From: Arcobacter venerupis
GTDB taxonomy: Bacteria; Campylobacterota; Campylobacteria; Campylobacterales; Arcobacteraceae
Assembly (NCBI RefSeq): GCF_013201665.1
Contig: NZ_CP053840.1
Location: 868,001 to 932,000 of the forward strand
Direction of reading: 5' to 3'
Length of the DNA: 64,000 nt
Shown here: in pieces, positions 1 through 64,000 of the stretch
Position numbering within the stretch: the first letter of the stretch is position 1
How the letters are laid out: each line of letters opens with the position of its first letter
Translations under genes and position numbers: made by a program
The notes under the pieces: model-generated
The model's database searches: none
The model's input: the letters and a program-made list of their open reading frames with translations, nothing else
Told to the model about the DNA's origin: nothing

Positions 1-23
1 AGTAAAAATATAAGGAAATAAAA

Positions 24-1094
24 ATGATAAAAAAAATTAGTTTAGTCTTAGTATCTACTTTTTTAATGTTTTCAAATTTAAATGCAGCTGAGGCTGCACC
101 TCAAGTTGCGTTAGTTGAAACTCAAGCATTAAAAACACAAGAAGTGAATGATTTACAAGAGTTTATAGGAACTGTGAATTTTGATAAAAAATCAAAGATT
201 GCAAGTGAAAGTTCAGGTGTGGTAAAAAAGATAAATTTTGAAGTTGGACAAAAAGTTAAAAAAGATGATGTTTTAGTTCAAATAGATTCTGATATTTTAG
301 ATGCACAAATCAAAGCTTCACAAGCTGCTGTGAATATGTATGAAGTTCAGTTAAAAAATACAAAGAAAAATTATGATAGATATGCTTCTTTAATTGGAAA
401 AAATTCTATTTCACAAAAAGTTTTTGATGATGCAAAAGTTGAATATGATGTTGCAAATGAGAATCTTATTTCTTCAAAAGCAAGATTAAATGAGCTTAGT
501 ATTCAAAAATCAAAAAAAGTTATAAAAGCTCCATATTCTGGTGTAATTGTTGAAAAAAATATAAATTTAAATGAATGGTTAGATCAAGGAAGTTTAGTAG
601 CAACAATAGTAAATACAGAAGATTTAGAAATTGTTTTTAATCTTCCTATATCTTTTATTGGTGGATTAAAAAGTGGAGATGTTTATGATATAAATATTTC
701 AGATGAAATCATTAAAGCAAAACTTTATGCTGCAATTCCAAGTGGGGATAAATTAACAAGAACTTTCCCTGTTAGATTCAAAGCAGATGCAGGAGATAAA
801 TTCATTTTTGATGGAGCAAGTGCAAAAATTAATTTTGCAAAAGAGACAAAAAATAATGCGCTTGTAATAAATAGAGATGCAGTTATTAAAAGATTTAATA
901 TGGATGTTGTTTTTGCTGTTGTAAATGATAAAGCTGTGATGATTCCTGTAAAAGTTACTACTTATTTTGGATTAAATGCTGCAATTACTGGCGAGGGATT
1001 AGTTGATGGAATGCAATTAGTTACAAAAGGAAATGAGCGAGTTTTCCCTGATATGGGTGTAAAAGTATTAAATAATAATACTGAAAACAAATAG
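24..1094 (+). CDS. RND efflux periplasmic adaptor (membrane fusion protein)
   Basis: Periplasmic adaptor linking an inner-membrane RND pump to an outer-membrane channel. The 356-residue protein has a signal peptide (about residues 1-24). The first half of a lipoyl-like domain follows around 63-88 (SGVVKKINFEVGQKVKKDD), then a helical hairpin around 90-160, then the second lipoyl half around 168-196 (APYSGVIVEKN), with a beta-barrel and membrane-proximal region after that. This is the HlyD/AcrA order. The SD aaggaa lies 5-10 bases before the ATG. The pump gene follows 8 bases after the stop and a TolC-like gene follows that, so this is the first visible gene of a tripartite efflux operon. Any regulator would be to the left of the window. 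Substrate cannot be read from sequence. Confidence 0.92.
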   Translation: MIKKISLVLVSTFLMFSNLNAAEAAPQVALVETQALKTQEVNDLQEFIGTVNFDKKSKIASESSGVVKKINFEVGQKVKKDDVLVQIDSDILDAQIKASQAAVNMYEVQLKNTKKNYDRYASLIGKNSISQKVFDDAKVEYDVANENLISSKARLNELSIQKSKKVIKAPYSGVIVEKNINLNEWLDQGSLVATIVNTEDLEIVFNLPISFIGGLKSGDVYDINISDEIIKAKLYAAIPSGDKLTRTFPVRFKADAGDKFIFDGASAKINFAKETKNNALVINRDAVIKRFNMDVVFAVVNDKAVMIPVKVTTYFGLNAAITGEGLVDGMQLVTKGNERVFPDMGVKVLNNNTENK

Positions 1095-1102
1095 GATAAA
1101 GC

Positions 1103-4100
1103 ATGGATTTAATAAAATTTTCAATTAAAAACCCTGTAACTATTATTGTTTCAGTTTTGATTGTGGTTTTATTTGGATTTATATCACTTGGTAATTTACC
1201 TTACCAATTAACTCCAAATGTTTCAAAACCTGAAATTAAAATTACAACAGTATGGCCAGGTGCTACGCCTTATGAAATAGAGCGAGAAATTATAGAAGAG
1301 CAAGAAGATGCTTTAAAAAGTTTAAATAATTTATTAGAATATGAATCTTCTTCAACAGATAATTCAGGAGAAGTAAAACTTACTTTTAAACTGGGAACTG
1401 ATATTAGAGTAGCACTTCAAGATGTTTCAAATAAACTAAATGAAGTTAGTTCTTATCCTGATAATGTAGATGAACCAATTATTGAAACTGCAACTGCAAG
1501 TCCAGTTATTTGGATGATGTTACAAACTTTAGATGATAATAAAAGAAATATTGATGAATATAGAACATATTTTAATAATGAAATAAAACCACTTATTAAA
1601 AGAGTTGATGGAGTTTCAGGAACTATGGATGGAGGTGGACGAGAGCAAGAGATGCAAGTTAATCTTGATGTAAATAAACTTGCAGCTTATAATCTTACAA
1701 TTCCACAAGTTATTGATATTTTACAAGCAGAGAATGTAGATATTTCTGCAGGAACTCAAAATATGGGTAGACGTTCATATAGAATTAGAACAGTACATAA
1801 ATTTTTATCACCTCAAGATATAAAAGATGTTATTTTAGTTTCAAATAGAGAACAAAGAGTAACAGTAGGCGATGTGGCAACAGTTGATTTTGGATATGAA
1901 ACTCCAAGTACAGTTGCTATGTTTTTTGGTAAAGATGGAATATTTTTAGGTGTTCAACCAAGTGCTGATGCGAATATTGTACAACTTACAAATGATGTAG
2001 AAAAAGTTGTAAATGAATTAAATGAAACAACTCTTAAAAAAGAGGGTTTAAATATGAGATGGATATATGACCAAAGGCCATATATTGTAGGTTCAGTTGA
2101 TTTAGTGCAACAAAATATTTTAGTTGGAGGACTCTTAGCTGTAATAATTTTAATACTATTTTTAAGAGCTGCTTCTCCAACAGCAGTTGTTGCTGTGGCA
2201 ATTCCTATTTCAGTAATTGGAACATTTATTGTTCTATCGTGGCTAGGAAGAAGTTTAAATACTATTTCACTAGCTGGAATCTCCTTTGCTGTTGGTATGT
2301 TAGTTGATAGTGCAATTGTTGTATTAGAAAATATTGATAGACATAGAAAAGAAGGAATGAGTGTAAGTGATGCAGCTTACAAAGGAACAAAAGAGGTTTG
2401 GGGAGCTTTAGTTGCTAGTTCATCTACAACAATGGCTGTATTTATTCCAATTATCTTTTTACAAGATGAAGCAGGGCAGTTATTTAAAGATATTGCAATT
2501 GCTGTTACATCATCTGTGTTATTTTCTTTATTTGTTTCAATTACAGTTATTCCAATGCTTTGGAAAAAATTTGCAAGTATTTCAGGAAAAGAGCCAAGAG
2601 GTGATAGTTCATTAACAAGATTTGGAAATAAATTTGTAAATTTATTTATGAGAATAATTAAATGGTCATTAAAAACAACAATGAACAAGTTAATAACAAT
2701 AGGAAGCTTAGGTATATTTTCAGCTTTAATTATTATCTCTTTATTTCCTAAAATGGATTATTTACCACAAGGAAATAAAAACTTAATTTTTAATATTTTG
2801 ATAACACCTCCTGGTCTTTCTTATGAAGAAAGATATAACATGGGTGCATATTTGATGAAAAAAGTCGAGCCAAATATAAATAAAGATGTAGATGGAGTTC
2901 CAGGAATAAATAGAGCATTTTTTGTCTCTTTTGGAGATTTTAGTTTATTTGGTGCAACTTCAATGCATGAAAGCCGTGCAAGGGAATTAATACCATTTTT
3001 TAGACCAATTGTAAATTCACTTCCATCAGTATTTGGAGTATCTTTGCAATCAGGTGTTTTTGAAGATGATATTGGAGAGGGTAAAACAGTTAATATTGAT
3101 ATTAGTGGTGAAAAGATTGAGGATATTGCCAATGTAGGAACTCAATTATTTATGGCAGCTAGTGGAGCAATTTCGGGAGCACAAGTACGACCAGTTCCAT
3201 CTATTGAGTTACTTTATCCAGAAGTGCGAATAAAACCAAATCAAGATGCTTTAAAAGCTCTAAATTTAAGTTCTAGTGATTTAGGTATTATGACTGATGT
3301 TTTAATGAGTGGAAGAAAAATATCAGACTTTGAACAAGATGGAAAGAAAAAAATAGATTTAGTTTTAAAAGCAAATGATGAGCAAATAAAAACTCCTGAA
3401 GATATTCTTTCAGCGCAAGTTGTTGTTCCAAATGGAGCATTAGTTCCAATGTCTTCACTTGCTAGTGCATTTGATACAACAGGAATTAGTGAAATTAGAC
3501 ACTTAGATGGAAAAAGAACTATTACTTTACAAGTAACACCACCTGTTAATATGACTATTCAAGAAACTATGACTATTTTAAGTGGTGCAATTGAAAGTAT
3601 GGAAAAAGATGGAAAAATTTCAAAAAATGTTGAAATCGGAATAAGTGGAGCAGCTGATAAATTAACAGAAACAATTGGAATGTTAAGTATGAACTTTATT
3701 TTGGCTTTAATAATTATTTATTTATTAATGGCTGCATTATTTGGGAATTTCTTATATCCAATAGTTATTATGTTTACAGTTCCACTTGCAACTGCTGGTG
3801 GATTTATAGGACTTGCTTTAACAAATAAATTTATTGAGCCACAACCTTTAGATGTTTTAACAATGCTTGGATTTATTATTTTAATTGGAATCGTTGTAAA
3901 TAATGCAATTTTAATTGTTCATCAAAGTTTAAATCTAATTAGAGATGAGGGTTATGAACATAAAGCAGCAGTTATTGAAGCTACAAGAACAAGAATTAGA
4001 CCTATTTATATGAGTTCTCTAACTTCTATTTTTGGAATGTTACCATTAGTTTTAATTCCAGGTCCAGGAAGTGAGTTTTATAGAGGTTTAGGTTCAGTAA

Positions 4101-4237
4101 TTACAGGTGGACTTACACTTTCAACGGTATTTACTATATTTGTTACACCGGCTCTTTTAATGTTTTTTATTAAATTAGAAAAAAGAGCAAATCCTGATGA
4201 AAAATCAGTTCAAAATGTAGATGTAAGTAAATCTTAA
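1103..4237 (+). CDS. RND family efflux pump permease
   Basis: Inner-membrane proton-driven exporter of 1044 residues, the usual RND length. TM1 is at about 10-30. A large periplasmic loop, a TM2-TM6 block around 335-490, a second loop and a TM8-TM12 block around 860-1025 give the duplicated RND fold. The TM4 motif reads GMLVDSAIVVLENI, so only the first of AcrB's two relay aspartates is kept and the second is Ser. The TM10 motif reads VVNNAILIV, with Asn where AcrB has its relay Lys. This pattern is common in the NolG/SwrC-like branch, so it is a subfamily mark rather than damage. It lies between the adaptor and the channel gene. Exported compounds are unknown. Confidence 0.93.
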   Translation: MDLIKFSIKNPVTIIVSVLIVVLFGFISLGNLPYQLTPNVSKPEIKITTVWPGATPYEIEREIIEEQEDALKSLNNLLEYESSSTDNSGEVKLTFKLGTDIRVALQDVSNKLNEVSSYPDNVDEPIIETATASPVIWMMLQTLDDNKRNIDEYRTYFNNEIKPLIKRVDGVSGTMDGGGREQEMQVNLDVNKLAAYNLTIPQVIDILQAENVDISAGTQNMGRRSYRIRTVHKFLSPQDIKDVILVSNREQRVTVGDVATVDFGYETPSTVAMFFGKDGIFLGVQPSADANIVQLTNDVEKVVNELNETTLKKEGLNMRWIYDQRPYIVGSVDLVQQNILVGGLLAVIILILFLRAASPTAVVAVAIPISVIGTFIVLSWLGRSLNTISLAGISFAVGMLVDSAIVVLENIDRHRKEGMSVSDAAYKGTKEVWGALVASSSTTMAVFIPIIFLQDEAGQLFKDIAIAVTSSVLFSLFVSITVIPMLWKKFASISGKEPRGDSSLTRFGNKFVNLFMRIIKWSLKTTMNKLITIGSLGIFSALIIISLFPKMDYLPQGNKNLIFNILITPPGLSYEERYNMGAYLMKKVEPNINKDVDGVPGINRAFFVSFGDFSLFGATSMHESRARELIPFFRPIVNSLPSVFGVSLQSGVFEDDIGEGKTVNIDISGEKIEDIANVGTQLFMAASGAISGAQVRPVPSIELLYPEVRIKPNQDALKALNLSSSDLGIMTDVLMSGRKISDFEQDGKKKIDLVLKANDEQIKTPEDILSAQVVVPNGALVPMSSLASAFDTTGISEIRHLDGKRTITLQVTPPVNMTIQETMTILSGAIESMEKDGKISKNVEIGISGAADKLTETIGMLSMNFILALIIIYLLMAALFGNFLYPIVIMFTVPLATAGGFIGLALTNKFIEPQPLDVLTMLGFIILIGIVVNNAILIVHQSLNLIRDEGYEHKAAVIEATRTRIRPIYMSSLTSIFGMLPLVLIPGPGSEFYRGLGSVITGGLTLSTVFTIFVTPALLMFFIKLEKRANPDEKSVQNVDVSKS

Positions 4238-4250
4238 AAGGAAAATAGTT

Positions 4251-5504
4251 ATGAAAAAAATAAAATTATTAACACTATCATTAACAGCTTTTTTAGCTGT
4301 TAATCTAAATGCTTTAAGTCTAGATGACGCTGTAAAAAAAGCATTAGAAAGCAATTTTGATATACAATCAAAAAATTATGATTATATTGAAAGTTTAGAG
4401 AATGTAAAGTCAAATAATGCAAACTATTTACCAAAATTAGATGCGTCTTATGGTTTTACAAATACTGATAAAGCAAATGCTGGATTTGAATCAGATGAAG
4501 GCGTTGCAAGTTTAAAATTGTCATACAATTTATTTAATGGTTTTAAAGATTTAGCGCTAAAAGAGTCATCTATTTACTTATCACAATCTTCGCAATATTC
4601 ATTAAATGCCACAAAACAAGATATTGTTCTAAACACAAAAACAGCATATATAAACTATCTTGATAAACAAAATGCTTTAGATACTTATAAAAGTGCTTAT
4701 ATTTTGTTTCAAGAACAATATGAAGATTCTAAAAATAGATATGAACAAGGTTTAATTGCAAAAAATGATTTACTTCAAGTTCAAGTAAATATGTCAAGTG
4801 CAAAACAAAATGTGGTTAAAGCACAAGGTGATTTAAAAATCGCAAAATTCCAATTATCAAATATTTTAGGTGGAATTGATTTAGAAAATGAAACTATTGA
4901 AAAGCTAAATGAACAAGCTATTCAAAGTTCAGTTTATGATGAAAAACTACTTGAAAATAGAAGTGAAATTCAAGCTTTAAAAATGAATTTACAATCTATA
5001 AAAGAGTTAGAAAAATCTGCAAAAGCTGGGTATTATCCAAAAGTTGATGCTTCGGTTTCTCACAATAAATATTATGATGAATTATCTAAAAATATAGAAA
5101 ATAAAGAAGAAAATCAAAATATTGCAAATGTAACTGCAACATGGAACTTATACAATGGAGGATATGATTCTTCTCAAACTGAAATTTATAAAATAAAATA
5201 TCTTAATGCAAATTCAATTTTAAGTAAAACAAAACTTGATATTAAACTTCAATATGAAAATGCAAAATCAAATCTTGAAGTTGCCCTTGATAATCTTGAA
5301 ACATCAAAATTAGCACTTCTTCAAGCTAAAGAAAATTACGGTATTGTAAAAAATAGATTTGATGAGGGTGTCTCAACAAGTACAGATTTAACAGATGCAA
5401 ACTACTTATTAACTCAAGCAAAACAAGGATTTAATAGAGCCTATTTTGATAAATTCATTGCGATTTCTACACTTGATAGAATCATAGAAAAAGAGACTTA
5501 TTAA
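4251..5504 (+). CDS. TolC family outer-membrane efflux channel
   Basis: Outer-membrane trimeric channel of the RND system. It has a signal peptide (about 1-22, ending NLNA) and then two OEP repeats of long amphipathic helices: about 25-210, and 230-410 with SAKAGYYPKVDASVSHN beginning the second beta segment. At 417 residues it is typical of the family. SD aaggaaaat precedes the ATG and the pump stop is 13 bases upstream, so it is the third gene of the operon. No lipobox is seen, so it is probably an unlipidated outer-membrane protein. Confidence 0.92.
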   Translation: MKKIKLLTLSLTAFLAVNLNALSLDDAVKKALESNFDIQSKNYDYIESLENVKSNNANYLPKLDASYGFTNTDKANAGFESDEGVASLKLSYNLFNGFKDLALKESSIYLSQSSQYSLNATKQDIVLNTKTAYINYLDKQNALDTYKSAYILFQEQYEDSKNRYEQGLIAKNDLLQVQVNMSSAKQNVVKAQGDLKIAKFQLSNILGGIDLENETIEKLNEQAIQSSVYDEKLLENRSEIQALKMNLQSIKELEKSAKAGYYPKVDASVSHNKYYDELSKNIENKEENQNIANVTATWNLYNGGYDSSQTEIYKIKYLNANSILSKTKLDIKLQYENAKSNLEVALDNLETSKLALLQAKENYGIVKNRFDEGVSTSTDLTDANYLLTQAKQGFNRAYFDKFIAISTLDRIIEKETY

Positions 5505-5547
5505 AAAGAATTTTCAGATTTATACTACATCATAAAAGATAATTTTG

Positions 5548-5556
5548 TGATATAGT
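5548..5556 (+). promoter_or_regulatory. Extended -10 promoter placed for a leaderless eamA mRNA
   Basis: TGATATAGT fits an extended -10 (TGnTATAAT) with one mismatch. Exactly six bases separate it from the ATG at 5563, so transcription would begin at or next to the start codon. No Shine-Dalgarno is present. The same TTTGTGATA block sits at the same distance from the ATG of ispG. Confidence 0.5.
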
Positions 5557-5562
5557 ATAAAA

Positions 5563-6429
5563 ATGAATCAAACTTTAAATATCAAATTTATTCTTTTTTT
5601 ACTGTTATCATTGCTTTTTTTAGCACTTAATTCAATACTTTGTAAATTTGCCTTATCAAGCAATTTTATTGATGCTTACACTTTTACGATGTTTAGACTT
5701 TTTTTTGGCTCAATCACTCTTATTCTAATATTTTTTTATAAAAGAAAAAAAATATATTTCTCAAAAAAATCAAATTGGCTTAGTTCTTTGATGCTATTTT
5801 TATATGCAATATGTTTTTCATACTCTTTTTTAAATATAGATGCAGGAGTAGGGACTTTACTTCTTTTTGCTGTTGTTCAACTTGTAATGATAATATTTTC
5901 ATTATTTCATAAAGAAAAAATAAATTTGCAAAAAATTGCTGGAATTGTTTTAGCAATGTTTGGATTGGTTTATCTTTTATATCCAAAAGAGAGTTTTGAA
6001 CTCTCTTTATTTCATGCTTTTTTAATGATTATTGCTGGAATTTCTTGGGCAGTTTATACAGTTCTTGGAAAAAAATCTTCTGATTCTTTATATAACACAA
6101 TGGATAATTTTACAAAATCTCTTATTTTTGTAGGGATATTTTATATTTTATTTCTACCTGAAAATACATTTATAACTCAAAAAGGTTTGATTTTGGCTTT
6201 TATATCTGGAAGTTTAACATCAGCAATTGGATATTTATTATGGTATGAAATATTGCCCAAAATGCAATTTATAACTGCTGGAATAATTCAATTATTTGTG
6301 CCAATTATCTCTATTATAATCAGTATTATCTTTTTAAATGAGAGCTTAACTTCAACGCTATTTTTATCAACAATGATGATATTTATGGGAATTTTACTCA
6401 CGATTTTTTCAAGAAAACTTAATAAATAA
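5563..6429 (+). CDS. EamA/DMT family transporter
   Basis: Predicted inner-membrane drug/metabolite transporter of 288 residues with about ten hydrophobic helices in two EamA halves (about 8-140 and 150-284). The second half contains SGSLTSAIGYLLWYEILPKM, typical of the family. Substrate is unknown; relatives export amino acids or metabolites. It stands alone: it is not tightly joined to the efflux operon (58-base gap) and is followed by a strong hairpin. No ribosome binding site is visible, and a -10-like hexamer is six bases before ATG. Confidence 0.88.
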   Translation: MNQTLNIKFILFLLLSLLFLALNSILCKFALSSNFIDAYTFTMFRLFFGSITLILIFFYKRKKIYFSKKSNWLSSLMLFLYAICFSYSFLNIDAGVGTLLLFAVVQLVMIIFSLFHKEKINLQKIAGIVLAMFGLVYLLYPKESFELSLFHAFLMIIAGISWAVYTVLGKKSSDSLYNTMDNFTKSLIFVGIFYILFLPENTFITQKGLILAFISGSLTSAIGYLLWYEILPKMQFITAGIIQLFVPIISIIISIIFLNESLTSTLFLSTMMIFMGILLTIFSRKLNK

Positions 6430-6430
6430 A

Positions 6431-6454
6431 AAGAGACATCAAAGGATGTCTCTT
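6431..6454 (-). terminator. Hairpin terminator between eamA and the ompA-like gene
   Basis: Perfect 10-bp stem AAGAGACATC/GATGTCTCTT with a 4-base loop. On the minus strand the stem is followed by TTTATTT, so it best fits termination of the leftward fecR-ompA transcript. It lies between convergent genes and may serve both. Confidence 0.8.
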
Positions 6455-6466
6455 AAAAAGTAGAAT

Positions 6467-7066
6467 CTATTTTAGAATAATTTCAACTCTTCTATTTTTT
6501 GCATTAGATACATTATCAGCTGTTTTAACCAATGGAGCACTATCTCCATAATATTCAACTTTAATTAGAGATTTATCAGTCATATCTTTCATTAAGATAC
6601 TAGCTACGCTTTGTGCTCTTTTAAATGATAGGGCTTTGTTATACTCTTTATCTCCTGCGCTATCACTATGTCCAATACATAGCACTTCTATAATATCATT
6701 GTCTTTAATTAGTTGATTGACATTTTTTATTTCTGCTATTTGAGTTTTATTTAACTCTGCACTATTATTAGGAAAATAAAATAAAATGCTTTGAGGTTTT
6801 TTTGGTAAAGCATTTAAAACTTCTGCATATTTTGTTTCAACAACTTTTTCTGTTTCAACTTTTTTTTCTATTTCACCTCTTTGCGAAATATTTAATGATG
6901 AATAAGCAGTATCAATATTATACTTTACACCTTTATTATCAGCGATTGAAATAACTCCTGTTTTGCCACCTTCTTCAGGTAATAATGTTATTTGAGTACC
7001 TTTTGCAGAACAACCTGAGAAAATAAAAACTCCAATTAACATACAAAATGATATTAAATATCTCAT
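6467..7066 (-). CDS. OmpA family peptidoglycan-binding lipoprotein
   Basis: Envelope lipoprotein of 199 residues. It has a lipoprotein signal (IGVFIFSGC, Cys about 19), a linker of about 70 residues, and a C-terminal OmpA-like domain (about 93-199). The domain contains FPNNSAELN, GHSDSAGDKEYNKALSFKRAQSV and NRRVEI, which carry the Asp and Arg that hold peptidoglycan diaminopimelate. It probably tethers the outer membrane or a complex to the wall. Its ATG overlaps the stop of the FecR-domain gene by 4 bases, so the two are translationally coupled and probably act together. Confidence 0.9.
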   Translation of the reverse strand: MRYLISFCMLIGVFIFSGCSAKGTQITLLPEEGGKTGVISIADNKGVKYNIDTAYSSLNISQRGEIEKKVETEKVVETKYAEVLNALPKKPQSILFYFPNNSAELNKTQIAEIKNVNQLIKDNDIIEVLCIGHSDSAGDKEYNKALSFKRAQSVASILMKDMTDKSLIKVEYYGDSAPLVKTADNVSNAKNRRVEIILK

Positions 7067-7500
7067 TCTTTAGCCTCCACTACAAAATATGTACCTCTAA
7101 TCCCAATTGATGCTGATTTAGTTTTTATTGTCATTGCTTCAGGATTTATTTTTGGTATTAGACCTGTGATACAAGCCATAGTTCCTTTTAAAAGATTACT
7201 TCCAAATTTTACTTTTTTATCTGCTGGTTCAAATAGATATTCATCAACTGAAAATTCAGAATTAGAACCAATTGAAATTAATGTATTATCTTCAAAAATA
7301 AGACCAATTGTACTATTAGTACTTGTATTAATAATATCTTTTACAAAAATCTTATCGCCAACTTTTAAGGCACTTACTTTTTTACTCTCATGAGTAACAT
7401 TAACTTCACCTTTAACGGATTTTACTAAGGCAACTGATTGTGCAGATAATAGAGTTGGTATGCTTATCAACAATATAAATAAAGCAAAAAACTTTTTCAT
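7063..7500 (-). CDS. FecR-domain periplasmic protein
   Basis: Exported protein of 145 residues with a signal peptide (about 1-20, LLISIPTLLSAQS) and a FecR domain: VKGEVNVTHESKKVSALKVGDKIF, then FEDNTLISIGSNSEFSVDEYLF, ending SIGIRGTYFVV. It has no anti-sigma transmembrane helix, so it resembles the stand-alone periplasmic FecR proteins rather than the iron-citrate regulator. SD AAGGGGAG lies just before the ATG. It is co-transcribed with the OmpA lipoprotein and sits directly behind a 40-bp palindrome (7510-7549). Exact role unknown. Confidence 0.82.
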   Translation of the reverse strand: MKKFFALFILLISIPTLLSAQSVALVKSVKGEVNVTHESKKVSALKVGDKIFVKDIINTSTNSTIGLIFEDNTLISIGSNSEFSVDEYLFEPADKKVKFGSNLLKGTMACITGLIPKINPEAMTIKTKSASIGIRGTYFVVEAKE

Positions 7501-7509
7501 AGCTCCCCT

Positions 7510-7549
7510 TTTTATTAAGTATAATTTGTTCTAATTATACTTAATAAAA
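7510..7549. promoter_or_regulatory. 40-bp perfect palindrome upstream of fecR-like gene
   Basis: Arms of 17 bp (TTTTATTAAGTATAATT and its complement) flank a 6-base spacer. Each arm holds a TATAAT box, one on each strand. The palindrome ends ten bases before the FecR gene start and just upstream of its SD. There is no T-run after it in the direction of fecR, so it looks more like a promoter/operator or mRNA-leader hairpin than a terminator. Confidence 0.6.
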
Positions 7550-7581
7550 TAAATATTTATGACATTAAGGAATAGTTATTA

Positions 7582-7800
7582 TTAATTATTCTCTTTAGGT
7601 TTTGAAGGTAAGTTTTCTATTCCTTTAAAATGATCATGCCATTTTAATTGAGAAGGTACATTTGTTGAAGTATCAGCTTTATTATTTACTTCAAAATTAA
7701 TAGCAGTTACTGGAGGTTTTTTTTCAAGATATATAAATGCAATTGTTAAAACAATAGCACTAAGAATTAGTTTGATAATAAAATATTTTAAATCTTTCAT
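7582..7800 (-). CDS. Small single-pass membrane protein, unknown function
   Basis: A 72-residue protein with one hydrophobic helix (about 9-25, IIKLILSAIVLTIAFIYL) and a polar C-terminal tail rich in Pro, Lys and Asn. I do not recognise a family. It lies between the biotin carboxylase and the FecR gene on the same strand, with an 81-base gap to fecR that contains the palindrome. The length and the clear helix support a real gene, but the SD is weak. Confidence 0.6.
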   Translation of the reverse strand: MKDLKYFIIKLILSAIVLTIAFIYLEKKPPVTAINFEVNNKADTSTNVPSQLKWHDHFKGIENLPSKPKENN

Positions 7801-7854
7801 GTAAATATTGTTACATTGTTTTAATTAAAATATCCTATATATTAAGAAGAAAGT

Positions 7855-7880
7855 TTAAGAATCTCAAAAGAGATTCTTAA
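7855..7880 (-). terminator. Terminator of the biotin carboxylase gene
   Basis: Perfect 11-bp stem TTAAGAATCTC/GAGATTCTTAA with a 4-base loop, overlapping the last codon and stop of the leftward biotin carboxylase gene. A T-rich tract follows on the minus strand. Confidence 0.8.
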
Positions 7881-9328
7881 TGTTTAACTTTGATATTATT
7901 TTTTTTGATTGTTTCCATTAGTTTCATAATCCCAGCAATCTTTTCTTCTTCTTTTTTAATATTATCTTCACTATTAAGAGTGAAGATTTCCATTTTTTTA
8001 TCTAAATAACTTGTATTAAAAGTTCCATTGATGAAATCTTCATCCCTTACAATTTCTCTATGAAGTGGAATATTTGTAGGGAATCCCTCAATATAAAATT
8101 CATCTAAAGCTCTTTTAGCTTTTTTAACTGCACCTTCCCAAGTTAATGCCCAAACAATTAGTTTTCCAATCATTGAGTCATAATTTGCAGGAACTTTATA
8201 TCCAGTATAAATACTTGTATCAAGTCTTACTCCTGGACCTCCTGGAGTTAAATATTTACTTACAGTTCCAGTTCCTGGCATGAAGTTTTTTTGTGGATTT
8301 TCAGCATTTATTCTAAATTCAATAGCATAACCTCTAAATTGAATCTCTTCTTGTAAAAATTGTAATTTATCACCCTCAGCAATTTCAATCATTCTTTGAA
8401 TAATATCAACACCTGTGATTGTTTCAGTTACTGGATGCTCAACTTGAACTCTTGTATTCATCTCAATAAAATAGATATTATCCTGAGCATCAACTAAAAA
8501 TTCAACAGTTCCTACACTTTCGTAACCTAATTTAAACATTGCTTTTGTAGCAATTCTATAAAGTTCTTTTCTTGTTTCGTTATTAAGTCTTGGACTAGGT
8601 GCAATTTCGATAACTTTTTGGTGTCTTCTTTGGATAGAACAATCTCTTTCACCTAAATGAAGAACATTTCCATATTTATCAGCGATAACTTGGATTTCGA
8701 TATGTCTTGGATTTTCAACATATTTTTCAATGAAAACTTCATCTCTTCCAAAATATTTCATTGATTCATTTGTAGCACTTTCAAACATCTCTTTAAAATC
8801 TTTTTCAGCTTTTACAATTCTCATCCCACGTCCACCACCACCAAATGCAGCTTTGATGATTACAGGAAAACCAATTTCTCTTGCAACTTTTTCACCTTCG
8901 TGAATACTAACTACTGGTTCATCAGTTCCTTCAAGTACTGGAACACCAACTTTCTTCATAGCAACTTTAGAAGCCATTTTATCACCAAAAAGTTCTATGT
9001 GTTCAGGTTTTGGTCCAATGAAAATAATTCCATTTTCTTCACATGCTCTTGCAAAATCAGCATTTTCACTTAAAAATCCATAACCTGGGTGAATAGCATC
9101 ACAATCTGCTTTTTTAGCAATTGAAATAATTCTGTCATAATCAAGATATGCTTGAATTAAATCACCCATGATTGGATAACATTCATCAGCTTTTCTAACC
9201 CAAATACCCTCAACATCAACTTCTGAAAATATAGCAACACTTCCAATTTCTAGCTCTTTACAAGCTCTAATGATTCTAAGAGCTATTTCACCTCTATTTG
9301 CAATAAGTACTTTTTTTATCTTTGCCAT
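7877..9328 (-). CDS. accC: Biotin carboxylase subunit (acetyl-CoA or pyruvate carboxylase)
   Basis: ATP-grasp enzyme that carboxylates biotin on a carrier protein using ATP and bicarbonate. It shows the glycine-rich loop KAAFGGGGRGMRIV, the bicarbonate/biotin segment ERDCSIQRRHQKVIEIAPSP, and EMNTRVQVEHPVTE of the active site. It is 483 residues, about 30 longer than E. coli AccC, with an extra charged Lys/Glu-rich C-terminal tail. No accB or transcarboxylase gene is next to it. Epsilonproteobacteria can carry both an AccC and a separate pyruvate carboxylase subunit A, and the longer tail leaves PycA open. Catalytic activity is firm; the partner is not. SD AAAGGC precedes the ATG. Confidence 0.8.
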   Translation of the reverse strand: MAKIKKVLIANRGEIALRIIRACKELEIGSVAIFSEVDVEGIWVRKADECYPIMGDLIQAYLDYDRIISIAKKADCDAIHPGYGFLSENADFARACEENGIIFIGPKPEHIELFGDKMASKVAMKKVGVPVLEGTDEPVVSIHEGEKVAREIGFPVIIKAAFGGGGRGMRIVKAEKDFKEMFESATNESMKYFGRDEVFIEKYVENPRHIEIQVIADKYGNVLHLGERDCSIQRRHQKVIEIAPSPRLNNETRKELYRIATKAMFKLGYESVGTVEFLVDAQDNIYFIEMNTRVQVEHPVTETITGVDIIQRMIEIAEGDKLQFLQEEIQFRGYAIEFRINAENPQKNFMPGTGTVSKYLTPGGPGVRLDTSIYTGYKVPANYDSMIGKLIVWALTWEGAVKKAKRALDEFYIEGFPTNIPLHREIVRDEDFINGTFNTSYLDKKMEIFTLNSEDNIKKEEEKIAGIMKLMETIKKNNIKVKH

Positions 9329-9510
9329 CTGGTTTGCCTTTTAAATAAATGTTTTTTAATCTGGGGAAATTGTAGAGTTTTTTTTAATTTTAATCTTCTT
9401 AATTACTGCTGTAATAATTGTTTGTTATTGCTAAATATACTATTTATTATTGCTCTAATTTGTGTTGATAAGTAATTTATATAAATTATTTAATTATGAT
9501 TTATATTTAG

Positions 9511-9516
9511 TATAAT
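9511..9516 (+). promoter_or_regulatory. -10 box upstream of DUF1016 gene
   Basis: A perfect TATAAT lies 40 bases before the DUF1016 ATG in a very AT-rich stretch, with SD aaaaagga further down. No clear -35 is seen, as is usual for epsilonproteobacterial sigma-70 promoters. Confidence 0.5.
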
Positions 9517-9556
9517 ATTTTATTAGTTTTAAAAGAATAGAAAAAGGAATTTATAG

Positions 9557-9928
9557 ATGAAAGAAGTATTGCAAACACAAAACAGTTTTTATCATGATAT
9601 TAAATCTATTTTACAAATAGCAAGAGACAATGCCTATAAATCTGTAAATTTTATAATGGTAGAAGCTTATTGGAATATTGGTAAAAAAATAGTAGAAGTT
9701 GAACAAAATGGAGAAACAAAAGCAAAATATGGCTCAAATCTTATAAGTGAATTATCAAAACAGCTAATAGTTGATTTTGGAAGAGGCTTTAATACAACTA
9801 ATTTAAAAATGATGAGACAGTTTTATTTGATTTTTCCAAATCGTCACACACTGTGTGACCAATTGAGTTGGAGTCATTATCGACTTATTATGAGAATTGA
9901 AAATGAAAATACTAAGAATATATTTTAA
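9557..9928 (+). CDS. Truncated DUF1016 (YhcG-type) protein, N-terminal domain only
   Basis: The 123 residues match the N-terminal DUF1016 domain: VEAYWNIGKKIVE, YGSNLISELSKQL, FNTTNLKMMRQFY, and LSWSHYRLIMRIEN. The usual protein continues about 200 residues into a PD-(D/E)xK-like nuclease domain, which is missing here. The frame stops right after IEN, inside a 13-bp perfect hairpin. Promoter and SD are intact, so a short protein could be made, but as a nuclease it is probably dead. It marks the left edge of an accessory patch. Full-length relatives are found near restriction-modification and toxin-like genes. Alternatively it is a solitary DUF1016_N protein with a regulatory role. Confidence 0.7.
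   Translation: MKEVLQTQNSFYHDIKSILQIARDNAYKSVNFIMVEAYWNIGKKIVEVEQNGETKAKYGSNLISELSKQLIVDFGRGFNTTNLKMMRQFYLIFPNRHTLCDQLSWSHYRLIMRIENENTKNIF
9843..9859. repeat. 17-bp palindrome inside the DUF1016 gene
   Basis: GTCACACA-C-TGTGTGAC is a perfect palindrome with 8-bp arms. It encodes the RHTLCDQ segment just before the conserved LSWSHY motif. It may be chance codon use or a protein-binding site carried within the gene. Confidence 0.5.
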
Positions 9929-9953
9929 TTATGGCAAATCTGCCATAATTAAA
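9924..9953 (+). terminator. Hairpin at the truncation point of DUF1016
   Basis: Perfect 13-bp stem (TTTAATTATGGCA and its complement) with loop AATC. The stop codon of the truncated gene lies in the left arm. There is no T-run after it on the plus strand, so it is either a weak terminator or the remnant of a small inserted palindrome. Confidence 0.55.
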
Positions 9954-10122
9954 TCTCAAATAGAATTTAATGACAATTTGATAAACGAGAGCTTTTCAAA
10001 AATTTAAAGAATTAAGAAGCTTATAAAATTGTTGTTAGTCAAATGAGAAAAAGTTTTAAAGTTAAAAAATGATATAAAAAGATAAAATTAAATAAAAAAA
10101 TATTAGGGAAATAAAAATTAAA

Positions 10123-11193
10123 ATGAAAGAGTTTATCCCCTCAAAATTACCTTTAAAAAAAGATATAGAAACAAAAGAGATTTTAAGAGCCACAATAAGA
10201 GCACATAAAACATTAGCTGAATTAAAAGGTATTGCAAACTCTTTACCAAATCAAAAAATTGTAATAAATACTTTAGTTTTACAAGAAGCTAAAGATAGTA
10301 GTGAAATTGAGAATATTATTACAACTTATGATGAAATTTATCGTTCAGATATTTCAGATAGTTTTATAAATAGTGATATAAAAGAGGTTCAAAATTATAA
10401 AGATGCTTTGTATTTAGGTTTTGAGATTATTAAAACTAAAAAGTTTTTAACTATAAATCACATAAAAGAAATTCAATCAACTTTAGAAAAAAATGATGCA
10501 GGTTTTAGAAAACAAAGTGGAACAGTATTAAAAAATCCAACAACTGGAGAAATAAAACTAATTCCACCTCAAAATCCAAAAGATATTGAAGAACTTATGA
10601 CGAATTTGGTTGATTATATAAATGATTCAAGTTTAGAAGATTTTGATAGTTTAGTAAAAATGGCGATTATTCATTATCAATTCGAATCAATTCATCCTTT
10701 TTATGATGGAAATGGAAGAACTGGAAGAATCATAAATATCTTATATTTGGTTTTAGAAAATTTGTTAGATGTTCCTATTTTGTATTTGAGTAGATATATT
10801 ATTAAAAACAAAGCAGATTATTACAGACTATTAAATGATGTTAGTTTTAACGATGGGTTGAATAACTGGATTTTATTTATATTAAAAGGTATTGAGGAAA
10901 TTTCAAAAGAGACAATTAAAACAATAAAAAATATAGAAAATCTTATGAATGAAACTAAAAACATAATAATAGAGCAAAAACCAAAAATATATAGTAAAGA
11001 TTTACTAGAAGCACTTTTTTATCATCCTTACACAAAAAGAGCTTTTATAGAAGAACAACTAAATGTTTCAAGACCAACTGCAACTAATTATCTTAATGAG
11101 TTAGAAAAACTAGGAATCCTTTCAAGTAAAAAGATAGGAAAAGAAGTTTTTTATGTACATAATAAACTGTTTGAATTATTCAAAGACATGTAA
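10123..11193 (+). CDS. Fic family AMPylase with N-terminal inhibitory helix
   Basis: Predicted adenylyltransferase that modifies target proteins with AMP. The 356-residue protein has a Fic_N domain. In it, S59-S60-E61-I62-E63-N64 fits the inhibitory (S/T)xxxE(G/N) motif, so it is a self-inhibited class II Fic. The core motif HPFYDGNGRTGR (191-202) is complete, with catalytic His191 and the anion-binding loop. A C-terminal winged helix (about 300-345, FIEEQLNVSRPTATNYLNELEKLGIL) suggests DNA binding, possibly autoregulation. There is no separate antitoxin gene. It is flanked by a broken DUF1016 gene and a beta-solenoid membrane protein; two matching inverted repeats begin at its stop codon. 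The target protein is unknown. Confidence 0.92.
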   Translation: MKEFIPSKLPLKKDIETKEILRATIRAHKTLAELKGIANSLPNQKIVINTLVLQEAKDSSEIENIITTYDEIYRSDISDSFINSDIKEVQNYKDALYLGFEIIKTKKFLTINHIKEIQSTLEKNDAGFRKQSGTVLKNPTTGEIKLIPPQNPKDIEELMTNLVDYINDSSLEDFDSLVKMAIIHYQFESIHPFYDGNGRTGRIINILYLVLENLLDVPILYLSRYIIKNKADYYRLLNDVSFNDGLNNWILFILKGIEEISKETIKTIKNIENLMNETKNIIIEQKPKIYSKDLLEALFYHPYTKRAFIEEQLNVSRPTATNYLNELEKLGILSSKKIGKEVFYVHNKLFELFKDM

Positions 11194-11218
11194 AGAAAAT
11201 GATAAAATCTTTACATGT
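11186..11218. repeat. Inverted repeat 1 downstream of fic
   Basis: 11-bp arms ACATGTAAAGA/TCTTTACATGT around an 11-base spacer, starting in the last codons of fic. Its 29-base core matches the next copy at 25 positions with a 38-base period. Confidence 0.7.
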
Positions 11219-11220
11219 TA

Positions 11221-11263
11221 TTTTTATATGTAAAGAAAATAGCAAAATTTTTACATATAAAAA
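11221..11263. repeat. Inverted repeat 2 upstream of the beta-solenoid gene
   Basis: 14-bp perfect arms (TTTTTATATGTAAA and its complement) around a 15-base spacer, ending 20 bases before the ATG at 11284. It shares the ATGTAAAGAAAAT...TTTACAT core with repeat 1. Placement suits paired operators; the T-run orientation could also give a leftward terminator. Confidence 0.65.
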
Positions 11264-11283
11264 ATTAGAAAAGGAAATTTATA

Positions 11284-12843
11284 ATGTTTTCAAATATGAA
11301 ACCAGCAGAAAAAAGACTTTTAGAAGCTTGTCAAAAAGGTGAAATACTTGACTTGGGAAATGAGCGACCAAAAGTAAAAATAGATGACAATGAGATAAGA
11401 GGAGAGTTTCTAAGAACTTTGATTTTGAGTGATAATCAAGAGATAGAAGAAAGTAATAAAAGATATATTTTAAAAATAGACCCAAAAGGAATAAGATTTA
11501 GTGGTGTATATATAAGTGGGATATTTGATTTTTCATTTTGTAGTACAGATTTACCATTTAAATTTGAAAATTCAATTTTTGACAAAAAAATAGATATGTC
11601 TAATTCAAAACTTAAATATATAAAACTTGATGGTTCTGAAATTAATGAGTTATATGGACAAAGTTTAATTTGTGATAGTGATTTTTGCTTGAAAAATAAA
11701 TTTAAAGCTAAAAAAGAAATAAATCTTGATACAGCAATTATTAGAGAAAATTTAGAGTTAACAGATGGAGTTTTTGAAAATATAAATTTGTCTAGAGTGG
11801 AAGTTGGGAAAAGTTTATTTTTAAATTCTAAGTTTATTGCAAAAGGTGATTTAAAGCTTAAATCATCAAAAATAGGTGGTAGTTTGTATTTTTCTGGCGG
11901 AAAATTTAAAACAATAGAAAGCAATAAGATTTGGATATGTGGTTCAGTATTTTTAAGAGATGGTTTTGAAGCAAGTGGAGAAGTAAATTTTCACTCTTGT
12001 TTTATAGGTAAATCTTTTATATTTTCAAACTCAAATAAAATTGCATCTTTGATTTTAAATTCTGCACAAATATCAAGATTGAATTTTGATATTTCTAATG
12101 TTAAAAATATAGATTTAGATGGATGTGTTTATGAGCATTTAAATTCCATTATATTTTCCCAATTAGTTGAAAAAATGCCCAAAGAAGATAATTTTAAACC
12201 ACAACCTTACAAACAATTAGCAAAAGTTCTACGAAATATGGGACATAATGAAGATGCTAATAATATTATGATTAAATATAATGATGAACTTAGAAAAAAA
12301 GATTTTCTTACTTGTGATAGATTATTTATATCTATTTTAAAATGGATATACGGAAAAACTGCTGGATATGGTTACAAACCTATGAAAGTTTTAGGGACAA
12401 TGTTCATAGTTTGGTTTCTTTGTAGCTTATTTTATTGGAAAGCTTCAAGTGTTGCAGTTTTTGCACCAAGTAATCCTTTAATTTTTCAATATAAAGATTA
12501 TAAGGTTAAAATTGCAGATGAAGGTACAGTAATTGGAGATTTTTTTAATAGTAAAGATTACAAATGCACAGATGATACAATTGAATGTAATAATTGGACA
12601 AATAGTAAACTACTTGATGAAGAATACACAACATTCAATCCTTTTATGTATTCATTAGATGTGATATTACCAATCGTTGATTTACAAGTAGAGAAAGATT
12701 GGGGACAATATGTCTCTTCAAACAATTGGACACTCAATGATTTTACTCGTTGGATAATGTGGTTTGAAATATTATTTGGTTGGATTTATAGTTTAATTTT
12801 AGTAGCTATTTTATCTGGACTTGCAAAAAATGAGAAAGACTAA
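11284..12843 (+). CDS. Pentapeptide-like beta-solenoid protein with two C-terminal membrane helices
   Basis: A 519-residue protein. The first 300 residues form degenerate repeats about every 20 residues (for example IRFSGVYISGIFDFSF, LKLKSSKIGGSLYFSGGKFK), resembling a right-handed beta-solenoid of the pentapeptide type. A charged helical link follows. Two hydrophobic helices lie at about 366-385 (MFIVWFLCSLFYWK) and 492-512 (EILFGWIYSLILVAILSGL), separated by a polar region of about 100 residues with two close Cys (CTDDTIEC). Similar proteins are sometimes labelled membrane-associated oxidoreductase, but I see no redox motif. SD aaggaa supports the start. It belongs to the Fic/DUF1016 accessory patch; function unknown. 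Confidence 0.75.
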   Translation: MFSNMKPAEKRLLEACQKGEILDLGNERPKVKIDDNEIRGEFLRTLILSDNQEIEESNKRYILKIDPKGIRFSGVYISGIFDFSFCSTDLPFKFENSIFDKKIDMSNSKLKYIKLDGSEINELYGQSLICDSDFCLKNKFKAKKEINLDTAIIRENLELTDGVFENINLSRVEVGKSLFLNSKFIAKGDLKLKSSKIGGSLYFSGGKFKTIESNKIWICGSVFLRDGFEASGEVNFHSCFIGKSFIFSNSNKIASLILNSAQISRLNFDISNVKNIDLDGCVYEHLNSIIFSQLVEKMPKEDNFKPQPYKQLAKVLRNMGHNEDANNIMIKYNDELRKKDFLTCDRLFISILKWIYGKTAGYGYKPMKVLGTMFIVWFLCSLFYWKASSVAVFAPSNPLIFQYKDYKVKIADEGTVIGDFFNSKDYKCTDDTIECNNWTNSKLLDEEYTTFNPFMYSLDVILPIVDLQVEKDWGQYVSSNNWTLNDFTRWIMWFEILFGWIYSLILVAILSGLAKNEKD

Positions 12844-12855
12844 GAAGTATGGGAA

Positions 12856-12876
12856 CTATGCCCTAAAACGGCATAG
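12856..12876. terminator. Short hairpin between convergent genes
   Basis: Stem CTATGCC/GGCATAG with a 7-base loop between the beta-solenoid gene and the end of the SUF operon. It overlaps the last codons of the leftward gene. No long T-run, so a weak terminator at best. Confidence 0.4.
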
Positions 12877-13213
12877 CTGCTCCACTTGCTCCCATGATTT
12901 CTTTTGCATCTTCACTCATCATTGATGGATCCCATGGTGGAGAAAACACAAGTGTTACTTTTGCTTCATCAACTTCATCAACAGCTAATGTTACATATTT
13001 TACTTGCTCAAGTAGGCTTTCTGCTACTGGACAAGTTGGGCTTGTTAGTGTCATTGTGATTGTACAATGTAAATATCTATCTTTTTGTTCAAACTCTATG
13101 TTATAAATCAATCCCAAATCATAAATATTTGATGGGATTTCTGGGTCATATACTTTTTTTAAATTTTCTATTATTTTTTCTTCTATACTTTTTAAATCAA
13201 AAATTGTTTCCAT
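12863..13213 (-). CDS. SufT-like DUF59/MIP18 Fe-S maturation protein
   Basis: Small cytoplasmic protein of 116 residues with a DUF59 fold: VYDPEIPSNIYDLGLIYNIE, then LTSPTCPVAESL with the conserved Cys, and VFSPPWDPSMMSEDAKEIMG at the end. DUF59 proteins assist iron-sulfur cluster maturation or transfer. It is the last gene of the SUF operon, ten bases after sufE, which supports that role. The extended PPWDPSMMS tail is typical of SufT/PaaD-like members. Confidence 0.88.
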   Translation of the reverse strand: METIFDLKSIEEKIIENLKKVYDPEIPSNIYDLGLIYNIEFEQKDRYLHCTITMTLTSPTCPVAESLLEQVKYVTLAVDEVDEAKVTLVFSPPWDPSMMSEDAKEIMGASGAAMPF

Positions 13214-13223
13214 TTTTTATCCT

Positions 13224-13634
13224 TTATGCATTTAGCGCATACTCTTTAATTTTTTTCATCATTCCAATAACTCCACTTTGTCTATTTGGAGTTATAACAT
13301 CACTTAGTTTTAATTCATGGACAATATCCATATCAATCTCTTTTAACTCTTCAACTGTTGAGTCTGAAAAGATTTTTAATATCATATAAACTAAACCTTT
13401 TACGATTATTGCATCGCTTGTTCCATGAAAATATAGTTTTCCATCTTTTAACTCATGGGTTAACCAAACTTGTGAGGTACAACCATGAACTATATTTGCT
13501 GGGATTTTGTCACTTTCATTAAATTCTTCTAGTTTTTTTCCTAAATCTATAATATATTCATATTTTGATAATTCATCTTCAAAGAAATCTAAATCTTCTT
13601 TTATATCATTTACTCTTTGCTCGATAGTATTCAA
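13224..13634 (-). CDS. sufE: SufE sulfur acceptor protein
   Basis: Cytoplasmic partner of SufS that takes persulfide from its active-site Cys and passes it to the SufBCD scaffold. The 136-residue sequence carries the SufE motif HGCTSQVWL with acceptor Cys52, plus the C-terminal SPNRQSG-like helix (here TPNRQSGVIGMM). It follows sufS by two bases, and the SUF order is kept. Length is typical (E. coli 138). Confidence 0.94.
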   Translation of the reverse strand: MNTIEQRVNDIKEDLDFFEDELSKYEYIIDLGKKLEEFNESDKIPANIVHGCTSQVWLTHELKDGKLYFHGTSDAIIVKGLVYMILKIFSDSTVEELKEIDMDIVHELKLSDVITPNRQSGVIGMMKKIKEYALNA

Positions 13635-13636
13635 TT

Positions 13637-14821
13637 TTAATCCTTTAACATACTTAATGCTTTTTTTAATGCCTCAATTAATTTATCAACATCTACATAG
13701 TCATTATAAAAAGCAACAGAAACTCTAATAGTTCCTCTAATTCCTAACTTTTTCATAATAGGTTGAGCACAATGATGTCCAACTCTTACCGCTACATTCA
13801 TTTTATCAATCAAAATTCCAATATCATCGTGAACTATTCCCTCAAAATTGAAACTTCTACTTCCTATACAATCTTTTGTGTCATTGTAAAAAACAATCCC
13901 AGGAAGTTTTGCCAACTCTTCATCAAGAAATTTAAAAACATTTTTTTCAATGCTTTCGATATTTTCATATTTCACATAATTTAAATACTCTAAAGCTTTT
14001 CCAAATCCTATAACACCTGCAATATTTTGCGTTCCTGCTTCAAATTTGTAAGGAGAATCAAGTAAAGTTGAATGATTATAATCAACTTCTTGGATTGTAG
14101 CACCACCTGTTTGGTAAGCTTTTACATCTTTTAAATATTTTTCTTTTACATAAATAGCTCCAACTCCTGTTGGTGCAAAAGTTTTATGTCCTGAAATTGC
14201 AAAAAAATCAACATCAAGGTCTTGAACATCAACTTTGAAGTGAGCTAAACTTTGAGCTCCATCTATCATAATAATTGCTCCATATTCATGGGCTAATTTT
14301 GCTATTGTTTTTATATCATGGATTTTTCCAAAGGCATTTGAAACATGAGTGATACTTACAAAAGCATTTGGATTTGCTTTTAAAAGTTCTTCAAAATGTT
14401 CTAGGTCAAAATCTAAATTATCATTACAGCTTACAACTTCAAGACCATTTCCCAAACTTCTTCCTTGCATATGCCAAGGAGTGATATTTGAGTGATGTTC
14501 CAAAGAAGAGATAATCACTGTTTTAAAATCTTTTGCAAAAGAAGAAGCAATAAAGTTTAAAGACTCAGTTACACCTTTTGTGAAAATTATCTCTTCATTT
14601 TTTGAAGCATTTATAAACTCTTTTAATAAAACTCTTGTTTTTTCAAACTCTTGAGTTGCTTTATTTGCATGACCAAAATTACTTCTATGAGTATTTGCAC
14701 AATATGTTTCGTAGTATTCAACTTGCGAATCAATTACACTTTTTGGTTTTTGCGTTGTTGCTCCATTATCCAAATAAACTGTTTTAGAATTTTGGAAATA
14801 TGGAAAGTCCTTTTTAAACAT
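13637..14821 (-). CDS. sufS: SufS cysteine desulfurase
   Basis: Pyridoxal-phosphate enzyme that releases sulfur from cysteine for Fe-S assembly. PLP Lys213 lies in AISGHKTFAP and the active-site Cys351 in VRVGHHCAQP, the class II (SufS) arrangement. The start is set at the ATG at 14821 (MFKKDFPYFQNS), giving 394 residues. SD AAAGGG fits this ATG, and the more upstream ATG at 14845 has none. The start overlaps the sufD stop by 8 bases. It works with SufE encoded next. Confidence 0.94.
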   Translation of the reverse strand: MFKKDFPYFQNSKTVYLDNGATTQKPKSVIDSQVEYYETYCANTHRSNFGHANKATQEFEKTRVLLKEFINASKNEEIIFTKGVTESLNFIASSFAKDFKTVIISSLEHHSNITPWHMQGRSLGNGLEVVSCNDNLDFDLEHFEELLKANPNAFVSITHVSNAFGKIHDIKTIAKLAHEYGAIIMIDGAQSLAHFKVDVQDLDVDFFAISGHKTFAPTGVGAIYVKEKYLKDVKAYQTGGATIQEVDYNHSTLLDSPYKFEAGTQNIAGVIGFGKALEYLNYVKYENIESIEKNVFKFLDEELAKLPGIVFYNDTKDCIGSRSFNFEGIVHDDIGILIDKMNVAVRVGHHCAQPIMKKLGIRGTIRVSVAFYNDYVDVDKLIEALKKALSMLKD

Positions 14822-15854
14822 ATTTTTCCCTTTTGTAAGTTTCAATAAATTCTTTTATTATCTCATCTTTTATATTAGATTTTATTGTATTTTCAAAAGC
14901 TTCAAGTAACATATCATATGCTTGCTCTTTTTTTATTCCTCTTGATTGAAGATATAAAAGTTGTTCTTTGTTTAAACTTCCTGTTGTAGTCCCATGACTA
15001 GCTTCTAATTCATCAATTAAAATTTCAAGATGAGGTTGAGCAATAATAGTTGCATCATCACTTAATAAAATAGTGTCACAATTTTGGAAAGCTTTTGAGA
15101 ATAGGGCACTTGGATTTACTATTGATTTTGCTTTAAATACAGCTTTTGAACTATCTTTTAAACTATGTTTGAAGTTTATATTACTATTTGAACTTTTTTC
15201 ATTGTGAATAGTTTTTATTAGATTTGAAGTCGCTGCATTTGAAAAAAGTTTTATCAAAGCATTTAATTCATAGTTTACATTTTCATTATTGATAATATTT
15301 TCAAAACTATTTACTATAAATCCATCTCCAAAATCAAAGTTGAAAAGCTCTAGGTTTGAACTATTCTTTTGTTCAACTGCAAGGGCAAAAGTCATTGAAT
15401 TTGAAATATTTATATCTTGAACTTTTACATACTCTAAAGAAGCATTTTCTTCTAATTGTATTTTTCTATTAACTGCATAAAAACTGTTTTCAGAAGAGTT
15501 CACAAAAACTTCAACAATACTTGCTTTTATATCTTTTTTTACTTCTATTTTCAAAGAGTTTGTATAAAGTGTTTCACTTTGTTTTAATTTATGAATTAAG
15601 AAAATAGGTTCAGCAATATTTTTATTTATTGTTAAAATTGTTTGTTTATCATCTAAACTTCTTGTAATATCAAATAAAACTGATTCATATTTCTCTTTAT
15701 CAACAGTAGTTTCTAAACCCATAATATCAAGTTCATAACTTTGTTTATCTGCAAATTCATAAGAAAAAAGTGAATCAAAATTTATTTTCAAAAACTCTTC
15801 GTCTTTTTTATTTGGAAGGTTTATCCCTTTGATTTCATTTATTATTAACATCAT
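14814..15854 (-). CDS. sufD: SufD scaffold subunit
   Basis: Component of the SufBC2D Fe-S scaffold. The 346-residue protein is mostly beta-helix, ending in the family motif ELEASHGTTTGSLNKEQLLYLQSRGI with the conserved His. The N-terminal part is divergent, as is usual for SufD. It overlaps the end of sufC by 20 bases and sufS by 8, so translation is coupled through the operon. Confidence 0.92.
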   Translation of the reverse strand: MMLIINEIKGINLPNKKDEEFLKINFDSLFSYEFADKQSYELDIMGLETTVDKEKYESVLFDITRSLDDKQTILTINKNIAEPIFLIHKLKQSETLYTNSLKIEVKKDIKASIVEVFVNSSENSFYAVNRKIQLEENASLEYVKVQDINISNSMTFALAVEQKNSSNLELFNFDFGDGFIVNSFENIINNENVNYELNALIKLFSNAATSNLIKTIHNEKSSNSNINFKHSLKDSSKAVFKAKSIVNPSALFSKAFQNCDTILLSDDATIIAQPHLEILIDELEASHGTTTGSLNKEQLLYLQSRGIKKEQAYDMLLEAFENTIKSNIKDEIIKEFIETYKREKYV

Positions 15855-16608
15855 TTATTCCTATTGCTTCGTAACCTTTTTCATCAAGTTCTAAAGCTAA
15901 GCTATAATCTCCTGTTTTTACAATTTTCCCATCATTTAAAATATGTACAAAATCAGGTTTTATCAACTCTAATAATCTATCATAGTGCGTAATCATTAAT
16001 ACAGATCTTTTTCCATCAAGCATAGAGTTTATTACATTTGCAACAGTTTTAATAGCATCTACATCAAGACCTGAATCTATTTCATCAAGCATGATTAAAT
16101 CAGGTTGAAGCATTAAAAGTTGAATTAATTCATTTCTTTTTTTCTCCCCACCACTAAAACCATCATTTAAATCTCTTTGTAGAAGTTTTCTATCAATATT
16201 ATATTTTGCTGTCTCTTCTTTGATAAGTTTTAAAAACTCCATTGCATCAATTTCTGGAAGTCCTGCATACACTCTTTTAGCATTGATTGCTGTTTTTAAA
16301 AAGTAGCTATTGTTAACGCCTGCAACTTCAACAGGAGATTGGAAACTCATAAAAATTCCCTCATTTGCTCTTTGTGTTACATCAAGGTCTAATAAATTTT
16401 TCTTTTTATATGTAATTTTCCCCTCAGTCACAACACAATCATAATGAGCACTTAATGTTTTCACTAAAGTTGATTTTCCAGCTCCATTTGTTCCCATTAA
16501 AGCATGAACTTCGCCTTCTTTAATCTCTAAATTTATACCTTTTAATATCTCTTTATCATTTATATTTACTTTTAAATCTTCTATTTTTAATAATGTATTT
16601 TTTTTCAT
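15835..16608 (-). CDS. sufC: SufC Fe-S assembly ATPase
   Basis: Soluble ABC-type ATPase that drives conformational change in SufBD. The 257 residues contain Walker A GTNGAGKST (about 39-47), signature FSGGEKKRNE, Walker B LIMLDEIDSGLD and switch His in MITHYDRL. No membrane domain is present, as expected for SufC. It lies 3 bases after sufB with SD GGGAT. Confidence 0.95.
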   Translation of the reverse strand: MKKNTLLKIEDLKVNINDKEILKGINLEIKEGEVHALMGTNGAGKSTLVKTLSAHYDCVVTEGKITYKKKNLLDLDVTQRANEGIFMSFQSPVEVAGVNNSYFLKTAINAKRVYAGLPEIDAMEFLKLIKEETAKYNIDRKLLQRDLNDGFSGGEKKRNELIQLLMLQPDLIMLDEIDSGLDVDAIKTVANVINSMLDGKRSVLMITHYDRLLELIKPDFVHILNDGKIVKTGDYSLALELDEKGYEAIGINDVNNK

Positions 16609-16611
16609 AAT

Positions 16612-18057
16612 TTATCCCACACTTCCTTCTAATGATATACTTAATAACTCTTTTGCTTCTGCTGCAAACTCCATTGGTAACTCTTTTAAAACCTCTTTAC
16701 AAAAACCATTTACAATCATGGCAATTGCATCTTCTTCATTTATTCCTCTTTGTGAAAGGTAAAAAAGTTGTTCATCAGAGATTTTTGAAGTTGTTGCTTC
16801 ATGTTCAATGTTTGCACTACTGTTTCTGATTTCATGATATGGATAAGTATGCGCATGGCATTTATTTCCAATCAATAATGAATCACACTCTGAAATATTT
16901 CTAGCATTTGAAGCGCTTTTCCCAACTCTTACTAATCCTCTGTAAGCATTTCTTCCATGCATTGCAGAGATTCCTTTTGAGATGATTGTAGATTTAGTAT
17001 TTTTACCTAAATGAACCATTTTTGTTCCAGTATCTGCTTGTTGTGCTTTTGAAGCAATTGCAACTGAATAAAACTCTCCTACACTATTATCACCTGCAAG
17101 TATGCACGATGGATATTTCCATGTTATGGCACTTCCCGTTTCTACTTGTGTCCAAGAAATTTTAGAATTATCACCTTTACAGATTCCTCTTTTTGTAACA
17201 AAGTTTAGAATTCCACCTTTTCCATTGTCATCACCTGGAAACCAGTTTTGAATAGTTGAATATTTAATTTGACCATTTTTTAAAGCAACTAACTCAACAA
17301 CAGCTGCATGAAGTTGTCTCTCATCTCTTGTTGGTGCTGAACAACCTTCATTATATGAAACATAAGAGTTTTCATCACAAATGATTAAAGTTCGCTCAAA
17401 TTGTCCAGTATCTAAGGCATTTATTCTAAAGTAAGTTGATAATTCCATTGGACATCTAACATTTGGTGGAATATATACAAAACTTCCATCTGTGAAAACT
17501 GCACTATTTAAACAGGCAAAATAGTTATCTACAACAGGAACTACACTTGCTAAATACTCTTGTACAAGTTGAGGATATTTATGTGCTGCTTCACTAATTG
17601 AGCAAAATATGATTCCTAGTTTTTCAAGTTCACCTTGATATGTAGTTTTTACAGAAACAGAATCAAACACTGCATCAACTGCAACTCCTTTTACACCTGC
17701 AAGTTGTTTTTGCTCTTCAAGTGGAATTCCTAATTTTTCATATGTCTTTAAAATCTCAGGATCAACTTCGTCTAAAGAGTCCAAAGCTTTTTTAGGTGCA
17801 GAATAATATGCTATATCTTGATAATCTATTTTAGGATAATCTAAATGTGCCCAAGATGGTTCTTCCATTTTTTGCCATTTTTTGTAAGCTTTTAATCTAA
17901 AATCTAAAAGCCAAGCTGGCTCGTCTTTTTTTGCTGATATTGCTCTAATTACATCTTCATTTAAACCTTTTGCAAAAGTGTCACTTTCTATTAAAGTTTC
18001 AAATCCTAGTTTATAATCTTTGTTAATAATATCTTCTAATTGTTTATTGTCACTCAT
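16612..18057 (-). CDS. sufB: SufB scaffold subunit
   Basis: Scaffold subunit on which Fe-S clusters are built. The protein (481 residues from the ATG at 18057) carries the beta-helix core and family motifs [18 protein letters not shown] (conserved Cys) and [23 protein letters not shown] with the conserved His and Glu. The start at 18057 (MSDNKQ) is chosen because SD TTGGAG lies six bases upstream; the TTG at 18069 overlaps that SD. It is the first gene of the SUF operon, with a TATAAA box and a GGATA inverted repeat upstream. Confidence 0.95.
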
Positions 18058-18069
18058 AATTGACTCCAA

Positions 18070-19622
<1,553 letters not shown>

Positions 19623-19650
19623 TAAAAAATAGAATAAAAAGGAAAATACG

Positions 19651-20631
19651 ATGGCAAAAAATAATTTAATTAGCGGATCAATTTGGGATGAGTACTCAAA
19701 TCAAGTTGTAAATAGAATGAATAATCCAAAACACCAAGGTGAAATCACAGAAGAAAGAGCAGCTGAATTAGGAGCAAAACTAATCGTTGCAGATTTTGGA
19801 GCTGAATCATGTGGTGATGCTGTAAGACTTTATTGGGCGGTTGAAGAATCAACAGATAAAATCTTAGAATCAAAATTCAAATCTTTTGGTTGTGGTACTG
19901 CAATCGCATCTTCAGATGTTATGGCAGAACTTTGTATTGGAAAAACAGTTGATGAAGCTGTAAAAATTACAAATATTGATGTTGAATTTGCTTTAAGAGA
20001 TAATGCAGATACACCAGCAGTTCCACCTCAAAAAATGCACTGTTCAGTTATGGCTTATGATGTTATCAAAAAAGCAGCAGCTGATTATAAAGGTGTTGAT
20101 ATGGATTCTTTTGAAGAAGAACAAATCATTTGTGAATGTGCAAGGGTTTCATTAGCAACTTTAAAAGATGTAATTAGAATTAATAAATTAACAACAGTTG
20201 AGCAAATTACTGATTATACAAAAGCTGGTGCATTTTGTAAATCATGTATTAAACCAGGCGGACATGAAGCTAAAGATATTTATTTAGTAGATATTTTAAA
20301 AGACATGACAGCTGAAATGGAACAAGAAAAATTAAAAACAGCAGCAGACGCAAGTGCATCTGGTGAATTAACATTTGATAAAATGACATTAGTTCAAAGA
20401 ATTAAAGCTATTGATTCTATATTAGATTCAGATATTAGACCAATGCTTGTAATGGATGGTGGAAATATGGAAATTATTGATATCAAAGAAAACTTACCTC
20501 ATTATGATTTATATATCAGATATTTAGGTTCTTGTTCTGGATGTTCGTCTGGAAGTTCAGGAACTTTATATGCAATCGAATCTGTATTACAACAAAAAAT
20601 TGATGAAAACTTAAGAGTTTTACCAATTTAA
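19651..20631 (+). CDS. nifU: NifU Fe-S scaffold, three-domain form
   Basis: Scaffold for Fe-S cluster assembly, 326 residues. The N-terminal IscU-like domain has the three cluster ligands Cys54, Cys81 and Cys131. The central BFD-like [2Fe-2S] domain has Cys161, Cys163, Cys196 and Cys199 (ICECAR...FCKSCI). The C-terminal Nfu domain has Cys295 and Cys298 (GSCSGCSSGSSG). This layout is that of nitrogen-fixer NifU and of the general Fe-S system in Helicobacter and Campylobacter. It is co-transcribed with nifS and ends at a strong terminator. Confidence 0.95.
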   Translation: MAKNNLISGSIWDEYSNQVVNRMNNPKHQGEITEERAAELGAKLIVADFGAESCGDAVRLYWAVEESTDKILESKFKSFGCGTAIASSDVMAELCIGKTVDEAVKITNIDVEFALRDNADTPAVPPQKMHCSVMAYDVIKKAAADYKGVDMDSFEEEQIICECARVSLATLKDVIRINKLTTVEQITDYTKAGAFCKSCIKPGGHEAKDIYLVDILKDMTAEMEQEKLKTAADASASGELTFDKMTLVQRIKAIDSILDSDIRPMLVMDGGNMEIIDIKENLPHYDLYIRYLGSCSGCSSGSSGTLYAIESVLQQKIDENLRVLPI

Positions 20632-20653
20632 TTTTTTCAAAAATAGAAAATAT

Positions 20654-20687
20654 AAAAGGCTCGTGCAAGTTGCATGAGCCTTTTTTT
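20654..20687 (+). terminator. Rho-independent terminator after nifU
   Basis: 14-bp stem with one G-T pair (AAAAGGCTCGTGCA/TGCATGAGCCTTTT), 3-base loop and a run of seven T. It also faces the end of the leftward lysE-type gene. Confidence 0.9.
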
Positions 20688-21315
20688 ATAGATTATAAAG
20701 AATAGTAATTGCCACAAAACTTAAGAAAAGGGCAGAGACTTTTTCTATTAAACTAATATAATTATTAAAAATCCTTTTTACATTTTCCAAACTAATTATA
20801 TACACAATAAATATATCCCAAAGTAATACTGCCAAAAACATCCAAACTGCATAAATTGTTTGAATAAAATAGGGTGTAGATTTTTCAACAGTGATTGAAA
20901 ACATAGTAAAATAAAAAATAAAGTTTTTTGGATTTAATATTGCACTTAAAAATCCTTTAATAAAATCGTTAACTAATCTACTGTTTTTTTCATGTTTAAT
21001 AGAATTTTCAAATAAATCCCTTTTTCTTGAATTAATCAAATAATATGAAATATAAAACAGATAAATACTTCCCAAAATCTTTAGAGAATTAAATACATAA
21101 ATATTTTCTTTTATAATCATAATTCCAAAAAGTGCCAATAATATATAAAGCAAATTTGAAATGGCAATACCAAAAGCTGTAATAATTCCAGCTTTTTTTC
21201 CATATTTTAGTGTTGAATTTATAATAATAAAAAAATCAACGCCAGGGCTTATTAGCGCTAAAAAATGAGCAATTGCCAAAAGCAAAAAATCTTGTAAATA
21301 TAGTTGTAAATCCAT
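20686..21315 (-). CDS. LysE/RhtB family exporter
   Basis: Inner-membrane protein of 209 residues with about six helices. It carries the N-terminal LysE signature LISPGVDFFIIINSTLKYGKKAGI and then GIAISNLLYILLALFG. The family exports amino acids or related small molecules; which one cannot be told. SD AAAGGA precedes the ATG. The next gene upstream on the same strand (44 bases) encodes an AraC-type regulator, a common pairing for this exporter family. Confidence 0.9.
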   Translation of the reverse strand: MDLQLYLQDFLLLAIAHFLALISPGVDFFIIINSTLKYGKKAGIITAFGIAISNLLYILLALFGIMIIKENIYVFNSLKILGSIYLFYISYYLINSRKRDLFENSIKHEKNSRLVNDFIKGFLSAILNPKNFIFYFTMFSITVEKSTPYFIQTIYAVWMFLAVLLWDIFIVYIISLENVKRIFNNYISLIEKVSALFLSFVAITILYNL

Positions 21316-21359
21316 AAAATTCCTTTAAAAAAAGGATTGTATGAAAATCTAAAAATTAA

Positions 21360-22166
21360 TTATTGTACAAAATTGTCTTGGTATTGTTTTGGAGTAATTG
21401 CAACAATCTTTTTGAAATTTCTATGAAAATGGCTTTGGTCAAAAAAACCACACTCAAGTGCAGTTTGTGAAATACTCATTCTACTTTTTAATAAATCTTT
21501 TGCAAATTCAATTTTTAGATTTATAAAATATGAATGAACAGGAATATTTAGCTCTTTTTTAAAAAGTTTAGTTATATAAAAAGTTGAAAGATTAAACTCT
21601 TTTGATAAGTCACTTAAACTAATATCTTCTTTTATATTTGTGTGAAGAAACTTTGTAATATTAGTAATAATCGAAGAATCTTTTATCTCAATAACAAAAG
21701 TGCTATTGTACTTTTTGTATAAAGAAGTGAAAAAATCAATTAAAAAATACTCTTTTTTCGAAACTAGAGCATTTGAAAATAGTAGTTCACATAATTTTAT
21801 AAATTTGTTATAAGTTGTTTTATTGTTTATTAACTCTTTTTGAAAGGGAATAAATTCTTTTATATTTGGAAAAATACTTTTTTGGATATTAAAACACCAA
21901 TCCTTTGACAAATATAACATATATAATTTATTTGCAATTTTGTTGTTACTATTACAACTATGTATTGTATTTGGATTTATTATTGCCACTTGATTTTTTG
22001 AAAGGCTAAAACTCTTATTTTTATTTATATAAGTTCTTTGGCCATTTAATATAGCTCCAATTGATAAACTATTGTGAATATGCTCTTTATAACAATTATT
22101 TGAATTTGAGTATCTAAGTTCTAAATATTCTAGTTTTTTATGGGTAAAATATAGTGTTTTATTCAT
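21360..22166 (-). CDS. AraC family transcriptional regulator
   Basis: DNA-binding regulator of 268 residues. An N-terminal cupin sensor (about 15-80: HIHNSLSIGAILNGQRTYIN, NQVAIINPNTIHSCN) is followed by a C-terminal pair of helix-turn-helix motifs (about 170-265: DISLSDLSKEFNLSTFYITKLFK and SISQTALECGFFDQSHFHRNFKK). It ends ITPKQYQ, as is usual. It probably controls the LysE exporter directly downstream. Ligand unknown, perhaps an amino acid. Confidence 0.9.
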   Translation of the reverse strand: MNKTLYFTHKKLEYLELRYSNSNNCYKEHIHNSLSIGAILNGQRTYINKNKSFSLSKNQVAIINPNTIHSCNSNNKIANKLYMLYLSKDWCFNIQKSIFPNIKEFIPFQKELINNKTTYNKFIKLCELLFSNALVSKKEYFLIDFFTSLYKKYNSTFVIEIKDSSIITNITKFLHTNIKEDISLSDLSKEFNLSTFYITKLFKKELNIPVHSYFINLKIEFAKDLLKSRMSISQTALECGFFDQSHFHRNFKKIVAITPKQYQDNFVQ

Positions 22167-22286
22167 GATTAAGACTTTCTTTAATTAGATGTAGTGTATT
22201 CATATATTTATTAAAAATTAATTAGTATAATAATCTATTAATTATTTTATTCTATTATGTAGTTATAAAAAAGTAAGGAGTTGTAA

Positions 22287-22925
22287 ATGTTTGCAATATA
22301 TAATAATCCTGATGTTGATTTTAAAGGTACAAATAATGATTTATATGCTCTAAAAGATGTGGCAAGAGTTAATAAAACTTACTTAAACCCAGATGAGCAA
22401 ACTTTTGATAATCTTATAAAACATCAGAATAATGAGAAACAACATAATGATTCAATTAACGAGGCTTTAAATTCATATAAGAAAATGGCTAAAATTGATA
22501 CCTCTGAAATGATATTTCATGTAAAAGATATTATGACAAAAGATTGTGTTTATATTGACTCAATATCAACTATTCAAGAAGTTTATGATGTAATGGAAGA
22601 GTTTAAAATTAAACAGTTACCAATTGCAACTTTTGGTAAAAAAATATTAGGAATGATAGATAAAGAGATAATTTTAAATCTTTTGATGAATGATATAGAA
22701 AATAGTAAAAATATTTTAGAAAAAAAGATTGAAGATATATACATACCACAACTAATTACAGCTGACCCAATAACTGATATAAGAAGAGTTGCAAAAGTAA
22801 TGGTTGATTTCAAATTACATGCTGTTCCTATTGTTGATGAAAATGATATTTTAATTGGAATTGTTTCAAAAACAGATATTATAAAAGCTATATCACATAT
22901 TCCTCATTTGCAACTTTGGTCATAA
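22287..22925 (+). CDS. Tandem CBS-domain protein
   Basis: A 212-residue cytoplasmic protein. The first 75 residues are of unknown fold. Two CBS domains follow: about 83-135 (VKDIMTKDCVYIDSISTIQEV) and 150-208 (TADPITDIRRVAKVMVDFKLHAVPIVDENDILIGIVSKTDI). CBS pairs bind adenine nucleotides and sense energy state. There is no attached enzyme or channel domain, so it likely regulates a partner protein. SD taaggag is strong. It is divergent from the AraC gene; no functional link to argH downstream is evident. Confidence 0.88.
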   Translation: MFAIYNNPDVDFKGTNNDLYALKDVARVNKTYLNPDEQTFDNLIKHQNNEKQHNDSINEALNSYKKMAKIDTSEMIFHVKDIMTKDCVYIDSISTIQEVYDVMEEFKIKQLPIATFGKKILGMIDKEIILNLLMNDIENSKNILEKKIEDIYIPQLITADPITDIRRVAKVMVDFKLHAVPIVDENDILIGIVSKTDIIKAISHIPHLQLWS

Positions 22926-22958
22926 CCAAACTTTGATGTGTTGAACTAATATCACTTG

Positions 22959-22988
22959 TGTTATAATGTTGCCTTAATTTTAAGGCAA
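22959..22988 (+). promoter_or_regulatory. argH promoter with hairpin at the transcription start
   Basis: TGTTATAAT (22959-22967) is a perfect extended -10. Directly after it TTGCCTTAA-TT-TTAAGGCAA (22969-22988) forms a 9-bp palindrome spanning the predicted start of transcription, a natural place for an operator or a stabilising 5' hairpin. Confidence 0.65.
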
Positions 22989-23010
22989 TATTATAATTTT
23001 AGGGAAATCA

Positions 23011-24399
23011 ATGGCAAATCAAAACAATCAAATTTTAAAAAATACAAATGCTCAAATATTAGATGAATTTAATGCTTCAATAATGTTTGATAAAGAGCTT
23101 TATGCACAAGATATCAGAGGTTCAATTGCTCACTCACAAATGTTAGCAGAACAAGGTATTTTAACTATTGAAGAACAAAAAGCAATTGAAACTGGACTTT
23201 TACAAGTAAAAAATGAGATTGAAAGCGGAGAGTTTAAATTTTCACTTGCATATGAAGATATTCATATGGCAGTTGAAACAAGACTTACTGAAATCATAGG
23301 AGAGCCAGGAAAAAGACTTCACACTGCACGAAGCAGAAATGACCAAGTAGCAACAGATTTTAGACTTTATGTTCAAGATAAATCATTAAGTATAAAAGCA
23401 CAATTAAAAGAGCTAGTTGATACTTTTGTGTCTGTTGCATCAAAACATACAACTACACTAATCCCTGGCATGACTCACTTACAACATGCTCAACCTCTTA
23501 ATTTTGGTTATCATTTGTTAGCTTATGCAAATATGTTTAAAAGAGATTTTGAAAGATTTGAAAGTTCTTATGAAAGAAATAACTATTGTCCTTTAGGAAG
23601 TGCTGCACTTGCAGGAACTCCACATAATATAAATAGAGAGTCAACTTCAGAAAAATTAGGATTTAATTCTCCAACAGCACATGCTATGGATACAGTTTCA
23701 GATAGAGATTTTGCCCTAGAAATTTTATTTAATATAAGTACAGCAATGATGCATATAAGTAGAATTGCAGAAGAACTTATTTTATGGTCATCTTATGAAT
23801 TCCAATTTGTAAGAATGAGTGATGAATATGCAACAACAAGCTCAATTATGCCACAAAAGAAAAACCCAGATGTTCCTGAATTATTAAGAGGAAAAACTGG
23901 TCGAGTTTATGGAAATCTTATTTCACTTCTTACTGTTATGAAAGGTTTACCACTTGCATATAATAAAGATACACAAGAAGATAAAGAGGGAGTTTTTGAT
24001 TCAGTTAAAACTATGGAAATTTCTATTTCTATTTTAAATGAAGTAATAAAAACTATGATTGTTAATGTAGATAAAATGCAAAATGCTTGTAAAATTGGAC
24101 ATTTGAGTGCAACTGATTTTGCTGATTATTTAGTTCAAAAACAAAATATGCCATTTAGAACAGCTTATTATTTAACAAAAGATGTAGTTTCAAAAGCAAA
24201 TAGTTTAAATAAAGATATTAGTGAATTAAATATTGATGAAATAAGAAGCTCAAATGAAGAGTTAAAAGATATTAATGAAGAAATTTTAATGTTTTTAGAT
24301 TTAAGAAACTCTATGAATGCAAGAACATCATTAGGTGGGACATCAACAAGTCAAACACTTAGTCAAATAGAAGTTTTTAAAAATTGGTTAAATAGATAG
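23011..24399 (+). CDS. argH: Argininosuccinate lyase
   Basis: Cytoplasmic enzyme that splits argininosuccinate into arginine and fumarate in arginine synthesis. The 462 residues include [17 protein letters not shown], the catalytic His segment [14 protein letters not shown], and the fumarase/aspartase signature [21 protein letters not shown] with the catalytic Ser loop. SD tagggaa precedes the ATG. It stands alone, transcribed from its own extended -10 promoter and closed by a terminator at 24406. argC is about 2 kb further on. Confidence 0.96.
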
Positions 24400-24405
24400 A
24401 AAAAG

Positions 24406-24432
24406 AATAAGATGAGGAAATCTCATCTTATT
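24406..24432. terminator. Bidirectional terminator between argH and cheV
   Basis: Perfect 11-bp stem AATAAGATGAG/CTCATCTTATT with a 5-base loop, placed between convergent genes, with T-rich ends on both sides. Confidence 0.8.
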
Positions 24433-24441
24433 TATGAAAAG

Positions 24442-25350
24442 TTATCTTAGTAAGAATTTTTTTGTTAATTTAAATAGATTTGAAATATCAGTTTTTCCAA
24501 CAAATCCATCAACACCTACTTGACTCATTTTCCCTCTTACAGCATCTGTTGTCATTGAAGAGTTTACGATAACCGGAATATGTGCTAAGTTTTTATTGTT
24601 TTTAATAAATGAAGCAACTTGGTAACCATCAGTTCCTGGCATTTCAATATCAGTAATTACCATACCAATTTTATCTGGATTTAACTCTTCTAATCTTTTT
24701 ATTAAAAGTGTTCCATTTGCATAAATTTCATAATCAAGTCCAGATTCTTCAAAGAATTTACTTAAAACTTCTCTTGCAACTCCTGAATCTTCTGCTGCTA
24801 AGATTATTTTTTCTGAATGAAGTTTTTCATCAACATATTTTTTAACTTCATCTGAACCATCATCTGTCCAGTGAATATCTCTTAATAGTTGTTCAGCATT
24901 AAATACAGTACAAAGTTCATCTTTATTATTTACTTTTACATAAGTTGTATAAGTGATTTTTGAATTTGTTTCTTCCGTATGTCTTAATTCTTGAGTAGTT
25001 TTTTCAACAATATCAAGCATATCTTTTACAAGGAAACCAATTTTTTTATGATTAAATTCACAAAAGATGATAAGTTTGTAATCTTTTACTTCTAAGGCTG
25101 GAAGTCCAAGCCAAGCATCAAGATTAATTAAAGTTACAGGTTCTCCTCTGATTGTTGCAATTCCTGCAATAACGTTTGAATCTTTTGGAGTGTCATTAAC
25201 TGCAACTTCTTCAGTAATTATAAAAGCCTTAACTTTTGCTATATTAATTGCGTAAATATTACTATGACCAGTGTAAAATACAGCTAATTGTTGAACATTT
25301 CTAAGATGTCCTTGAGTCATTTGTTCAACACTACTACTAATACCGCTCAT
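24442..25350 (-). CDS. cheV: CheV chemotaxis coupling protein
   Basis: Couples chemoreceptors to the CheA kinase and tunes adaptation. The 302-residue protein has a CheW-like domain (about 20-165, NIYAINIAKVKAFI, IATIRGEPVTLINLDAWLGLP) followed by a receiver domain (about 178-300). In the receiver, EDSGVAREVL gives the acidic pocket, VITDIEMPGTDGYQV the phospho-acceptor Asp, and the usual Thr/Ser and Lys are present (NSSMTTD, VGKTD). SD AAAAGGA supports the start. No other chemotaxis genes are nearby. Confidence 0.94.
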   Translation of the reverse strand: MSGISSSVEQMTQGHLRNVQQLAVFYTGHSNIYAINIAKVKAFIITEEVAVNDTPKDSNVIAGIATIRGEPVTLINLDAWLGLPALEVKDYKLIIFCEFNHKKIGFLVKDMLDIVEKTTQELRHTEETNSKITYTTYVKVNNKDELCTVFNAEQLLRDIHWTDDGSDEVKKYVDEKLHSEKIILAAEDSGVAREVLSKFFEESGLDYEIYANGTLLIKRLEELNPDKIGMVITDIEMPGTDGYQVASFIKNNKNLAHIPVIVNSSMTTDAVRGKMSQVGVDGFVGKTDISNLFKLTKKFLLR

Positions 25351-25413
25351 GAGAATCCTTTTTTAAGTATAAGTTAATTATTATATATCTTTTAAACTTT
25401 GAGTAACTTTAAG

Positions 25414-26064
25414 TTATTTTTGAAATTTAGCTAGTAATTTTTGAATAGTTACCGAAGCCATCATTAATCCAAATGAACCAGTTACTCCCTCGAAACTTCC
25501 CTTCTCTAGGCACATTGGTAACTCTGAAGAAAAAATTACTTTGAACTTTTTCTTGAACCCTTGAGCTTTAAGTTCAGTTCTTATTTTTTTTATAAAGGGG
25601 TCATTGTATGTGTCCCAAATAGAAATATATTCTATTTTTGATGGATCAATTCTTTTTGCTCCACCACTAGTACTAATAATCTTTGTAAAATGTTTTTTTA
25701 TTAGATGAACTTTTGGTTTAACATCATCAATTGCATCTAAAATATAATCATATGATGAAAAATCAAAATTGTCAATCCATTCGGGTGTAATTTTTAAATG
25801 AATGGGTGTAACTTCAGGATATTTTTCCTTTAAAGCTTCAACTTTTATTCTTCCAATATTTCCAATACTTCCCATTTGTCTATTTAAATTTGATTCTTCA
25901 TAAGTGTCAAAATCAACTATGGTAATATTTTTAATTCCAGTATTGTAAAGTGCATCTAAAGCAAAACTTCCAACACCACCAACACCTAAAAGTATTAGTT
26001 TAACATCTTTGAATTTTTCAAAAACATCATCACCAAATAGCTTTTTTGTTCTGTCATATTTCAT
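25414..26064 (-). CDS. ThiF/HesA family E1-like enzyme (TcdA-like)
   Basis: E1-like adenylating enzyme of 216 residues with the nucleotide-binding loop LGVGGVGSFALDAL (about 27-40), then VDFDTYEESNLNRQ with the ATP-contacting Arg. The best fit is TcdA/CsdL, which cyclises the tRNA modification t6A at A37. The sequence is about 50 residues shorter than E. coli TcdA and lacks its C-terminal extension. MoeB/ThiF is less likely because no CxxC zinc pairs are seen. No thiamine or molybdopterin genes adjoin it. Confidence 0.82.
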   Translation of the reverse strand: MKYDRTKKLFGDDVFEKFKDVKLILLGVGGVGSFALDALYNTGIKNITIVDFDTYEESNLNRQMGSIGNIGRIKVEALKEKYPEVTPIHLKITPEWIDNFDFSSYDYILDAIDDVKPKVHLIKKHFTKIISTSGGAKRIDPSKIEYISIWDTYNDPFIKKIRTELKAQGFKKKFKVIFSSELPMCLEKGSFEGVTGSFGLMMASVTIQKLLAKFQK

Positions 26065-26125
26065 CTAAACTTCTCTTTTACTATTTTTAGGTATTATATC
26101 ATAAATTAATTTATTGGAGATGTTG

Positions 26126-26611
26126 ATGGATAAAGAACCAATGACGCTAGCTGGATACAACAAAATTACAGGTGATTTAGAGTTCTTAAAAAAAACAGAG
26201 AGACCTGAAACTGTAATTGCTTTAGAAGAAGCTAGACAATTAGGAGATTTAAAAGAGAACGCTGAATATCACTCTGCAAAAGAAAAATTAGCATTAATTG
26301 ATTCTCAAGTTGCAGAATTAAATGCAGTTATCTCAAAAGCAGTAATTATCGATCCTTCAACTCTTCCACATAACAAAGTAAGTTTTGGTTCAACTGTTAG
26401 TTTAGTTGATTCAAATACAGAAGAAGAATTTACTTATATGATAGTTGGTGGAGTTGAGTCAAATGCAGAAAAGGGAATGATTTCATTTAATTCACCCTTA
26501 GCAAAACAACTTATGGGGAAAGAAGAGGGTGATGAAGTTAGAGCTACTCTTCCTGGTGGTGTTAAAACTTTTGAAGTTTTAGGTGTATGTTATAAAGAGA
26601 TAGTATTGTAA
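26126..26611 (+). CDS. greA: Transcription elongation factor GreA
   Basis: Stimulates cleavage of backtracked RNA in RNA polymerase. From the ATG at 26126 it is 161 residues. An N-terminal coiled coil comes first, with the tip motif EEARQLGDLKENAEYHSAKEKL (catalytic acidic residues), then the FKBP-like C-terminal domain (about 85-161, NSPLAKQLMGKEEGDEV). The start is set at MDKEPMT because the SD TTGGAG lies six bases upstream; earlier in-frame TTG and ATG codons overlap that SD. Its stop overlaps the argC start by one base. Confidence 0.95.
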   Translation: MDKEPMTLAGYNKITGDLEFLKKTERPETVIALEEARQLGDLKENAEYHSAKEKLALIDSQVAELNAVISKAVIIDPSTLPHNKVSFGSTVSLVDSNTEEEFTYMIVGGVESNAEKGMISFNSPLAKQLMGKEEGDEVRATLPGGVKTFEVLGVCYKEIVL

Positions 26612-27615
26612 TGAACGTTGCGATTATTGGTGCTAGTGGTTATACTGGTTTAGAACTAATAAAAATTTTAATTAATCATCCAAAATTTAATATCTCTTAT
26701 ATTGCAAATTCAACGGGAGATATAAATGTTCAAGATTTACATCCTTGTTTGAAAAATGTAATAAATATTGATGTTAGTTTGGCAAATGCCAATGAAGTAT
26801 CAAAAATTGCAGATTTAGCATTTTTAGCACTTCCCCACAAAACTTCTATGACTTTTACAAAAGAGCTTTTAAAGCTTGGTGTAAAAGTTGTAGATTTAAG
26901 TGCTGATTATAGATTAGAATTAGAAACTTATGAAGAACATTATTGTGAACATACAGATAAAGAACATATAAAAGATGCTGTTTATGGATTACCTGAATAT
27001 TTCAAAGAAGATATTAAAACTGCAAATTTAATCGCAAATCCAGGTTGTTATCCAACCGCTTCATTATTAGCATTATTGCCTTTTGTTGATTATATAGATG
27101 CAGATGCTCCAATTTTTATAGATGCAAAATCAGGTGTTAGTGGGGCAGGAAAGAATCCAAGTGAAACAACACACTATTGCCAAATAAATGATAATGTTCA
27201 TGCTTATAATCCTTTTAAACATAGACATATGCCAGAGATTCATGAAAAAGTTAGAATTCTAAAAGGTAAAGATGTTTCTATTAACTTCGTACCTCATTTA
27301 TTACCTTTAACAAGAGGAATGTTAGTATCAGTTTTTGCAACACTAAAAGATGATATTGATGTAAATGAAGTTTTAAATAATGCGTATAAAGATTGCGAGT
27401 TTATAAGACTTAGAGATAAACCAGTTGATGTAAAATCAGTTGCAGGAACAAACTTTTGTGATTTATTTAGTGCAAAAAATGGTAAAGCACTATTTGTAAG
27501 TTCTGCCATTGATAATCTTCTAAGAGGTGCATCTTCTCAAGCTGTAGTAAATGCAAATCTTTTATGTGGGTATGAAGAATATGAAGGAATTCCAAAAATA
27601 GCCTATGTACCTTAA
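26611..27615 (+). CDS. argC: N-acetyl-gamma-glutamyl-phosphate reductase
   Basis: NADPH-dependent reductase of arginine synthesis, 334 residues. It has the N-terminal Rossmann motif IIGASGYTGLELI, the active-site Cys in NPGCYPTASLLAL, and the catalytic His region HRHMPEIHEK. It is joined to greA by a TAATG junction and overlaps the next gene by 11 bases. With argH 2 kb upstream it shows that the cell makes arginine, although the arg genes are scattered. Confidence 0.95.
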   Translation: MNVAIIGASGYTGLELIKILINHPKFNISYIANSTGDINVQDLHPCLKNVINIDVSLANANEVSKIADLAFLALPHKTSMTFTKELLKLGVKVVDLSADYRLELETYEEHYCEHTDKEHIKDAVYGLPEYFKEDIKTANLIANPGCYPTASLLALLPFVDYIDADAPIFIDAKSGVSGAGKNPSETTHYCQINDNVHAYNPFKHRHMPEIHEKVRILKGKDVSINFVPHLLPLTRGMLVSVFATLKDDIDVNEVLNNAYKDCEFIRLRDKPVDVKSVAGTNFCDLFSAKNGKALFVSSAIDNLLRGASSQAVVNANLLCGYEEYEGIPKIAYVP

Positions 27616-28303
27616 TATTAAACAAGGAGCTATTTTTGTAGCTGACTCTCACTATAATAAAAAAAATAGAGAATTTTTAATTTTTTTAGAAAAATTAGAT
27701 AAAAAATATATAGAAACATCTCAACTTTTTTTGATGGGAGATATGATAGATTTTATCTCTGGAGAGTGTAAATATTTTATTAAAGAAAATAGTGATGTAA
27801 TAGAACTTTTAAATAAATTATCAGAACAAATAGAAATAATCTATTTAGAAGGAAATCATGATTTTAACTTGCAGACTCTTTTTCCAAATATAAATGTAAT
27901 AAAAAGAGAGAATCAACCTCTTATAGGAAAATTTGAGAATAAAAGTGTTTCTATTTCTCATGGAGATAATTTTATAAATTGGAAATATGATTTATATTGT
28001 AAGTTTGTAAGAAATAAAATATTTCTAAAATTTATGAACTTTATTGATGTAAATTATTTTATTTCAATAAAAATAGAAAATGCATTAGTGAAAAAAAATA
28101 TATGCCATACAATAAAAAATTTTGAACAAATAGTTTCAAATAGATTAAAAAATTATAATACGGACATCATAATTGAAGGACATTATCATCAAGGTAATAG
28201 ATATTTAATTGATGAAAAAGAGTATATAAATATTCACTCTCTTTGTTGTCAAAAATTATATACAAAAATTATAGAATCAAAATTTCAAGGAGAAAATATA
28301 TGA
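27605..28303 (+). CDS. LpxH-like metallophosphoesterase
   Basis: Calcineurin-like phosphoesterase of 232 residues. All metal-binding blocks are present: VADSHYN (D-x-H), MGDMIDF (GDxxD), LEGNHDF (GNHD), ISHGDN and IEGHYHQGN (GHxH). It most likely cleaves UDP-2,3-diacylglucosamine to lipid X in lipid A synthesis at the inner membrane, as assumed for epsilonproteobacterial relatives. The start overlaps argC, and a later SD-like aaggag has no start codon after it. The next gene starts in its stop (ATGA). Confidence 0.8.
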   Translation: MYLNIKQGAIFVADSHYNKKNREFLIFLEKLDKKYIETSQLFLMGDMIDFISGECKYFIKENSDVIELLNKLSEQIEIIYLEGNHDFNLQTLFPNINVIKRENQPLIGKFENKSVSISHGDNFINWKYDLYCKFVRNKIFLKFMNFIDVNYFISIKIENALVKKNICHTIKNFEQIVSNRLKNYNTDIIIEGHYHQGNRYLIDEKEYINIHSLCCQKLYTKIIESKFQGENI

Positions 28304-28842
28304 ATTTAGCTTTTTTGGGAGGAATTACTTTAATTGCTTTATTAGTTATTATAATGATAATTTTTTTATTACTTAAGGATACAAGTAGTAAAACTGATAA
28401 TTCTAAAAAATATAATTCAGTAGTAGAAGTCGTAAATTTAAATGATTTAACATTTCCAAAAAAAATAGGGGAAATGGATAATACATCATTATCAAAAGCT
28501 TGTAAATTTGTATTTGATTCTTACAAAGCTATAGATTATAAAAATAAATCAGCAAATAGTATGGACAAACAAGAGTGGCATACATGGCAAGTTTCAATGT
28601 TATTAGCTTTTTTAAAGGTTTATCCTGCTTTTTTTATTCCTTTTGATAAAAATTTATTTCATAATGTAATTTTAAATTTAAGTGATAGTCAGGTTGAAAA
28701 TGAGATGAGAAAAATTTTTAGAAAATATAAATATAATACAAATATAGAAAAAAATAGAGATGAATTAAGTAAAGACATAATGTGGTCAGGGCGAGAAGTT
28801 TCGATGATTCTTTATAGTATTATGTCAAATAAAAGATATTAA
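28300..28842 (+). CDS. Membrane-anchored protein, unknown function
   Basis: From the ATG at 28300 (SD aaggag, 4-base overlap with the previous stop) the protein has 180 residues. It begins with one strong hydrophobic helix (about 4-25, AFLGGITLIALLVIIMIIFLL) and continues as a soluble, mostly helical domain containing a Trp-rich patch (DKQEWHTWQVSMLLAFLKVYPAFF). I recognise no family. It lies between the LpxH-like enzyme and uvrB, closely packed with both. Confidence 0.75.
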   Translation: MNLAFLGGITLIALLVIIMIIFLLLKDTSSKTDNSKKYNSVVEVVNLNDLTFPKKIGEMDNTSLSKACKFVFDSYKAIDYKNKSANSMDKQEWHTWQVSMLLAFLKVYPAFFIPFDKNLFHNVILNLSDSQVENEMRKIFRKYKYNTNIEKNRDELSKDIMWSGREVSMILYSIMSNKRY

Positions 28843-28852
28843 GGAGTAAGCC

Positions 28853-30826
28853 ATCGCAAAGTTTGAAGTTGTAAGTGATTACGAACCAGCAGGAGATCAA
28901 CCAGTTGCTATAAAAGCCTTAAGTGATTCTATCAATGCTGGAAACCAATATAACACTCTTTTAGGAGTTACAGGTTCTGGAAAAACTTATACAATTGCAA
29001 AAGTGATTGAGGCGACTCAAAAACCAACTCTTATCATGACTCACAATAAAACTCTTGCAGCTCAATTGTATTCAGAATTTAAACAGTTTTTCCCAAATAA
29101 TCATGTGGAATACTTTATTTCATACTATGATTATTATCAGCCTGAAGCTTATATTCCAAGAAGCGACTTATTTATTGAAAAAGATTCTTCAATAAATGAA
29201 GAGTTAGAAAGATTAAGATTAAGTGCAACAGCTTCACTTCTATCATTTGATGATGTTATTGTTATTGCTTCAGTTTCTGCAAACTATGGTTTAGGAAACC
29301 CAGAAGAATACAAAGCAATGGTACAAAGGGTTGAAGTTGGATTTGAATACTCTCAAAAACAGTTTTTATTAAAGCTTGTGGAAATGGGTTATAAAAGAAA
29401 TGATAAGTTTTTTGATAGGTCAGATTTTAGAGTAAATGGAGATGTTATTGACATTTTTCCAGCTTATTTTGAAGATGAGTTTATACGAGTTGAATTTTTT
29501 GGTGATGAGGTTGAATCAATTTCAAAACATGAATACATCACAAATAGTAGAACAAAATCTTTAGATGAGGTAATTATTTATTCAGTTAATCCTTTCGTTG
29601 TTTCAAATGAAAAACTAGCAACCGCTGTAAAACAAATTGAAGAAGAGTTATCTGAGAGACTTGAGTATTTTCAAAGTGCAAACAAACTTGTGGAGTATCA
29701 AAGACTAAAACAAAGAGTTGAGTTTGATTTGGAGATGATTGAAGGAACTGGAATGTGTAAGGGAATAGAAAATTATGCCCGACATCTAACTGGTCAAAAA
29801 CCAGAAGAGACACCTTATTCTTTATTAAACTATTTTCAACAAATGGATAGAGACTTTTTACTTGTAGTTGATGAATCACATGTTTCACTTTCACAGTTTC
29901 GTGGAATGCATGCCGCTGATAGAAGTAGAAAAGAAGTTTTAGTAGATTATGGATTTAGACTTCCAAGTGCTTTGGATAATAGACCTTTAAAATTTGATGA
30001 ATTTATTAAAAAAGCTCCTAATTATATATTTGTAAGTGCAACTCCAAATGAACTAGAACTCAATCTAAGTTCAGTTGTAGCTGAACAAATTATCCGACCA
30101 ACTGGACTTCTTGACCCAATTATTGATGTGGTTGATAGTGAGTTCCAAGTGGAAAAACTTCATGATGAAATCAAAAAAGTAGTGGCAAAAAATGAAAGAG
30201 TTTTAGTTACAGTTCTAACGAAAAAAATGGCAGAAGAACTAGCTTCTTATTATGCAGATTTAGGAATGAAAGTTAAATATATGCATAGTGAAATTGATGC
30301 AATTGAAAGAAATCAAATCATTCGAGAGTTGCGTTTAGGAATTTTTGATGTACTTATTGGAATCAATCTTTTAAGAGAAGGTTTGGATATTCCAGAAACT
30401 TCTCTTGTTGCTATTTTAGATGCTGATAAAGAGGGATTTTTAAGAAGTAAAACTTCACTTATTCAAACAATTGGACGAGCTGCCAGAAATGAAAGAGGAA
30501 GAGTAATTTTATATGCAAAAAGAATTACAGGTTCAATGCAGTTTGCTATAGATGAAACAAATAGAAGAAGAAAAATCCAAGAAGAACACAACATCAAAAA
30601 CGGAATTACTCCCGTATCAACAAAAAGAAGATTAGACCAAAATCTAAAACTTGAAGAGTACGATGATGTGGCATGGAAAAAAGAGAAACTAGAAAAAATG
30701 CCAGCATCTGAGAGAAAGAAAATTCTAATAGAGCTAAATAGACAAATGAAAAAAGCAGCAAGTGATTTGAATTTTGAAGAAGCTATTAGACTAAGAGATG
30801 AAATTGCTAAGGTTAAAGAGATATAA
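28853..30826 (+). CDS. uvrB: UvrB excision nuclease subunit, apparent ATC start
   Basis: DNA damage-recognition helicase-like subunit of UvrABC. The reading frame matches UvrB from its very start: (ATC)[16 protein letters not shown], then Walker [11 protein letters not shown] (38-45), the hairpin segment [15 protein letters not shown], the helicase motifs DESHVSLSQ and [10 protein letters not shown], and a C-terminal UVR coiled-coil motif. From ATC it is 657 residues, normal for UvrB. An in-frame TAA lies six bases before the ATC, and the first ATG/GTG/TTG downstream (GTG 29003) would remove Walker A. SD aaggag is six bases before ATC, so near-cognate initiation (or a sequence error, ATG to ATC) is implied. 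Confidence 0.93.
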
Positions 30827-31191
30827 AAAATGAAAAATTTGTAATTAAAAGTTTCTCTTTTGTCCAAACTCTGCATTTAATAGTGATTTTTAATGCTCAT
30901 GTAGTTTTAGCATACTTTACTTGCCTAGATTTTAATAAAATCTAAACTTTTATTTATAATTTTATGTGATTAAAACTAATTAAGTTTTAATAAAAATTTT
31001 TACTAAATTCACAATTATTATAATTTACACTATAATCCAGTAAATTTTTTTATGAATAAATAGTAAGTCTTTTTATAGATTAATCCAAAATTATATTAAA
31101 ATATTTATTATAAAGAAAGTAAAACTTATCAAAATAGAAGATTAACAAGGCTTATATTTTATTGTTTATTTTTTTGATATGAGGGGGAAAT
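30827..31191. other. 365-base intergenic region before the STAS/PIN module
   Basis: Very AT-rich and without a convincing ORF or RNA gene. It holds the probable uvrB terminator hairpin (30926-30944), scattered TATAAT-like boxes, and ends with the SD GAGGGGG before the GTG start at 31192. The length and base composition mark a boundary between housekeeping DNA and the module. Confidence 0.5.
30926..30944 (+). terminator. Possible uvrB terminator
   Basis: 8-bp stem TAGATTTT/AAAATCTA with a 3-base loop, about 100 bases after uvrB, followed by AACTTTTATTT. AT-only base pairs make it weak. Confidence 0.4.
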
Positions 31192-32100
31192 GTGAAAACT
31201 ATAGTTATTAATAAAATAGAGACTATCTTTGATGCAATTTTTATTTTTAACAAAATAATTTATGTTTATGATGAAGATATTATTATTGATTTTAGTGATG
31301 CTGAATTTATAAGAAATCATTTTATATCAATAATTGGAATGGGACTAGAAATAGTGAGAAAAAGAGGTGTTGATGTAGAAATTAAGAAACCAAATAATAA
31401 TAAAGTACTTAATTCAATGAAAAGAATAAATTTTTTATCATTTTTTTGTGATGAAAACAATAAGGATGATATTTATAAAACGATGGTAAAATACACAAAT
31501 ATCCCATTAGAAAATAACTCACTCATCTTACAAGAATTTTATTTATATTTTATTACTCAATTTATGGGTAAAGTTGAAAATTTATCCCCAAAACTTCAGA
31601 AAAGAATATTACAAAAGATATTTGAATTATTTTCCAATGTGTTCAGGCATAGCTATAGTGCATTAGGACTTTTTTGTTCAGGACAATTTTATCCTAATCA
31701 AGATAAGTTTAATTTCACGATTGTTGATAATGGAGTTACTATCAAGAAAAATGTGAATAAATATTTATCAAAAGAATTTACTAAAAGTAGAAGTTCCCTA
31801 GATAAACTATTGGGAAAAAAATTTGAGCCTATGGATGCAATTGATTGTATAAAGTGGGCATTAAAAGATACCAATTCTACAACTGGTGCAGGTGGTTTAG
31901 GATTAAGCCTTTTAATGGATTTAATTAAAGTTAGCAAAGGAAGTATTGAAATTATATCTGGAAATGGATATTATGGAATAAAAGATGCACGAGAATATAC
32001 TAAAGCACTTGAAAAGTCTTTTGAGGGTACAATCATAAGTATAGAACTAAATACACATAGTGGAACTTATTATTTTTTAAAGGAAGAAAAAAATGATTAA
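31192..32100 (+). CDS. STAS-like/GHKL ATPase protein (gene 1 of STAS-PIN module)
   Basis: A 302-residue soluble protein starting with GTG behind SD GAGGGGG. Residues about 1-85 look like a STAS-type domain (DIIIDFSDAEFIRNHF...GVDVEI). Residues about 135-290 form a GHKL ATP-binding domain with N-box ELFSNVFRHS (Asn149), G1 IVDNG (Asp179), G2 TGAGGLGLSLLM (232-238) and a final EGTIISIEL. There is no His phospho-acceptor domain, so it is not a sensor kinase. It resembles anti-sigma-type ATPases such as SpoIIAB. It overlaps the next gene by ATGATTAA. Its role may be to gate the PIN nuclease. Confidence 0.75.
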   Translation: MKTIVINKIETIFDAIFIFNKIIYVYDEDIIIDFSDAEFIRNHFISIIGMGLEIVRKRGVDVEIKKPNNNKVLNSMKRINFLSFFCDENNKDDIYKTMVKYTNIPLENNSLILQEFYLYFITQFMGKVENLSPKLQKRILQKIFELFSNVFRHSYSALGLFCSGQFYPNQDKFNFTIVDNGVTIKKNVNKYLSKEFTKSRSSLDKLLGKKFEPMDAIDCIKWALKDTNSTTGAGGLGLSLLMDLIKVSKGSIEIISGNGYYGIKDAREYTKALEKSFEGTIISIELNTHSGTYYFLKEEKND

Positions 32101-32440
32101 AATTAATGTTAAAGATACTATAAATAATACTATTGCAATGTCCACAGAAGATGGTAAAAGATTATTTGAAATTTTGTATGAGAATTTAAAACAATCAAAG
32201 AAGATAGAACTCTCATTTAAAGGAATTGATATGTTGATATCTCATTTTTTAAATGAATCTATTGGTAAACTTTACGAAAAATTTGATAATTGGGATATTT
32301 TAGACAAATCTATTGAATATCGAGAAATTGATGGCGATGATTTAGAGCTATTAAAAGAAAAAGTTATTCCAACTGCTAAAAATCATTTTAAGGATGTTAT
32401 AAAAACAGATTCAATAAATCAAAGTATTTTAGATGATTAA
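32093..32440 (+). CDS. STAS-like DUF4325 protein (gene 2 of STAS-PIN module)
   Basis: A 115-residue protein fitting the DUF4325 STAS-like family: MSTEDGKRLFEILYENLKQ, then the core strand KIELSFKGIDMLISHFLNESIGKLYEK, then a helical C-terminus. STAS proteins act as switch partners of GHKL ATPases; the serine in ISHFLNES may be a phospho-site, by analogy only. It is sandwiched between the ATPase and the PIN gene with the identical 8-base overlap ATGATTAA at each end, so all three are translated as one unit. Confidence 0.78.
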   Translation: MIKINVKDTINNTIAMSTEDGKRLFEILYENLKQSKKIELSFKGIDMLISHFLNESIGKLYEKFDNWDILDKSIEYREIDGDDLELLKEKVIPTAKNHFKDVIKTDSINQSILDD

Positions 32441-32957
32441 TGTATCAAATATATATAAAGTTAGTACATCAGATAAGGTTTTTGTTGATACAAATATATT
32501 AATTTTTTTATTTTCTCCCTCTTATGTTAAAAATAGCGATGACCAAGTGGAAAAATATTCAGCTGTATTTTCAAAGCTCATTGAGAATAAATGTGATTTG
32601 TATATTAATTCGCATGTTGTTTCAGAATTTATAAATCGATGCTTAAGAATAGATTTTGACAATAATTTTAATATAAATCAAGATAAAAATTACAAAAAAG
32701 ATTATCGTGCAAGTGAAGCATATTTAAAGACTATTAAAATAGTATTAAAAGAATTAAAAAAATTTCTGAGTTTTGCAAATCACATAAATGATGATTTTGA
32801 ATCATTTGATATATCTCAAGCATATAAAAGTACAAAAGAAAATGATTTTAATGACTTGATTATCGCAGATACTGTGAAAAAGAATGGTTTAAAACTTTTG
32901 AGTGATGATAAAGATTTTATGGAAATTGGTATAGATATTGATTGGTATTGTAAGTAA
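32433..32957 (+). CDS. PIN-domain nuclease (gene 3 of STAS-PIN module)
   Basis: Predicted RNase of 174 residues. The four acidic PIN positions are present: Asp19 in VFVDTNILIFLF, Glu65 in VVSEFINR, Asp141 in FNDLIIADTV, and Asp159 in LLSDDKDF, the S-x-D-x-D-F form. It is longer than typical VapC toxins (about 130-140), with an inserted helical stretch at about 75-115. No VapB-type antitoxin is next to it. The upstream partners are an ATPase and a STAS-like protein instead. It is the likely effector of the module; the target RNA is unknown. Confidence 0.85.
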   Translation: MINVSNIYKVSTSDKVFVDTNILIFLFSPSYVKNSDDQVEKYSAVFSKLIENKCDLYINSHVVSEFINRCLRIDFDNNFNINQDKNYKKDYRASEAYLKTIKIVLKELKKFLSFANHINDDFESFDISQAYKSTKENDFNDLIIADTVKKNGLKLLSDDKDFMEIGIDIDWYCK

Positions 32958-32995
32958 ATAAATTTTATTTACTTTATATTTAATAAAGGTTTAAT

Positions 32996-33001
32996 TACAA
33001 T
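32996..33001 (+). promoter_or_regulatory. -10-like box six bases before nth ATG
   Basis: TACAAT followed by six bases and then ATG at 33008. There is no SD within 12 bases; AAAGG is about 20 bases away. It fits leaderless initiation as for eamA and ispG. Confidence 0.4.
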
Positions 33002-33007
33002 TTAATT

Positions 33008-33655
33008 ATGAAAAAAGCAACAAAAGCAGATATAGAGATAATAAAACAAGCTTTCATAGAAAAGTACAGCGATGCGGTTACTGAGTTAAATTATAAAAAT
33101 GATTATGAGTTATTAATTGCCATTATTCTTTCAGCTCAATGTACAGATAAAAGAGTAAATATTATAACACCAGCACTTTTTGAAAAATATCCAAGTGTAA
33201 GAGAATTGGCAGTTGCAGATTTAGAAGATGTAAAAGCTTTGTTAAATTCTTGTTCATTTTTTAACAATAAATCAAAAAATATTATCAAAATGGCACAAAG
33301 TGTTTTGATGAATTATGAGGGAGAAATTCCCCACGACCAGCAAAAACTTATGAAACTAGCAGGTGTTGGAAATAAAACTGCAAATGTTTTTATGATTGAG
33401 TTTGAAGGTGCAAATCTTATGGCTGTTGATACTCATGTTTTTAGAGTTTCTCATAGATTGGGTTTGAGTGATGGAAAAACTGTTGATATAACAGAAGCTG
33501 ATTTGGTTAAAAAACTTAAAGGGCATGATTTACATATTTTTCATCAAGCAATGGTTTTATTTGGAAGATATATTTGTAAAGCTGTGAAACCTGAATGTGA
33601 TAACTGTTTGTTTCCACAGGTTTGCAAAACTAAACAATCTTTTAAACCTGCGTAA
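33008..33655 (+). CDS. nth: Endonuclease III
   Basis: DNA glycosylase/AP lyase that removes oxidised pyrimidines. The 215 residues show LIAIILSAQCTDKRVN, the helix-hairpin-helix LAGVGNKTANVFMIEF with catalytic Lys, VDTHVFRVSHRLGL with catalytic Asp, and the [4Fe-4S] ligands C-x6-C-x2-C-x5-C (ICKAVKPECDNCLFPQVC). The cluster links it to the Fe-S assembly genes elsewhere in the window. It lies 50 bases after the PIN gene but has its own possible start site. Confidence 0.96.
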   Translation: MKKATKADIEIIKQAFIEKYSDAVTELNYKNDYELLIAIILSAQCTDKRVNIITPALFEKYPSVRELAVADLEDVKALLNSCSFFNNKSKNIIKMAQSVLMNYEGEIPHDQQKLMKLAGVGNKTANVFMIEFEGANLMAVDTHVFRVSHRLGLSDGKTVDITEADLVKKLKGHDLHIFHQAMVLFGRYICKAVKPECDNCLFPQVCKTKQSFKPA

Positions 33656-33663
33656 ATTTTAGA

Positions 33664-33709
33664 AAAAGAAGAGTTATCTCTACCTTATTTTTTTATACAC
33701 TCTTCTTTT
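33664..33709. terminator. Long-loop hairpin between nth and the next gene
   Basis: 11-bp perfect arms AAAAGAAGAGT/ACTCTTCTTTT around a 24-base loop, between convergent genes. The right arm lies in the end of the leftward gene. The T-rich right side suits rightward termination. Confidence 0.5.
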
Positions 33710-34095
33710 AAATCTGCAAAATTTTTGAAGATAAAGTTATCTTCTATTTTATTTATTTCAACATTTGTCATTGTACACAAAAAATCTTTATTTTCTTTTT
33801 TAACAAGATAAGTAAACTTATATATAAATTTATCTTTTGAACTTACAACTTTATTATTTAAAAGTTCAGCTGTTAATCCATCTATTATTAAATTCTTTTC
33901 TTTTTCATATTTCTCTTTAAAAAGATTTGGAAAAAATTCTTCTTGATTTTTTTCATACGATATCATAGCAATAGAAGATATTATGATAATTAGTAAAAGG
34001 ATTATAAATTCTTTTTTTTCAAATTGATTATTTACTTTATATAGTATTAGTGTAGCAGCAATAATCAAAACAGCAATAACAATAATAATTTGCAT
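33685..34095 (-). CDS. Small two-helix membrane protein, unknown function
   Basis: A 136-residue protein with two hydrophobic helices (about 2-19, IIIVIAVLIIAATLILY, and 29-46, EFIILLLIIIISSIAMI), then a polar domain of about 85 residues that would face one side of the membrane. The domain has a single Cys pair far apart (FLCTM and EECIKK). I recognise no family. SD AAAAAGGA fits the ATG. It is divergent from glpD across an 80-base gap with a palindrome. Confidence 0.65.
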   Translation of the reverse strand: MQIIIVIAVLIIAATLILYKVNNQFEKKEFIILLLIIIISSIAMISYEKNQEEFFPNLFKEKYEKEKNLIIDGLTAELLNNKVVSSKDKFIYKFTYLVKKENKDFLCTMTNVEINKIEDNFIFKNFADLKEECIKK

Positions 34096-34131
34096 TTTAT
34101 TCCTTTTTTTTTGTTTTTATTATATCCTAGC

Positions 34132-34152
34132 TTAACAAAAAGCTTTTGTTAA
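34132..34152. promoter_or_regulatory. Operator-like palindrome in the glpD upstream region
   Basis: TTAACAAAA-AGC-TTTTGTTAA, 9-bp perfect arms, lies just before TGATAAAAT (34158-34166), an extended -10-like box for glpD. It is in the gap shared with the divergent membrane-protein gene, so it could control both. Confidence 0.5.
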
Positions 34153-34175
34153 AAAGCTGATAAAATGGGGAAATT

Positions 34176-35768
34176 ATGGAATTGTCTAGTGAAAAATACG
34201 ATATTGTCATTATTGGTGGTGGTTGTGTTGGAAGTGGTATTGCTTTGGATGCAACTTTGCGAGGATATAAAGTAATATTGCTTGAAAAAAATGATTTTGC
34301 AAGTGGGGCAAGTTCTAAAAGCTCAAAGTTAGTTCATGGAGGAATCAGGTATCTTGAAAAAGCCATAAAAGAGTTTGACCTTGCCCAATACAATTTGGTA
34401 AAAGAGGGATTATCTGAAAGAGCAATATTTTTAAAAAATGCTCCAAACTTCAGTAAAAAATTAAAAATCAATATTCCCATATATTCATATTTAAATCTAG
34501 TTTACACTTACATTGGACTTTTGTTTTATAAACTAATAGCCAAACATAAAAGTTTGGGGAAAAATAGTTTTGTAAATAAAGTTGTTTCTATTTTGTTTTC
34601 TCCAAATATAAAACAAGAAAATTTAAAAGGCTTTTTATCTTTTTATGATGGAAGTTTTTTGGATTCAAGAATGATAATCTCCATTCTTCAAAGCGCTGTT
34701 TTAAAAGGAGCAGTTGTAAAAAACTATTGTGAAGTAAATGAGTTTTTGTATGATTTGAATAATAAAATCTCAGGAGTAAAATATTTTGATAAAACACAAA
34801 ACAAAATCTATGAAATAGAAGCAAAGGTTGTCGTAAATGCAAGTGGAGCAAATGTTGATAACTTAAGAGTTTTAGACAATAAAGATTCAAATGAAATTTT
34901 AGCTTTAAGTAGTGGAATTCACATTGTAGTTTCAAAGGAGTTTCTAAAAGCTGATGAGGGAATTTTAATACCAAATACTAGCGATAAAAGAGTCATATTT
35001 ATTTTGCCATATATGAATCACTGTTTGATTGGAACAACTGATAATAAAACTATTTATGAAGAGAATCCAAAAGTAAAAGAGCAAGAAATAGAGTATTTGT
35101 TAAAAGAGGTAAATAATTACTTTGAAAAACATTTAACAAAAGAAGATATTTTATCTTCATGGAGTGGAATAAGACCACTTGTTAAAAATGAAAATAAAAG
35201 CCAAACACAAGAAATAGTAAGAGAGCATCTAATCACAAAATCAAAAACTAACTTAGTTTCAATAGTTGGTGGGAAATGGACTACTTATAGAAAAATGTCT
35301 GAAGACCTAGTAAACTTTTTAATAAGAAATAACTTCTTAGAAAAACAAAAAATGTGTGAAACAAAAAAGTACAAACTCTTTGGAAATCATGGAGATATTA
35401 AAGAACTTGAAAAATTAATGAATTTTTATCCAATCTCAAAAAAAACAAAAGAGTCTTTACTCACACTATATGGAACAGCTTGTACAAAAGTTTTAAATCT
35501 AGCAAATGAGAATAAAAACTTTGAATTAATAAGTAAAGATTTACCATATTTAAAAGTTGAAATTCTTTATTGTATAAACTACGAATTTGTAAAAAAGCCA
35601 ATAGATTTTCTCTCAAGACGAGTAGGACTTTGTTTTATAGATAAAAAACAGAGTTTGGCTTGTGTGAATGTAGTATGTGCTGAAATGGGAAAAATTCTTT
35701 TTTGGGATGAAGAAAAAATGTTAAAAGAACAACTATCATGCGAAGAGTATATTAATAATTATTTTTAG
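34176..35768 (+). CDS. glpD: FAD-dependent glycerol-3-phosphate dehydrogenase
   Basis: Membrane-associated flavoenzyme oxidising glycerol-3-phosphate to dihydroxyacetone phosphate and feeding quinone. The 530 residues have the N-terminal FAD fold DIVIIGGGCVGSGIALDATLRG, then FASGASSKSSKLVHGGIRYLE and SWSGIRPLVKN, and GGKWTTYRKM in the second FAD contact. The C-terminal helical domain is complete. No glpK or glpF is adjacent, so it may serve phospholipid-derived glycerol-3-phosphate. A GGGG stretch lies before the ATG. Confidence 0.93.
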   Translation: MELSSEKYDIVIIGGGCVGSGIALDATLRGYKVILLEKNDFASGASSKSSKLVHGGIRYLEKAIKEFDLAQYNLVKEGLSERAIFLKNAPNFSKKLKINIPIYSYLNLVYTYIGLLFYKLIAKHKSLGKNSFVNKVVSILFSPNIKQENLKGFLSFYDGSFLDSRMIISILQSAVLKGAVVKNYCEVNEFLYDLNNKISGVKYFDKTQNKIYEIEAKVVVNASGANVDNLRVLDNKDSNEILALSSGIHIVVSKEFLKADEGILIPNTSDKRVIFILPYMNHCLIGTTDNKTIYEENPKVKEQEIEYLLKEVNNYFEKHLTKEDILSSWSGIRPLVKNENKSQTQEIVREHLITKSKTNLVSIVGGKWTTYRKMSEDLVNFLIRNNFLEKQKMCETKKYKLFGNHGDIKELEKLMNFYPISKKTKESLLTLYGTACTKVLNLANENKNFELISKDLPYLKVEILYCINYEFVKKPIDFLSRRVGLCFIDKKQSLACVNVVCAEMGKILFWDEEKMLKEQLSCEEYINNYF

Positions 35769-35837
35769 TGATTAATTAACAAAAAATTAACAACACTTAG
35801 TAATACTTTCATAAATTTTTTAATACAAGGTAAATTT

Positions 35838-37790
35838 ATGAAGAAACTTATCTCTTTATCACTTATAACAACTGCTGTTTTGTTAAATGCAAGTGAAGTT
35901 CAAACTTTAGACACAATTAGCGTAGTTGAAACTGCAAACTCAACAATAATAAAAGATGTAAGTGCTGAACAAATTAAAAGTGCAGACTTAGCAGAAGCAT
36001 TAAGTAAAAATGTACCATCTATTTCAATCGTAAGAAGAAGTGGAATTGCAAATGATATTATTTTACGAGGGCAAAAAAAAGACAACATAAATATCTTACT
36101 TGATGATGCAAAAATCTATGGAGCTTGTCCAAATAGAATGGATCCTGCAACTTCTCATGTTTTATCAAATAATGTGGAAAGCATTAAAATAATAGAAGGT
36201 CCTTATGATGTTGAAAATTTTGGAACTTTAAGTGGTTTAGTAAAAGTTGAAACAAAAGAGCCAACAAAAGATGTTCATGGGGAAATTAATTTAAATGCTG
36301 GAAGTTATGGTTATAAAAAAGCTAGTGCAACGGTAAGTGGTGGAACAGATAGAGTTAAATTATTAATTTCAACATCAACTGAACAAAGTGATCAATATAA
36401 AGATGGTAATGGAGATAACTTTTCAGAACAACAAATAGCAAAAGGAATACCAACTACAAATCAATATATTGACTCAAGTAAAAAAGCTTATGAGAAAAAA
36501 ACTCTTTTAACAAAAGGGCAATTTAATATAGATGATGATTCAGAGATAAAACTATCTTATACAGCAAATAGAAGTGATGAAGTTTTATATCCAACAGGAA
36601 CTATGGATGCTGATTATGATGATTCAAATATCTATACAGTTGGATATGCTGCAAGAAATTTAGGCGATTTATCAAAAGAGTTGAATTTAGATTATTACTA
36701 TTCAGATGTTGATCATCCTATGAGTACAAAACTTAGAAATAATGGTTCAGTAAATTATATGACAGCAAGATATAAAACTTCTATTTGGGGAAGTAAAATC
36801 AAAAATAGCATGGAAATTGCAGATAGTCTAGTAACAGTTGGTTTAGATACAAGTGTTAGAAACTGGAGAGGAGAAATGTACAGAACTAATGTATCAACAG
36901 GTGCAACGAGTATGAATTCTACTCCTTTAGCTTCAACTGATACAACTAATAAAGCAATTTTCTCAAAAGTTGAAAAATCATTTGGTAAATTAGATTTAGA
37001 AGTAGGTACTAGATATGATTATAGTGATGTTGATTCATCAGATGAAGCAAAAAATGATAAAAAATATGTTGGATTAAATGCAAATATTTTTGCTATTTAT
37101 AATGTTGATAAAGATATGAAATATTTTGCAGGAGTTGGAAAATCTTCAAGAGTTCCAGATGCAAGAGAATTATATTCAAGTACTGGTAATTCTGATTTGG
37201 ATCAAACAAAAAATTATGAAGCTGATTTAGGCTTTGATAAAACAATAGGAAACTTTAATATCAAACCAAAACTATTCTATTCAGTATTAAAAGATTATAT
37301 TTATAATGCTGGAACAAAATTTGAAAATATTGATGCAAAAATTTATGGTTTAGATATAAGTGGATTATATGCAATGACTGATAATTTATCTTTAGATTAT
37401 GGAGTTGCATATCAAAGAGGTAAAAAAGATGATAATGCTACTGACAAAGATTTAGCAGAAATTCCACCATTAAAAGCAAATTTAGCACTAAATTATGAGA
37501 TGGATAAATCAAAATATACAGCTGAGGTAATTGCAGTTGATAAATGGGATAGTTATGACAGTTCTGCAAAAGAGCAAGAGTTATCTGGTTATGCACTATT
37601 TAATTTAAAATATGCAAATCAATTACATAAAAATTTTGGTGTAACAATTGGAGTTGATAATCTATTTGATAAAGTATATAACTCAACAAATACATATCAA
37701 GATATTACATATGCATCAGTTGGTTCTGAAAGAGTACTATTTAATGATCCAGGAAGATATGGATATGTAAATTTAAAATATAGCTTTTAA
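35838..37790 (+). CDS. TonB-dependent receptor with OprC/NosA-type copper motif
   Basis: Outer-membrane gated transporter, 650 residues. It has a signal peptide (about 1-18), TonB box-like LDTISVVE (about 24-31), a plug domain (about 38-140, IILRGQKKDNINILLDDA), and a beta-barrel ending in aromatic YSF. Cys97-P-N-R-Met101 in GACPNRMDPATSH and His293-P-Met295 in VDHPMS match the CxxxM and HxM copper-site pattern known from Pseudomonas OprC. Copper import, perhaps for nitrous oxide reductase or oxidases, is therefore inferred. The neighbours give no support. SD aaggtaa. It ends in a terminator. Confidence 0.85.
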   Translation: MKKLISLSLITTAVLLNASEVQTLDTISVVETANSTIIKDVSAEQIKSADLAEALSKNVPSISIVRRSGIANDIILRGQKKDNINILLDDAKIYGACPNRMDPATSHVLSNNVESIKIIEGPYDVENFGTLSGLVKVETKEPTKDVHGEINLNAGSYGYKKASATVSGGTDRVKLLISTSTEQSDQYKDGNGDNFSEQQIAKGIPTTNQYIDSSKKAYEKKTLLTKGQFNIDDDSEIKLSYTANRSDEVLYPTGTMDADYDDSNIYTVGYAARNLGDLSKELNLDYYYSDVDHPMSTKLRNNGSVNYMTARYKTSIWGSKIKNSMEIADSLVTVGLDTSVRNWRGEMYRTNVSTGATSMNSTPLASTDTTNKAIFSKVEKSFGKLDLEVGTRYDYSDVDSSDEAKNDKKYVGLNANIFAIYNVDKDMKYFAGVGKSSRVPDARELYSSTGNSDLDQTKNYEADLGFDKTIGNFNIKPKLFYSVLKDYIYNAGTKFENIDAKIYGLDISGLYAMTDNLSLDYGVAYQRGKKDDNATDKDLAEIPPLKANLALNYEMDKSKYTAEVIAVDKWDSYDSSAKEQELSGYALFNLKYANQLHKNFGVTIGVDNLFDKVYNSTNTYQDITYASVGSERVLFNDPGRYGYVNLKYSF

Positions 37791-37803
37791 TAAGCTATAT
37801 TTT
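37775..37803. terminator. Terminator between TonB receptor and HD gene
   Basis: 12-bp perfect stem AAAATATAGCTT/AAGCTATATTTT with a 5-base loop, overlapping the receptor stop and followed by a T-rich stretch. It faces convergent genes. Confidence 0.75.
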
Positions 37804-37811
37804 TCTATATT

Positions 37812-39038
37812 CTAATCAAACTCCATTCTAACTTGGGTTTGTCCAGTTGTTCCAAATTCATAGTCGATTTGTGTAGCAATTGCTTTAAAATCAACTCCTT
37901 GAACTGTTTTTAAGCCTTTTAAAATCTCTTTTTTACCACTAATTAACTCTTTTGATTTTATTCCGTGTGAAATAGATAAGCTAGCTTCAACAAAAGCTGA
38001 TAATTTATCACATTGTTTTAAAGCTAATCCATCAATTGCATTATATTTATTTGCATTATATTTTGAAACATCTTCAACTATTTGGATTTTATCTTCGTAG
38101 ATTTTATTTTGAAACTCTTCTTTTATTCCATCATAAAGTCCTAAAATATAAGAGAATTCATCATGTAAAATTTCGGGAATATTAGGCAAAATATCGTCTT
38201 GTATCTTTTCTATTTCATACTCTGCAATTATGTCAGATAACTCATCAACACAATATTTTACAGGAGTTATAATATCTCGCGTTAAGGCTTCTGGTAAATC
38301 ATGAAATAGGGCTGTAAAGAAGTTATTTTGTAATCTTTTATCACAAGCATTTACTTCAAGTGAAAAGAAATATCCAAAAATTGCAACGGTTAGCATATGA
38401 CCAAGAACTGAAGTTTCAGGAATTCTAGGAGTTTGTGCCCATCTTTTTTGAAATCTTAATCTTCCACTTAAATCTATGATTTTTGCTAGTTTTTTATTTA
38501 GAGCAATTTTCCTCACTCCAATTAATTCATAATAATCTTCAAGTTCTTCATCAACGCTTTTTTTTACATTTTCAATATCATTTAAAAATTGACTTGTTTG
38601 ATAAACAATAGAAAATTCCCATTTAGTTGCTAAATATGAAGCAGCTTTTAGAATAAATCTCTCTTTTTTATACATCTCAGGATTTGATAAATACTCTTCA
38701 AATTTTTGTAAAAAATTCCCATTATCTATATCTTTAATTGATGGAGCTAATTTTGAAATAACCCAAGAGTTAATCTCTTTTGATTTTTTTTGCAAAGCTT
38801 TTCTAAAAACATCAGGTCTAATATCTGTTACAACAACTCGTCTTAAAAACTCAAATATTCCAGCTTCGATTAAGTGTGTGAAATCTATATCTTTTTCTAG
38901 TTTTGCTATAAAATATGCAATAATAAATTTATGAGCTTGTTTGTCAAGTTCAACTAATTCAACCATTCGAGGATAGTCATTCCATCTTTGAATTGAAGCT
39001 GACGAAAAAATATAATCTATAATTCTTGGATTAATCAA
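37812..39038 (-). CDS. HD-domain phosphohydrolase
   Basis: A 408-residue cytoplasmic protein. The N-terminal 190 residues are helical without a known motif. An HD domain follows at about 215-350: SVLGHMLTVAIFGYFF, FHDLPEALTRDIITPVK (His-Asp metal pair) and a later KQCDKLSAFVEA. It resembles HD_3/YfbR-like nucleotidases, so a nucleotide or phosphate ester substrate is likely. The start is a TTG at 39038 with SD AAAGGAT. The stop of a 37-residue membrane peptide overlaps this TTG, which suggests coupling. Confidence 0.85.
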   Translation of the reverse strand: MINPRIIDYIFSSASIQRWNDYPRMVELVELDKQAHKFIIAYFIAKLEKDIDFTHLIEAGIFEFLRRVVVTDIRPDVFRKALQKKSKEINSWVISKLAPSIKDIDNGNFLQKFEEYLSNPEMYKKERFILKAASYLATKWEFSIVYQTSQFLNDIENVKKSVDEELEDYYELIGVRKIALNKKLAKIIDLSGRLRFQKRWAQTPRIPETSVLGHMLTVAIFGYFFSLEVNACDKRLQNNFFTALFHDLPEALTRDIITPVKYCVDELSDIIAEYEIEKIQDDILPNIPEILHDEFSYILGLYDGIKEEFQNKIYEDKIQIVEDVSKYNANKYNAIDGLALKQCDKLSAFVEASLSISHGIKSKELISGKKEILKGLKTVQGVDFKAIATQIDYEFGTTGQTQVRMEFD

Positions 39039-39148
39039 TTTTTATCCTTTGGCTCTTTTTTTGTATCATCAAAAAACATCATTTTTTTACCAAGTAACAT
39101 TAAGCTTACAATAATAAACATCATCAAATATACTTGCCAATCACTCAT
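39035..39148 (-). CDS. 37-residue single-helix membrane peptide
   Basis: A short gene that begins MSDWQVYLMMFIIVSLMLLG, so one membrane helix follows a short polar N-terminus, and it ends with a basic, Lys-rich tail (KKEPKDKN). SD AAAAGG lies about seven bases before the ATG. Its TGA overlaps the TTG start of the HD-domain gene by two bases, so ribosomes finishing it could restart on the HD gene. No family is recognised. It may be a leader peptide, a membrane anchor for the HD protein, or both. Confidence 0.6.
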   Translation of the reverse strand: MSDWQVYLMMFIIVSLMLLGKKMMFFDDTKKEPKDKN

Positions 39149-39250
39149 AATATATGCCTTTTGAATTTTGTTTGATTATCTCATAATATTGATAAATAGG
39201 TACTTATAATAAACTTTTGAGTGATTTGATGCAAATATTAAAAACAGATG

Positions 39251-39256
39251 TATAAT
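39251..39256 (+). promoter_or_regulatory. -10 box for the DUF2156-GNAT pair
   Basis: A perfect TATAAT 30 bases before the ATG at 39287, with SD taaggaaa between. It drives the two-gene unit that follows. Confidence 0.6.
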
Positions 39257-39286
39257 TCGCAAAATATTTCTTAAGGAAAAAATAAA

Positions 39287-40267
39287 ATGTCAACCTTGAC
39301 AATAAATAACTATACTTTAAAACACTTTGATTTAAAAGCAAAAGATACAATGGATGAGTATTTAAAACTAATAAATGTAGATGTTAGTGATTATACATTT
39401 GCAGGTAATTATATCTGGCTTTCAACGGCAACTGGATTTTATGCAATAGTAAATGAGACTTTTTGTCTATTTATTCTAAATTCAGGTGAACTCTCAATGT
39501 TATTACCACCAATTGGTAAAAAAGAGAATACATACGCTGCAATGCTTCAATGTTTTGAGATTATGAACTCACATAATAGTAATAGAAATTATTCAAAAAT
39601 TGAGTATGTACATGAAGAGTTACTTGAAGGATTTGTTGATTATTTAGAAGAGGGTACTTTAGTATATGAGATGCTAAAAGATTTTATTATTGAGAAAAAG
39701 CTTGTTGATTATATTTATAAAGTTGAAGATTTAATAGACTTAAAAGGGGACTCTTATAAATCAAAAAGAAATGAGATAAATAGATTTAGAAAAGTTTATC
39801 CAAACTATAGATTAGAGATTCTTGATAAAGAAAAACATGGAAAAGAAGTTATGTCACTTTTTAATAAATGGGTACGAGATAGAACAACATATATGCCAAA
39901 AGAAGAAGTAGAAGTTTTTATGGATGGTATTTATTTTGAAAGATTTGCTATTAAAAGACTTATTAACGATTATGAAAATTTAGACATAATTGGGCTTGTA
40001 ATTTATATAGATGATGAAATAAAAGGTTTTACAGTTGGTGAAAAAATTAATGACCAAACTGCAAGTGTAATTATTGAAAAAACAGATTTCGAGATTTTGG
40101 GTTGTGCCCAATTTATTTTTAGAGAGTTTACAAAAATTTTAAAAGATAAATATGCAGTTGAATATATAAATGTTGGTGATGATATGGGATTTGAAAATCT
40201 TAAAAAAGTAAAAATGTCATATCGACCAAAAAAATTAGTTCCAAAATATACGATTTATCAAAAATGA
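39287..40267 (+). CDS. DUF2156 (LPG synthase C-terminal-like) protein
   Basis: A 326-residue soluble protein matching the DUF2156 fold, a double GNAT-like domain found at the C-terminus of phosphatidylglycerol lysyltransferases (MprF). Typical segments are SKRNEINRFRKVYPNYRLEIL, FERFAIKRLINDYENLDIIGLVIYI and INVGDDMGFENLKKVKMSYRPKKLVPKYTIY. It lacks the membrane helices of MprF, so it may use aminoacyl-tRNA on another acceptor. Its stop overlaps the GNAT gene start by 4 bases. Confidence 0.85.
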   Translation: MSTLTINNYTLKHFDLKAKDTMDEYLKLINVDVSDYTFAGNYIWLSTATGFYAIVNETFCLFILNSGELSMLLPPIGKKENTYAAMLQCFEIMNSHNSNRNYSKIEYVHEELLEGFVDYLEEGTLVYEMLKDFIIEKKLVDYIYKVEDLIDLKGDSYKSKRNEINRFRKVYPNYRLEILDKEKHGKEVMSLFNKWVRDRTTYMPKEEVEVFMDGIYFERFAIKRLINDYENLDIIGLVIYIDDEIKGFTVGEKINDQTASVIIEKTDFEILGCAQFIFREFTKILKDKYAVEYINVGDDMGFENLKKVKMSYRPKKLVPKYTIYQK

Positions 40268-40677
40268 TTAGTCAAGCTAAAATAGAAGATTTAAACTCTT
40301 TATACGATATAGAAAAAAGAGTTTTTAAAAATGATAGTTTTGCCCTTAGTAAAGCTAGTTTCAAATATCATATTTTAAAAAATAAAATCTTTAAAATAGA
40401 GATTGAAGAAAAAATAGTTGGATATATTTTATGGCTTGAACGAAAAGAGTATTTTAGATTATATTCCCTAGCAATTGATGAAAAGTTTCAAGGATTAGGC
40501 ATTGCTTCAAAACTTTTAGAATTTAGTTTAGTAGAGTTAAAAAATAAAAATTATTCACTTGAAGTAAAATTAAAAAATGAAAAAGCTGTAAAATTATATG
40601 AAAAATTTGGATTTAAAATAAAAAAAGTTTTAAAAGATTATTATGAAGATTGTGATGGATATTTGATGGTAAAGTAG
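40264..40677 (+). CDS. GNAT family N-acetyltransferase (RimI-like)
   Basis: Acetyl-CoA-dependent acetyltransferase of 137 residues. The CoA-binding loop is in LYSLAIDEKFQGLGIASKLLEFS (R/Q-x-x-G-x-G/A), followed by LEVKLKNEKAVKLYEKFGFKIKKVLKDYY, typical of RimI-type proteins that acetylate peptide N-termini. ATGA overlap with the DUF2156 gene suggests coupled expression. Substrate not determined. Confidence 0.88.
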   Translation: MISQAKIEDLNSLYDIEKRVFKNDSFALSKASFKYHILKNKIFKIEIEEKIVGYILWLERKEYFRLYSLAIDEKFQGLGIASKLLEFSLVELKNKNYSLEVKLKNEKAVKLYEKFGFKIKKVLKDYYEDCDGYLMVK

Positions 40678-40698
40678 GGCATAGAAAACTATGCTCTA
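40675..40698. terminator. Bidirectional hairpin between GNAT gene and rpiB
   Basis: 10-bp stem with one G-T pair (TAGGGCATAG/CTATGCTCTA) and an AAAA loop between convergent genes, overlapping the stop of the left gene and the last codons of rpiB. Confidence 0.6.
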
Positions 40699-41144
40699 CA
40701 ACTTCCCATTTTTCCTAAAGCGTTGATTTTTTCAACCCTTCCTGCATGTCTTCCACCTTCGAATTCTGTTTTATCCCAAGATTTTATGATAGCTTCAATC
40801 ATTCCATAACCAGAAACTCTCTCACCTAAACAAATAACATTTGCATCGTTGTGTTTTCTAGCCATTCTTGCACTATATTCATTGTGACAAAGTGCTGCTC
40901 TAATTCCATCAAATTTGTTTGCAGCCATACTCATTCCAAGTCCTGAGCCACAGATTAAAATTCCCATTGTTCCTTGCTCTTCTAGTACTTTTTTACAAAC
41001 TTTAGCAGCATAATCAGGATAATCAACTCTATCTTTGCTAAAAGGTCCTAAATCTATAACTTCATGACCTCTTTCTTCAAAAAGTTCTTTTACATAATCT
41101 TTTATATCAATTCCTGCATGGTCTGCACCAATAAAATATTTCAT
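40689..41144 (-). CDS. rpiB: Ribose-5-phosphate isomerase B
   Basis: Interconverts ribose-5-phosphate and ribulose-5-phosphate. The 151 residues show the N-terminal motif IGADHAGIDIKDYV, the catalytic Cys in ILICGSGLGMSMAANK, and ARKHNDANVICLGERV. The family length (about 150) and LacAB/RpiB fold agree. Its start overlaps the lepB stop by one base, so rpiB is the last gene of folD-lepB-rpiB. Confidence 0.95.
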   Translation of the reverse strand: MKYFIGADHAGIDIKDYVKELFEERGHEVIDLGPFSKDRVDYPDYAAKVCKKVLEEQGTMGILICGSGLGMSMAANKFDGIRAALCHNEYSARMARKHNDANVICLGERVSGYGMIEAIIKSWDKTEFEGGRHAGRVEKINALGKMGSCRA

Positions 41145-41929
41145 TAGTAAATTCCTTCTTCTTGCTCAATCTCTAATTTATCAAAATCAATAGTTTCTTC
41201 TAATGTTTTAACACTTTTTAAAACTCTATCCCATCTAATCTCTTTGTTATCATTCCATGAAAAATAGATAAACCAAGGAGTACCAACAACATCTTTATAT
41301 GGAACAGTTCCCCAAAATCTTGAATCATTCGAATGGTCTCTATTATCACCCATCATAAATGTTTCATCTTCTGGAACAATGATTGGAGACATATTAAATA
41401 ATTCTGCTGGATTTAAACCATTATCTACAATTTTTTCATCGTGGTGAATTCCGGGATGGTCTTTTTTATAAGGATCAATTACCCAAAGTTTATTATCAAT
41501 TTCAATAATATTCTCTTTTAGATAGTTTGCTTTTACAAACTCATTACCTTCTTTTGGATGAAGTAAAAGATGTTTGTCTTTAATTGCAACTAAATCTCCA
41601 CCAGTTGCAACTGCTCTTTTTACATAGTGAATATTTTCATTTTTTGGGTATCTAAAAACTACAATATCGCCTCTTTGTGGTCTTGGACCTTCAATTAAAT
41701 GTCCATTATTATTAAAATCAGGCAATACTTTTACTTCAAGCCATGGAATTCGTGGAGTTGGAATACCATAAGAGAATTTTTTAACAAAAAGCATATCTCC
41801 TATTAAAAGAGTATTTTTCATACTTCCACTTGGAATTACAAATGCTTGTGCAACAAAAAATATAATTGCAAGAACAATTACAATTGTCCCAGTCCATGAA
41901 CTAGACCAGTTATATAATTTTTTTAACAT
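41144..41929 (-). CDS. lepB: Signal peptidase I
   Basis: Membrane protease removing signal peptides on the outer face of the inner membrane. The 261 residues have one N-terminal helix (about 12-32) and then box B PSGSMKNTLLIGD with catalytic Ser. Box C/D is RGDIVVFRYPK...YVKRAVATGGD with general-base Lys, and box E is MMGDNRDHSNDSRFWGTVP. It lies directly after folD with no gap. Confidence 0.96.
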   Translation of the reverse strand: MLKKLYNWSSSWTGTIVIVLAIIFFVAQAFVIPSGSMKNTLLIGDMLFVKKFSYGIPTPRIPWLEVKVLPDFNNNGHLIEGPRPQRGDIVVFRYPKNENIHYVKRAVATGGDLVAIKDKHLLLHPKEGNEFVKANYLKENIIEIDNKLWVIDPYKKDHPGIHHDEKIVDNGLNPAELFNMSPIIVPEDETFMMGDNRDHSNDSRFWGTVPYKDVVGTPWFIYFSWNDNKEIRWDRVLKSVKTLEETIDFDKLEIEQEEGIY

Positions 41930-42790
41930 TTATTTACTTTCTCTTTTATCTCTTAATTTTGCAGCTTTAAGCGTGTTTTTTAACAACATTCCAATTGTCA
42001 TAGGTCCCACTCCACCAGGAACTGGAGTTATAAATGAACATTTATCTTTACAATCTTCAAAGTCAGCATCGCCTGTTAATTTACCAGTATCAAGTCTATT
42101 GATACCAACATCTATAACAACTGCACCATCTTTTATCATATCAGCTTTAAGTAAATGAGGAACACCAACTGCAATGATAACAATATCAGCTTCTTTTGTA
42201 TGTGCTTTTAGATCTTTTGTTCGTGAGTTACAAACTGTAACTGTAGCTTTTGCATTAATTAAAAGTGAAGCCATTGGTTTACCAACAATATCACTACTTC
42301 CAATTACTACAACATTTTTACCACTTAATTCTATCCCATACTCTTCAAACATTCTCATAACACCAAAAGGAGTTGCAGGTAAAAAAGAATCAAGATTTGA
42401 AACCATTCTTCCTACATTGTAAGGATGAAAACCATCTACATCTTTTAATGGATCAATTGCTTCTAAAACAGTAGTTGTATCAATATGTTTTGGAAGTGGT
42501 AATTGAACTAAGATACCATCAAGTTTTGGATTTTTATTCATCATTTCAATTGTTTCTAATAATTCTTCTTGAGTAATACTATCTGGCATTTCATGAACAA
42601 CAGAGTAAATACCCGCATTTTTACATGATTTTGCTTTACTTGCCACATATGTTGCACTAGCCGCATCATTACCAACTAAAATAACTGCAAGTCCTGGCGT
42701 TATTTGTTTTTCTTCAACAAGTTGTGCTACTTCAACTTTTACTTCTTCTTTGATTTTTTCAGATAATGCTTTTCCATCTAATAATATCAT
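41930..42790 (-). CDS. folD: Bifunctional methylene-THF dehydrogenase/cyclohydrolase
   Basis: Folate one-carbon enzyme, 286 residues. Signatures are YVASKAKSCKNAGI (catalytic Lys/Tyr region), DGILVQLPLPKHID, VVIGSSDIVGKPMA (NADP loop) and the C-terminal PVPGGVGPMTIGMLLKNT. It supplies the one-carbon units that GlyA (58.1 kb) puts onto tetrahydrofolate. It is the first gene of folD-lepB-rpiB. SD AAGG lies about six bases before the ATG. Confidence 0.96.
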   Translation of the reverse strand: MILLDGKALSEKIKEEVKVEVAQLVEEKQITPGLAVILVGNDAASATYVASKAKSCKNAGIYSVVHEMPDSITQEELLETIEMMNKNPKLDGILVQLPLPKHIDTTTVLEAIDPLKDVDGFHPYNVGRMVSNLDSFLPATPFGVMRMFEEYGIELSGKNVVVIGSSDIVGKPMASLLINAKATVTVCNSRTKDLKAHTKEADIVIIAVGVPHLLKADMIKDGAVVIDVGINRLDTGKLTGDADFEDCKDKCSFITPVPGGVGPMTIGMLLKNTLKAAKLRDKRESK

Positions 42791-42906
42791 CGGGTTTTTA
42801 CCTTATATTTTGTTTTTATTAAGGAAAGATATTATCCAAAAATCAATTAATAAAAGTTAAATATAAGATTAATAAAAACTTAAACTAATATTTAGAAAAC
42901 TTTCTA

Positions 42907-42912
42907 TATAAT
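42907..42912 (+). promoter_or_regulatory. rplY promoter -10
   Basis: TATAAT 33 bases before the rplY ATG, with SD aaaaaggaaa between. T-rich periodic tracts lie upstream, as is common in epsilonproteobacterial promoters. Confidence 0.65.
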
Positions 42913-42945
42913 CCTGCCCTAAATTTAAAACAAAAAGGAAACGTT

Positions 42946-43482
42946 ATGTTAGAGGGTATCATCAGAGATAGTATGACAAAACAAGCTACTAAAACTTTAA
43001 GAAGAGATGGATATTTAATTGCAAATATCTACGGTAAAGGTTTAGAAAATATTTCAGCGGCATTCAAAAGAAATGAATTTATCAAATTTTTAAGAAACAA
43101 AGAGACTTTAGCATTTGATGTTAATCTTGGTGGAAACATAGTAAAAGTTGTAGTTCAAGAATATCAAAAATGTCCGTTAACTTCAGAGTTATTACATGTT
43201 GATTTAATGGTTGCACAAGCAGGTGTTAAAACTTCATATAAAATTCCAGTTAAAACTACAGGTATTGCAAAAGGTCTTAAAAATAAAGGTCTTTTAATGA
43301 TTCATACAAAAAGAGTACCTGTTAAATGTACTGTTGAAGAATTACCAAATAACATTACTTTAGATGTAACAAACTTAGATACAGGTGATAATATCTTAAT
43401 TAGAGATTTAACTTTACCTGCTTCTTTAGAGTGTTTCTTAGATCCAAGAGTTCCTGTTGTTGGTATAATTAAAGCTAAATAG
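42946..43482 (+). CDS. rplY: 50S ribosomal protein L25 (general stress CTC form)
   Basis: 5S-rRNA-binding ribosomal protein of 178 residues. The N-terminal L25 domain is at about 3-90 ([36 protein letters not shown]) and the CTC/TL5 extension domain at about 95-178. The longer two-domain form is usual in Campylobacterota. It is followed ten bases later by pth, the classic rplY-pth pair, in an operon with the LptF/G permease. Confidence 0.94.
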
Positions 43483-43492
43483 TTTTAATTTA

Positions 43493-44044
43493 ATGCATTT
43501 AATTGTAGGTCTTGGAAATATTGGTGATAAATACCAATTAACAAGACATAATGTAGGATTTATGGTTATCGATGAGATAACCAAAAGTCTTACAACTTCT
43601 AATATTCAAAAATCAAATTTTCATTCTACACTAGAAAAATCAGCTTATGATTTATATTCAAAACCAACTACATTTATGAATAATTCAGGAATGGCTGTTC
43701 AAGCTATTAAAGAGTATTATAAATTAGATATGGAAGATATTATTGTAATTCATGATGATATAGATTTACCATTTGGAACTGTAAAGTTTAAAATTGGTGG
43801 TGGTCATGGTGGACACAATGGTTTAAGATCAATTGATGCACATATTGGAAAAGAGTATATTCGTGTAAGAATTGGTGTAGGAAAACCACAAGATAAAGCA
43901 GATGTTGCTAATTATGTATTAAATAATTTTTCAAAAGAAGAATTAAACAAACTACCCGATATAATACTACATACTATGAATGCTATAAAAGCACTAAAAA
44001 GTGAAGATATAGAACAAGTAAAAACTAAATTCACATTGAAGTAA
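43493..44044 (+). CDS. pth: Peptidyl-tRNA hydrolase
   Basis: Releases peptides from stalled peptidyl-tRNA. The 183 residues include the N-terminal GLGNIGDKYQLTRHNVGFMVID with catalytic His, KPTTFMNNSGMAV, IHDDIDLPFG with the catalytic Asp, and GGGHGGHNGLRSI. No good SD precedes the ATG. A perfect TGGTATAAT (43461-43469) lies inside the end of rplY and could give a second transcript for pth. Confidence 0.95.
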   Translation: MHLIVGLGNIGDKYQLTRHNVGFMVIDEITKSLTTSNIQKSNFHSTLEKSAYDLYSKPTTFMNNSGMAVQAIKEYYKLDMEDIIVIHDDIDLPFGTVKFKIGGGHGGHNGLRSIDAHIGKEYIRVRIGVGKPQDKADVANYVLNNFSKEELNKLPDIILHTMNAIKALKSEDIEQVKTKFTLK

Positions 44045-44045
44045 T

Positions 44046-45113
44046 ATGAGCATATTAAGCAAATACATTTTAAAAAAATATTTAATTAACTTTATTATTG
44101 TTCTACTTTCATTAGAAATTTTTTTTGTTGGTATTGACATCTTACAAAACTTTAAATCTCTTCCTCATTCAGCTAATTTACAACTTTTATATGTTTTATA
44201 TATGTCATTTTTTACATTAACATTAACATTACCATTATCAATTGTATTTGGATGGATTGTAACTTTAGTAGTATTTATTAGAAACAATGAATTTGTTGCT
44301 TTTAATGCACTTGGAGCAACTAATAAAAGAATATTCCTACCTGTTGTAAATATCTCTGTTTTATTGTTAATTGGTCTTATTATCCTTCAAATGACTCCTT
44401 TAGCATATTCAGCAGACCAAAAAAGTAAAATTTTGAATAATCAGTATTTTACAAGTACAAAAAATGATATTTTTTTAAAATATAATGACTATTACGTATA
44501 TTTTAAAAAATTATTACCATTAGAAAAAAGAGCTGAAGATATACATATTTTTAAAGTTTCAGGAAAAGATGTAATTGAAACAATAATAGGTGAAAAAGCA
44601 TATTTTCAAAATAATAAATGGTATGTTGTTAATGTAAAAATTATTGATAAGCCAAAAGATTTAAATATCGATGACTCAAAACTAGATATTAAATATGAGA
44701 AATTTTTGCATACTTTAGATGGTTTTAAACCAAAAATTCTTGATAATGTTTATGAAAGTAATTCTGAATTTTCTATATTTGATGCTGTTTCTGCTGTTGT
44801 TTTATTAAAGGAACAAGGGATAAAAACAGATAAAATTAGAAGTATTTTGTATAATCAAATTGTAATTCCTTTTTTTGTAATTCCATTAATATTATTGATT
44901 TTTGCTTATGCTTCTTTAAATAGCAGATTCTTTAATATTGGAAAATTTACCTCTATGTCAATTTTTGGAACGCTAATTATTTGGGGTATTTTCTTTATGT
45001 TATTTAAATTTACAAAGGGAGGAGTTATAATTCCTGAAATATCAATTTTATTACCAATGTTAATTTGGGTAATAATTTCAATGTATCTTTATAATAAAAA
45101 AATAAATTCTTAA
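44046..45113 (+). CDS. LptF/LptG family LPS export permease
   Basis: Inner-membrane subunit of the LPS transport ABC system. It has 355 residues: membrane helices at about 15-35, 50-80 and 95-118, a periplasmic beta-jellyroll (about 130-255), then helices at about 280-300, 305-325 and 330-350. The N-terminus SKYILKKYLINFIIVLLSLEIFFVGIDIL is the YjgP/YjgQ signature. Whether it is LptF or LptG cannot be told. It starts right behind pth with a weak SD. Confidence 0.88.
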   Translation: MSILSKYILKKYLINFIIVLLSLEIFFVGIDILQNFKSLPHSANLQLLYVLYMSFFTLTLTLPLSIVFGWIVTLVVFIRNNEFVAFNALGATNKRIFLPVVNISVLLLIGLIILQMTPLAYSADQKSKILNNQYFTSTKNDIFLKYNDYYVYFKKLLPLEKRAEDIHIFKVSGKDVIETIIGEKAYFQNNKWYVVNVKIIDKPKDLNIDDSKLDIKYEKFLHTLDGFKPKILDNVYESNSEFSIFDAVSAVVLLKEQGIKTDKIRSILYNQIVIPFFVIPLILLIFAYASLNSRFFNIGKFTSMSIFGTLIIWGIFFMLFKFTKGGVIIPEISILLPMLIWVIISMYLYNKKINS

Positions 45114-45126
45114 CAAGGTAAAAAAA

Positions 45127-45573
45127 ATGAGATCTCATGTAAAGTCGTATGGGGTAGTTCCTTATTTAGTAACACAAGATAATATAAAGATATTATTATG
45201 TAAATCAGTTGCTAGCAAAGATAAATGGGGCTGTTTAAAAGGAACAAAAAACAACAATGAATCAGCTTATGAATGCGCTAAAAGAGAGTTTGTAGAAGAG
45301 TGTTCAATTGAAGTTGAAACAGCTCTTTTTGAAGATTATTTTGAGCAAATTAATATAGATAAAGATGTTGGTATTTGGTTAGTTAATGCAAATAATATTG
45401 AAAATATAGAACAGTATTTTGTAGAAGATACTTTGAAAAACAACTTTTTATCTTGGGAAAATTCAAAGGTTAAATTCTTTTCTTTGAATAATTTACCAAG
45501 AATTAAAACTAAACAAGTTAATTTAATAAAAGAGATTAAGGATTTTTTGAAAAATAAGAATCTACACCATTAG
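45127..45573 (+). CDS. NUDIX hydrolase
   Basis: Hydrolyses a nucleoside diphosphate linked to another group. The 148 residues carry a complete Nudix box (G-x5-E-x7-REFVEE, residues about 39-58, GTKNNNESAYECAKREFVEE). Substrate not determinable; RNA 5' cap removal or nucleotide sanitation are possible. It is the last gene after rplY-pth-lptF/G. Its 3' end overlaps the 3' end of the convergent amidase gene by 38 bases, with no terminator between. Confidence 0.9.
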   Translation: MRSHVKSYGVVPYLVTQDNIKILLCKSVASKDKWGCLKGTKNNNESAYECAKREFVEECSIEVETALFEDYFEQINIDKDVGIWLVNANNIENIEQYFVEDTLKNNFLSWENSKVKFFSLNNLPRIKTKQVNLIKEIKDFLKNKNLHH

Positions 45574-47287
45574 CAATTCCATTTGCTAATAGTTGTTGGT
45601 AATTCTTATCATACAATCTTTTCCCTTCAACTGGATGTGAGATATATCCTAACTCAACTAAAATAGAAGGCATTTGAGCACCTACAAGTACCCAAAATGG
45701 ACCTTCTCTTACACCTGAATCTTGTATATCTTTATATTTACTTCTAGCTGATTGTAATATTCCTGCTTGAACATCAATTGCAAATTTATGTGATGCTGTG
45801 ATTCTTGGGCGATTTAATGACTCTAAAAATACATCTTTTGAAGATGAACTCATCTCTCTAATATCAGATTTATTTTCTAATGCTGCTACTCTTTTAGCTC
45901 TTTCTTCTCTTGCTGGGCTTAAGAAAAATGTTTCTATTCCATCAACTTCATTCGCTTTTTCTTTAGGTACAGCATTCGTGTGTATAGACATAAATAAGTC
46001 AGCATTTTTTTCATTAGCTAAAACAGTTCTTTCCACTACTTTTATAAATACATCTTTACTTCTTGTAAGATAAACTGTATATCCTCTTTGTTTTAAAATT
46101 GCTGCTAAATATTTCGTAACATTAAGATTTATAACTTTTTCATATCTTTTATTGGGTCCTACTGCCCCAACATCATCCCCTCCATGTCCTGCATCAAGAA
46201 CAATAGTTTTATTTCTTTTAATTGATGTAACTTGTTTTGCAACAACTGCAGGTAGAGCCTCTGGAATAGTATTTATTTCAGGTTCTTTTTTATCATTTGA
46301 CTTATTATCAGTAGCCTTTGCACTAATATCTATACTTAATTCCCTTGATGAAAGAGAATATGTTATTTTTGGATTAGTATCATTTGAAATTTTAATTCTG
46401 ACACTATCTTTATTATCTGTAACAATAATTCTATCAATATTATCTATACTTAATTTTGTTGGAGCTGTGTATTTATATTTACCAGCTACATCAAAAGTGT
46501 ATTCATATTTATTACCATTTTTATTTGAAATTTGATTTATATCTTTTTTTGAATAGTTTTTATTAAATTTAACAATAATTTTATTATCATTAGAATCTAT
46601 TGAACGAATAGAATTTTGTGTATCAACATTAACAGGTTCAAATTTAGGTTTAATCTCTTCTTCTTTTATTTTTGGCGTTTCTACTTGCTTTTTTTCTAAA
46701 CTATCAATTGAAATAATAATTTGTCTTTTACTTATTTTATATGAAGTAGATAGATTTTTATTATTTGAAAGTACTATTCTTAGTACATCTGATTTAAATT
46801 GGCCTAATGTAATTTTATCAACACCATTAATCTTCAGTTTAGTTGGTATGGCATCTTTAAAATATCCAGTTACATCATAAACATCTCTAAATAAATTACT
46901 TTGATTTAATTCAAAAAACTTTATATAATTAGAATCAATGTCAACATTATAATCTATAACTATAGTGTTATTTGTAGTATAAACAGAATTTATTGAGAAA
47001 AGTTTATTATTAGATGATGAAGTAGTTTCTTCTTTAGTTGAGTTCTCAAGTCTTTTTGATAAAATTTCTAATTTTTTTTTATCAGGAGTGACATTTTTAC
47101 CTAGTTTTTCACCAGCTGCAATTATTTTTTCTAGAGCATCAATTTTTGATTGCTCATCTTTTTCCATAACTGCTTTTAGATAATCCATTTTAGACGAACG
47201 ATATTGTTGATTTAAGCTACTAATTGAGTCTGCTGCAATTAGTAGATTAAAAGTTAGAATGATTAGAATAAAAAATTTTTTAAAAAT
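45536..47287 (-). CDS. amiC: N-acetylmuramoyl-L-alanine amidase with two AMIN domains, ATT start
   Basis: Zinc amidase that cuts peptidoglycan during cell separation. Translation from ATT at 47287 gives 583 residues beginning MFKKFFILIILTFNLLIAAD, a clear Sec signal peptide. An ATG at 47188 would lose it and leave a periplasmic enzyme with no export signal. SD AAGGAG is seven bases before the ATT. Two AMIN domains follow (about 115-215 and 235-335). The Amidase_3 domain (about 360-580) has VLDAGHGGDDVGA, the zinc Glu in RYEKVIN, MSIHTNA, and VELGYISHP. It follows the nitronate monooxygenase gene by two bases. Confidence 0.9.
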   Translation of the reverse strand: MFKKFFILIILTFNLLIAADSISSLNQQYRSSKMDYLKAVMEKDEQSKIDALEKIIAAGEKLGKNVTPDKKKLEILSKRLENSTKEETTSSSNNKLFSINSVYTTNNTIVIDYNVDIDSNYIKFFELNQSNLFRDVYDVTGYFKDAIPTKLKINGVDKITLGQFKSDVLRIVLSNNKNLSTSYKISKRQIIISIDSLEKKQVETPKIKEEEIKPKFEPVNVDTQNSIRSIDSNDNKIIVKFNKNYSKKDINQISNKNGNKYEYTFDVAGKYKYTAPTKLSIDNIDRIIVTDNKDSVRIKISNDTNPKITYSLSSRELSIDISAKATDNKSNDKKEPEINTIPEALPAVVAKQVTSIKRNKTIVLDAGHGGDDVGAVGPNKRYEKVINLNVTKYLAAILKQRGYTVYLTRSKDVFIKVVERTVLANEKNADLFMSIHTNAVPKEKANEVDGIETFFLSPAREERAKRVAALENKSDIREMSSSSKDVFLESLNRPRITASHKFAIDVQAGILQSARSKYKDIQDSGVREGPFWVLVGAQMPSILVELGYISHPVEGKRLYDKNYQQLLANGIANGVDSYFSKNP

Positions 47288-47289
47288 TT

Positions 47290-48369
47290 TTATTCTCCTT
47301 GTGTTAATTTTTCCATTAGTTCTTTTACAGAGATAATTTTTTCAATTCTATATCCGTTTGAACCTGAAAAAAATAAACCAGTATCTAAGTCACCTTTATA
47401 TGCAGCACCTAATCTATCTGCAATACAATAACCAACAATCTTTGCTTCATGACCTCTATTACAAGGAGCAACACAGTTTGAAATACATTGAACTTTTGGT
47501 GCTGTTTTATTTTCCATTGAAAATTGTAAATTAGTCATAACACCACGTGCAGGAAGACCAACTGGAGATTTCATAAGTTGTATATCTTCCGCTTTTGCAT
47601 TTAATAATACATTTTTAAAATTCGCATCAGCATCACATTCATAAGTTCCTATGAATCTCGTTGCCATTTGAACACCAGAACAGCCCATTGCTAAAAATTT
47701 ATCAATATCATTTTTATCCCAAATTCCACCAGCTGCAATGATTGGAATATCTCCCCATTCTTTAGCTTCTTCTATTACAGGACCAATAATATTTTCTAAT
47801 TGAAACTCTTCTTGAATACATTGTTCATATGTAAAACCTTGATGCCCACCACTTAATGGACCTTCAACTATTATCGCATCAGGAAGTTTATTATATCTTT
47901 TCCATTTTTTACAAATTAATTTTAATGCTCTTGCACTTGAAACTATTGGGATTAAAGCAACATCTGGAAAATCTTTTGTAAATTCAGGCATATTTGTAGG
48001 AAGTCCAGCTCCTGTAATTATCATATTTGCACCTGCTTCACAAGCATCACGCACAACTCTTCCATAATCATTAATTGCATATAAAACATTACATGCAATT
48101 GGCGCATCACCACAAATTTTTCTTGCATTTGCAAAAATTTCAAAAAGCATATCTCTACTATAAAAATTTGCAACATCTTTTGGTTTATCTTTTTTTGTAA
48201 CTATATGAATATTTTCGCTTTTATTTTTATAATAACCAGTCCCAACGGCAGAAATAACGCCTAATCCACCCTCTAAACTTACATTCCCTGCTAATTGATC
48301 CCAACTAATTCCTACACCCATTCCACCTTGAATAATTGGATGCCTTATATCATACTTTCCTATTCTCAC
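47290..48369 (-). CDS. Nitronate monooxygenase/FabK-like flavoprotein
   Basis: FMN-binding TIM-barrel protein of 359 residues. It has the N-terminal IQGGMGVGISWDQLAG, then EGPLSGGHQGFTYEQC with the catalytic His region, and IIAAGGIWDKNDIDKFLAMGCSGVQMATRF for phosphate binding. It differs from many members in the C-terminal Cys cluster CISNCVAPCNRG. The family includes nitronate monooxygenases and FabK-type enoyl-ACP reductases; which applies here is open. The downstream amidase starts within its trailing bases. Confidence 0.85.
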   Translation of the reverse strand: MRIGKYDIRHPIIQGGMGVGISWDQLAGNVSLEGGLGVISAVGTGYYKNKSENIHIVTKKDKPKDVANFYSRDMLFEIFANARKICGDAPIACNVLYAINDYGRVVRDACEAGANMIITGAGLPTNMPEFTKDFPDVALIPIVSSARALKLICKKWKRYNKLPDAIIVEGPLSGGHQGFTYEQCIQEEFQLENIIGPVIEEAKEWGDIPIIAAGGIWDKNDIDKFLAMGCSGVQMATRFIGTYECDADANFKNVLLNAKAEDIQLMKSPVGLPARGVMTNLQFSMENKTAPKVQCISNCVAPCNRGHEAKIVGYCIADRLGAAYKGDLDTGLFFSGSNGYRIEKIISVKELMEKLTQGE

Positions 48370-48380
48370 AACTAGCCTTT

Positions 48381-49589
48381 CTATTTTATTACTATCTTAG
48401 CGAAATTTTTTTTACCTTTTTGTAAAATATATTCACCATTTTGTAAATTTAATTTATCATCATCTATTTTTTCTTGATTAATTGACACCGCATTTGCTTT
48501 TATATCACGTCTTGCTTGTGAAGTTGAATCAACAAGTTTACAATCAACTAAAGCTTGACAAATCCAAATAGGAGCCTCAAATGTAAATTCTGGCATATCT
48601 GTTGGAATATCTTTTTTAGCGAATACTCTTTCAAATTCTTCTTTAGCTTTTTCACCTTCTCCATTACCATGAAATCTTTCAACAATTTCCATAGCAAGAG
48701 ACTCTTTTACTTTTTTAGGGTGTAATGTTTCATTTTTTACACCTTCTTTAATCTCATCAATCTCTTTTAAAGATTTTGATGATAATAATTCAAAATATCT
48801 CCACATAAGTTCATCTGAAATTGATAAAATTTTCCCAAACATATCAAAAGATTCATCTGTAACACCAATATAATTACCTAAAGATTTTGACATTTTTTGA
48901 ACACCATCTAAACCTTCTAAAATTGGCATCATTAAAACTGCTTGTTGTTTTTTACAGTTATATGCTTTTTGCAAAGTTCTTCCCATTAAAAGATTGAATT
49001 TTTGATCTGTTCCACCAAGTTCTATATCTGTATTCATAGCAACAGAATCATAACCTTGCAATAGTGGATATAAAAATTCACTAACAGCTATTGGAGTATT
49101 TGAAGAATATCTTTTTGAAAAATCATCTCTTTCTAGCATTCTTGCAACTGTTAAATTTGAACCTAAAGAAATTAAACCAGCTGTTCCCAATTCTTTTAAC
49201 CATGTTGAATTGAATTTTACTTCTGTTTTTTTAGGATCTAAAATTTTAAAAACTTGTTCTTTATAAGTTTCTGCATTTTCTAAAACTTGCTCACGGCTTA
49301 ATATTTTTCTTGTTTCACTTTTTCCAGTTGGATCACCAATTGCTGCTGTGAAATCTCCAATTAAAAATTGAACAATTCCTCCAAATTTTTGGAAAGCTGC
49401 TAATTTTTGAATAAGAACAGTATGACCTAAATGAATATCTGGAGCTGTTGGATCAAATCCAGCTTTTACATAAAAATTTTCACCTGTTTCAAAATATCTT
49501 TTTACAAGTTTTTCTATTGCTTCAATGTCGATAATTTCTGCAGTTCCTCTTTTTATCTCTTCTAATGCCTCTTGAACTCTTTTTTCCAT
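48381..49589 (-). CDS. tyrS: Tyrosyl-tRNA synthetase
   Basis: Charges tRNA-Tyr, 402 residues. Class I motifs are present: the HIGH-like [15 protein letters not shown] and the KMSKS loop [11 protein letters not shown]-terminal S4 RNA-binding domain (about 335-400) is present. The form is the TyrRZ-like subtype common in Campylobacterota. SD AAAGGG precedes the ATG. It follows spoT by 17 bases. Confidence 0.96.
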
Positions 49590-49606
49590 TAATTTTTACC
49601 CTTTAA

Positions 49607-51751
49607 TTATTTGTTATAAGCATCTTTTTTTGAATAAAATTCTATAACTTTTACTTTTTTTTCTATTATTTTTCTAACTTCATCTATATTTGATTTATTT
49701 ATCTCAAACTCAATATAACAATATTGGATATATGAGTGAATTTGTCGTCCAAATTCTACGCCTAATATATAAAACTCATAACCAGCCATGTAAGTTAATA
49801 CTTTTGCTAATTCGCCTCTTGTATTAGGAATACTTATTACCATTTTATATTGATAAACTGTATCTTTTGTCCATTTACAAAAAAGCATTTGTTGATTTGT
49901 TTTAATTTTATCGTAGGCTTTATCACACATTTTGTGATGTATTATAGCTTCATTTCCATTTTTAAACGCAACAATATCATCTCCAAACTTTGGATGACAA
50001 CAGTGGTCAAATGATACAGAACTTATACTGAAATTTGAATATATTAATATATTATCGAACTTAGATTCTTTAATTTTACTAGTAAAAATTTTAAATCTAG
50101 TCATTAAACCTTTATGACTTATGATTTTTTTCTCTATAGTTTGTTTTGTATGTTTGAAAAAATCTAAAATTTGAGGTATTTTAAATGGTGATTCAATTGG
50201 ATAAATTTTTATAATATCATCTGAATATCTTGAGAATACTGTATTAATGATATTTTTCCCTGATAATTCATCTATCTCTTTTTGTCTATGGGTACATAAT
50301 AATTTAATTTGTTTTTTTGCTCTTGATGTTTTTACCATATCCATCCAAGAGCATCTAACAACTGTGTCATTTCCTAATTCGATTGAAACAATATCTGTAC
50401 TTTTCAATTCAGTTAAAAGAGGTTTTTTAATTTTATTTATAAAACATCCTATTGCACGTTTACCAATGTTTGTATGAACTGCAAAGGCAAAATCATAAGC
50501 TGTAGCACCAACTGGAAGAGTAAACACTTCACCTTTTGGTGAGTATACAATCATCTCTTGTGTATATAAATTATCTTTTGCATCTTGATAAAATTCTTCT
50601 ACATTTTCATTTGAAAACTCTAAAGATTTTAACCAATTAAGATTTGTTGTATTTTTTGCACCTGTTTTATATTTCCAATGGGCAGCAATTCCAAATTCTG
50701 CAATTTTATTCATTTCAAAAGATCTTATTTGAATTTCATAAATTTTTGAATTATAAAAAACAGTTGTATGAATTGTTTGATAACCATTCTCTTTTGGAGT
50801 TGCAACATAATCTTTAAATCTTGAAATTAAAGGTTTAAATTCTAAGTGCATATATCCTAGAACTTTATAACAATCTATATCCTCTTCAACTAAAATTCTA
50901 ATTGCAAATAAATCTAGAACTTCTTCAATAGATATTCCTTTTCTTTGCATTTTTAAATAGATTGAATAATGGTGTTTTATACGGCTATAAATTTTAATTT
51001 TACTTAAATCATAACCATTCTTTTCTAATAGATTTTTTGTTGTTGAAATGAATGTATTAAAAGTAAGTTGCATTGCATGTTGTTGTTCTTTTAGAAAGTT
51101 ATCTATTTTTATATATTCATTTGGATAAATATAAAAAAATGCTAAATCTTCTAAAGTATTTTTTAGTGTCGAGATACCTAATCTATTTGCTATTGGAACA
51201 TAAACAACTAAAGTCTCTTCTGCAATTCTTTTTTGTTTATTAGCTGGTAAAACACTGAGGGTTAACATATTATGTAATCTATCACAAAGTTTTACAATTA
51301 AAACTCTTACATCATCAATTGAAGCAATTAACATTTTTCTAAATGTAAGTGCTGAAGATATTATTTTTGAATCACTTGCTTCACTAGAAGCAATAAATTC
51401 ATGTTCTCTAATTTCAACAATTTTAGTTAACCCATCAACCATATGAGCAATATCAATTCCCCATGTTTCTTTTATATAGTCTAAAGAGTATTTTGTATCT
51501 TCTACGACATCATGTAATAATGCAGCTGCAATTATTGCTTCATCTTTTGAAAAGTGTGCAGTAAGTGAAGCTACTAATATTGGATGAACACAATATGGTT
51601 CTCCACTTTTTCTGTATTGACCTTCATGTGCTTCAATAATGAAATTAATTATATCACTGAGTTTTGGAGATATCTCTGTTTGAGTATTAAGTTTGTTAAT
51701 TGCATCTTCAACAGTATTTATTTGTTGAATTTCTTTGATAAATGGATCCAT
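49607..51751 (-). CDS. spoT: Bifunctional (p)ppGpp synthetase/hydrolase Rel/SpoT
   Basis: Makes and degrades (p)ppGpp under starvation. The 714 residues contain the N-terminal hydrolase HD domain (AALLHDVVEDTKYS, about 75-85) and a synthetase domain with YVATPKENGYQTIHTTV (about 305-321). A TGS domain (about 395-460, MIVYSPKGEVFTLPVGATAYDFAFAV) and a C-terminal ACT domain (about 640-710) follow. Both catalytic centres appear intact, so it is bifunctional. It sits in the rpoZ-spoT-tyrS run, an arrangement known from many Gram-negatives. Confidence 0.94.
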   Translation of the reverse strand: MDPFIKEIQQINTVEDAINKLNTQTEISPKLSDIINFIIEAHEGQYRKSGEPYCVHPILVASLTAHFSKDEAIIAAALLHDVVEDTKYSLDYIKETWGIDIAHMVDGLTKIVEIREHEFIASSEASDSKIISSALTFRKMLIASIDDVRVLIVKLCDRLHNMLTLSVLPANKQKRIAEETLVVYVPIANRLGISTLKNTLEDLAFFYIYPNEYIKIDNFLKEQQHAMQLTFNTFISTTKNLLEKNGYDLSKIKIYSRIKHHYSIYLKMQRKGISIEEVLDLFAIRILVEEDIDCYKVLGYMHLEFKPLISRFKDYVATPKENGYQTIHTTVFYNSKIYEIQIRSFEMNKIAEFGIAAHWKYKTGAKNTTNLNWLKSLEFSNENVEEFYQDAKDNLYTQEMIVYSPKGEVFTLPVGATAYDFAFAVHTNIGKRAIGCFINKIKKPLLTELKSTDIVSIELGNDTVVRCSWMDMVKTSRAKKQIKLLCTHRQKEIDELSGKNIINTVFSRYSDDIIKIYPIESPFKIPQILDFFKHTKQTIEKKIISHKGLMTRFKIFTSKIKESKFDNILIYSNFSISSVSFDHCCHPKFGDDIVAFKNGNEAIIHHKMCDKAYDKIKTNQQMLFCKWTKDTVYQYKMVISIPNTRGELAKVLTYMAGYEFYILGVEFGRQIHSYIQYCYIEFEINKSNIDEVRKIIEKKVKVIEFYSKKDAYNK

Positions 51752-51789
51752 ATGATTAAGACCTAGAGATAAGTTTTAACTTATCTCTA

Positions 51790-52002
51790 TTATTTGTCTA
51801 CAAAACCTTCTATTTTTAATAAACCACTTGCTATTTCATCAATTGCAATATCAGTATATTTCATTTTTTGTGTATTTTGTTCTAATAATGGTTTAGCACC
51901 TTTGCTTAATTCGTCAGCTCTTTGTCCAACTGCTATTGCTAAAACATATCTGTCGTTATCTACTTGTTTTAATGCTTTTGATATTCTTTCTTCTAATCTC
52001 AT
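51790..52002 (-). CDS. rpoZ: RNA polymerase omega subunit
   Basis: Small RNA polymerase subunit, 70 residues, which helps fold beta-prime and often mediates ppGpp response. The motif RLEERISKALKQVDNDRYVLAIAVGQRADEL matches omega. It lies just upstream of spoT on the same strand and after pyrH, and SD AAAAGGAA fits the ATG. Confidence 0.94.
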   Translation of the reverse strand: MRLEERISKALKQVDNDRYVLAIAVGQRADELSKGAKPLLEQNTQKMKYTDIAIDEIASGLLKIEGFVDK

Positions 52003-52034
52003 GTAAACTATTCCTTTTGGTATTAATTTAATAT

Positions 52035-52796
<762 letters not shown>

Positions 52797-53864
52797 TTAG
52801 CTTAGTGCCCATTCATAAAATGGAATAATATTAATCTTTAGTTTTGGATCAGAAATCTTTTCATTATTTGAAATCGTGATAATATTAATCTCATTTATTT
52901 CAAATTCATGGGCAGATTTTATTATTTTTTTTAGTGCATTATTCATTAAAAATCTATTAAAAAATGGAATAGGAACTATGGCAATATTTTTTGATTTAAT
53001 ATAAAAATCAATATTGTCTAAATAATAAATATCTTTATATTTATTTACTAATTCTAAAAAAATCATATTTGAAAACTCATTTTTAAACTTTTTTACATGA
53101 GAAATTGCATTTAAAAAAGAGTGATTGTAAACATAAATTTTTTTTACTGATTTTTTTTGATTATATTTTTGTAAAAAGTAGATTGATTTATTATCTTCAT
53201 AAATTTTACAAGTTTCATAAAATTTGTCTTTTGATATTTTGATTTTTGATTTTAAATTATTAAATAATTGAAAAAGAGATTTTTTTTCATCAATATTTTC
53301 TATTAATATTTTAAAAATTTCATATTGAGTTTCATCTTTACATTGAAGTTCAATTATCTCTTGTAAACGATGGATTCTTTTGTGTTCATCAATGTTTATA
53401 AGTTCTGGTAAATTTCCGAATTTTAGAAAACTATTAAAACTTTGAGTTATATTTTGATGTCTATTATCATGTAATAAATACTCTTCAAAATCTAAAGGAT
53501 TTATTATGATATTTTCAAATCCTCTTATTTTTTTTGGAGTTAAAGTTGAAATTATTATGTTTTCACAATTTGGAAGTTCAAACTGGAAATCAAAATTTTC
53601 TAATACTAAAACAATTATTTCATTCATTCTTATAAATTTTTCGAGATTTTTAGAAACATCAATAACTTCATTTCTTAAATCAGAAAAATCGATATAAAGG
53701 TACTCTTTTGGTTTAAAAGTAGATAGGAAATCATAAATTAAATAACTCTTACCTGTTTTAAAAGCACCACTTATGATGGTTTTTGGTTCTTCAATTTTTA
53801 TTTTTCGCTCCATGAAGTTAACTTTTGTGAAGTTAATTTCATAACAAGCTTCTAAGGTTCTCAT
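52797..53864 (-). CDS. P-loop ATPase of the pdx operon
   Basis: A 355-residue protein with Walker [12 protein letters not shown] (about 32-42), Walker B-like [11 protein letters not shown] (about 83-93) and an AAA-type arrangement. Next comes a segment [15 protein letters not shown]...[10 protein letters not shown] (about 139-175), typical of AAA_14/DUF4143-like ATPases. The C-terminal half is helical, without a catalytic motif. It starts in the pdxA stop (ATGA, 4-base overlap), so it is expressed with the pyridoxal phosphate genes. I know of no function for it there. Confidence 0.75.
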
Positions 53865-54796
53865 TTTTTGTTAGAGATTAAAATAATTGCTTCTTTTATT
53901 GCGTTTACATAACTTTTTGTGTTAATTTTTTCATTTTTGTATGCAATATTAAAAGCAGTTCCATGGTCAACAGAAGTTCTAATTATTGGAAGATTTAAAC
54001 TTACATTTATACTTTGGTCAAAATAAAGAGCTTTTAATGGTGCTAATCCTTGGTCATGATACATTGCAACGAAATATTTGTAGTTTTTTCTTGAAACTGG
54101 CGAAAATGCAGTGTCTGGAACTAATGGACCTTTGAAAATATTTTTATCTAAAGCTTTATTTGCTTTTTTTATTGCTTTAAAAATCTCAACTTCTTCATCA
54201 CCTAAAACCCCATTATCGCTTGCATGTGGATTAAGTCCTAAAACTGCAATATTATCGTTTTTAACATTTTTATAAAAATCAATTAAAAAAGTAGTTAAGT
54301 CTTGCTCATTAATCTTTTTTGCAACTTTTTTAAGTGGAATATGTTCTGTAAAAAGTCCCACGAACATTTTTTTACATCCAAGCATCATAATGGCATTTTT
54401 ACCAAAATAATCCCTTAAAACTTCAGTGTGACCTTTGTATTTAATATCAGCTTTACTCCATGACTCTTTATTAATTGGAAGTGTACAAACAGCATCAACT
54501 TCTTTTGTATTTGCTAAATTAATTGCATCCATAAATGAATCATAAGAGTATCTTCCAGCTTTTTTAGAAACTGTTCCTGCTTTTATTTCAAATTCACCTT
54601 TTGTTTTAAAAATTTCAAAATCTTTTGGAATTTCCATTTTTAATTCATCAGACGCAAGTTTTAACATCTTTGAATTTATACAATAAACAGGATGGCAAAT
54701 TTTAGATATTTTTTCATGGCATTTTAAAGCAATTTCAATTCCAATACCATTTAAATCACCTATACTAATTGCAATTTTTGGTTTTATATTAGTCAT
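53861..54796 (-). CDS. pdxA: 4-hydroxythreonine-4-phosphate dehydrogenase
   Basis: Oxidises 4-phosphohydroxy-threonine for pyridoxal phosphate synthesis. The 311 residues show [25 protein letters not shown] (metal His), [10 protein letters not shown] (metal His) and [13 protein letters not shown]. It overlaps pdxJ by 8 bases and is followed by the P-loop ATPase with a 4-base overlap. Confidence 0.95.
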
Positions 54797-55574
54797 TTTT
54801 TATTAACTCTTTCATATCAATTATAGCTGTTTTTAGACCTGTAAAAACAGAACGAGCAATAATACTTTGCCCAATATTTAACTCTTCAATTTCAGGTATT
54901 TTTGAGATTAATGTAACATTTTGATAATTTAATCCATGACCTGCTGCTACTTTTAAATTTAGTTTTTTTGCTAATTTTGATGAAGTTTCAATCTCTTTTA
55001 TAGATTTATTTAATCTACTTTTTAACTCATTTTTACTTAATTCTAACTCTTTAATACTATGGTGAGTTTGAGCTAGATTTGAATGAAGCATTGCATAAAC
55101 ATTTGCAAAAGTTCCAGTATGAAGTTCTACAAATTCAACTTCAAGTTGGCTTGAAAGTTCAATTATCTCTTCATTTGGATCAATAAATAGTGAAACTTCA
55201 ATCTCATTTTCATGAAGTTTATCTATAACTTTTTGAAGTTTTTCATAATTTCCTTTTACATCAAGTCCACCCTCAGTTGTAACTTCATTCCTATTTTCAG
55301 GAACTAAAGTTGCTCGAGCTGGTTTTAATTTACAAACAATATCAATAATATCACTGTTTATTGAGCACTCTAAATTAATTGGAAGTGATGATTGTTTAAT
55401 AATAGCAATAGCGTCATTATCATGAATATGTCGTCTATCTTCTCTTAAATGAATTGTAATTTGATCTGCACCTGCAAGTTTACAAATACTAAGTGCGTCA
55501 AGAGGATTTGGATCGTTTATTTTTCTAGCTTCTCGCAAAACGGCGATGTGATCAATATTTACACCAAGTAACAA
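54789..55574 (-). CDS. pdxJ: Pyridoxine 5'-phosphate synthase
   Basis: Condenses 1-deoxyxylulose-5-phosphate with the PdxA product to pyridoxine phosphate. The 261 residues show [27 protein letters not shown], and the catalytic Glu/His region [10 protein letters not shown]. The start codon is TTG at 55574 with SD AAAGGA. A 13-bp hairpin ends exactly at this SD. Followed by pdxA with an 8-base overlap. Confidence 0.95.
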
Positions 55575-55583
55575 TTTGAATCC

Positions 55584-55626
55584 TTTAATATTGGCTTTTT
55601 TCTATGGAATAATAGCCAATATTAAA
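55584..55626 (-). terminator. 13-bp hairpin abutting the pdxJ ribosome binding site
   Basis: Perfect arms TTTAATATTGGCT/AGCCAATATTAAA around a 17-base loop, between trpE and pdxJ. On the minus strand its 3' arm ends in the AAA of the pdxJ SD (AAAGGA). It could end trpE transcription or mask the pdxJ start. Confidence 0.55.
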
Positions 55627-55653
55627 TAAAGAAGTCTTTGAGGGAGTTTGTGA

Positions 55654-57063
55654 TTAAAATAAATCTTTTAATGTAGAAATATTTGCTGCTAGTTTATTAT
55701 GAACTTCTAGATATTCATCATCAGGATTAGAATCAGCAACAACACCAGCTCCTGCTTGGAATATTACAGTATCTTCTGTAAGCATTGTAGTTCTAATTGT
55801 AATTGCACTATCCATATTACCATCAAAACCAAAATAAGCAATACTTCCTGAATAGAAGTTTCTTTTTATTCCCTCAAATTCAGCGATTAATTCCATTGCT
55901 CTAATTTTTGGAGCTCCTGTCATTGTTCCTGCTGTGAAAGTTGCCATAAATAAATCAAACATATCATATTTGTCATCAATGATTGCTTCCACATCTGAAA
56001 CAATATGCATAACATGAGAGTATTTTTCAATTCTCATTAAATCTGTAACTTTTACAGTTCCAGGTCGAGCTACTCTTCCAACATCATTTCTACCTAAATC
56101 TACAAGCATTAAGTGTTCAGCTCTCTCTTTAATATCATTGATCAGTTCATTTTCCATCTCAAGGTCTTTTTCTAAAGTTCGACCTCTTTTTCTAGTTCCT
56201 GCAATTGGTCTTAAAAGAAGATGACCATCAACTAATCTAATCATAACTTCAGGAGAACTTCCTGCAATTGTGAATTTCTCAAATTGGAGTAAAAATAGAT
56301 ATGGACTAGGATTTTTACTTCTTAGTGCTCTATAAAAACTTAGATGATCAACAACAGCTTTTTGAATAAATCTATTTGAGATTAAAATTTGGAAAATATC
56401 TCCTGCTTTTATTTTTTCTTTTGCTTTTTTAATAGTCTCAAAAAATTGTTCTTTTGTGTAGTTAAATTTTCCATCATCAAGAGGTGTAGCTTTTTTTAAT
56501 GGAGTAAATTCATAGTTACTTAGAAGTTCTTTTTCTATTAAATCTAAATCTTTTTCTTTTTCCGGCATTGAAGTTATAATTACTAATTTTGAAGTTTTAT
56601 GTGAAAAACCTAGAATTATTTTAGGTCTTATTAAATCTAAATCAGGAATATGTAGTTGATCAACTAAAGAACTCATTGATTTTTTTAGTTTTGGTTCAAA
56701 CTCTTTTCCTATATCATAACCCACATTCCCAATAAATCCATCAATTAGTCCAATTCCTAATTCTAAAGATTTATTTTTGTAAAATTCTTTGTCAAAATTT
56801 TTATAATATTTTTTTAAAAAAAATAAAGGATTAGAGTCTACTTCTGAAACTTCTTGTTTCTCATTTTTGTAAAAACAAGTTCCATTTTCATACCAAACTC
56901 TTTCTCTATCTCCAATAACTATATAAGAATGGTTCCCTGTACTTGAGTTAATTGTACTTTCATATAAAAATGTTATTTCATTTTCATATAATTTTTTAAC
57001 TTTTTCATATATTGAAACAGGTGTGAATTGGTCTAAAAATAGCTCTTTACTATAAAAATTCAT
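55654..57063 (-). CDS. trpE: Anthranilate synthase component I
   Basis: Converts chorismate to anthranilate with an amidotransferase partner. The 469 residues carry [14 protein letters not shown]: the Ala of PIAGT marks TrpE, where PabB has Lys (PIKGT). Next come [28 protein letters not shown] and [19 protein letters not shown]. No trpG or other trp gene is adjacent, so the glutamine subunit must lie elsewhere. Upstream is a SPOR-domain gene on the same strand (14-base gap). The SD is weak. Confidence 0.9.
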
Positions 57064-57077
57064 TAATATCTACTTTT

Positions 57078-58055
57078 TTAAAATTTAACTACAAATGCAC
57101 TTGTTACATTTAGTTTTTGTTTTACATCATTTACATTTTCACTAGCAGCAGCTTTTGATGAATAAGGTCCAATTAATACTTTATTGTAAGAAATTCCTTT
57201 TACAACATCTTGATATATTTTATATTTAAAATTTTCAGATCTAATAGTATTAATATAACTATCTGATGGTTTTTTTGTAAATGCTCCAATTTGTATAAAA
57301 TATCCACTTGAAATACTACTTGATGAAGATGAATTATTACTAGAAGGGGTATCAACTAAGTCTTTTATAGAAGATTTTTTTGTTTCAACTCTTTTTTGAA
57401 CAATCTCTTCTTTTGGAACACTTACTGTTTTTTCTTTTGTACTAGCTTTACTTTTTTCAACTTTTTTTATAGTTTGATCAATCGCTTCATCTGAAATTCC
57501 TTTTGAAGGAGAGTAATTTTCTGCTTCTTTTTGTAAATTCTCAAAAGCTTGTAAATTAGTATTATCTTCAGGTTTAGTACTATCTTGTGTTTGACTTGGT
57601 GTTGTTCCTTGAATTTCTGGCACCATTGGTTCATTTGTATCTTTTTTTACTCTTTCATTAATGATTTTTTGAAAATTTTCTTCTATGTTGTCATTTTCAG
57701 ATAATTTTTTCATTTCTGTTGAGTTTGCACCATTTGATGTGAATTGATCTTCTTTTGGTGCATCATTAGTTAAAAGGCGAATAATAATTATAGTTAATAA
57801 AAATAAAACTACAAGAACAATACCTAAAATTAGGTATTTTTTCTTATTGTCTTCATTTGAACTAATAGATGAACCAAGCATTATATTATCAAGCTCATGA
57901 TCATTTTGATCTATATTATCATTTCTTTCCAAAATAACAGAGTCATTATTAATTGACATTTCTACTTCTTCAAGTTCATTTAACTTTCGTTCTAATTCTT
58001 CTCTTTCTTGTTGAATTTGAACTTTTTTTATAAACTCATCACCTTTTATCTGCAT
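57078..58055 (-). CDS. SPOR-domain membrane protein
   Basis: A 325-residue single-pass protein. The cytoplasmic N-terminus is charged and may form a short coiled coil (about 8-35, KKVQIQQEREELERKLNEL). A membrane helix lies at about 73-93 (YLILGIVLVVLFLLTIIIIRLL), followed by a long polar linker of low complexity. A C-terminal SPOR domain comes last (about 248-325, SGYFIQIGAFTKKPSDSYINTI, KVLIGPYSSKAAASENV), which binds denuded glycan strands at division sites. It is probably a cell-division or envelope factor, downstream of glyA by 25 bases. Confidence 0.88.
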   Translation of the reverse strand: MQIKGDEFIKKVQIQQEREELERKLNELEEVEMSINNDSVILERNDNIDQNDHELDNIMLGSSISSNEDNKKKYLILGIVLVVLFLLTIIIIRLLTNDAPKEDQFTSNGANSTEMKKLSENDNIEENFQKIINERVKKDTNEPMVPEIQGTTPSQTQDSTKPEDNTNLQAFENLQKEAENYSPSKGISDEAIDQTIKKVEKSKASTKEKTVSVPKEEIVQKRVETKKSSIKDLVDTPSSNNSSSSSSISSGYFIQIGAFTKKPSDSYINTIRSENFKYKIYQDVVKGISYNKVLIGPYSSKAAASENVNDVKQKLNVTSAFVVKF

Positions 58056-58080
58056 TACTTATCCTTATATAAAAAAGAGA

Positions 58081-59343
58081 CTAGAAAGTCGATTTATTGT
58101 AAATCACAAAATTCCCAGCTAATTCTTCTAATTCTTTATTTATTTTTGCATGAAGAGCTGTATCTTCAATATTATCTAATACATCACAAATCTTATTTGC
58201 AATTATTTCAAACTCTTTCTCTTTCATCCCTCGTGCTGTTAATGCTGGAGATCCAATTCTTATACCACTTGTTACAAATGGACTTCTTGTCTCACCTGGA
58301 ACTGTATTTTTATTTACTGTAATTCCAGCATTCCCTAAAGCTGCATCTGCATCTTTACCACTGAACGGTTTATTTAAAAAACTTACTAATACTAAGTGAT
58401 TATCTGTTCCACCTGAAACTAAATCATATCCTCTTTTTATTAATACATCAGCTAATACTTTTATATTTGCTTTTACTTGTTTTGCGTAATCTTTCCATTT
58501 TGGATCTAAGATTTCTTTAAATGCTACTGCTTTTGCAGCAATTACATGAACAAGTGGTCCACCTTGAATTCCTGGGAAAATAGCTGAATTTATTTTTTTA
58601 GCAATATCTTCATCATTTGTTAAAATCATACCACCTCTTGGACCTCTTAAAGTCTTATGAGTTGTAGTTGTTACAACATGAGCATAAGGGAATGGACTCA
58701 TATGTTCACCAGCAGCAACAAGACCAGCAATATGTGCAATATCAGCAAATAAAATTGCTCCTACAGCATCAGCTATTTCTCTAAATTTAGCAAAATCAAT
58801 TTCTCTTGCGTATGCACTAGCTCCACAAACAATAATTTTTGGTTGAGCAATTTTAGCAATTTCCATAACTTTATCATAATTGATTCTACCATCAAGTTCA
58901 ACACCATAATAAAATGCAGAATAGTTTTTACCAGAAAAACTTGGTTTTGATCCATGAGTTAAATGTCCACCATGAGATAAATCCATACCAAGGATTCTAT
59001 CACCAGCATTTATTAATGCAGCATAAACAGCACCATTAGCTTGAGAACCCGAATGAGGTTGAACATTAGCATACGAACAACCAAAGATTTCACAAGCTCT
59101 GTCAATTGCTAATTGCTCAACAGCATCAGCAAACTCACAACCACCATAATATCTTTTGTAAGGATAACCTTCCGCATATTTGTTAGTAAAAACAGAACCC
59201 ATAGCTTGCATAACAGCTGGACTTGTAAAGTTTTCACTTGCAATCATCTCTAAGTGATTTGTTTGTCTTTTTAATTCATTCTCGATTATGTCAAATACTT
59301 CTTTATCTGCTTGTTCTAGCGTTGCGTTTGTTATGTAATTCAT
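58081..59343 (-). CDS. glyA: Serine hydroxymethyltransferase
   Basis: PLP enzyme interconverting serine and glycine and loading one-carbon units on tetrahydrofolate, 420 residues. Signatures are [47 protein letters not shown], and the PLP Lys segment [15 protein letters not shown]. It is 3 bases after lysS. It depends on the PLP made by pdxA/pdxJ and works with FolD. Confidence 0.96.
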
Positions 59344-59346
59344 TGA

Positions 59347-60870
59347 TTATTCTCCTTGTTCATCTTCATAAAGATTTATTTCTTGTTTAATTGGTTTCAT
59401 AGCTGGGAATAGTAATACATCTCTAATTGAGTGTTCATTTGTAAGCATCATTACTAATCTATCAATACCAATACCTTGACCTGCTGTTGGTGCCATACCA
59501 TAAGATAAAGCATTTACAAAGTCTTCATCCATCTCATGAGCTTCATCATCTCCACCAGACTCTTTTGCTGCCATTTGACCTTCAAATCTTTGAAGTTGAT
59601 CAAGTGGGTCATTTAACTCTGAGAATGCATTTGCAATCTCTTTTCCTGCAATAAATAATTCAAATCTATCAGTTAAATGTGGTTTTTCATCATTTCTTCT
59701 AGCAAGTGGAGAAATTTCAACAGGGTACTCTGTAATGAATGTTGGATTTATAAGTTTTGCTTCAACATATTCATCAAATAATTCACCCTGAAGTTGCCCA
59801 ATATTCATTTTAGCATTTACTTCTAGTTTATTTTCTTTCATAAATGCAATAATTTTATCTTTATCTTCAACAATATCAGAAGGCACTCCACCAATTTCTA
59901 CTAAAGATTGGATTAATGGAATTTCTGTAAATTTACCAAAATCTATTTTTAACTCTCCATAAGGTAAAACTGTTGGTAAGTCTAAATGTTCAAATAAATA
60001 TTCAAAATACTCTTTTGTTAAAATAATTAAATCTTTATATGTTTTATAAGCCCAATAAAATTCAATTGAAGTAAATTCTGGATTATGTGTTGCATCCATT
60101 CCTTCATTTCTAAAGTTTCTATTGATTTCAAATACAGCTTCAAATCCACCCACGATTAATCTTTTTAAATATAACTCAGGAGCAATTCTTAAAAATCTAT
60201 CAATTCCTAAAGCATTATGATGAGTAACAAATGGTTTTGCATTTGCTCCACCTGCAATTGGGTGCATCATTGGAGTTTCAACTTCTAAGAAACCTTTATT
60301 TTCAAAAAATCTTCTAGTTAAACTTATAACTTTTGATCTAATATGGAAAGTTTTTCGTACTTCTGAATTCATAATTAAATCTAAATATCTTTGTCTATAT
60401 CTTAACTCTTTATCTTGAATACCATGATATTTTTCTGGAAGTGGTGAAATAGCTTTTGTAAGTATTTTTAAATCATTTGCATGAAGTGAAAGTTCACCAT
60501 GTCCAGTTACAAAAGGAAATCCAGTTACTTCAACAATGTCTCCCACTTCAACAATTTTTTTGAAAATATCATTATAGAAACCTTCTGGTAAATGATCTCT
60601 TGACAGATATATTTGAAGAATTCCACTCTCATCTTCTATTTTTAAAAAAGAAGCTTTACCCATTAATCTAAAAAGTTTTATTCTTCCAGCAACTGTGTAA
60701 AATCTATTCTCATCTCTTTTATCTTCCATGTTTACAATATCACTATTTACATTTAGATATTTTGCAATTGTACAATTTCTTAAGCTTTCATTCGAATAAG
60801 GATTAATTCCTAGTTCTCTTAATTTTTCTGCTTTTTCTATTCTTTGTTGTATATATTTATTTTCAAACAA
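59347..60870 (-). CDS. lysS: Lysyl-tRNA synthetase (class II)
   Basis: Charges tRNA-Lys, 507 residues. The N-terminal OB-fold anticodon domain (about 60-155, [22 protein letters not shown]) is followed by class II motif 1 to 3 blocks. Motif 2 is in [23 protein letters not shown], and motif 3 is [28 protein letters not shown]. It is followed by glyA and preceded by cvpA. Confidence 0.96.
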
Positions 60871-60882
60871 TATTAAATCCCT

Positions 60883-61617
60883 TTATTTATTTTCTTCTGA
60901 TTTGTTAGCTATACTTTTTAATTTATCTCTCGTAGTATCAATTTGTTCTTGAGTTGCTGCTTTTGTTTCTTCAAATTTTTCTTGAATATTATTTACAATC
61001 TCTTCTTGAACAGCACCTTTTACACTTTGAGTAGTTGATTCAACACCTTCTTTTATACTGTTTTTAGTTTCATCTAAAATCTCAGAAGTTTTTGCTGAAT
61101 CTATTACTTTGTCAACGCTATTTGTAATTACACTTGTATCAAGTTTAATTATGTATGAACCAACACTTATTAAATGGGGCATTACATAAGAATTTGCAAA
61201 TTTTTCATCTATTAATTTTCTAAATGATTGAACTTGATATAAAGCATATGCAATAACTGAAAATATTAAAAATACTTTTGCTGCACCAAATAAAAATCCA
61301 AAAATCCTATCCACAACACCTAATCCACTTGCAGAAAAGATTTTACTAACAATTACGCCAAGAAAATAAACAATTAACCAAAAACCAATTAGTGCAATAA
61401 TAAAACCAATTAATTTTATAGTTGCTTCACTTTGAATAGCTAAAATTGGAGCAATTGCATCTCCAACATCTTTTGAAATTCTTGATGCCACAAAAATCGC
61501 ACCAATGATACCAACAATTCCAAATATTTCTTTTATTAATCCTCTAAATAGTCCTTTAAGTCCCAATATTAGAGTAATAGTTATAATAATTAAGTCAAAA
61601 ATAGAAAAATCTTGCAT
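60883..61617 (-). CDS. CvpA family membrane protein with coiled-coil tail
   Basis: Inner-membrane protein of 244 residues. Four hydrophobic helices in the first 135 residues carry the CvpA pattern (FDLIIITITLILGLKGLFRGLIKEIFG, then GVVDRIFGFLFGAAKVFLIFSVIAYAL). A long hydrophilic, Thr/Glu/Lys-rich tail follows (about 175-244), which likely forms a helix or coiled coil. CvpA is linked to colicin V production and envelope or biofilm traits; the molecular role is not settled. SD AAGGGG precedes the ATG. Confidence 0.9.
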   Translation of the reverse strand: MQDFSIFDLIIITITLILGLKGLFRGLIKEIFGIVGIIGAIFVASRISKDVGDAIAPILAIQSEATIKLIGFIIALIGFWLIVYFLGVIVSKIFSASGLGVVDRIFGFLFGAAKVFLIFSVIAYALYQVQSFRKLIDEKFANSYVMPHLISVGSYIIKLDTSVITNSVDKVIDSAKTSEILDETKNSIKEGVESTTQSVKGAVQEEIVNNIQEKFEETKAATQEQIDTTRDKLKSIANKSEENK

Positions 61618-61672
61618 ACCGCCCCTTTTCTTATAATTCGTGCATTGTATCTAATCTTTACAAAATAGAAGT

Positions 61673-63751
61673 TTAATTAAAATCAATAATAAAACTTGCC
61701 CCTGTATAATTCTTGTTTTCATAAGTATAAGTTACATTTTTTATATCAATTTTATAACCTAAATTTTTAACAAAAATTTCATTTACTATATATAATCCAA
61801 GTCCAACCCCAAAAGCTTCATGTTTCGTTGTAAAATATGGTTCTAGAATTTTTGAAATAATATCTTCATTTATTCCATTTGCTGAATCTTTTATTTCTAA
61901 GATTTTATTTTTAAATTCAATAAATATAAATCTATCATTGATATCTTTATTGGAAATTAATGCGTGAATAGAATTATCTAAAATATTAAAAATTGCTTGT
62001 GAAAAATCACTTTTATTACAATTTAAAATTAAATCATTATCATAAACTAATGAACATTTTATATTATTTTCTTTTAAAATTAAATGTAAAAAGTTTTTAG
62101 TATTCATAACACTTTCTACTAATTGAAAGTTTGTTATTTCTCCTTCTTTATTAAAAAAATTTGTAAAATTTTCTATTGTAAGAGATAATTTATTTGTATT
62201 ATCAATTATTGAATCGCACGATTCATTAAAAGTAATATCATTTAGTAAATTTAGCTCTTTTTGAAGTTTCATTCCACTTGTAATCGTACTTATAACACTT
62301 AAAGGTTGTCTCCACTGATGAGCAATATGATTAAGAGTATCTGAAATAGCAGCAATTTTTGATTGTTGAAAGAGTATTCTGTCTTTTTCTTTGTTATTTT
62401 CTATTTGTAATATTTCTTGAGTTATATCTGTTAAAGTAACAATAATTAATTCTTGAAGTTTAAATTTTGAGCATTTAATAGAAAAATGTGTTATTTCATT
62501 TTTCATATTTTTCATGGCAACTCTAAAGTTTTTTGTTGGATTTGCAAGTATATACTCTGCCCAATTTTTTCCATTATAATATTTTTCAATGATATATATG
62601 TCATCTTTCATATCAATAAAAGAAGTACAAATACACTTATATTTTTTTACAAAACTGCTTAAATCATTTGTATCACTAAAGAATTCGTACAATCTTTGAT
62701 TTGAATCAATTAATTCAATCCCATTTGTAATTACAATTATATTTTGTTGAGAATTAAGAATTGATTCTTTTTTTTGTTCTTGAATTTTCAACTGTTTTAG
62801 ATAATTTGAATATAAATAAAGTAAAAAAGAGAAGAAAATAATTATCAATGCAATCACAGAAATCATTATAATTTGAATTTTAAAAGATTTCACTATTTGA
62901 ATATCAATATCATTTAAATCCACAAAATTTATAATGTCTCCTAATCTTTCATGTTTATCATTAAAAAGATTATATTTTGAAATTAAATAATTTTTTTCAA
63001 TTATGTAAGTATCAATATTTAAATAGTTTTCTATTTTATTGTTACTAAGATAATTAATTAAGTCTTTATCAGCATTTTTATTTGCTATATAATAGTCACC
63101 TATAAATGTTTTTGTGTAAGGAAGTTTGAGAACTTCTTTATATTTTTTATCTGTAATTACAATCGAATTAATATTATTTTCTTTTAAATCATTAGCAATT
63201 GAATCAAAATGGCTAATTACTTCAATTGCTCCTAAAAAATTATTTTCTTTATCAAGAATAGGTGATCTGGCTTTTATTGTCATTGAATATAAAGCTACAC
63301 TGATCGAAGTTGAAATTGTTTTATTTTCAATAAAATTCTTTAAATCTTTTCTAAAAAGAAGATTATCTCCTTTTTTATCAGTCCATGAACGATAGATACT
63401 ATTTCCATTTTTATCAACAATTTGAATCCAAATATTTTTGAATTTCGTATTATCTCTCATTTGTTGGGAAATTTCTTTGTAATTAAAATTATCATATTGC
63501 CCATTGATAATAAATTTTTGTAATTCATTATCTTTAGCAAGTGCTAAAGCTATTGATAAAGTGGCATCTCTTTTATTTTTTAAAAAATTATCAGTTAATT
63601 TTAAAATATTTTTATTTGTTGAATCATAAATAGAAGTTAGAAGAGTTTTTTGTTTATCTAAAATATAGTAGTACGTTCCTGAGACTATAAATATAGTTAA
63701 AATTAAAAATGAGATGATAGCAATGAAAATATTTTTTTTATTTTTGTACAT
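61673..63751 (-). CDS. Membrane sensor histidine kinase with Cache-like domain
   Basis: Two-component sensor of 692 residues. TM1 lies at 8-30, then a periplasmic Cache-type sensor (about 31-290, IQIVDKNGNSIYRSW, AIEVISHFDSIANDL) and TM2 at 291-315. A PAS-like domain follows (about 335-445), then HisKA with phospho-acceptor His478 in HIAHQWRQPLSVIST. The ATPase has the N-box ILDNSIHALI, G1 KDSANGIN, and G2 GVGLGLYIVNEIF. No response regulator is adjacent, so its partner is elsewhere. It is divergent from ispG, with no strong SD. Confidence 0.9.
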   Translation of the reverse strand: MYKNKKNIFIAIISFLILTIFIVSGTYYYILDKQKTLLTSIYDSTNKNILKLTDNFLKNKRDATLSIALALAKDNELQKFIINGQYDNFNYKEISQQMRDNTKFKNIWIQIVDKNGNSIYRSWTDKKGDNLLFRKDLKNFIENKTISTSISVALYSMTIKARSPILDKENNFLGAIEVISHFDSIANDLKENNINSIVITDKKYKEVLKLPYTKTFIGDYYIANKNADKDLINYLSNNKIENYLNIDTYIIEKNYLISKYNLFNDKHERLGDIINFVDLNDIDIQIVKSFKIQIIMISVIALIIIFFSFLLYLYSNYLKQLKIQEQKKESILNSQQNIIVITNGIELIDSNQRLYEFFSDTNDLSSFVKKYKCICTSFIDMKDDIYIIEKYYNGKNWAEYILANPTKNFRVAMKNMKNEITHFSIKCSKFKLQELIIVTLTDITQEILQIENNKEKDRILFQQSKIAAISDTLNHIAHQWRQPLSVISTITSGMKLQKELNLLNDITFNESCDSIIDNTNKLSLTIENFTNFFNKEGEITNFQLVESVMNTKNFLHLILKENNIKCSLVYDNDLILNCNKSDFSQAIFNILDNSIHALISNKDINDRFIFIEFKNKILEIKDSANGINEDIISKILEPYFTTKHEAFGVGLGLYIVNEIFVKNLGYKIDIKNVTYTYENKNYTGASFIIDFN

Positions 63752-63844
63752 TAATTATAGACTTATTAGTAGATTTATATGTATTGATTGTATTAAAAGA
63801 TAACTTTTCTTTTGATTAAGGTTTTCATTTAGAATTAATAAATT

Positions 63845-63859
63845 TGTGATAAAATCACA
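63845..63859. promoter_or_regulatory. ispG start region: palindrome overlapping -10, leaderless
   Basis: TGTGAT-AAA-ATCACA is a perfect palindrome overlapping the extended -10 TGATAAAAT (63847-63855). Six bases later comes the ispG ATG (63862), with no SD. A repressor bound here would block the promoter. The TGTGA-N5-TCACA shape is one base tighter than a CRP site. Confidence 0.55.
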
Positions 63860-63861
63860 CC

Positions 63862-64000
63862 ATGATAAAAAGATACCCAACTAAACAAATATTCGTCGGA
63901 AATGTACCGATTGGTGGCGATGCTGCTATTCCTGTACAATCAATGACATTCACAAAAACATCAGATGTAAAAGCAACAGTTGAACAAATTACAGCTTTAC
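63862..64000 (+). CDS. ispG: 4-hydroxy-3-methylbut-2-enyl diphosphate synthase, 5' part
   Basis: Start of the [4Fe-4S] enzyme of the non-mevalonate isoprenoid pathway. The 46 visible codons read from [19 protein letters not shown] to [22 protein letters not shown], the standard IspG/GcpE N-terminus. It is cut by the window edge. The start codon is at the expected place. No SD is present and a -10-like box ends six bases upstream. Confidence 0.93.

Follow-up and report, generated by a model that had tools for sequence, protein, structure and literature searches.

The three genes at positions 31192 to 32957 of the window (the whole 64,000-nucleotide stretch of the Arcobacter venerupis genome that was analyzed) very probably constitute a VapKSC system, an anti-phage switch that was described only recently and is now located in a further genome. 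VapKSC was named by Chambers et al (EMBO J, June 2026; PMC13373217) for a module of Escherichia sp. E4736 in which a STAS-GHKL kinase is combined with a STAS antitoxin and a PIN toxin, and of which the VapS–VapC complex has been solved (PDB 9Z7O). A literature search returned no paper on VapKSC besides this one. The defining features that can be recognized in a sequence are present in the window copy, and its biochemistry is inferred throughout from the Escherichia system. The initial annotation had called the module a candidate undescribed one, a claim that the publication overturns. Its central idea, a GHKL/STAS partner switch gating a PIN RNase, very probably holds, as it agrees both with VapKSC as published and with what the sequences show, and the anti-phage or stress role that it assigned to the switch also fits the published model.

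In the published work, the toxicity of VapC was suppressed by VapS, and the suppression was abolished by the substitution S48E or by deletion of residues 94–116 (PMC13373217). The vapKSC operon conferred approximately 2 logs of protection against phage Bas42, which was lost with VapC D28A, VapS S48A or VapK F54A (PMC13373217). The complex, the toxicity and its suppression, the losses caused by the phosphomimic and the tail deletion, and the protection against this one phage were all reported for the Escherichia relative, to which the window proteins have low sequence similarity, detected with profiles only.

The three proteins of the module

All three reading frames are open and lie on the plus strand, the first with a GTG start, in the order kinase (K), STAS protein (S) and PIN nuclease (C) (Table 1). 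They are packed with two identical 8-base overlaps, ATGATTAA, exactly as had been annotated. These look like ordinary translational coupling and were ruled out as a special signal, since the overlap lengths differ among close relatives (14 and 8 bases in L029, 8 and 14 bases in L010). PADLOC v2.0.0 has no model that matches any of the three genes, and the Rfam and tRNA scans of the window gave no match. Promoter-like sites were not in excess in the region (24, versus 21.0 with an sd of 5.0 in shuffles); a candidate upstream of vapK is included in Table 1.

Table 1. Coordinates of the module, its functional sites and the inserted segment within the window.
Feature	Position	Strand	Basis
Inserted segment with module, 2,178 bp	30838..33015 (equivalently 30830-33007)	+	uvrB-nth empty sites; flank alignment
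Left 8-bp direct repeat ATGAAAAA, target-site-duplication-like, remnant of ancestral nth start	30830..30837	.	
Right 8-bp direct repeat ATGAAAAA, present nth start	33008..33015	.	
Candidate promoter TTCACA-17-TATAAT, upstream of vapK	31008..31036	+	11/12 consensus matches; weak evidence
vapK homologue, STAS-GHKL protein kinase, 302 aa, GTG start	31192..32100	+	Pfam, phrog_3364, AlphaFold2 model
STAS domain of VapK, residues 1-88	31192..31455	+	VIA-align: TM1442 Z 9.6, RsbS Z 8.8
F39, conserved aromatic, candidate counterpart of VapK F54 / CapK W68	31306..31308	+	equivalence inferred
GHKL kinase domain, residues 95-290	31474..32061	+	SpoIIAB Z 12.3, motif counts
vapK/vapS overlap ATGATTAA, 8 bases	32093..32100	+	
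vapS homologue, STAS (DUF4325) antitoxin, 115 aa	32093..32440	+	Pfam; 9z7o chain A profile match
Codon of S50, the predicted phospho-acceptor (VapS S48 counterpart)	32240..32242	+	9z7o alignment; column S/T 88/89; helix 50-58
VapS C-terminal tail, residues 97-115, predicted to reach VapC active site	32381..32437	+	end of model helix 81-112
vapS/vapC overlap ATGATTAA, 8 bases	32433..32440	+	
vapC homologue, PIN nuclease, 174 aa, acids D19, E65, D138, D141, D159, D161	32433..32957	+	Pfam; 9z7o chain C match

The product of the first gene matched HATPase_c below the curated Pfam cut-off (23.5 versus 26.4 bits), and phrog_3364, a phage-protein family of unknown function, fitted it over its whole length (E = 3.2e-37). 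In the AlphaFold2 model, which was based on a 30-row alignment (pLDDT 92.6, pTM 0.90), residues 1–88 form a STAS fold (aligned with TM1442 over 86 residues at 2.2 Å, Z 9.6) and residues 95–290 a kinase fold that is closest to SpoIIAB (134 aligned residues, 2.8 Å, Z 12.3). The original label of this protein, a STAS-like GHKL ATPase, is therefore correct. The GHKL nucleotide-binding residues are all present, namely the N-box E145/N149/H153, D179-x-G181 and the glycines G234, G235 and G237 of the G234-G-x-G237 motif. Among the 96 rows of aligned kinases, N149 was kept in 93 of the 94 that were ungapped at this column and E145 in 93 of 93. In the same 96 rows, 86 of the 89 kinases that are ungapped at F39 have W or F in this column, and F39 is a candidate counterpart of VapK F54, the residue assigned to ssDNA stacking. 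Approximately 18 extra residues (196–213) lie between the DxG and GxG motifs of the window kinase; they recur in L029 and L030 and partly in L031, and are absent from the other six rows of the kinase alignment (A4).

For the second protein, Pfam gave DUF4325 (58.1 bits versus a cut-off of 23) and the model a STAS fold, as the initial annotation had it. The model (pLDDT 88.4, with low confidence for residues 106–115) has helices at residues 50–58 and 81–112, the first of which is opened by S50. Its scores against STAS proteins were moderate (Z 7.6 for RsbV and 6.8 for SpoIIAA), with unrelated M17 peptidases following at nearly the same level, the first at Z 6.5. A Foldseek search with this model gave no match at E ≤ 0.001; 9Z7O was not among the matches listed and may postdate the library. 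The profile of the window family did match 9z7o chain A, the Escherichia VapS, with E = 5.6e-23. S50 aligns with residue 66 of that chain. This residue would be S48 given an 18-residue tag on the chain, which is 134 residues long; the tail deletion in the paper ends at residue 116. Serine or threonine occupied the S50 column in 88 of 89 S sequences (65 Thr, 23 Ser), and the single exception, L013, is not a VapKSC locus. The tail of the window protein, which is the predicted inhibitory region, consists of 19 residues after a conserved AK, the commonest length in the family (28 of 89).

The third protein is a PIN-domain protein according to Pfam (41.2 bits versus a cut-off of 23.6), and the profile of its window family matched 9z7o chain C, the Escherichia VapC, with E = 2.9e-15. 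D19, the aspartate of the DTN motif, aligns with VapC D28 of 9z7o. Across the 84 aligned rows, three of the acids were invariant where aligned (D19 in 78 of 78, D138 and D141 each in 82 of 82), E65 was found in 82 of 83 sequences with D in the other, and D159 and D161 were each found in 81 of 82, in keeping with the PIN RNase and the acidic residues first reported for this gene. According to the initial annotation, an ATPase lacking nucleotide binding together with an inactive PIN protein would have spoken against its reading; the outcome favours that reading, in that the former has its nucleotide-binding motifs and the active-site acids of the latter are conserved.

Insertion between uvrB and nth

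The module was described from the outset as an inserted cassette, and comparison with relatives gives strong evidence for this in the form of empty sites. In 16 of the 29 relatives that were read, including the nearest one (nth 99% identical), uvrB runs directly into nth with an aligned gap of -4 to 42 bp; in the remaining 13, uvrB was outside the 1.5 kb read around nth. On the left, the flank of the insert matches the junction of the relatives as far as ATGAAAAA, the 8 bases with which nth begins; on the right, the match starts again with this 8-base sequence, from the ATG. This exact repeat at both flanks is AT-rich and constitutes modest evidence for the mode of insertion. Within the insert, ORFs other than the three module genes are short or overlapping only. 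A search of 30 other genomes of the genus for DUF4325 genes gave no match at E 0.001, and one or two such genes were present in 4 of 59 other relatives, all 4 of them outside the genus. Based on the clean empty site, the module is a recent gain at uvrB–nth.

The GC content of the insert is 22.8%, versus 27.3% for the window. For the three genes themselves the values are 25.1, 23.0 and 23.0%, versus a mean of 27.8% for 38 long window ORFs (sd 3.2, lowest 20.8), and base composition thus adds little to the evidence for insertion.

A defence island around the window copy was considered and rejected. Among 20 further ORFs within approximately 10 kb, uvrB and nth being left out, PADLOC gave no clear or convincing defence gene. 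The single match nearby was a short one of the E1-E2 type in 25420–26064, the product of which we judge to be a ThiF-like housekeeping protein. Next to L030, gene sizes had led us to guess at a type I restriction cassette, which was discarded when Pfam identified the genes as an RND efflux set.

Distribution with and without vapC

The order K-S-C, for which conservation in other genomes had been suggested as a check, was found again on a Deinococcus gobiensis plasmid, on contigs of the viral collection and in the genome collection. A single-protein search of the genome collection with the window kinase and a first scan of the viral collection with profile A1 found none. Scanning the genome collection with the kinase profile yielded 78 loci which, judged by their titles, belong mostly to Bacteroidota and also to Spirochaetota, Planctomycetota, Proteobacteria, Campylobacterota and others. 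K, S and C occurred in this order in 68 of the 78 (64 with single matches, 4 with a split gene). The other 10 comprise L097 and L110, where the contig stops within S and within K, respectively; L094, where the contig ends 141 bases after S and no PIN start was seen; L098, where S is interrupted by a stop and the contig ends soon after; and six loci in which C is absent despite ample sequence. C reached at least 150 aa in 63 of the 78 loci, and three of the 64 (L068, L080 and L115) have a shortened or cut C. L068 and L032 are apparently the same 9,694-base contig.

Of all 98 loci scanned, 77 encode a C that is 150 aa long or longer, and S was at least 95 aa long in 77 of these 77, so that no full-length toxin was found without an antitoxin. 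K was at least 240 aa long in 74 of the 77, one of which (L031) is stopped at 245 aa; in the other 3 the kinase is in pieces. The published model receives independent support from two observations, namely that every full-length toxin found is accompanied by an antitoxin and that the phosphosite stays Ser or Thr even though the copies are very divergent. The pairwise distances of K, S and C were correlated (Mantel rho 0.72, 0.63 and 0.76, with 0 of 999 permutations as high) in 73 of 83 three-gene loci, after 10 broken, cut or duplicate loci had been dropped. This fits joint inheritance, with shared host ancestry remaining in the correlation.

Two samplings of the class to which the window belongs gave a kinase match in 16 of 397 genomes and a PIN match in 12 of 397. 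A strong kinase match (E ≤ 7.4e-49) occurred in 7 genomes, and a strong PIN match (E ≤ 2.0e-15) in the same 7; the PIN gene is interrupted by a stop in one of them and the kinase in another. Five weaker PIN matches and 10 weaker kinase places were kept out of the VapKSC count; two of the former (L035 and L036) are on short or broken pieces where neither K nor S was matched, and six of the latter are convergent pairs.

Of the six loci without vapC, four (L057, L111, L121 and L122) hold fragments or shortened kinases; L121 and L111 have genes for DNA polymerase I and ATP synthase as neighbours, and L057 follows an anti-sigma factor gene. A plausible effector was found at L061 and L071 only. In these two flavobacteria, Mesoflavibacter (L061) and Tenacibaculum (L071), K and S stand directly behind a dCTP deaminase gene, after an 18-bp gap in L061 and with a 47-bp overlap in L071. 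The deaminases have 678 and 684 aa, match the PADLOC dCTPase with E = 1.3e-114 and 2.3e-118, respectively, and have an intact HAE..PCxxC motif. The two kinases share 75% identity, and their identity to the nearest VapKSC kinases (L059 and L060) is 60%, so that by identity they fall within the VapK family. Both S proteins keep the phospho-acceptor Thr, and the conserved AK is followed by 10 (L061) and 8 (L071) residues, versus 14–24 in VapS proteins beside vapC.

Among 397 genomes of the bacterial family sampled, K and S were present within the 1.5 kb read at 2 of 8 related deaminase loci, L061 and L071 themselves, and a kinase match was present in 5 genomes, namely these two and 3 with K-S-C. 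The genus search of 116 genomes gave the kinase only as L071 itself and one K-S-C locus (L191, 30% identity), and that of 2 genomes only as L061 itself. No K-S pair stood beside the 5 plasmid deaminases read (15 records matched), and the scan of the viral collection with the deaminase found none. A literature search for a dCTP deaminase linked to a STAS-kinase switch found no such paper, an unrelated review aside, and the words deaminase and dCTP are absent from the main text of PMC13373217.

The arrangement at L061 and L071 suggests an effector swap. It is possible, though we would put it a little short of an even chance, that VapK–VapS is a portable phospho-switch that has moved to a second toxic effector, in which a STAS partner without the VapC-blocking tail would hold the nucleotide-depleting deaminase off until phosphorylation by VapK. 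A K-S pair with a short S tail and no VapC, behind an anti-phage dCTP deaminase in two flavobacteria, may be a novel finding outside the window. If confirmed, it would mean that a single damage sensor can be coupled to unrelated effectors not only through transcription but also through direct inhibition of a protein.

Proposed mechanism and relation to known systems

In the proposed mechanism, VapS would at rest bind VapC via its STAS face and lay its C-terminal helix near the VapC active site, keeping the nuclease off. Upon phage infection or DNA damage, ssDNA would accumulate and bind VapK at a site between its STAS and GHKL domains, the putative activating step. Active VapK would phosphorylate VapS on S50, the predicted acceptor, and VapS would then release VapC. 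The freed nuclease is predicted to cut cellular RNA, which would stop growth and limit the phage.

Alternatively, the genes could form a stress module that arrests growth after DNA damage, with phage protection as a by-product of ssDNA sensing, which we consider rather unlikely. It nevertheless deserves a fair hearing, the more so for a copy with the repair genes uvrB and nth on its two sides, since the response of CapK, a related system, requires UvrA and UvrB (PMC13373217). The discussion of that paper describes the line between stress and immune pathways as blurred (PMC13373217), and there is no clear defence gene nearby in the window. However, other copies are found elsewhere, L010 behind a different gene and L033 overlapping a type IIG restriction gene by 4 bases, and the uvrB neighbourhood may therefore be chance; moreover, 103 of the 289 published vapKSC instances (36%) are located within 10 kb of another immune gene (PMC13373217).

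Far less probable is an inert cassette, the decaying relic of a mobile element. The insert is AT-rich with no companion mobility gene, and broken copies exist elsewhere (an internal deletion in the L010 kinase, stops in the L032 PIN gene and the L031 kinase, and the interrupted S of L098), but the three frames in the window are intact, with every catalytic and phospho-site residue kept, and the flanking 8-bp repeat is exact. The least probable reading is that the K-S pair controls transcription in the manner of CapK–CapS, in which the same kinase and STAS domains occur (PMC13373217), and that vapC is merely a regulated downstream gene; the absence of HTH domains makes such control unlikely, as the window VapK has no Pfam HTH match and its model starts directly with the STAS fold at residue 1, the 115-aa VapS has neither a winged helix in its model nor an HTH in Pfam, and S matches the VapS of the solved VapS–VapC complex.

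The window module has the same gene order and domains as its Escherichia relative, together with the VapS phosphosite and C-terminal tail and the VapC acids; it differs in its low similarity, in the approximately 18-residue VapK segment of its clade and in the uvrB–nth site. With CapK–CapS it has in common a GHKL kinase that includes a STAS domain, and a STAS substrate in which a Ser is conserved, whereas the N-terminal HTH of CapK and the winged helix of CapS, a DNA-binding repressor (PMC13373217), were not seen in the window proteins. The SpoIIAB–SpoIIAA and RsbW–RsbV pairs resemble it in the kinase fold (Z 12.3), the N-box, the STAS fold of S (Z 6.8–7.6) and a Ser at the start of a helix. 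In contrast to these pairs, the operon neighbour in the window is a PIN nuclease gene and not a sigma factor, and the kinase has a STAS domain of its own. Finally, type II VapBC systems likewise have a PIN toxin with DTN, E and D motifs, but the window antitoxin is a DUF4325/STAS protein instead of a DNA-binding VapB, and a kinase gene joins toxin and antitoxin as a third component.

Kinase variation among VapKSC modules

Between its DxG and GxG nucleotide-binding motifs, the window VapK carries some 18 additional residues, which are placed with high confidence in the predicted structure model. The segment is common to the window, L029, L030 and, in part, L031, and is not present in the remaining six rows of the kinase alignment. 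In L010, whose VapS and VapC are intact and are 79% and 63% identical, respectively, to those of the window module, the kinase lacks the counterpart of window VapK residues 113–235. The genome that carries L010 is split into 280 contigs, so this gap is possibly an assembly fault. In L031, an additional DUF4325 gene lies immediately upstream of VapKSC, which also adjoins the gene for a large protein that matches TraG_N.

Coordinates of the features discussed (each locus in its own numbering)
Feature	Locus	Position	Strand	Remark
Extra segment, VapK residues 196–213	window	31777–31830		ATP-lid side of kinase
Close relative of window module	L010	7986–8521		internal loss in kinase
VapKSC	L031	7830–10035	-	stop codon in kinase
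VapKSC adjoining type IIG restriction-modification gene	L033	8186–12889	-	
Anti-phage-type dCTP deaminase, then VapK-like kinase and VapS-like STAS protein	L061 (Mesoflavibacter)	5919–9190		
Same arrangement	L071 (Tenacibaculum)	5966–9192		

Convergent GHKL-like and DUF4325-like genes

A second, weaker-scoring family comprises convergent genes for a GHKL-like protein and a DUF4325-like protein of ~98–102 aa (L013, identical to L178; L175; L176; L177; L179; and L180). In four of them (L175, L176, L177 and L179) the 3' ends of the two genes share 4 bases; the gap between these ends is 0 bases in L180 and 6 bases in L013. No VapC match was found beside these pairs in the stretches read. At the column of S50, the predicted phospho-acceptor of the window VapS, the L013 protein has His, with Ser on the flanks.

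Association with restriction and deaminase genes

In L033, the stop of the restriction-modification gene overlaps the start of the kinase gene by 4 bases, and hence this gene and VapKSC apparently form one transcription unit. The VapS-like proteins of both deaminase loci are short, without the tail predicted to reach the VapC active site, and vapC is absent from these loci. The arrangement possibly represents an effector swap.
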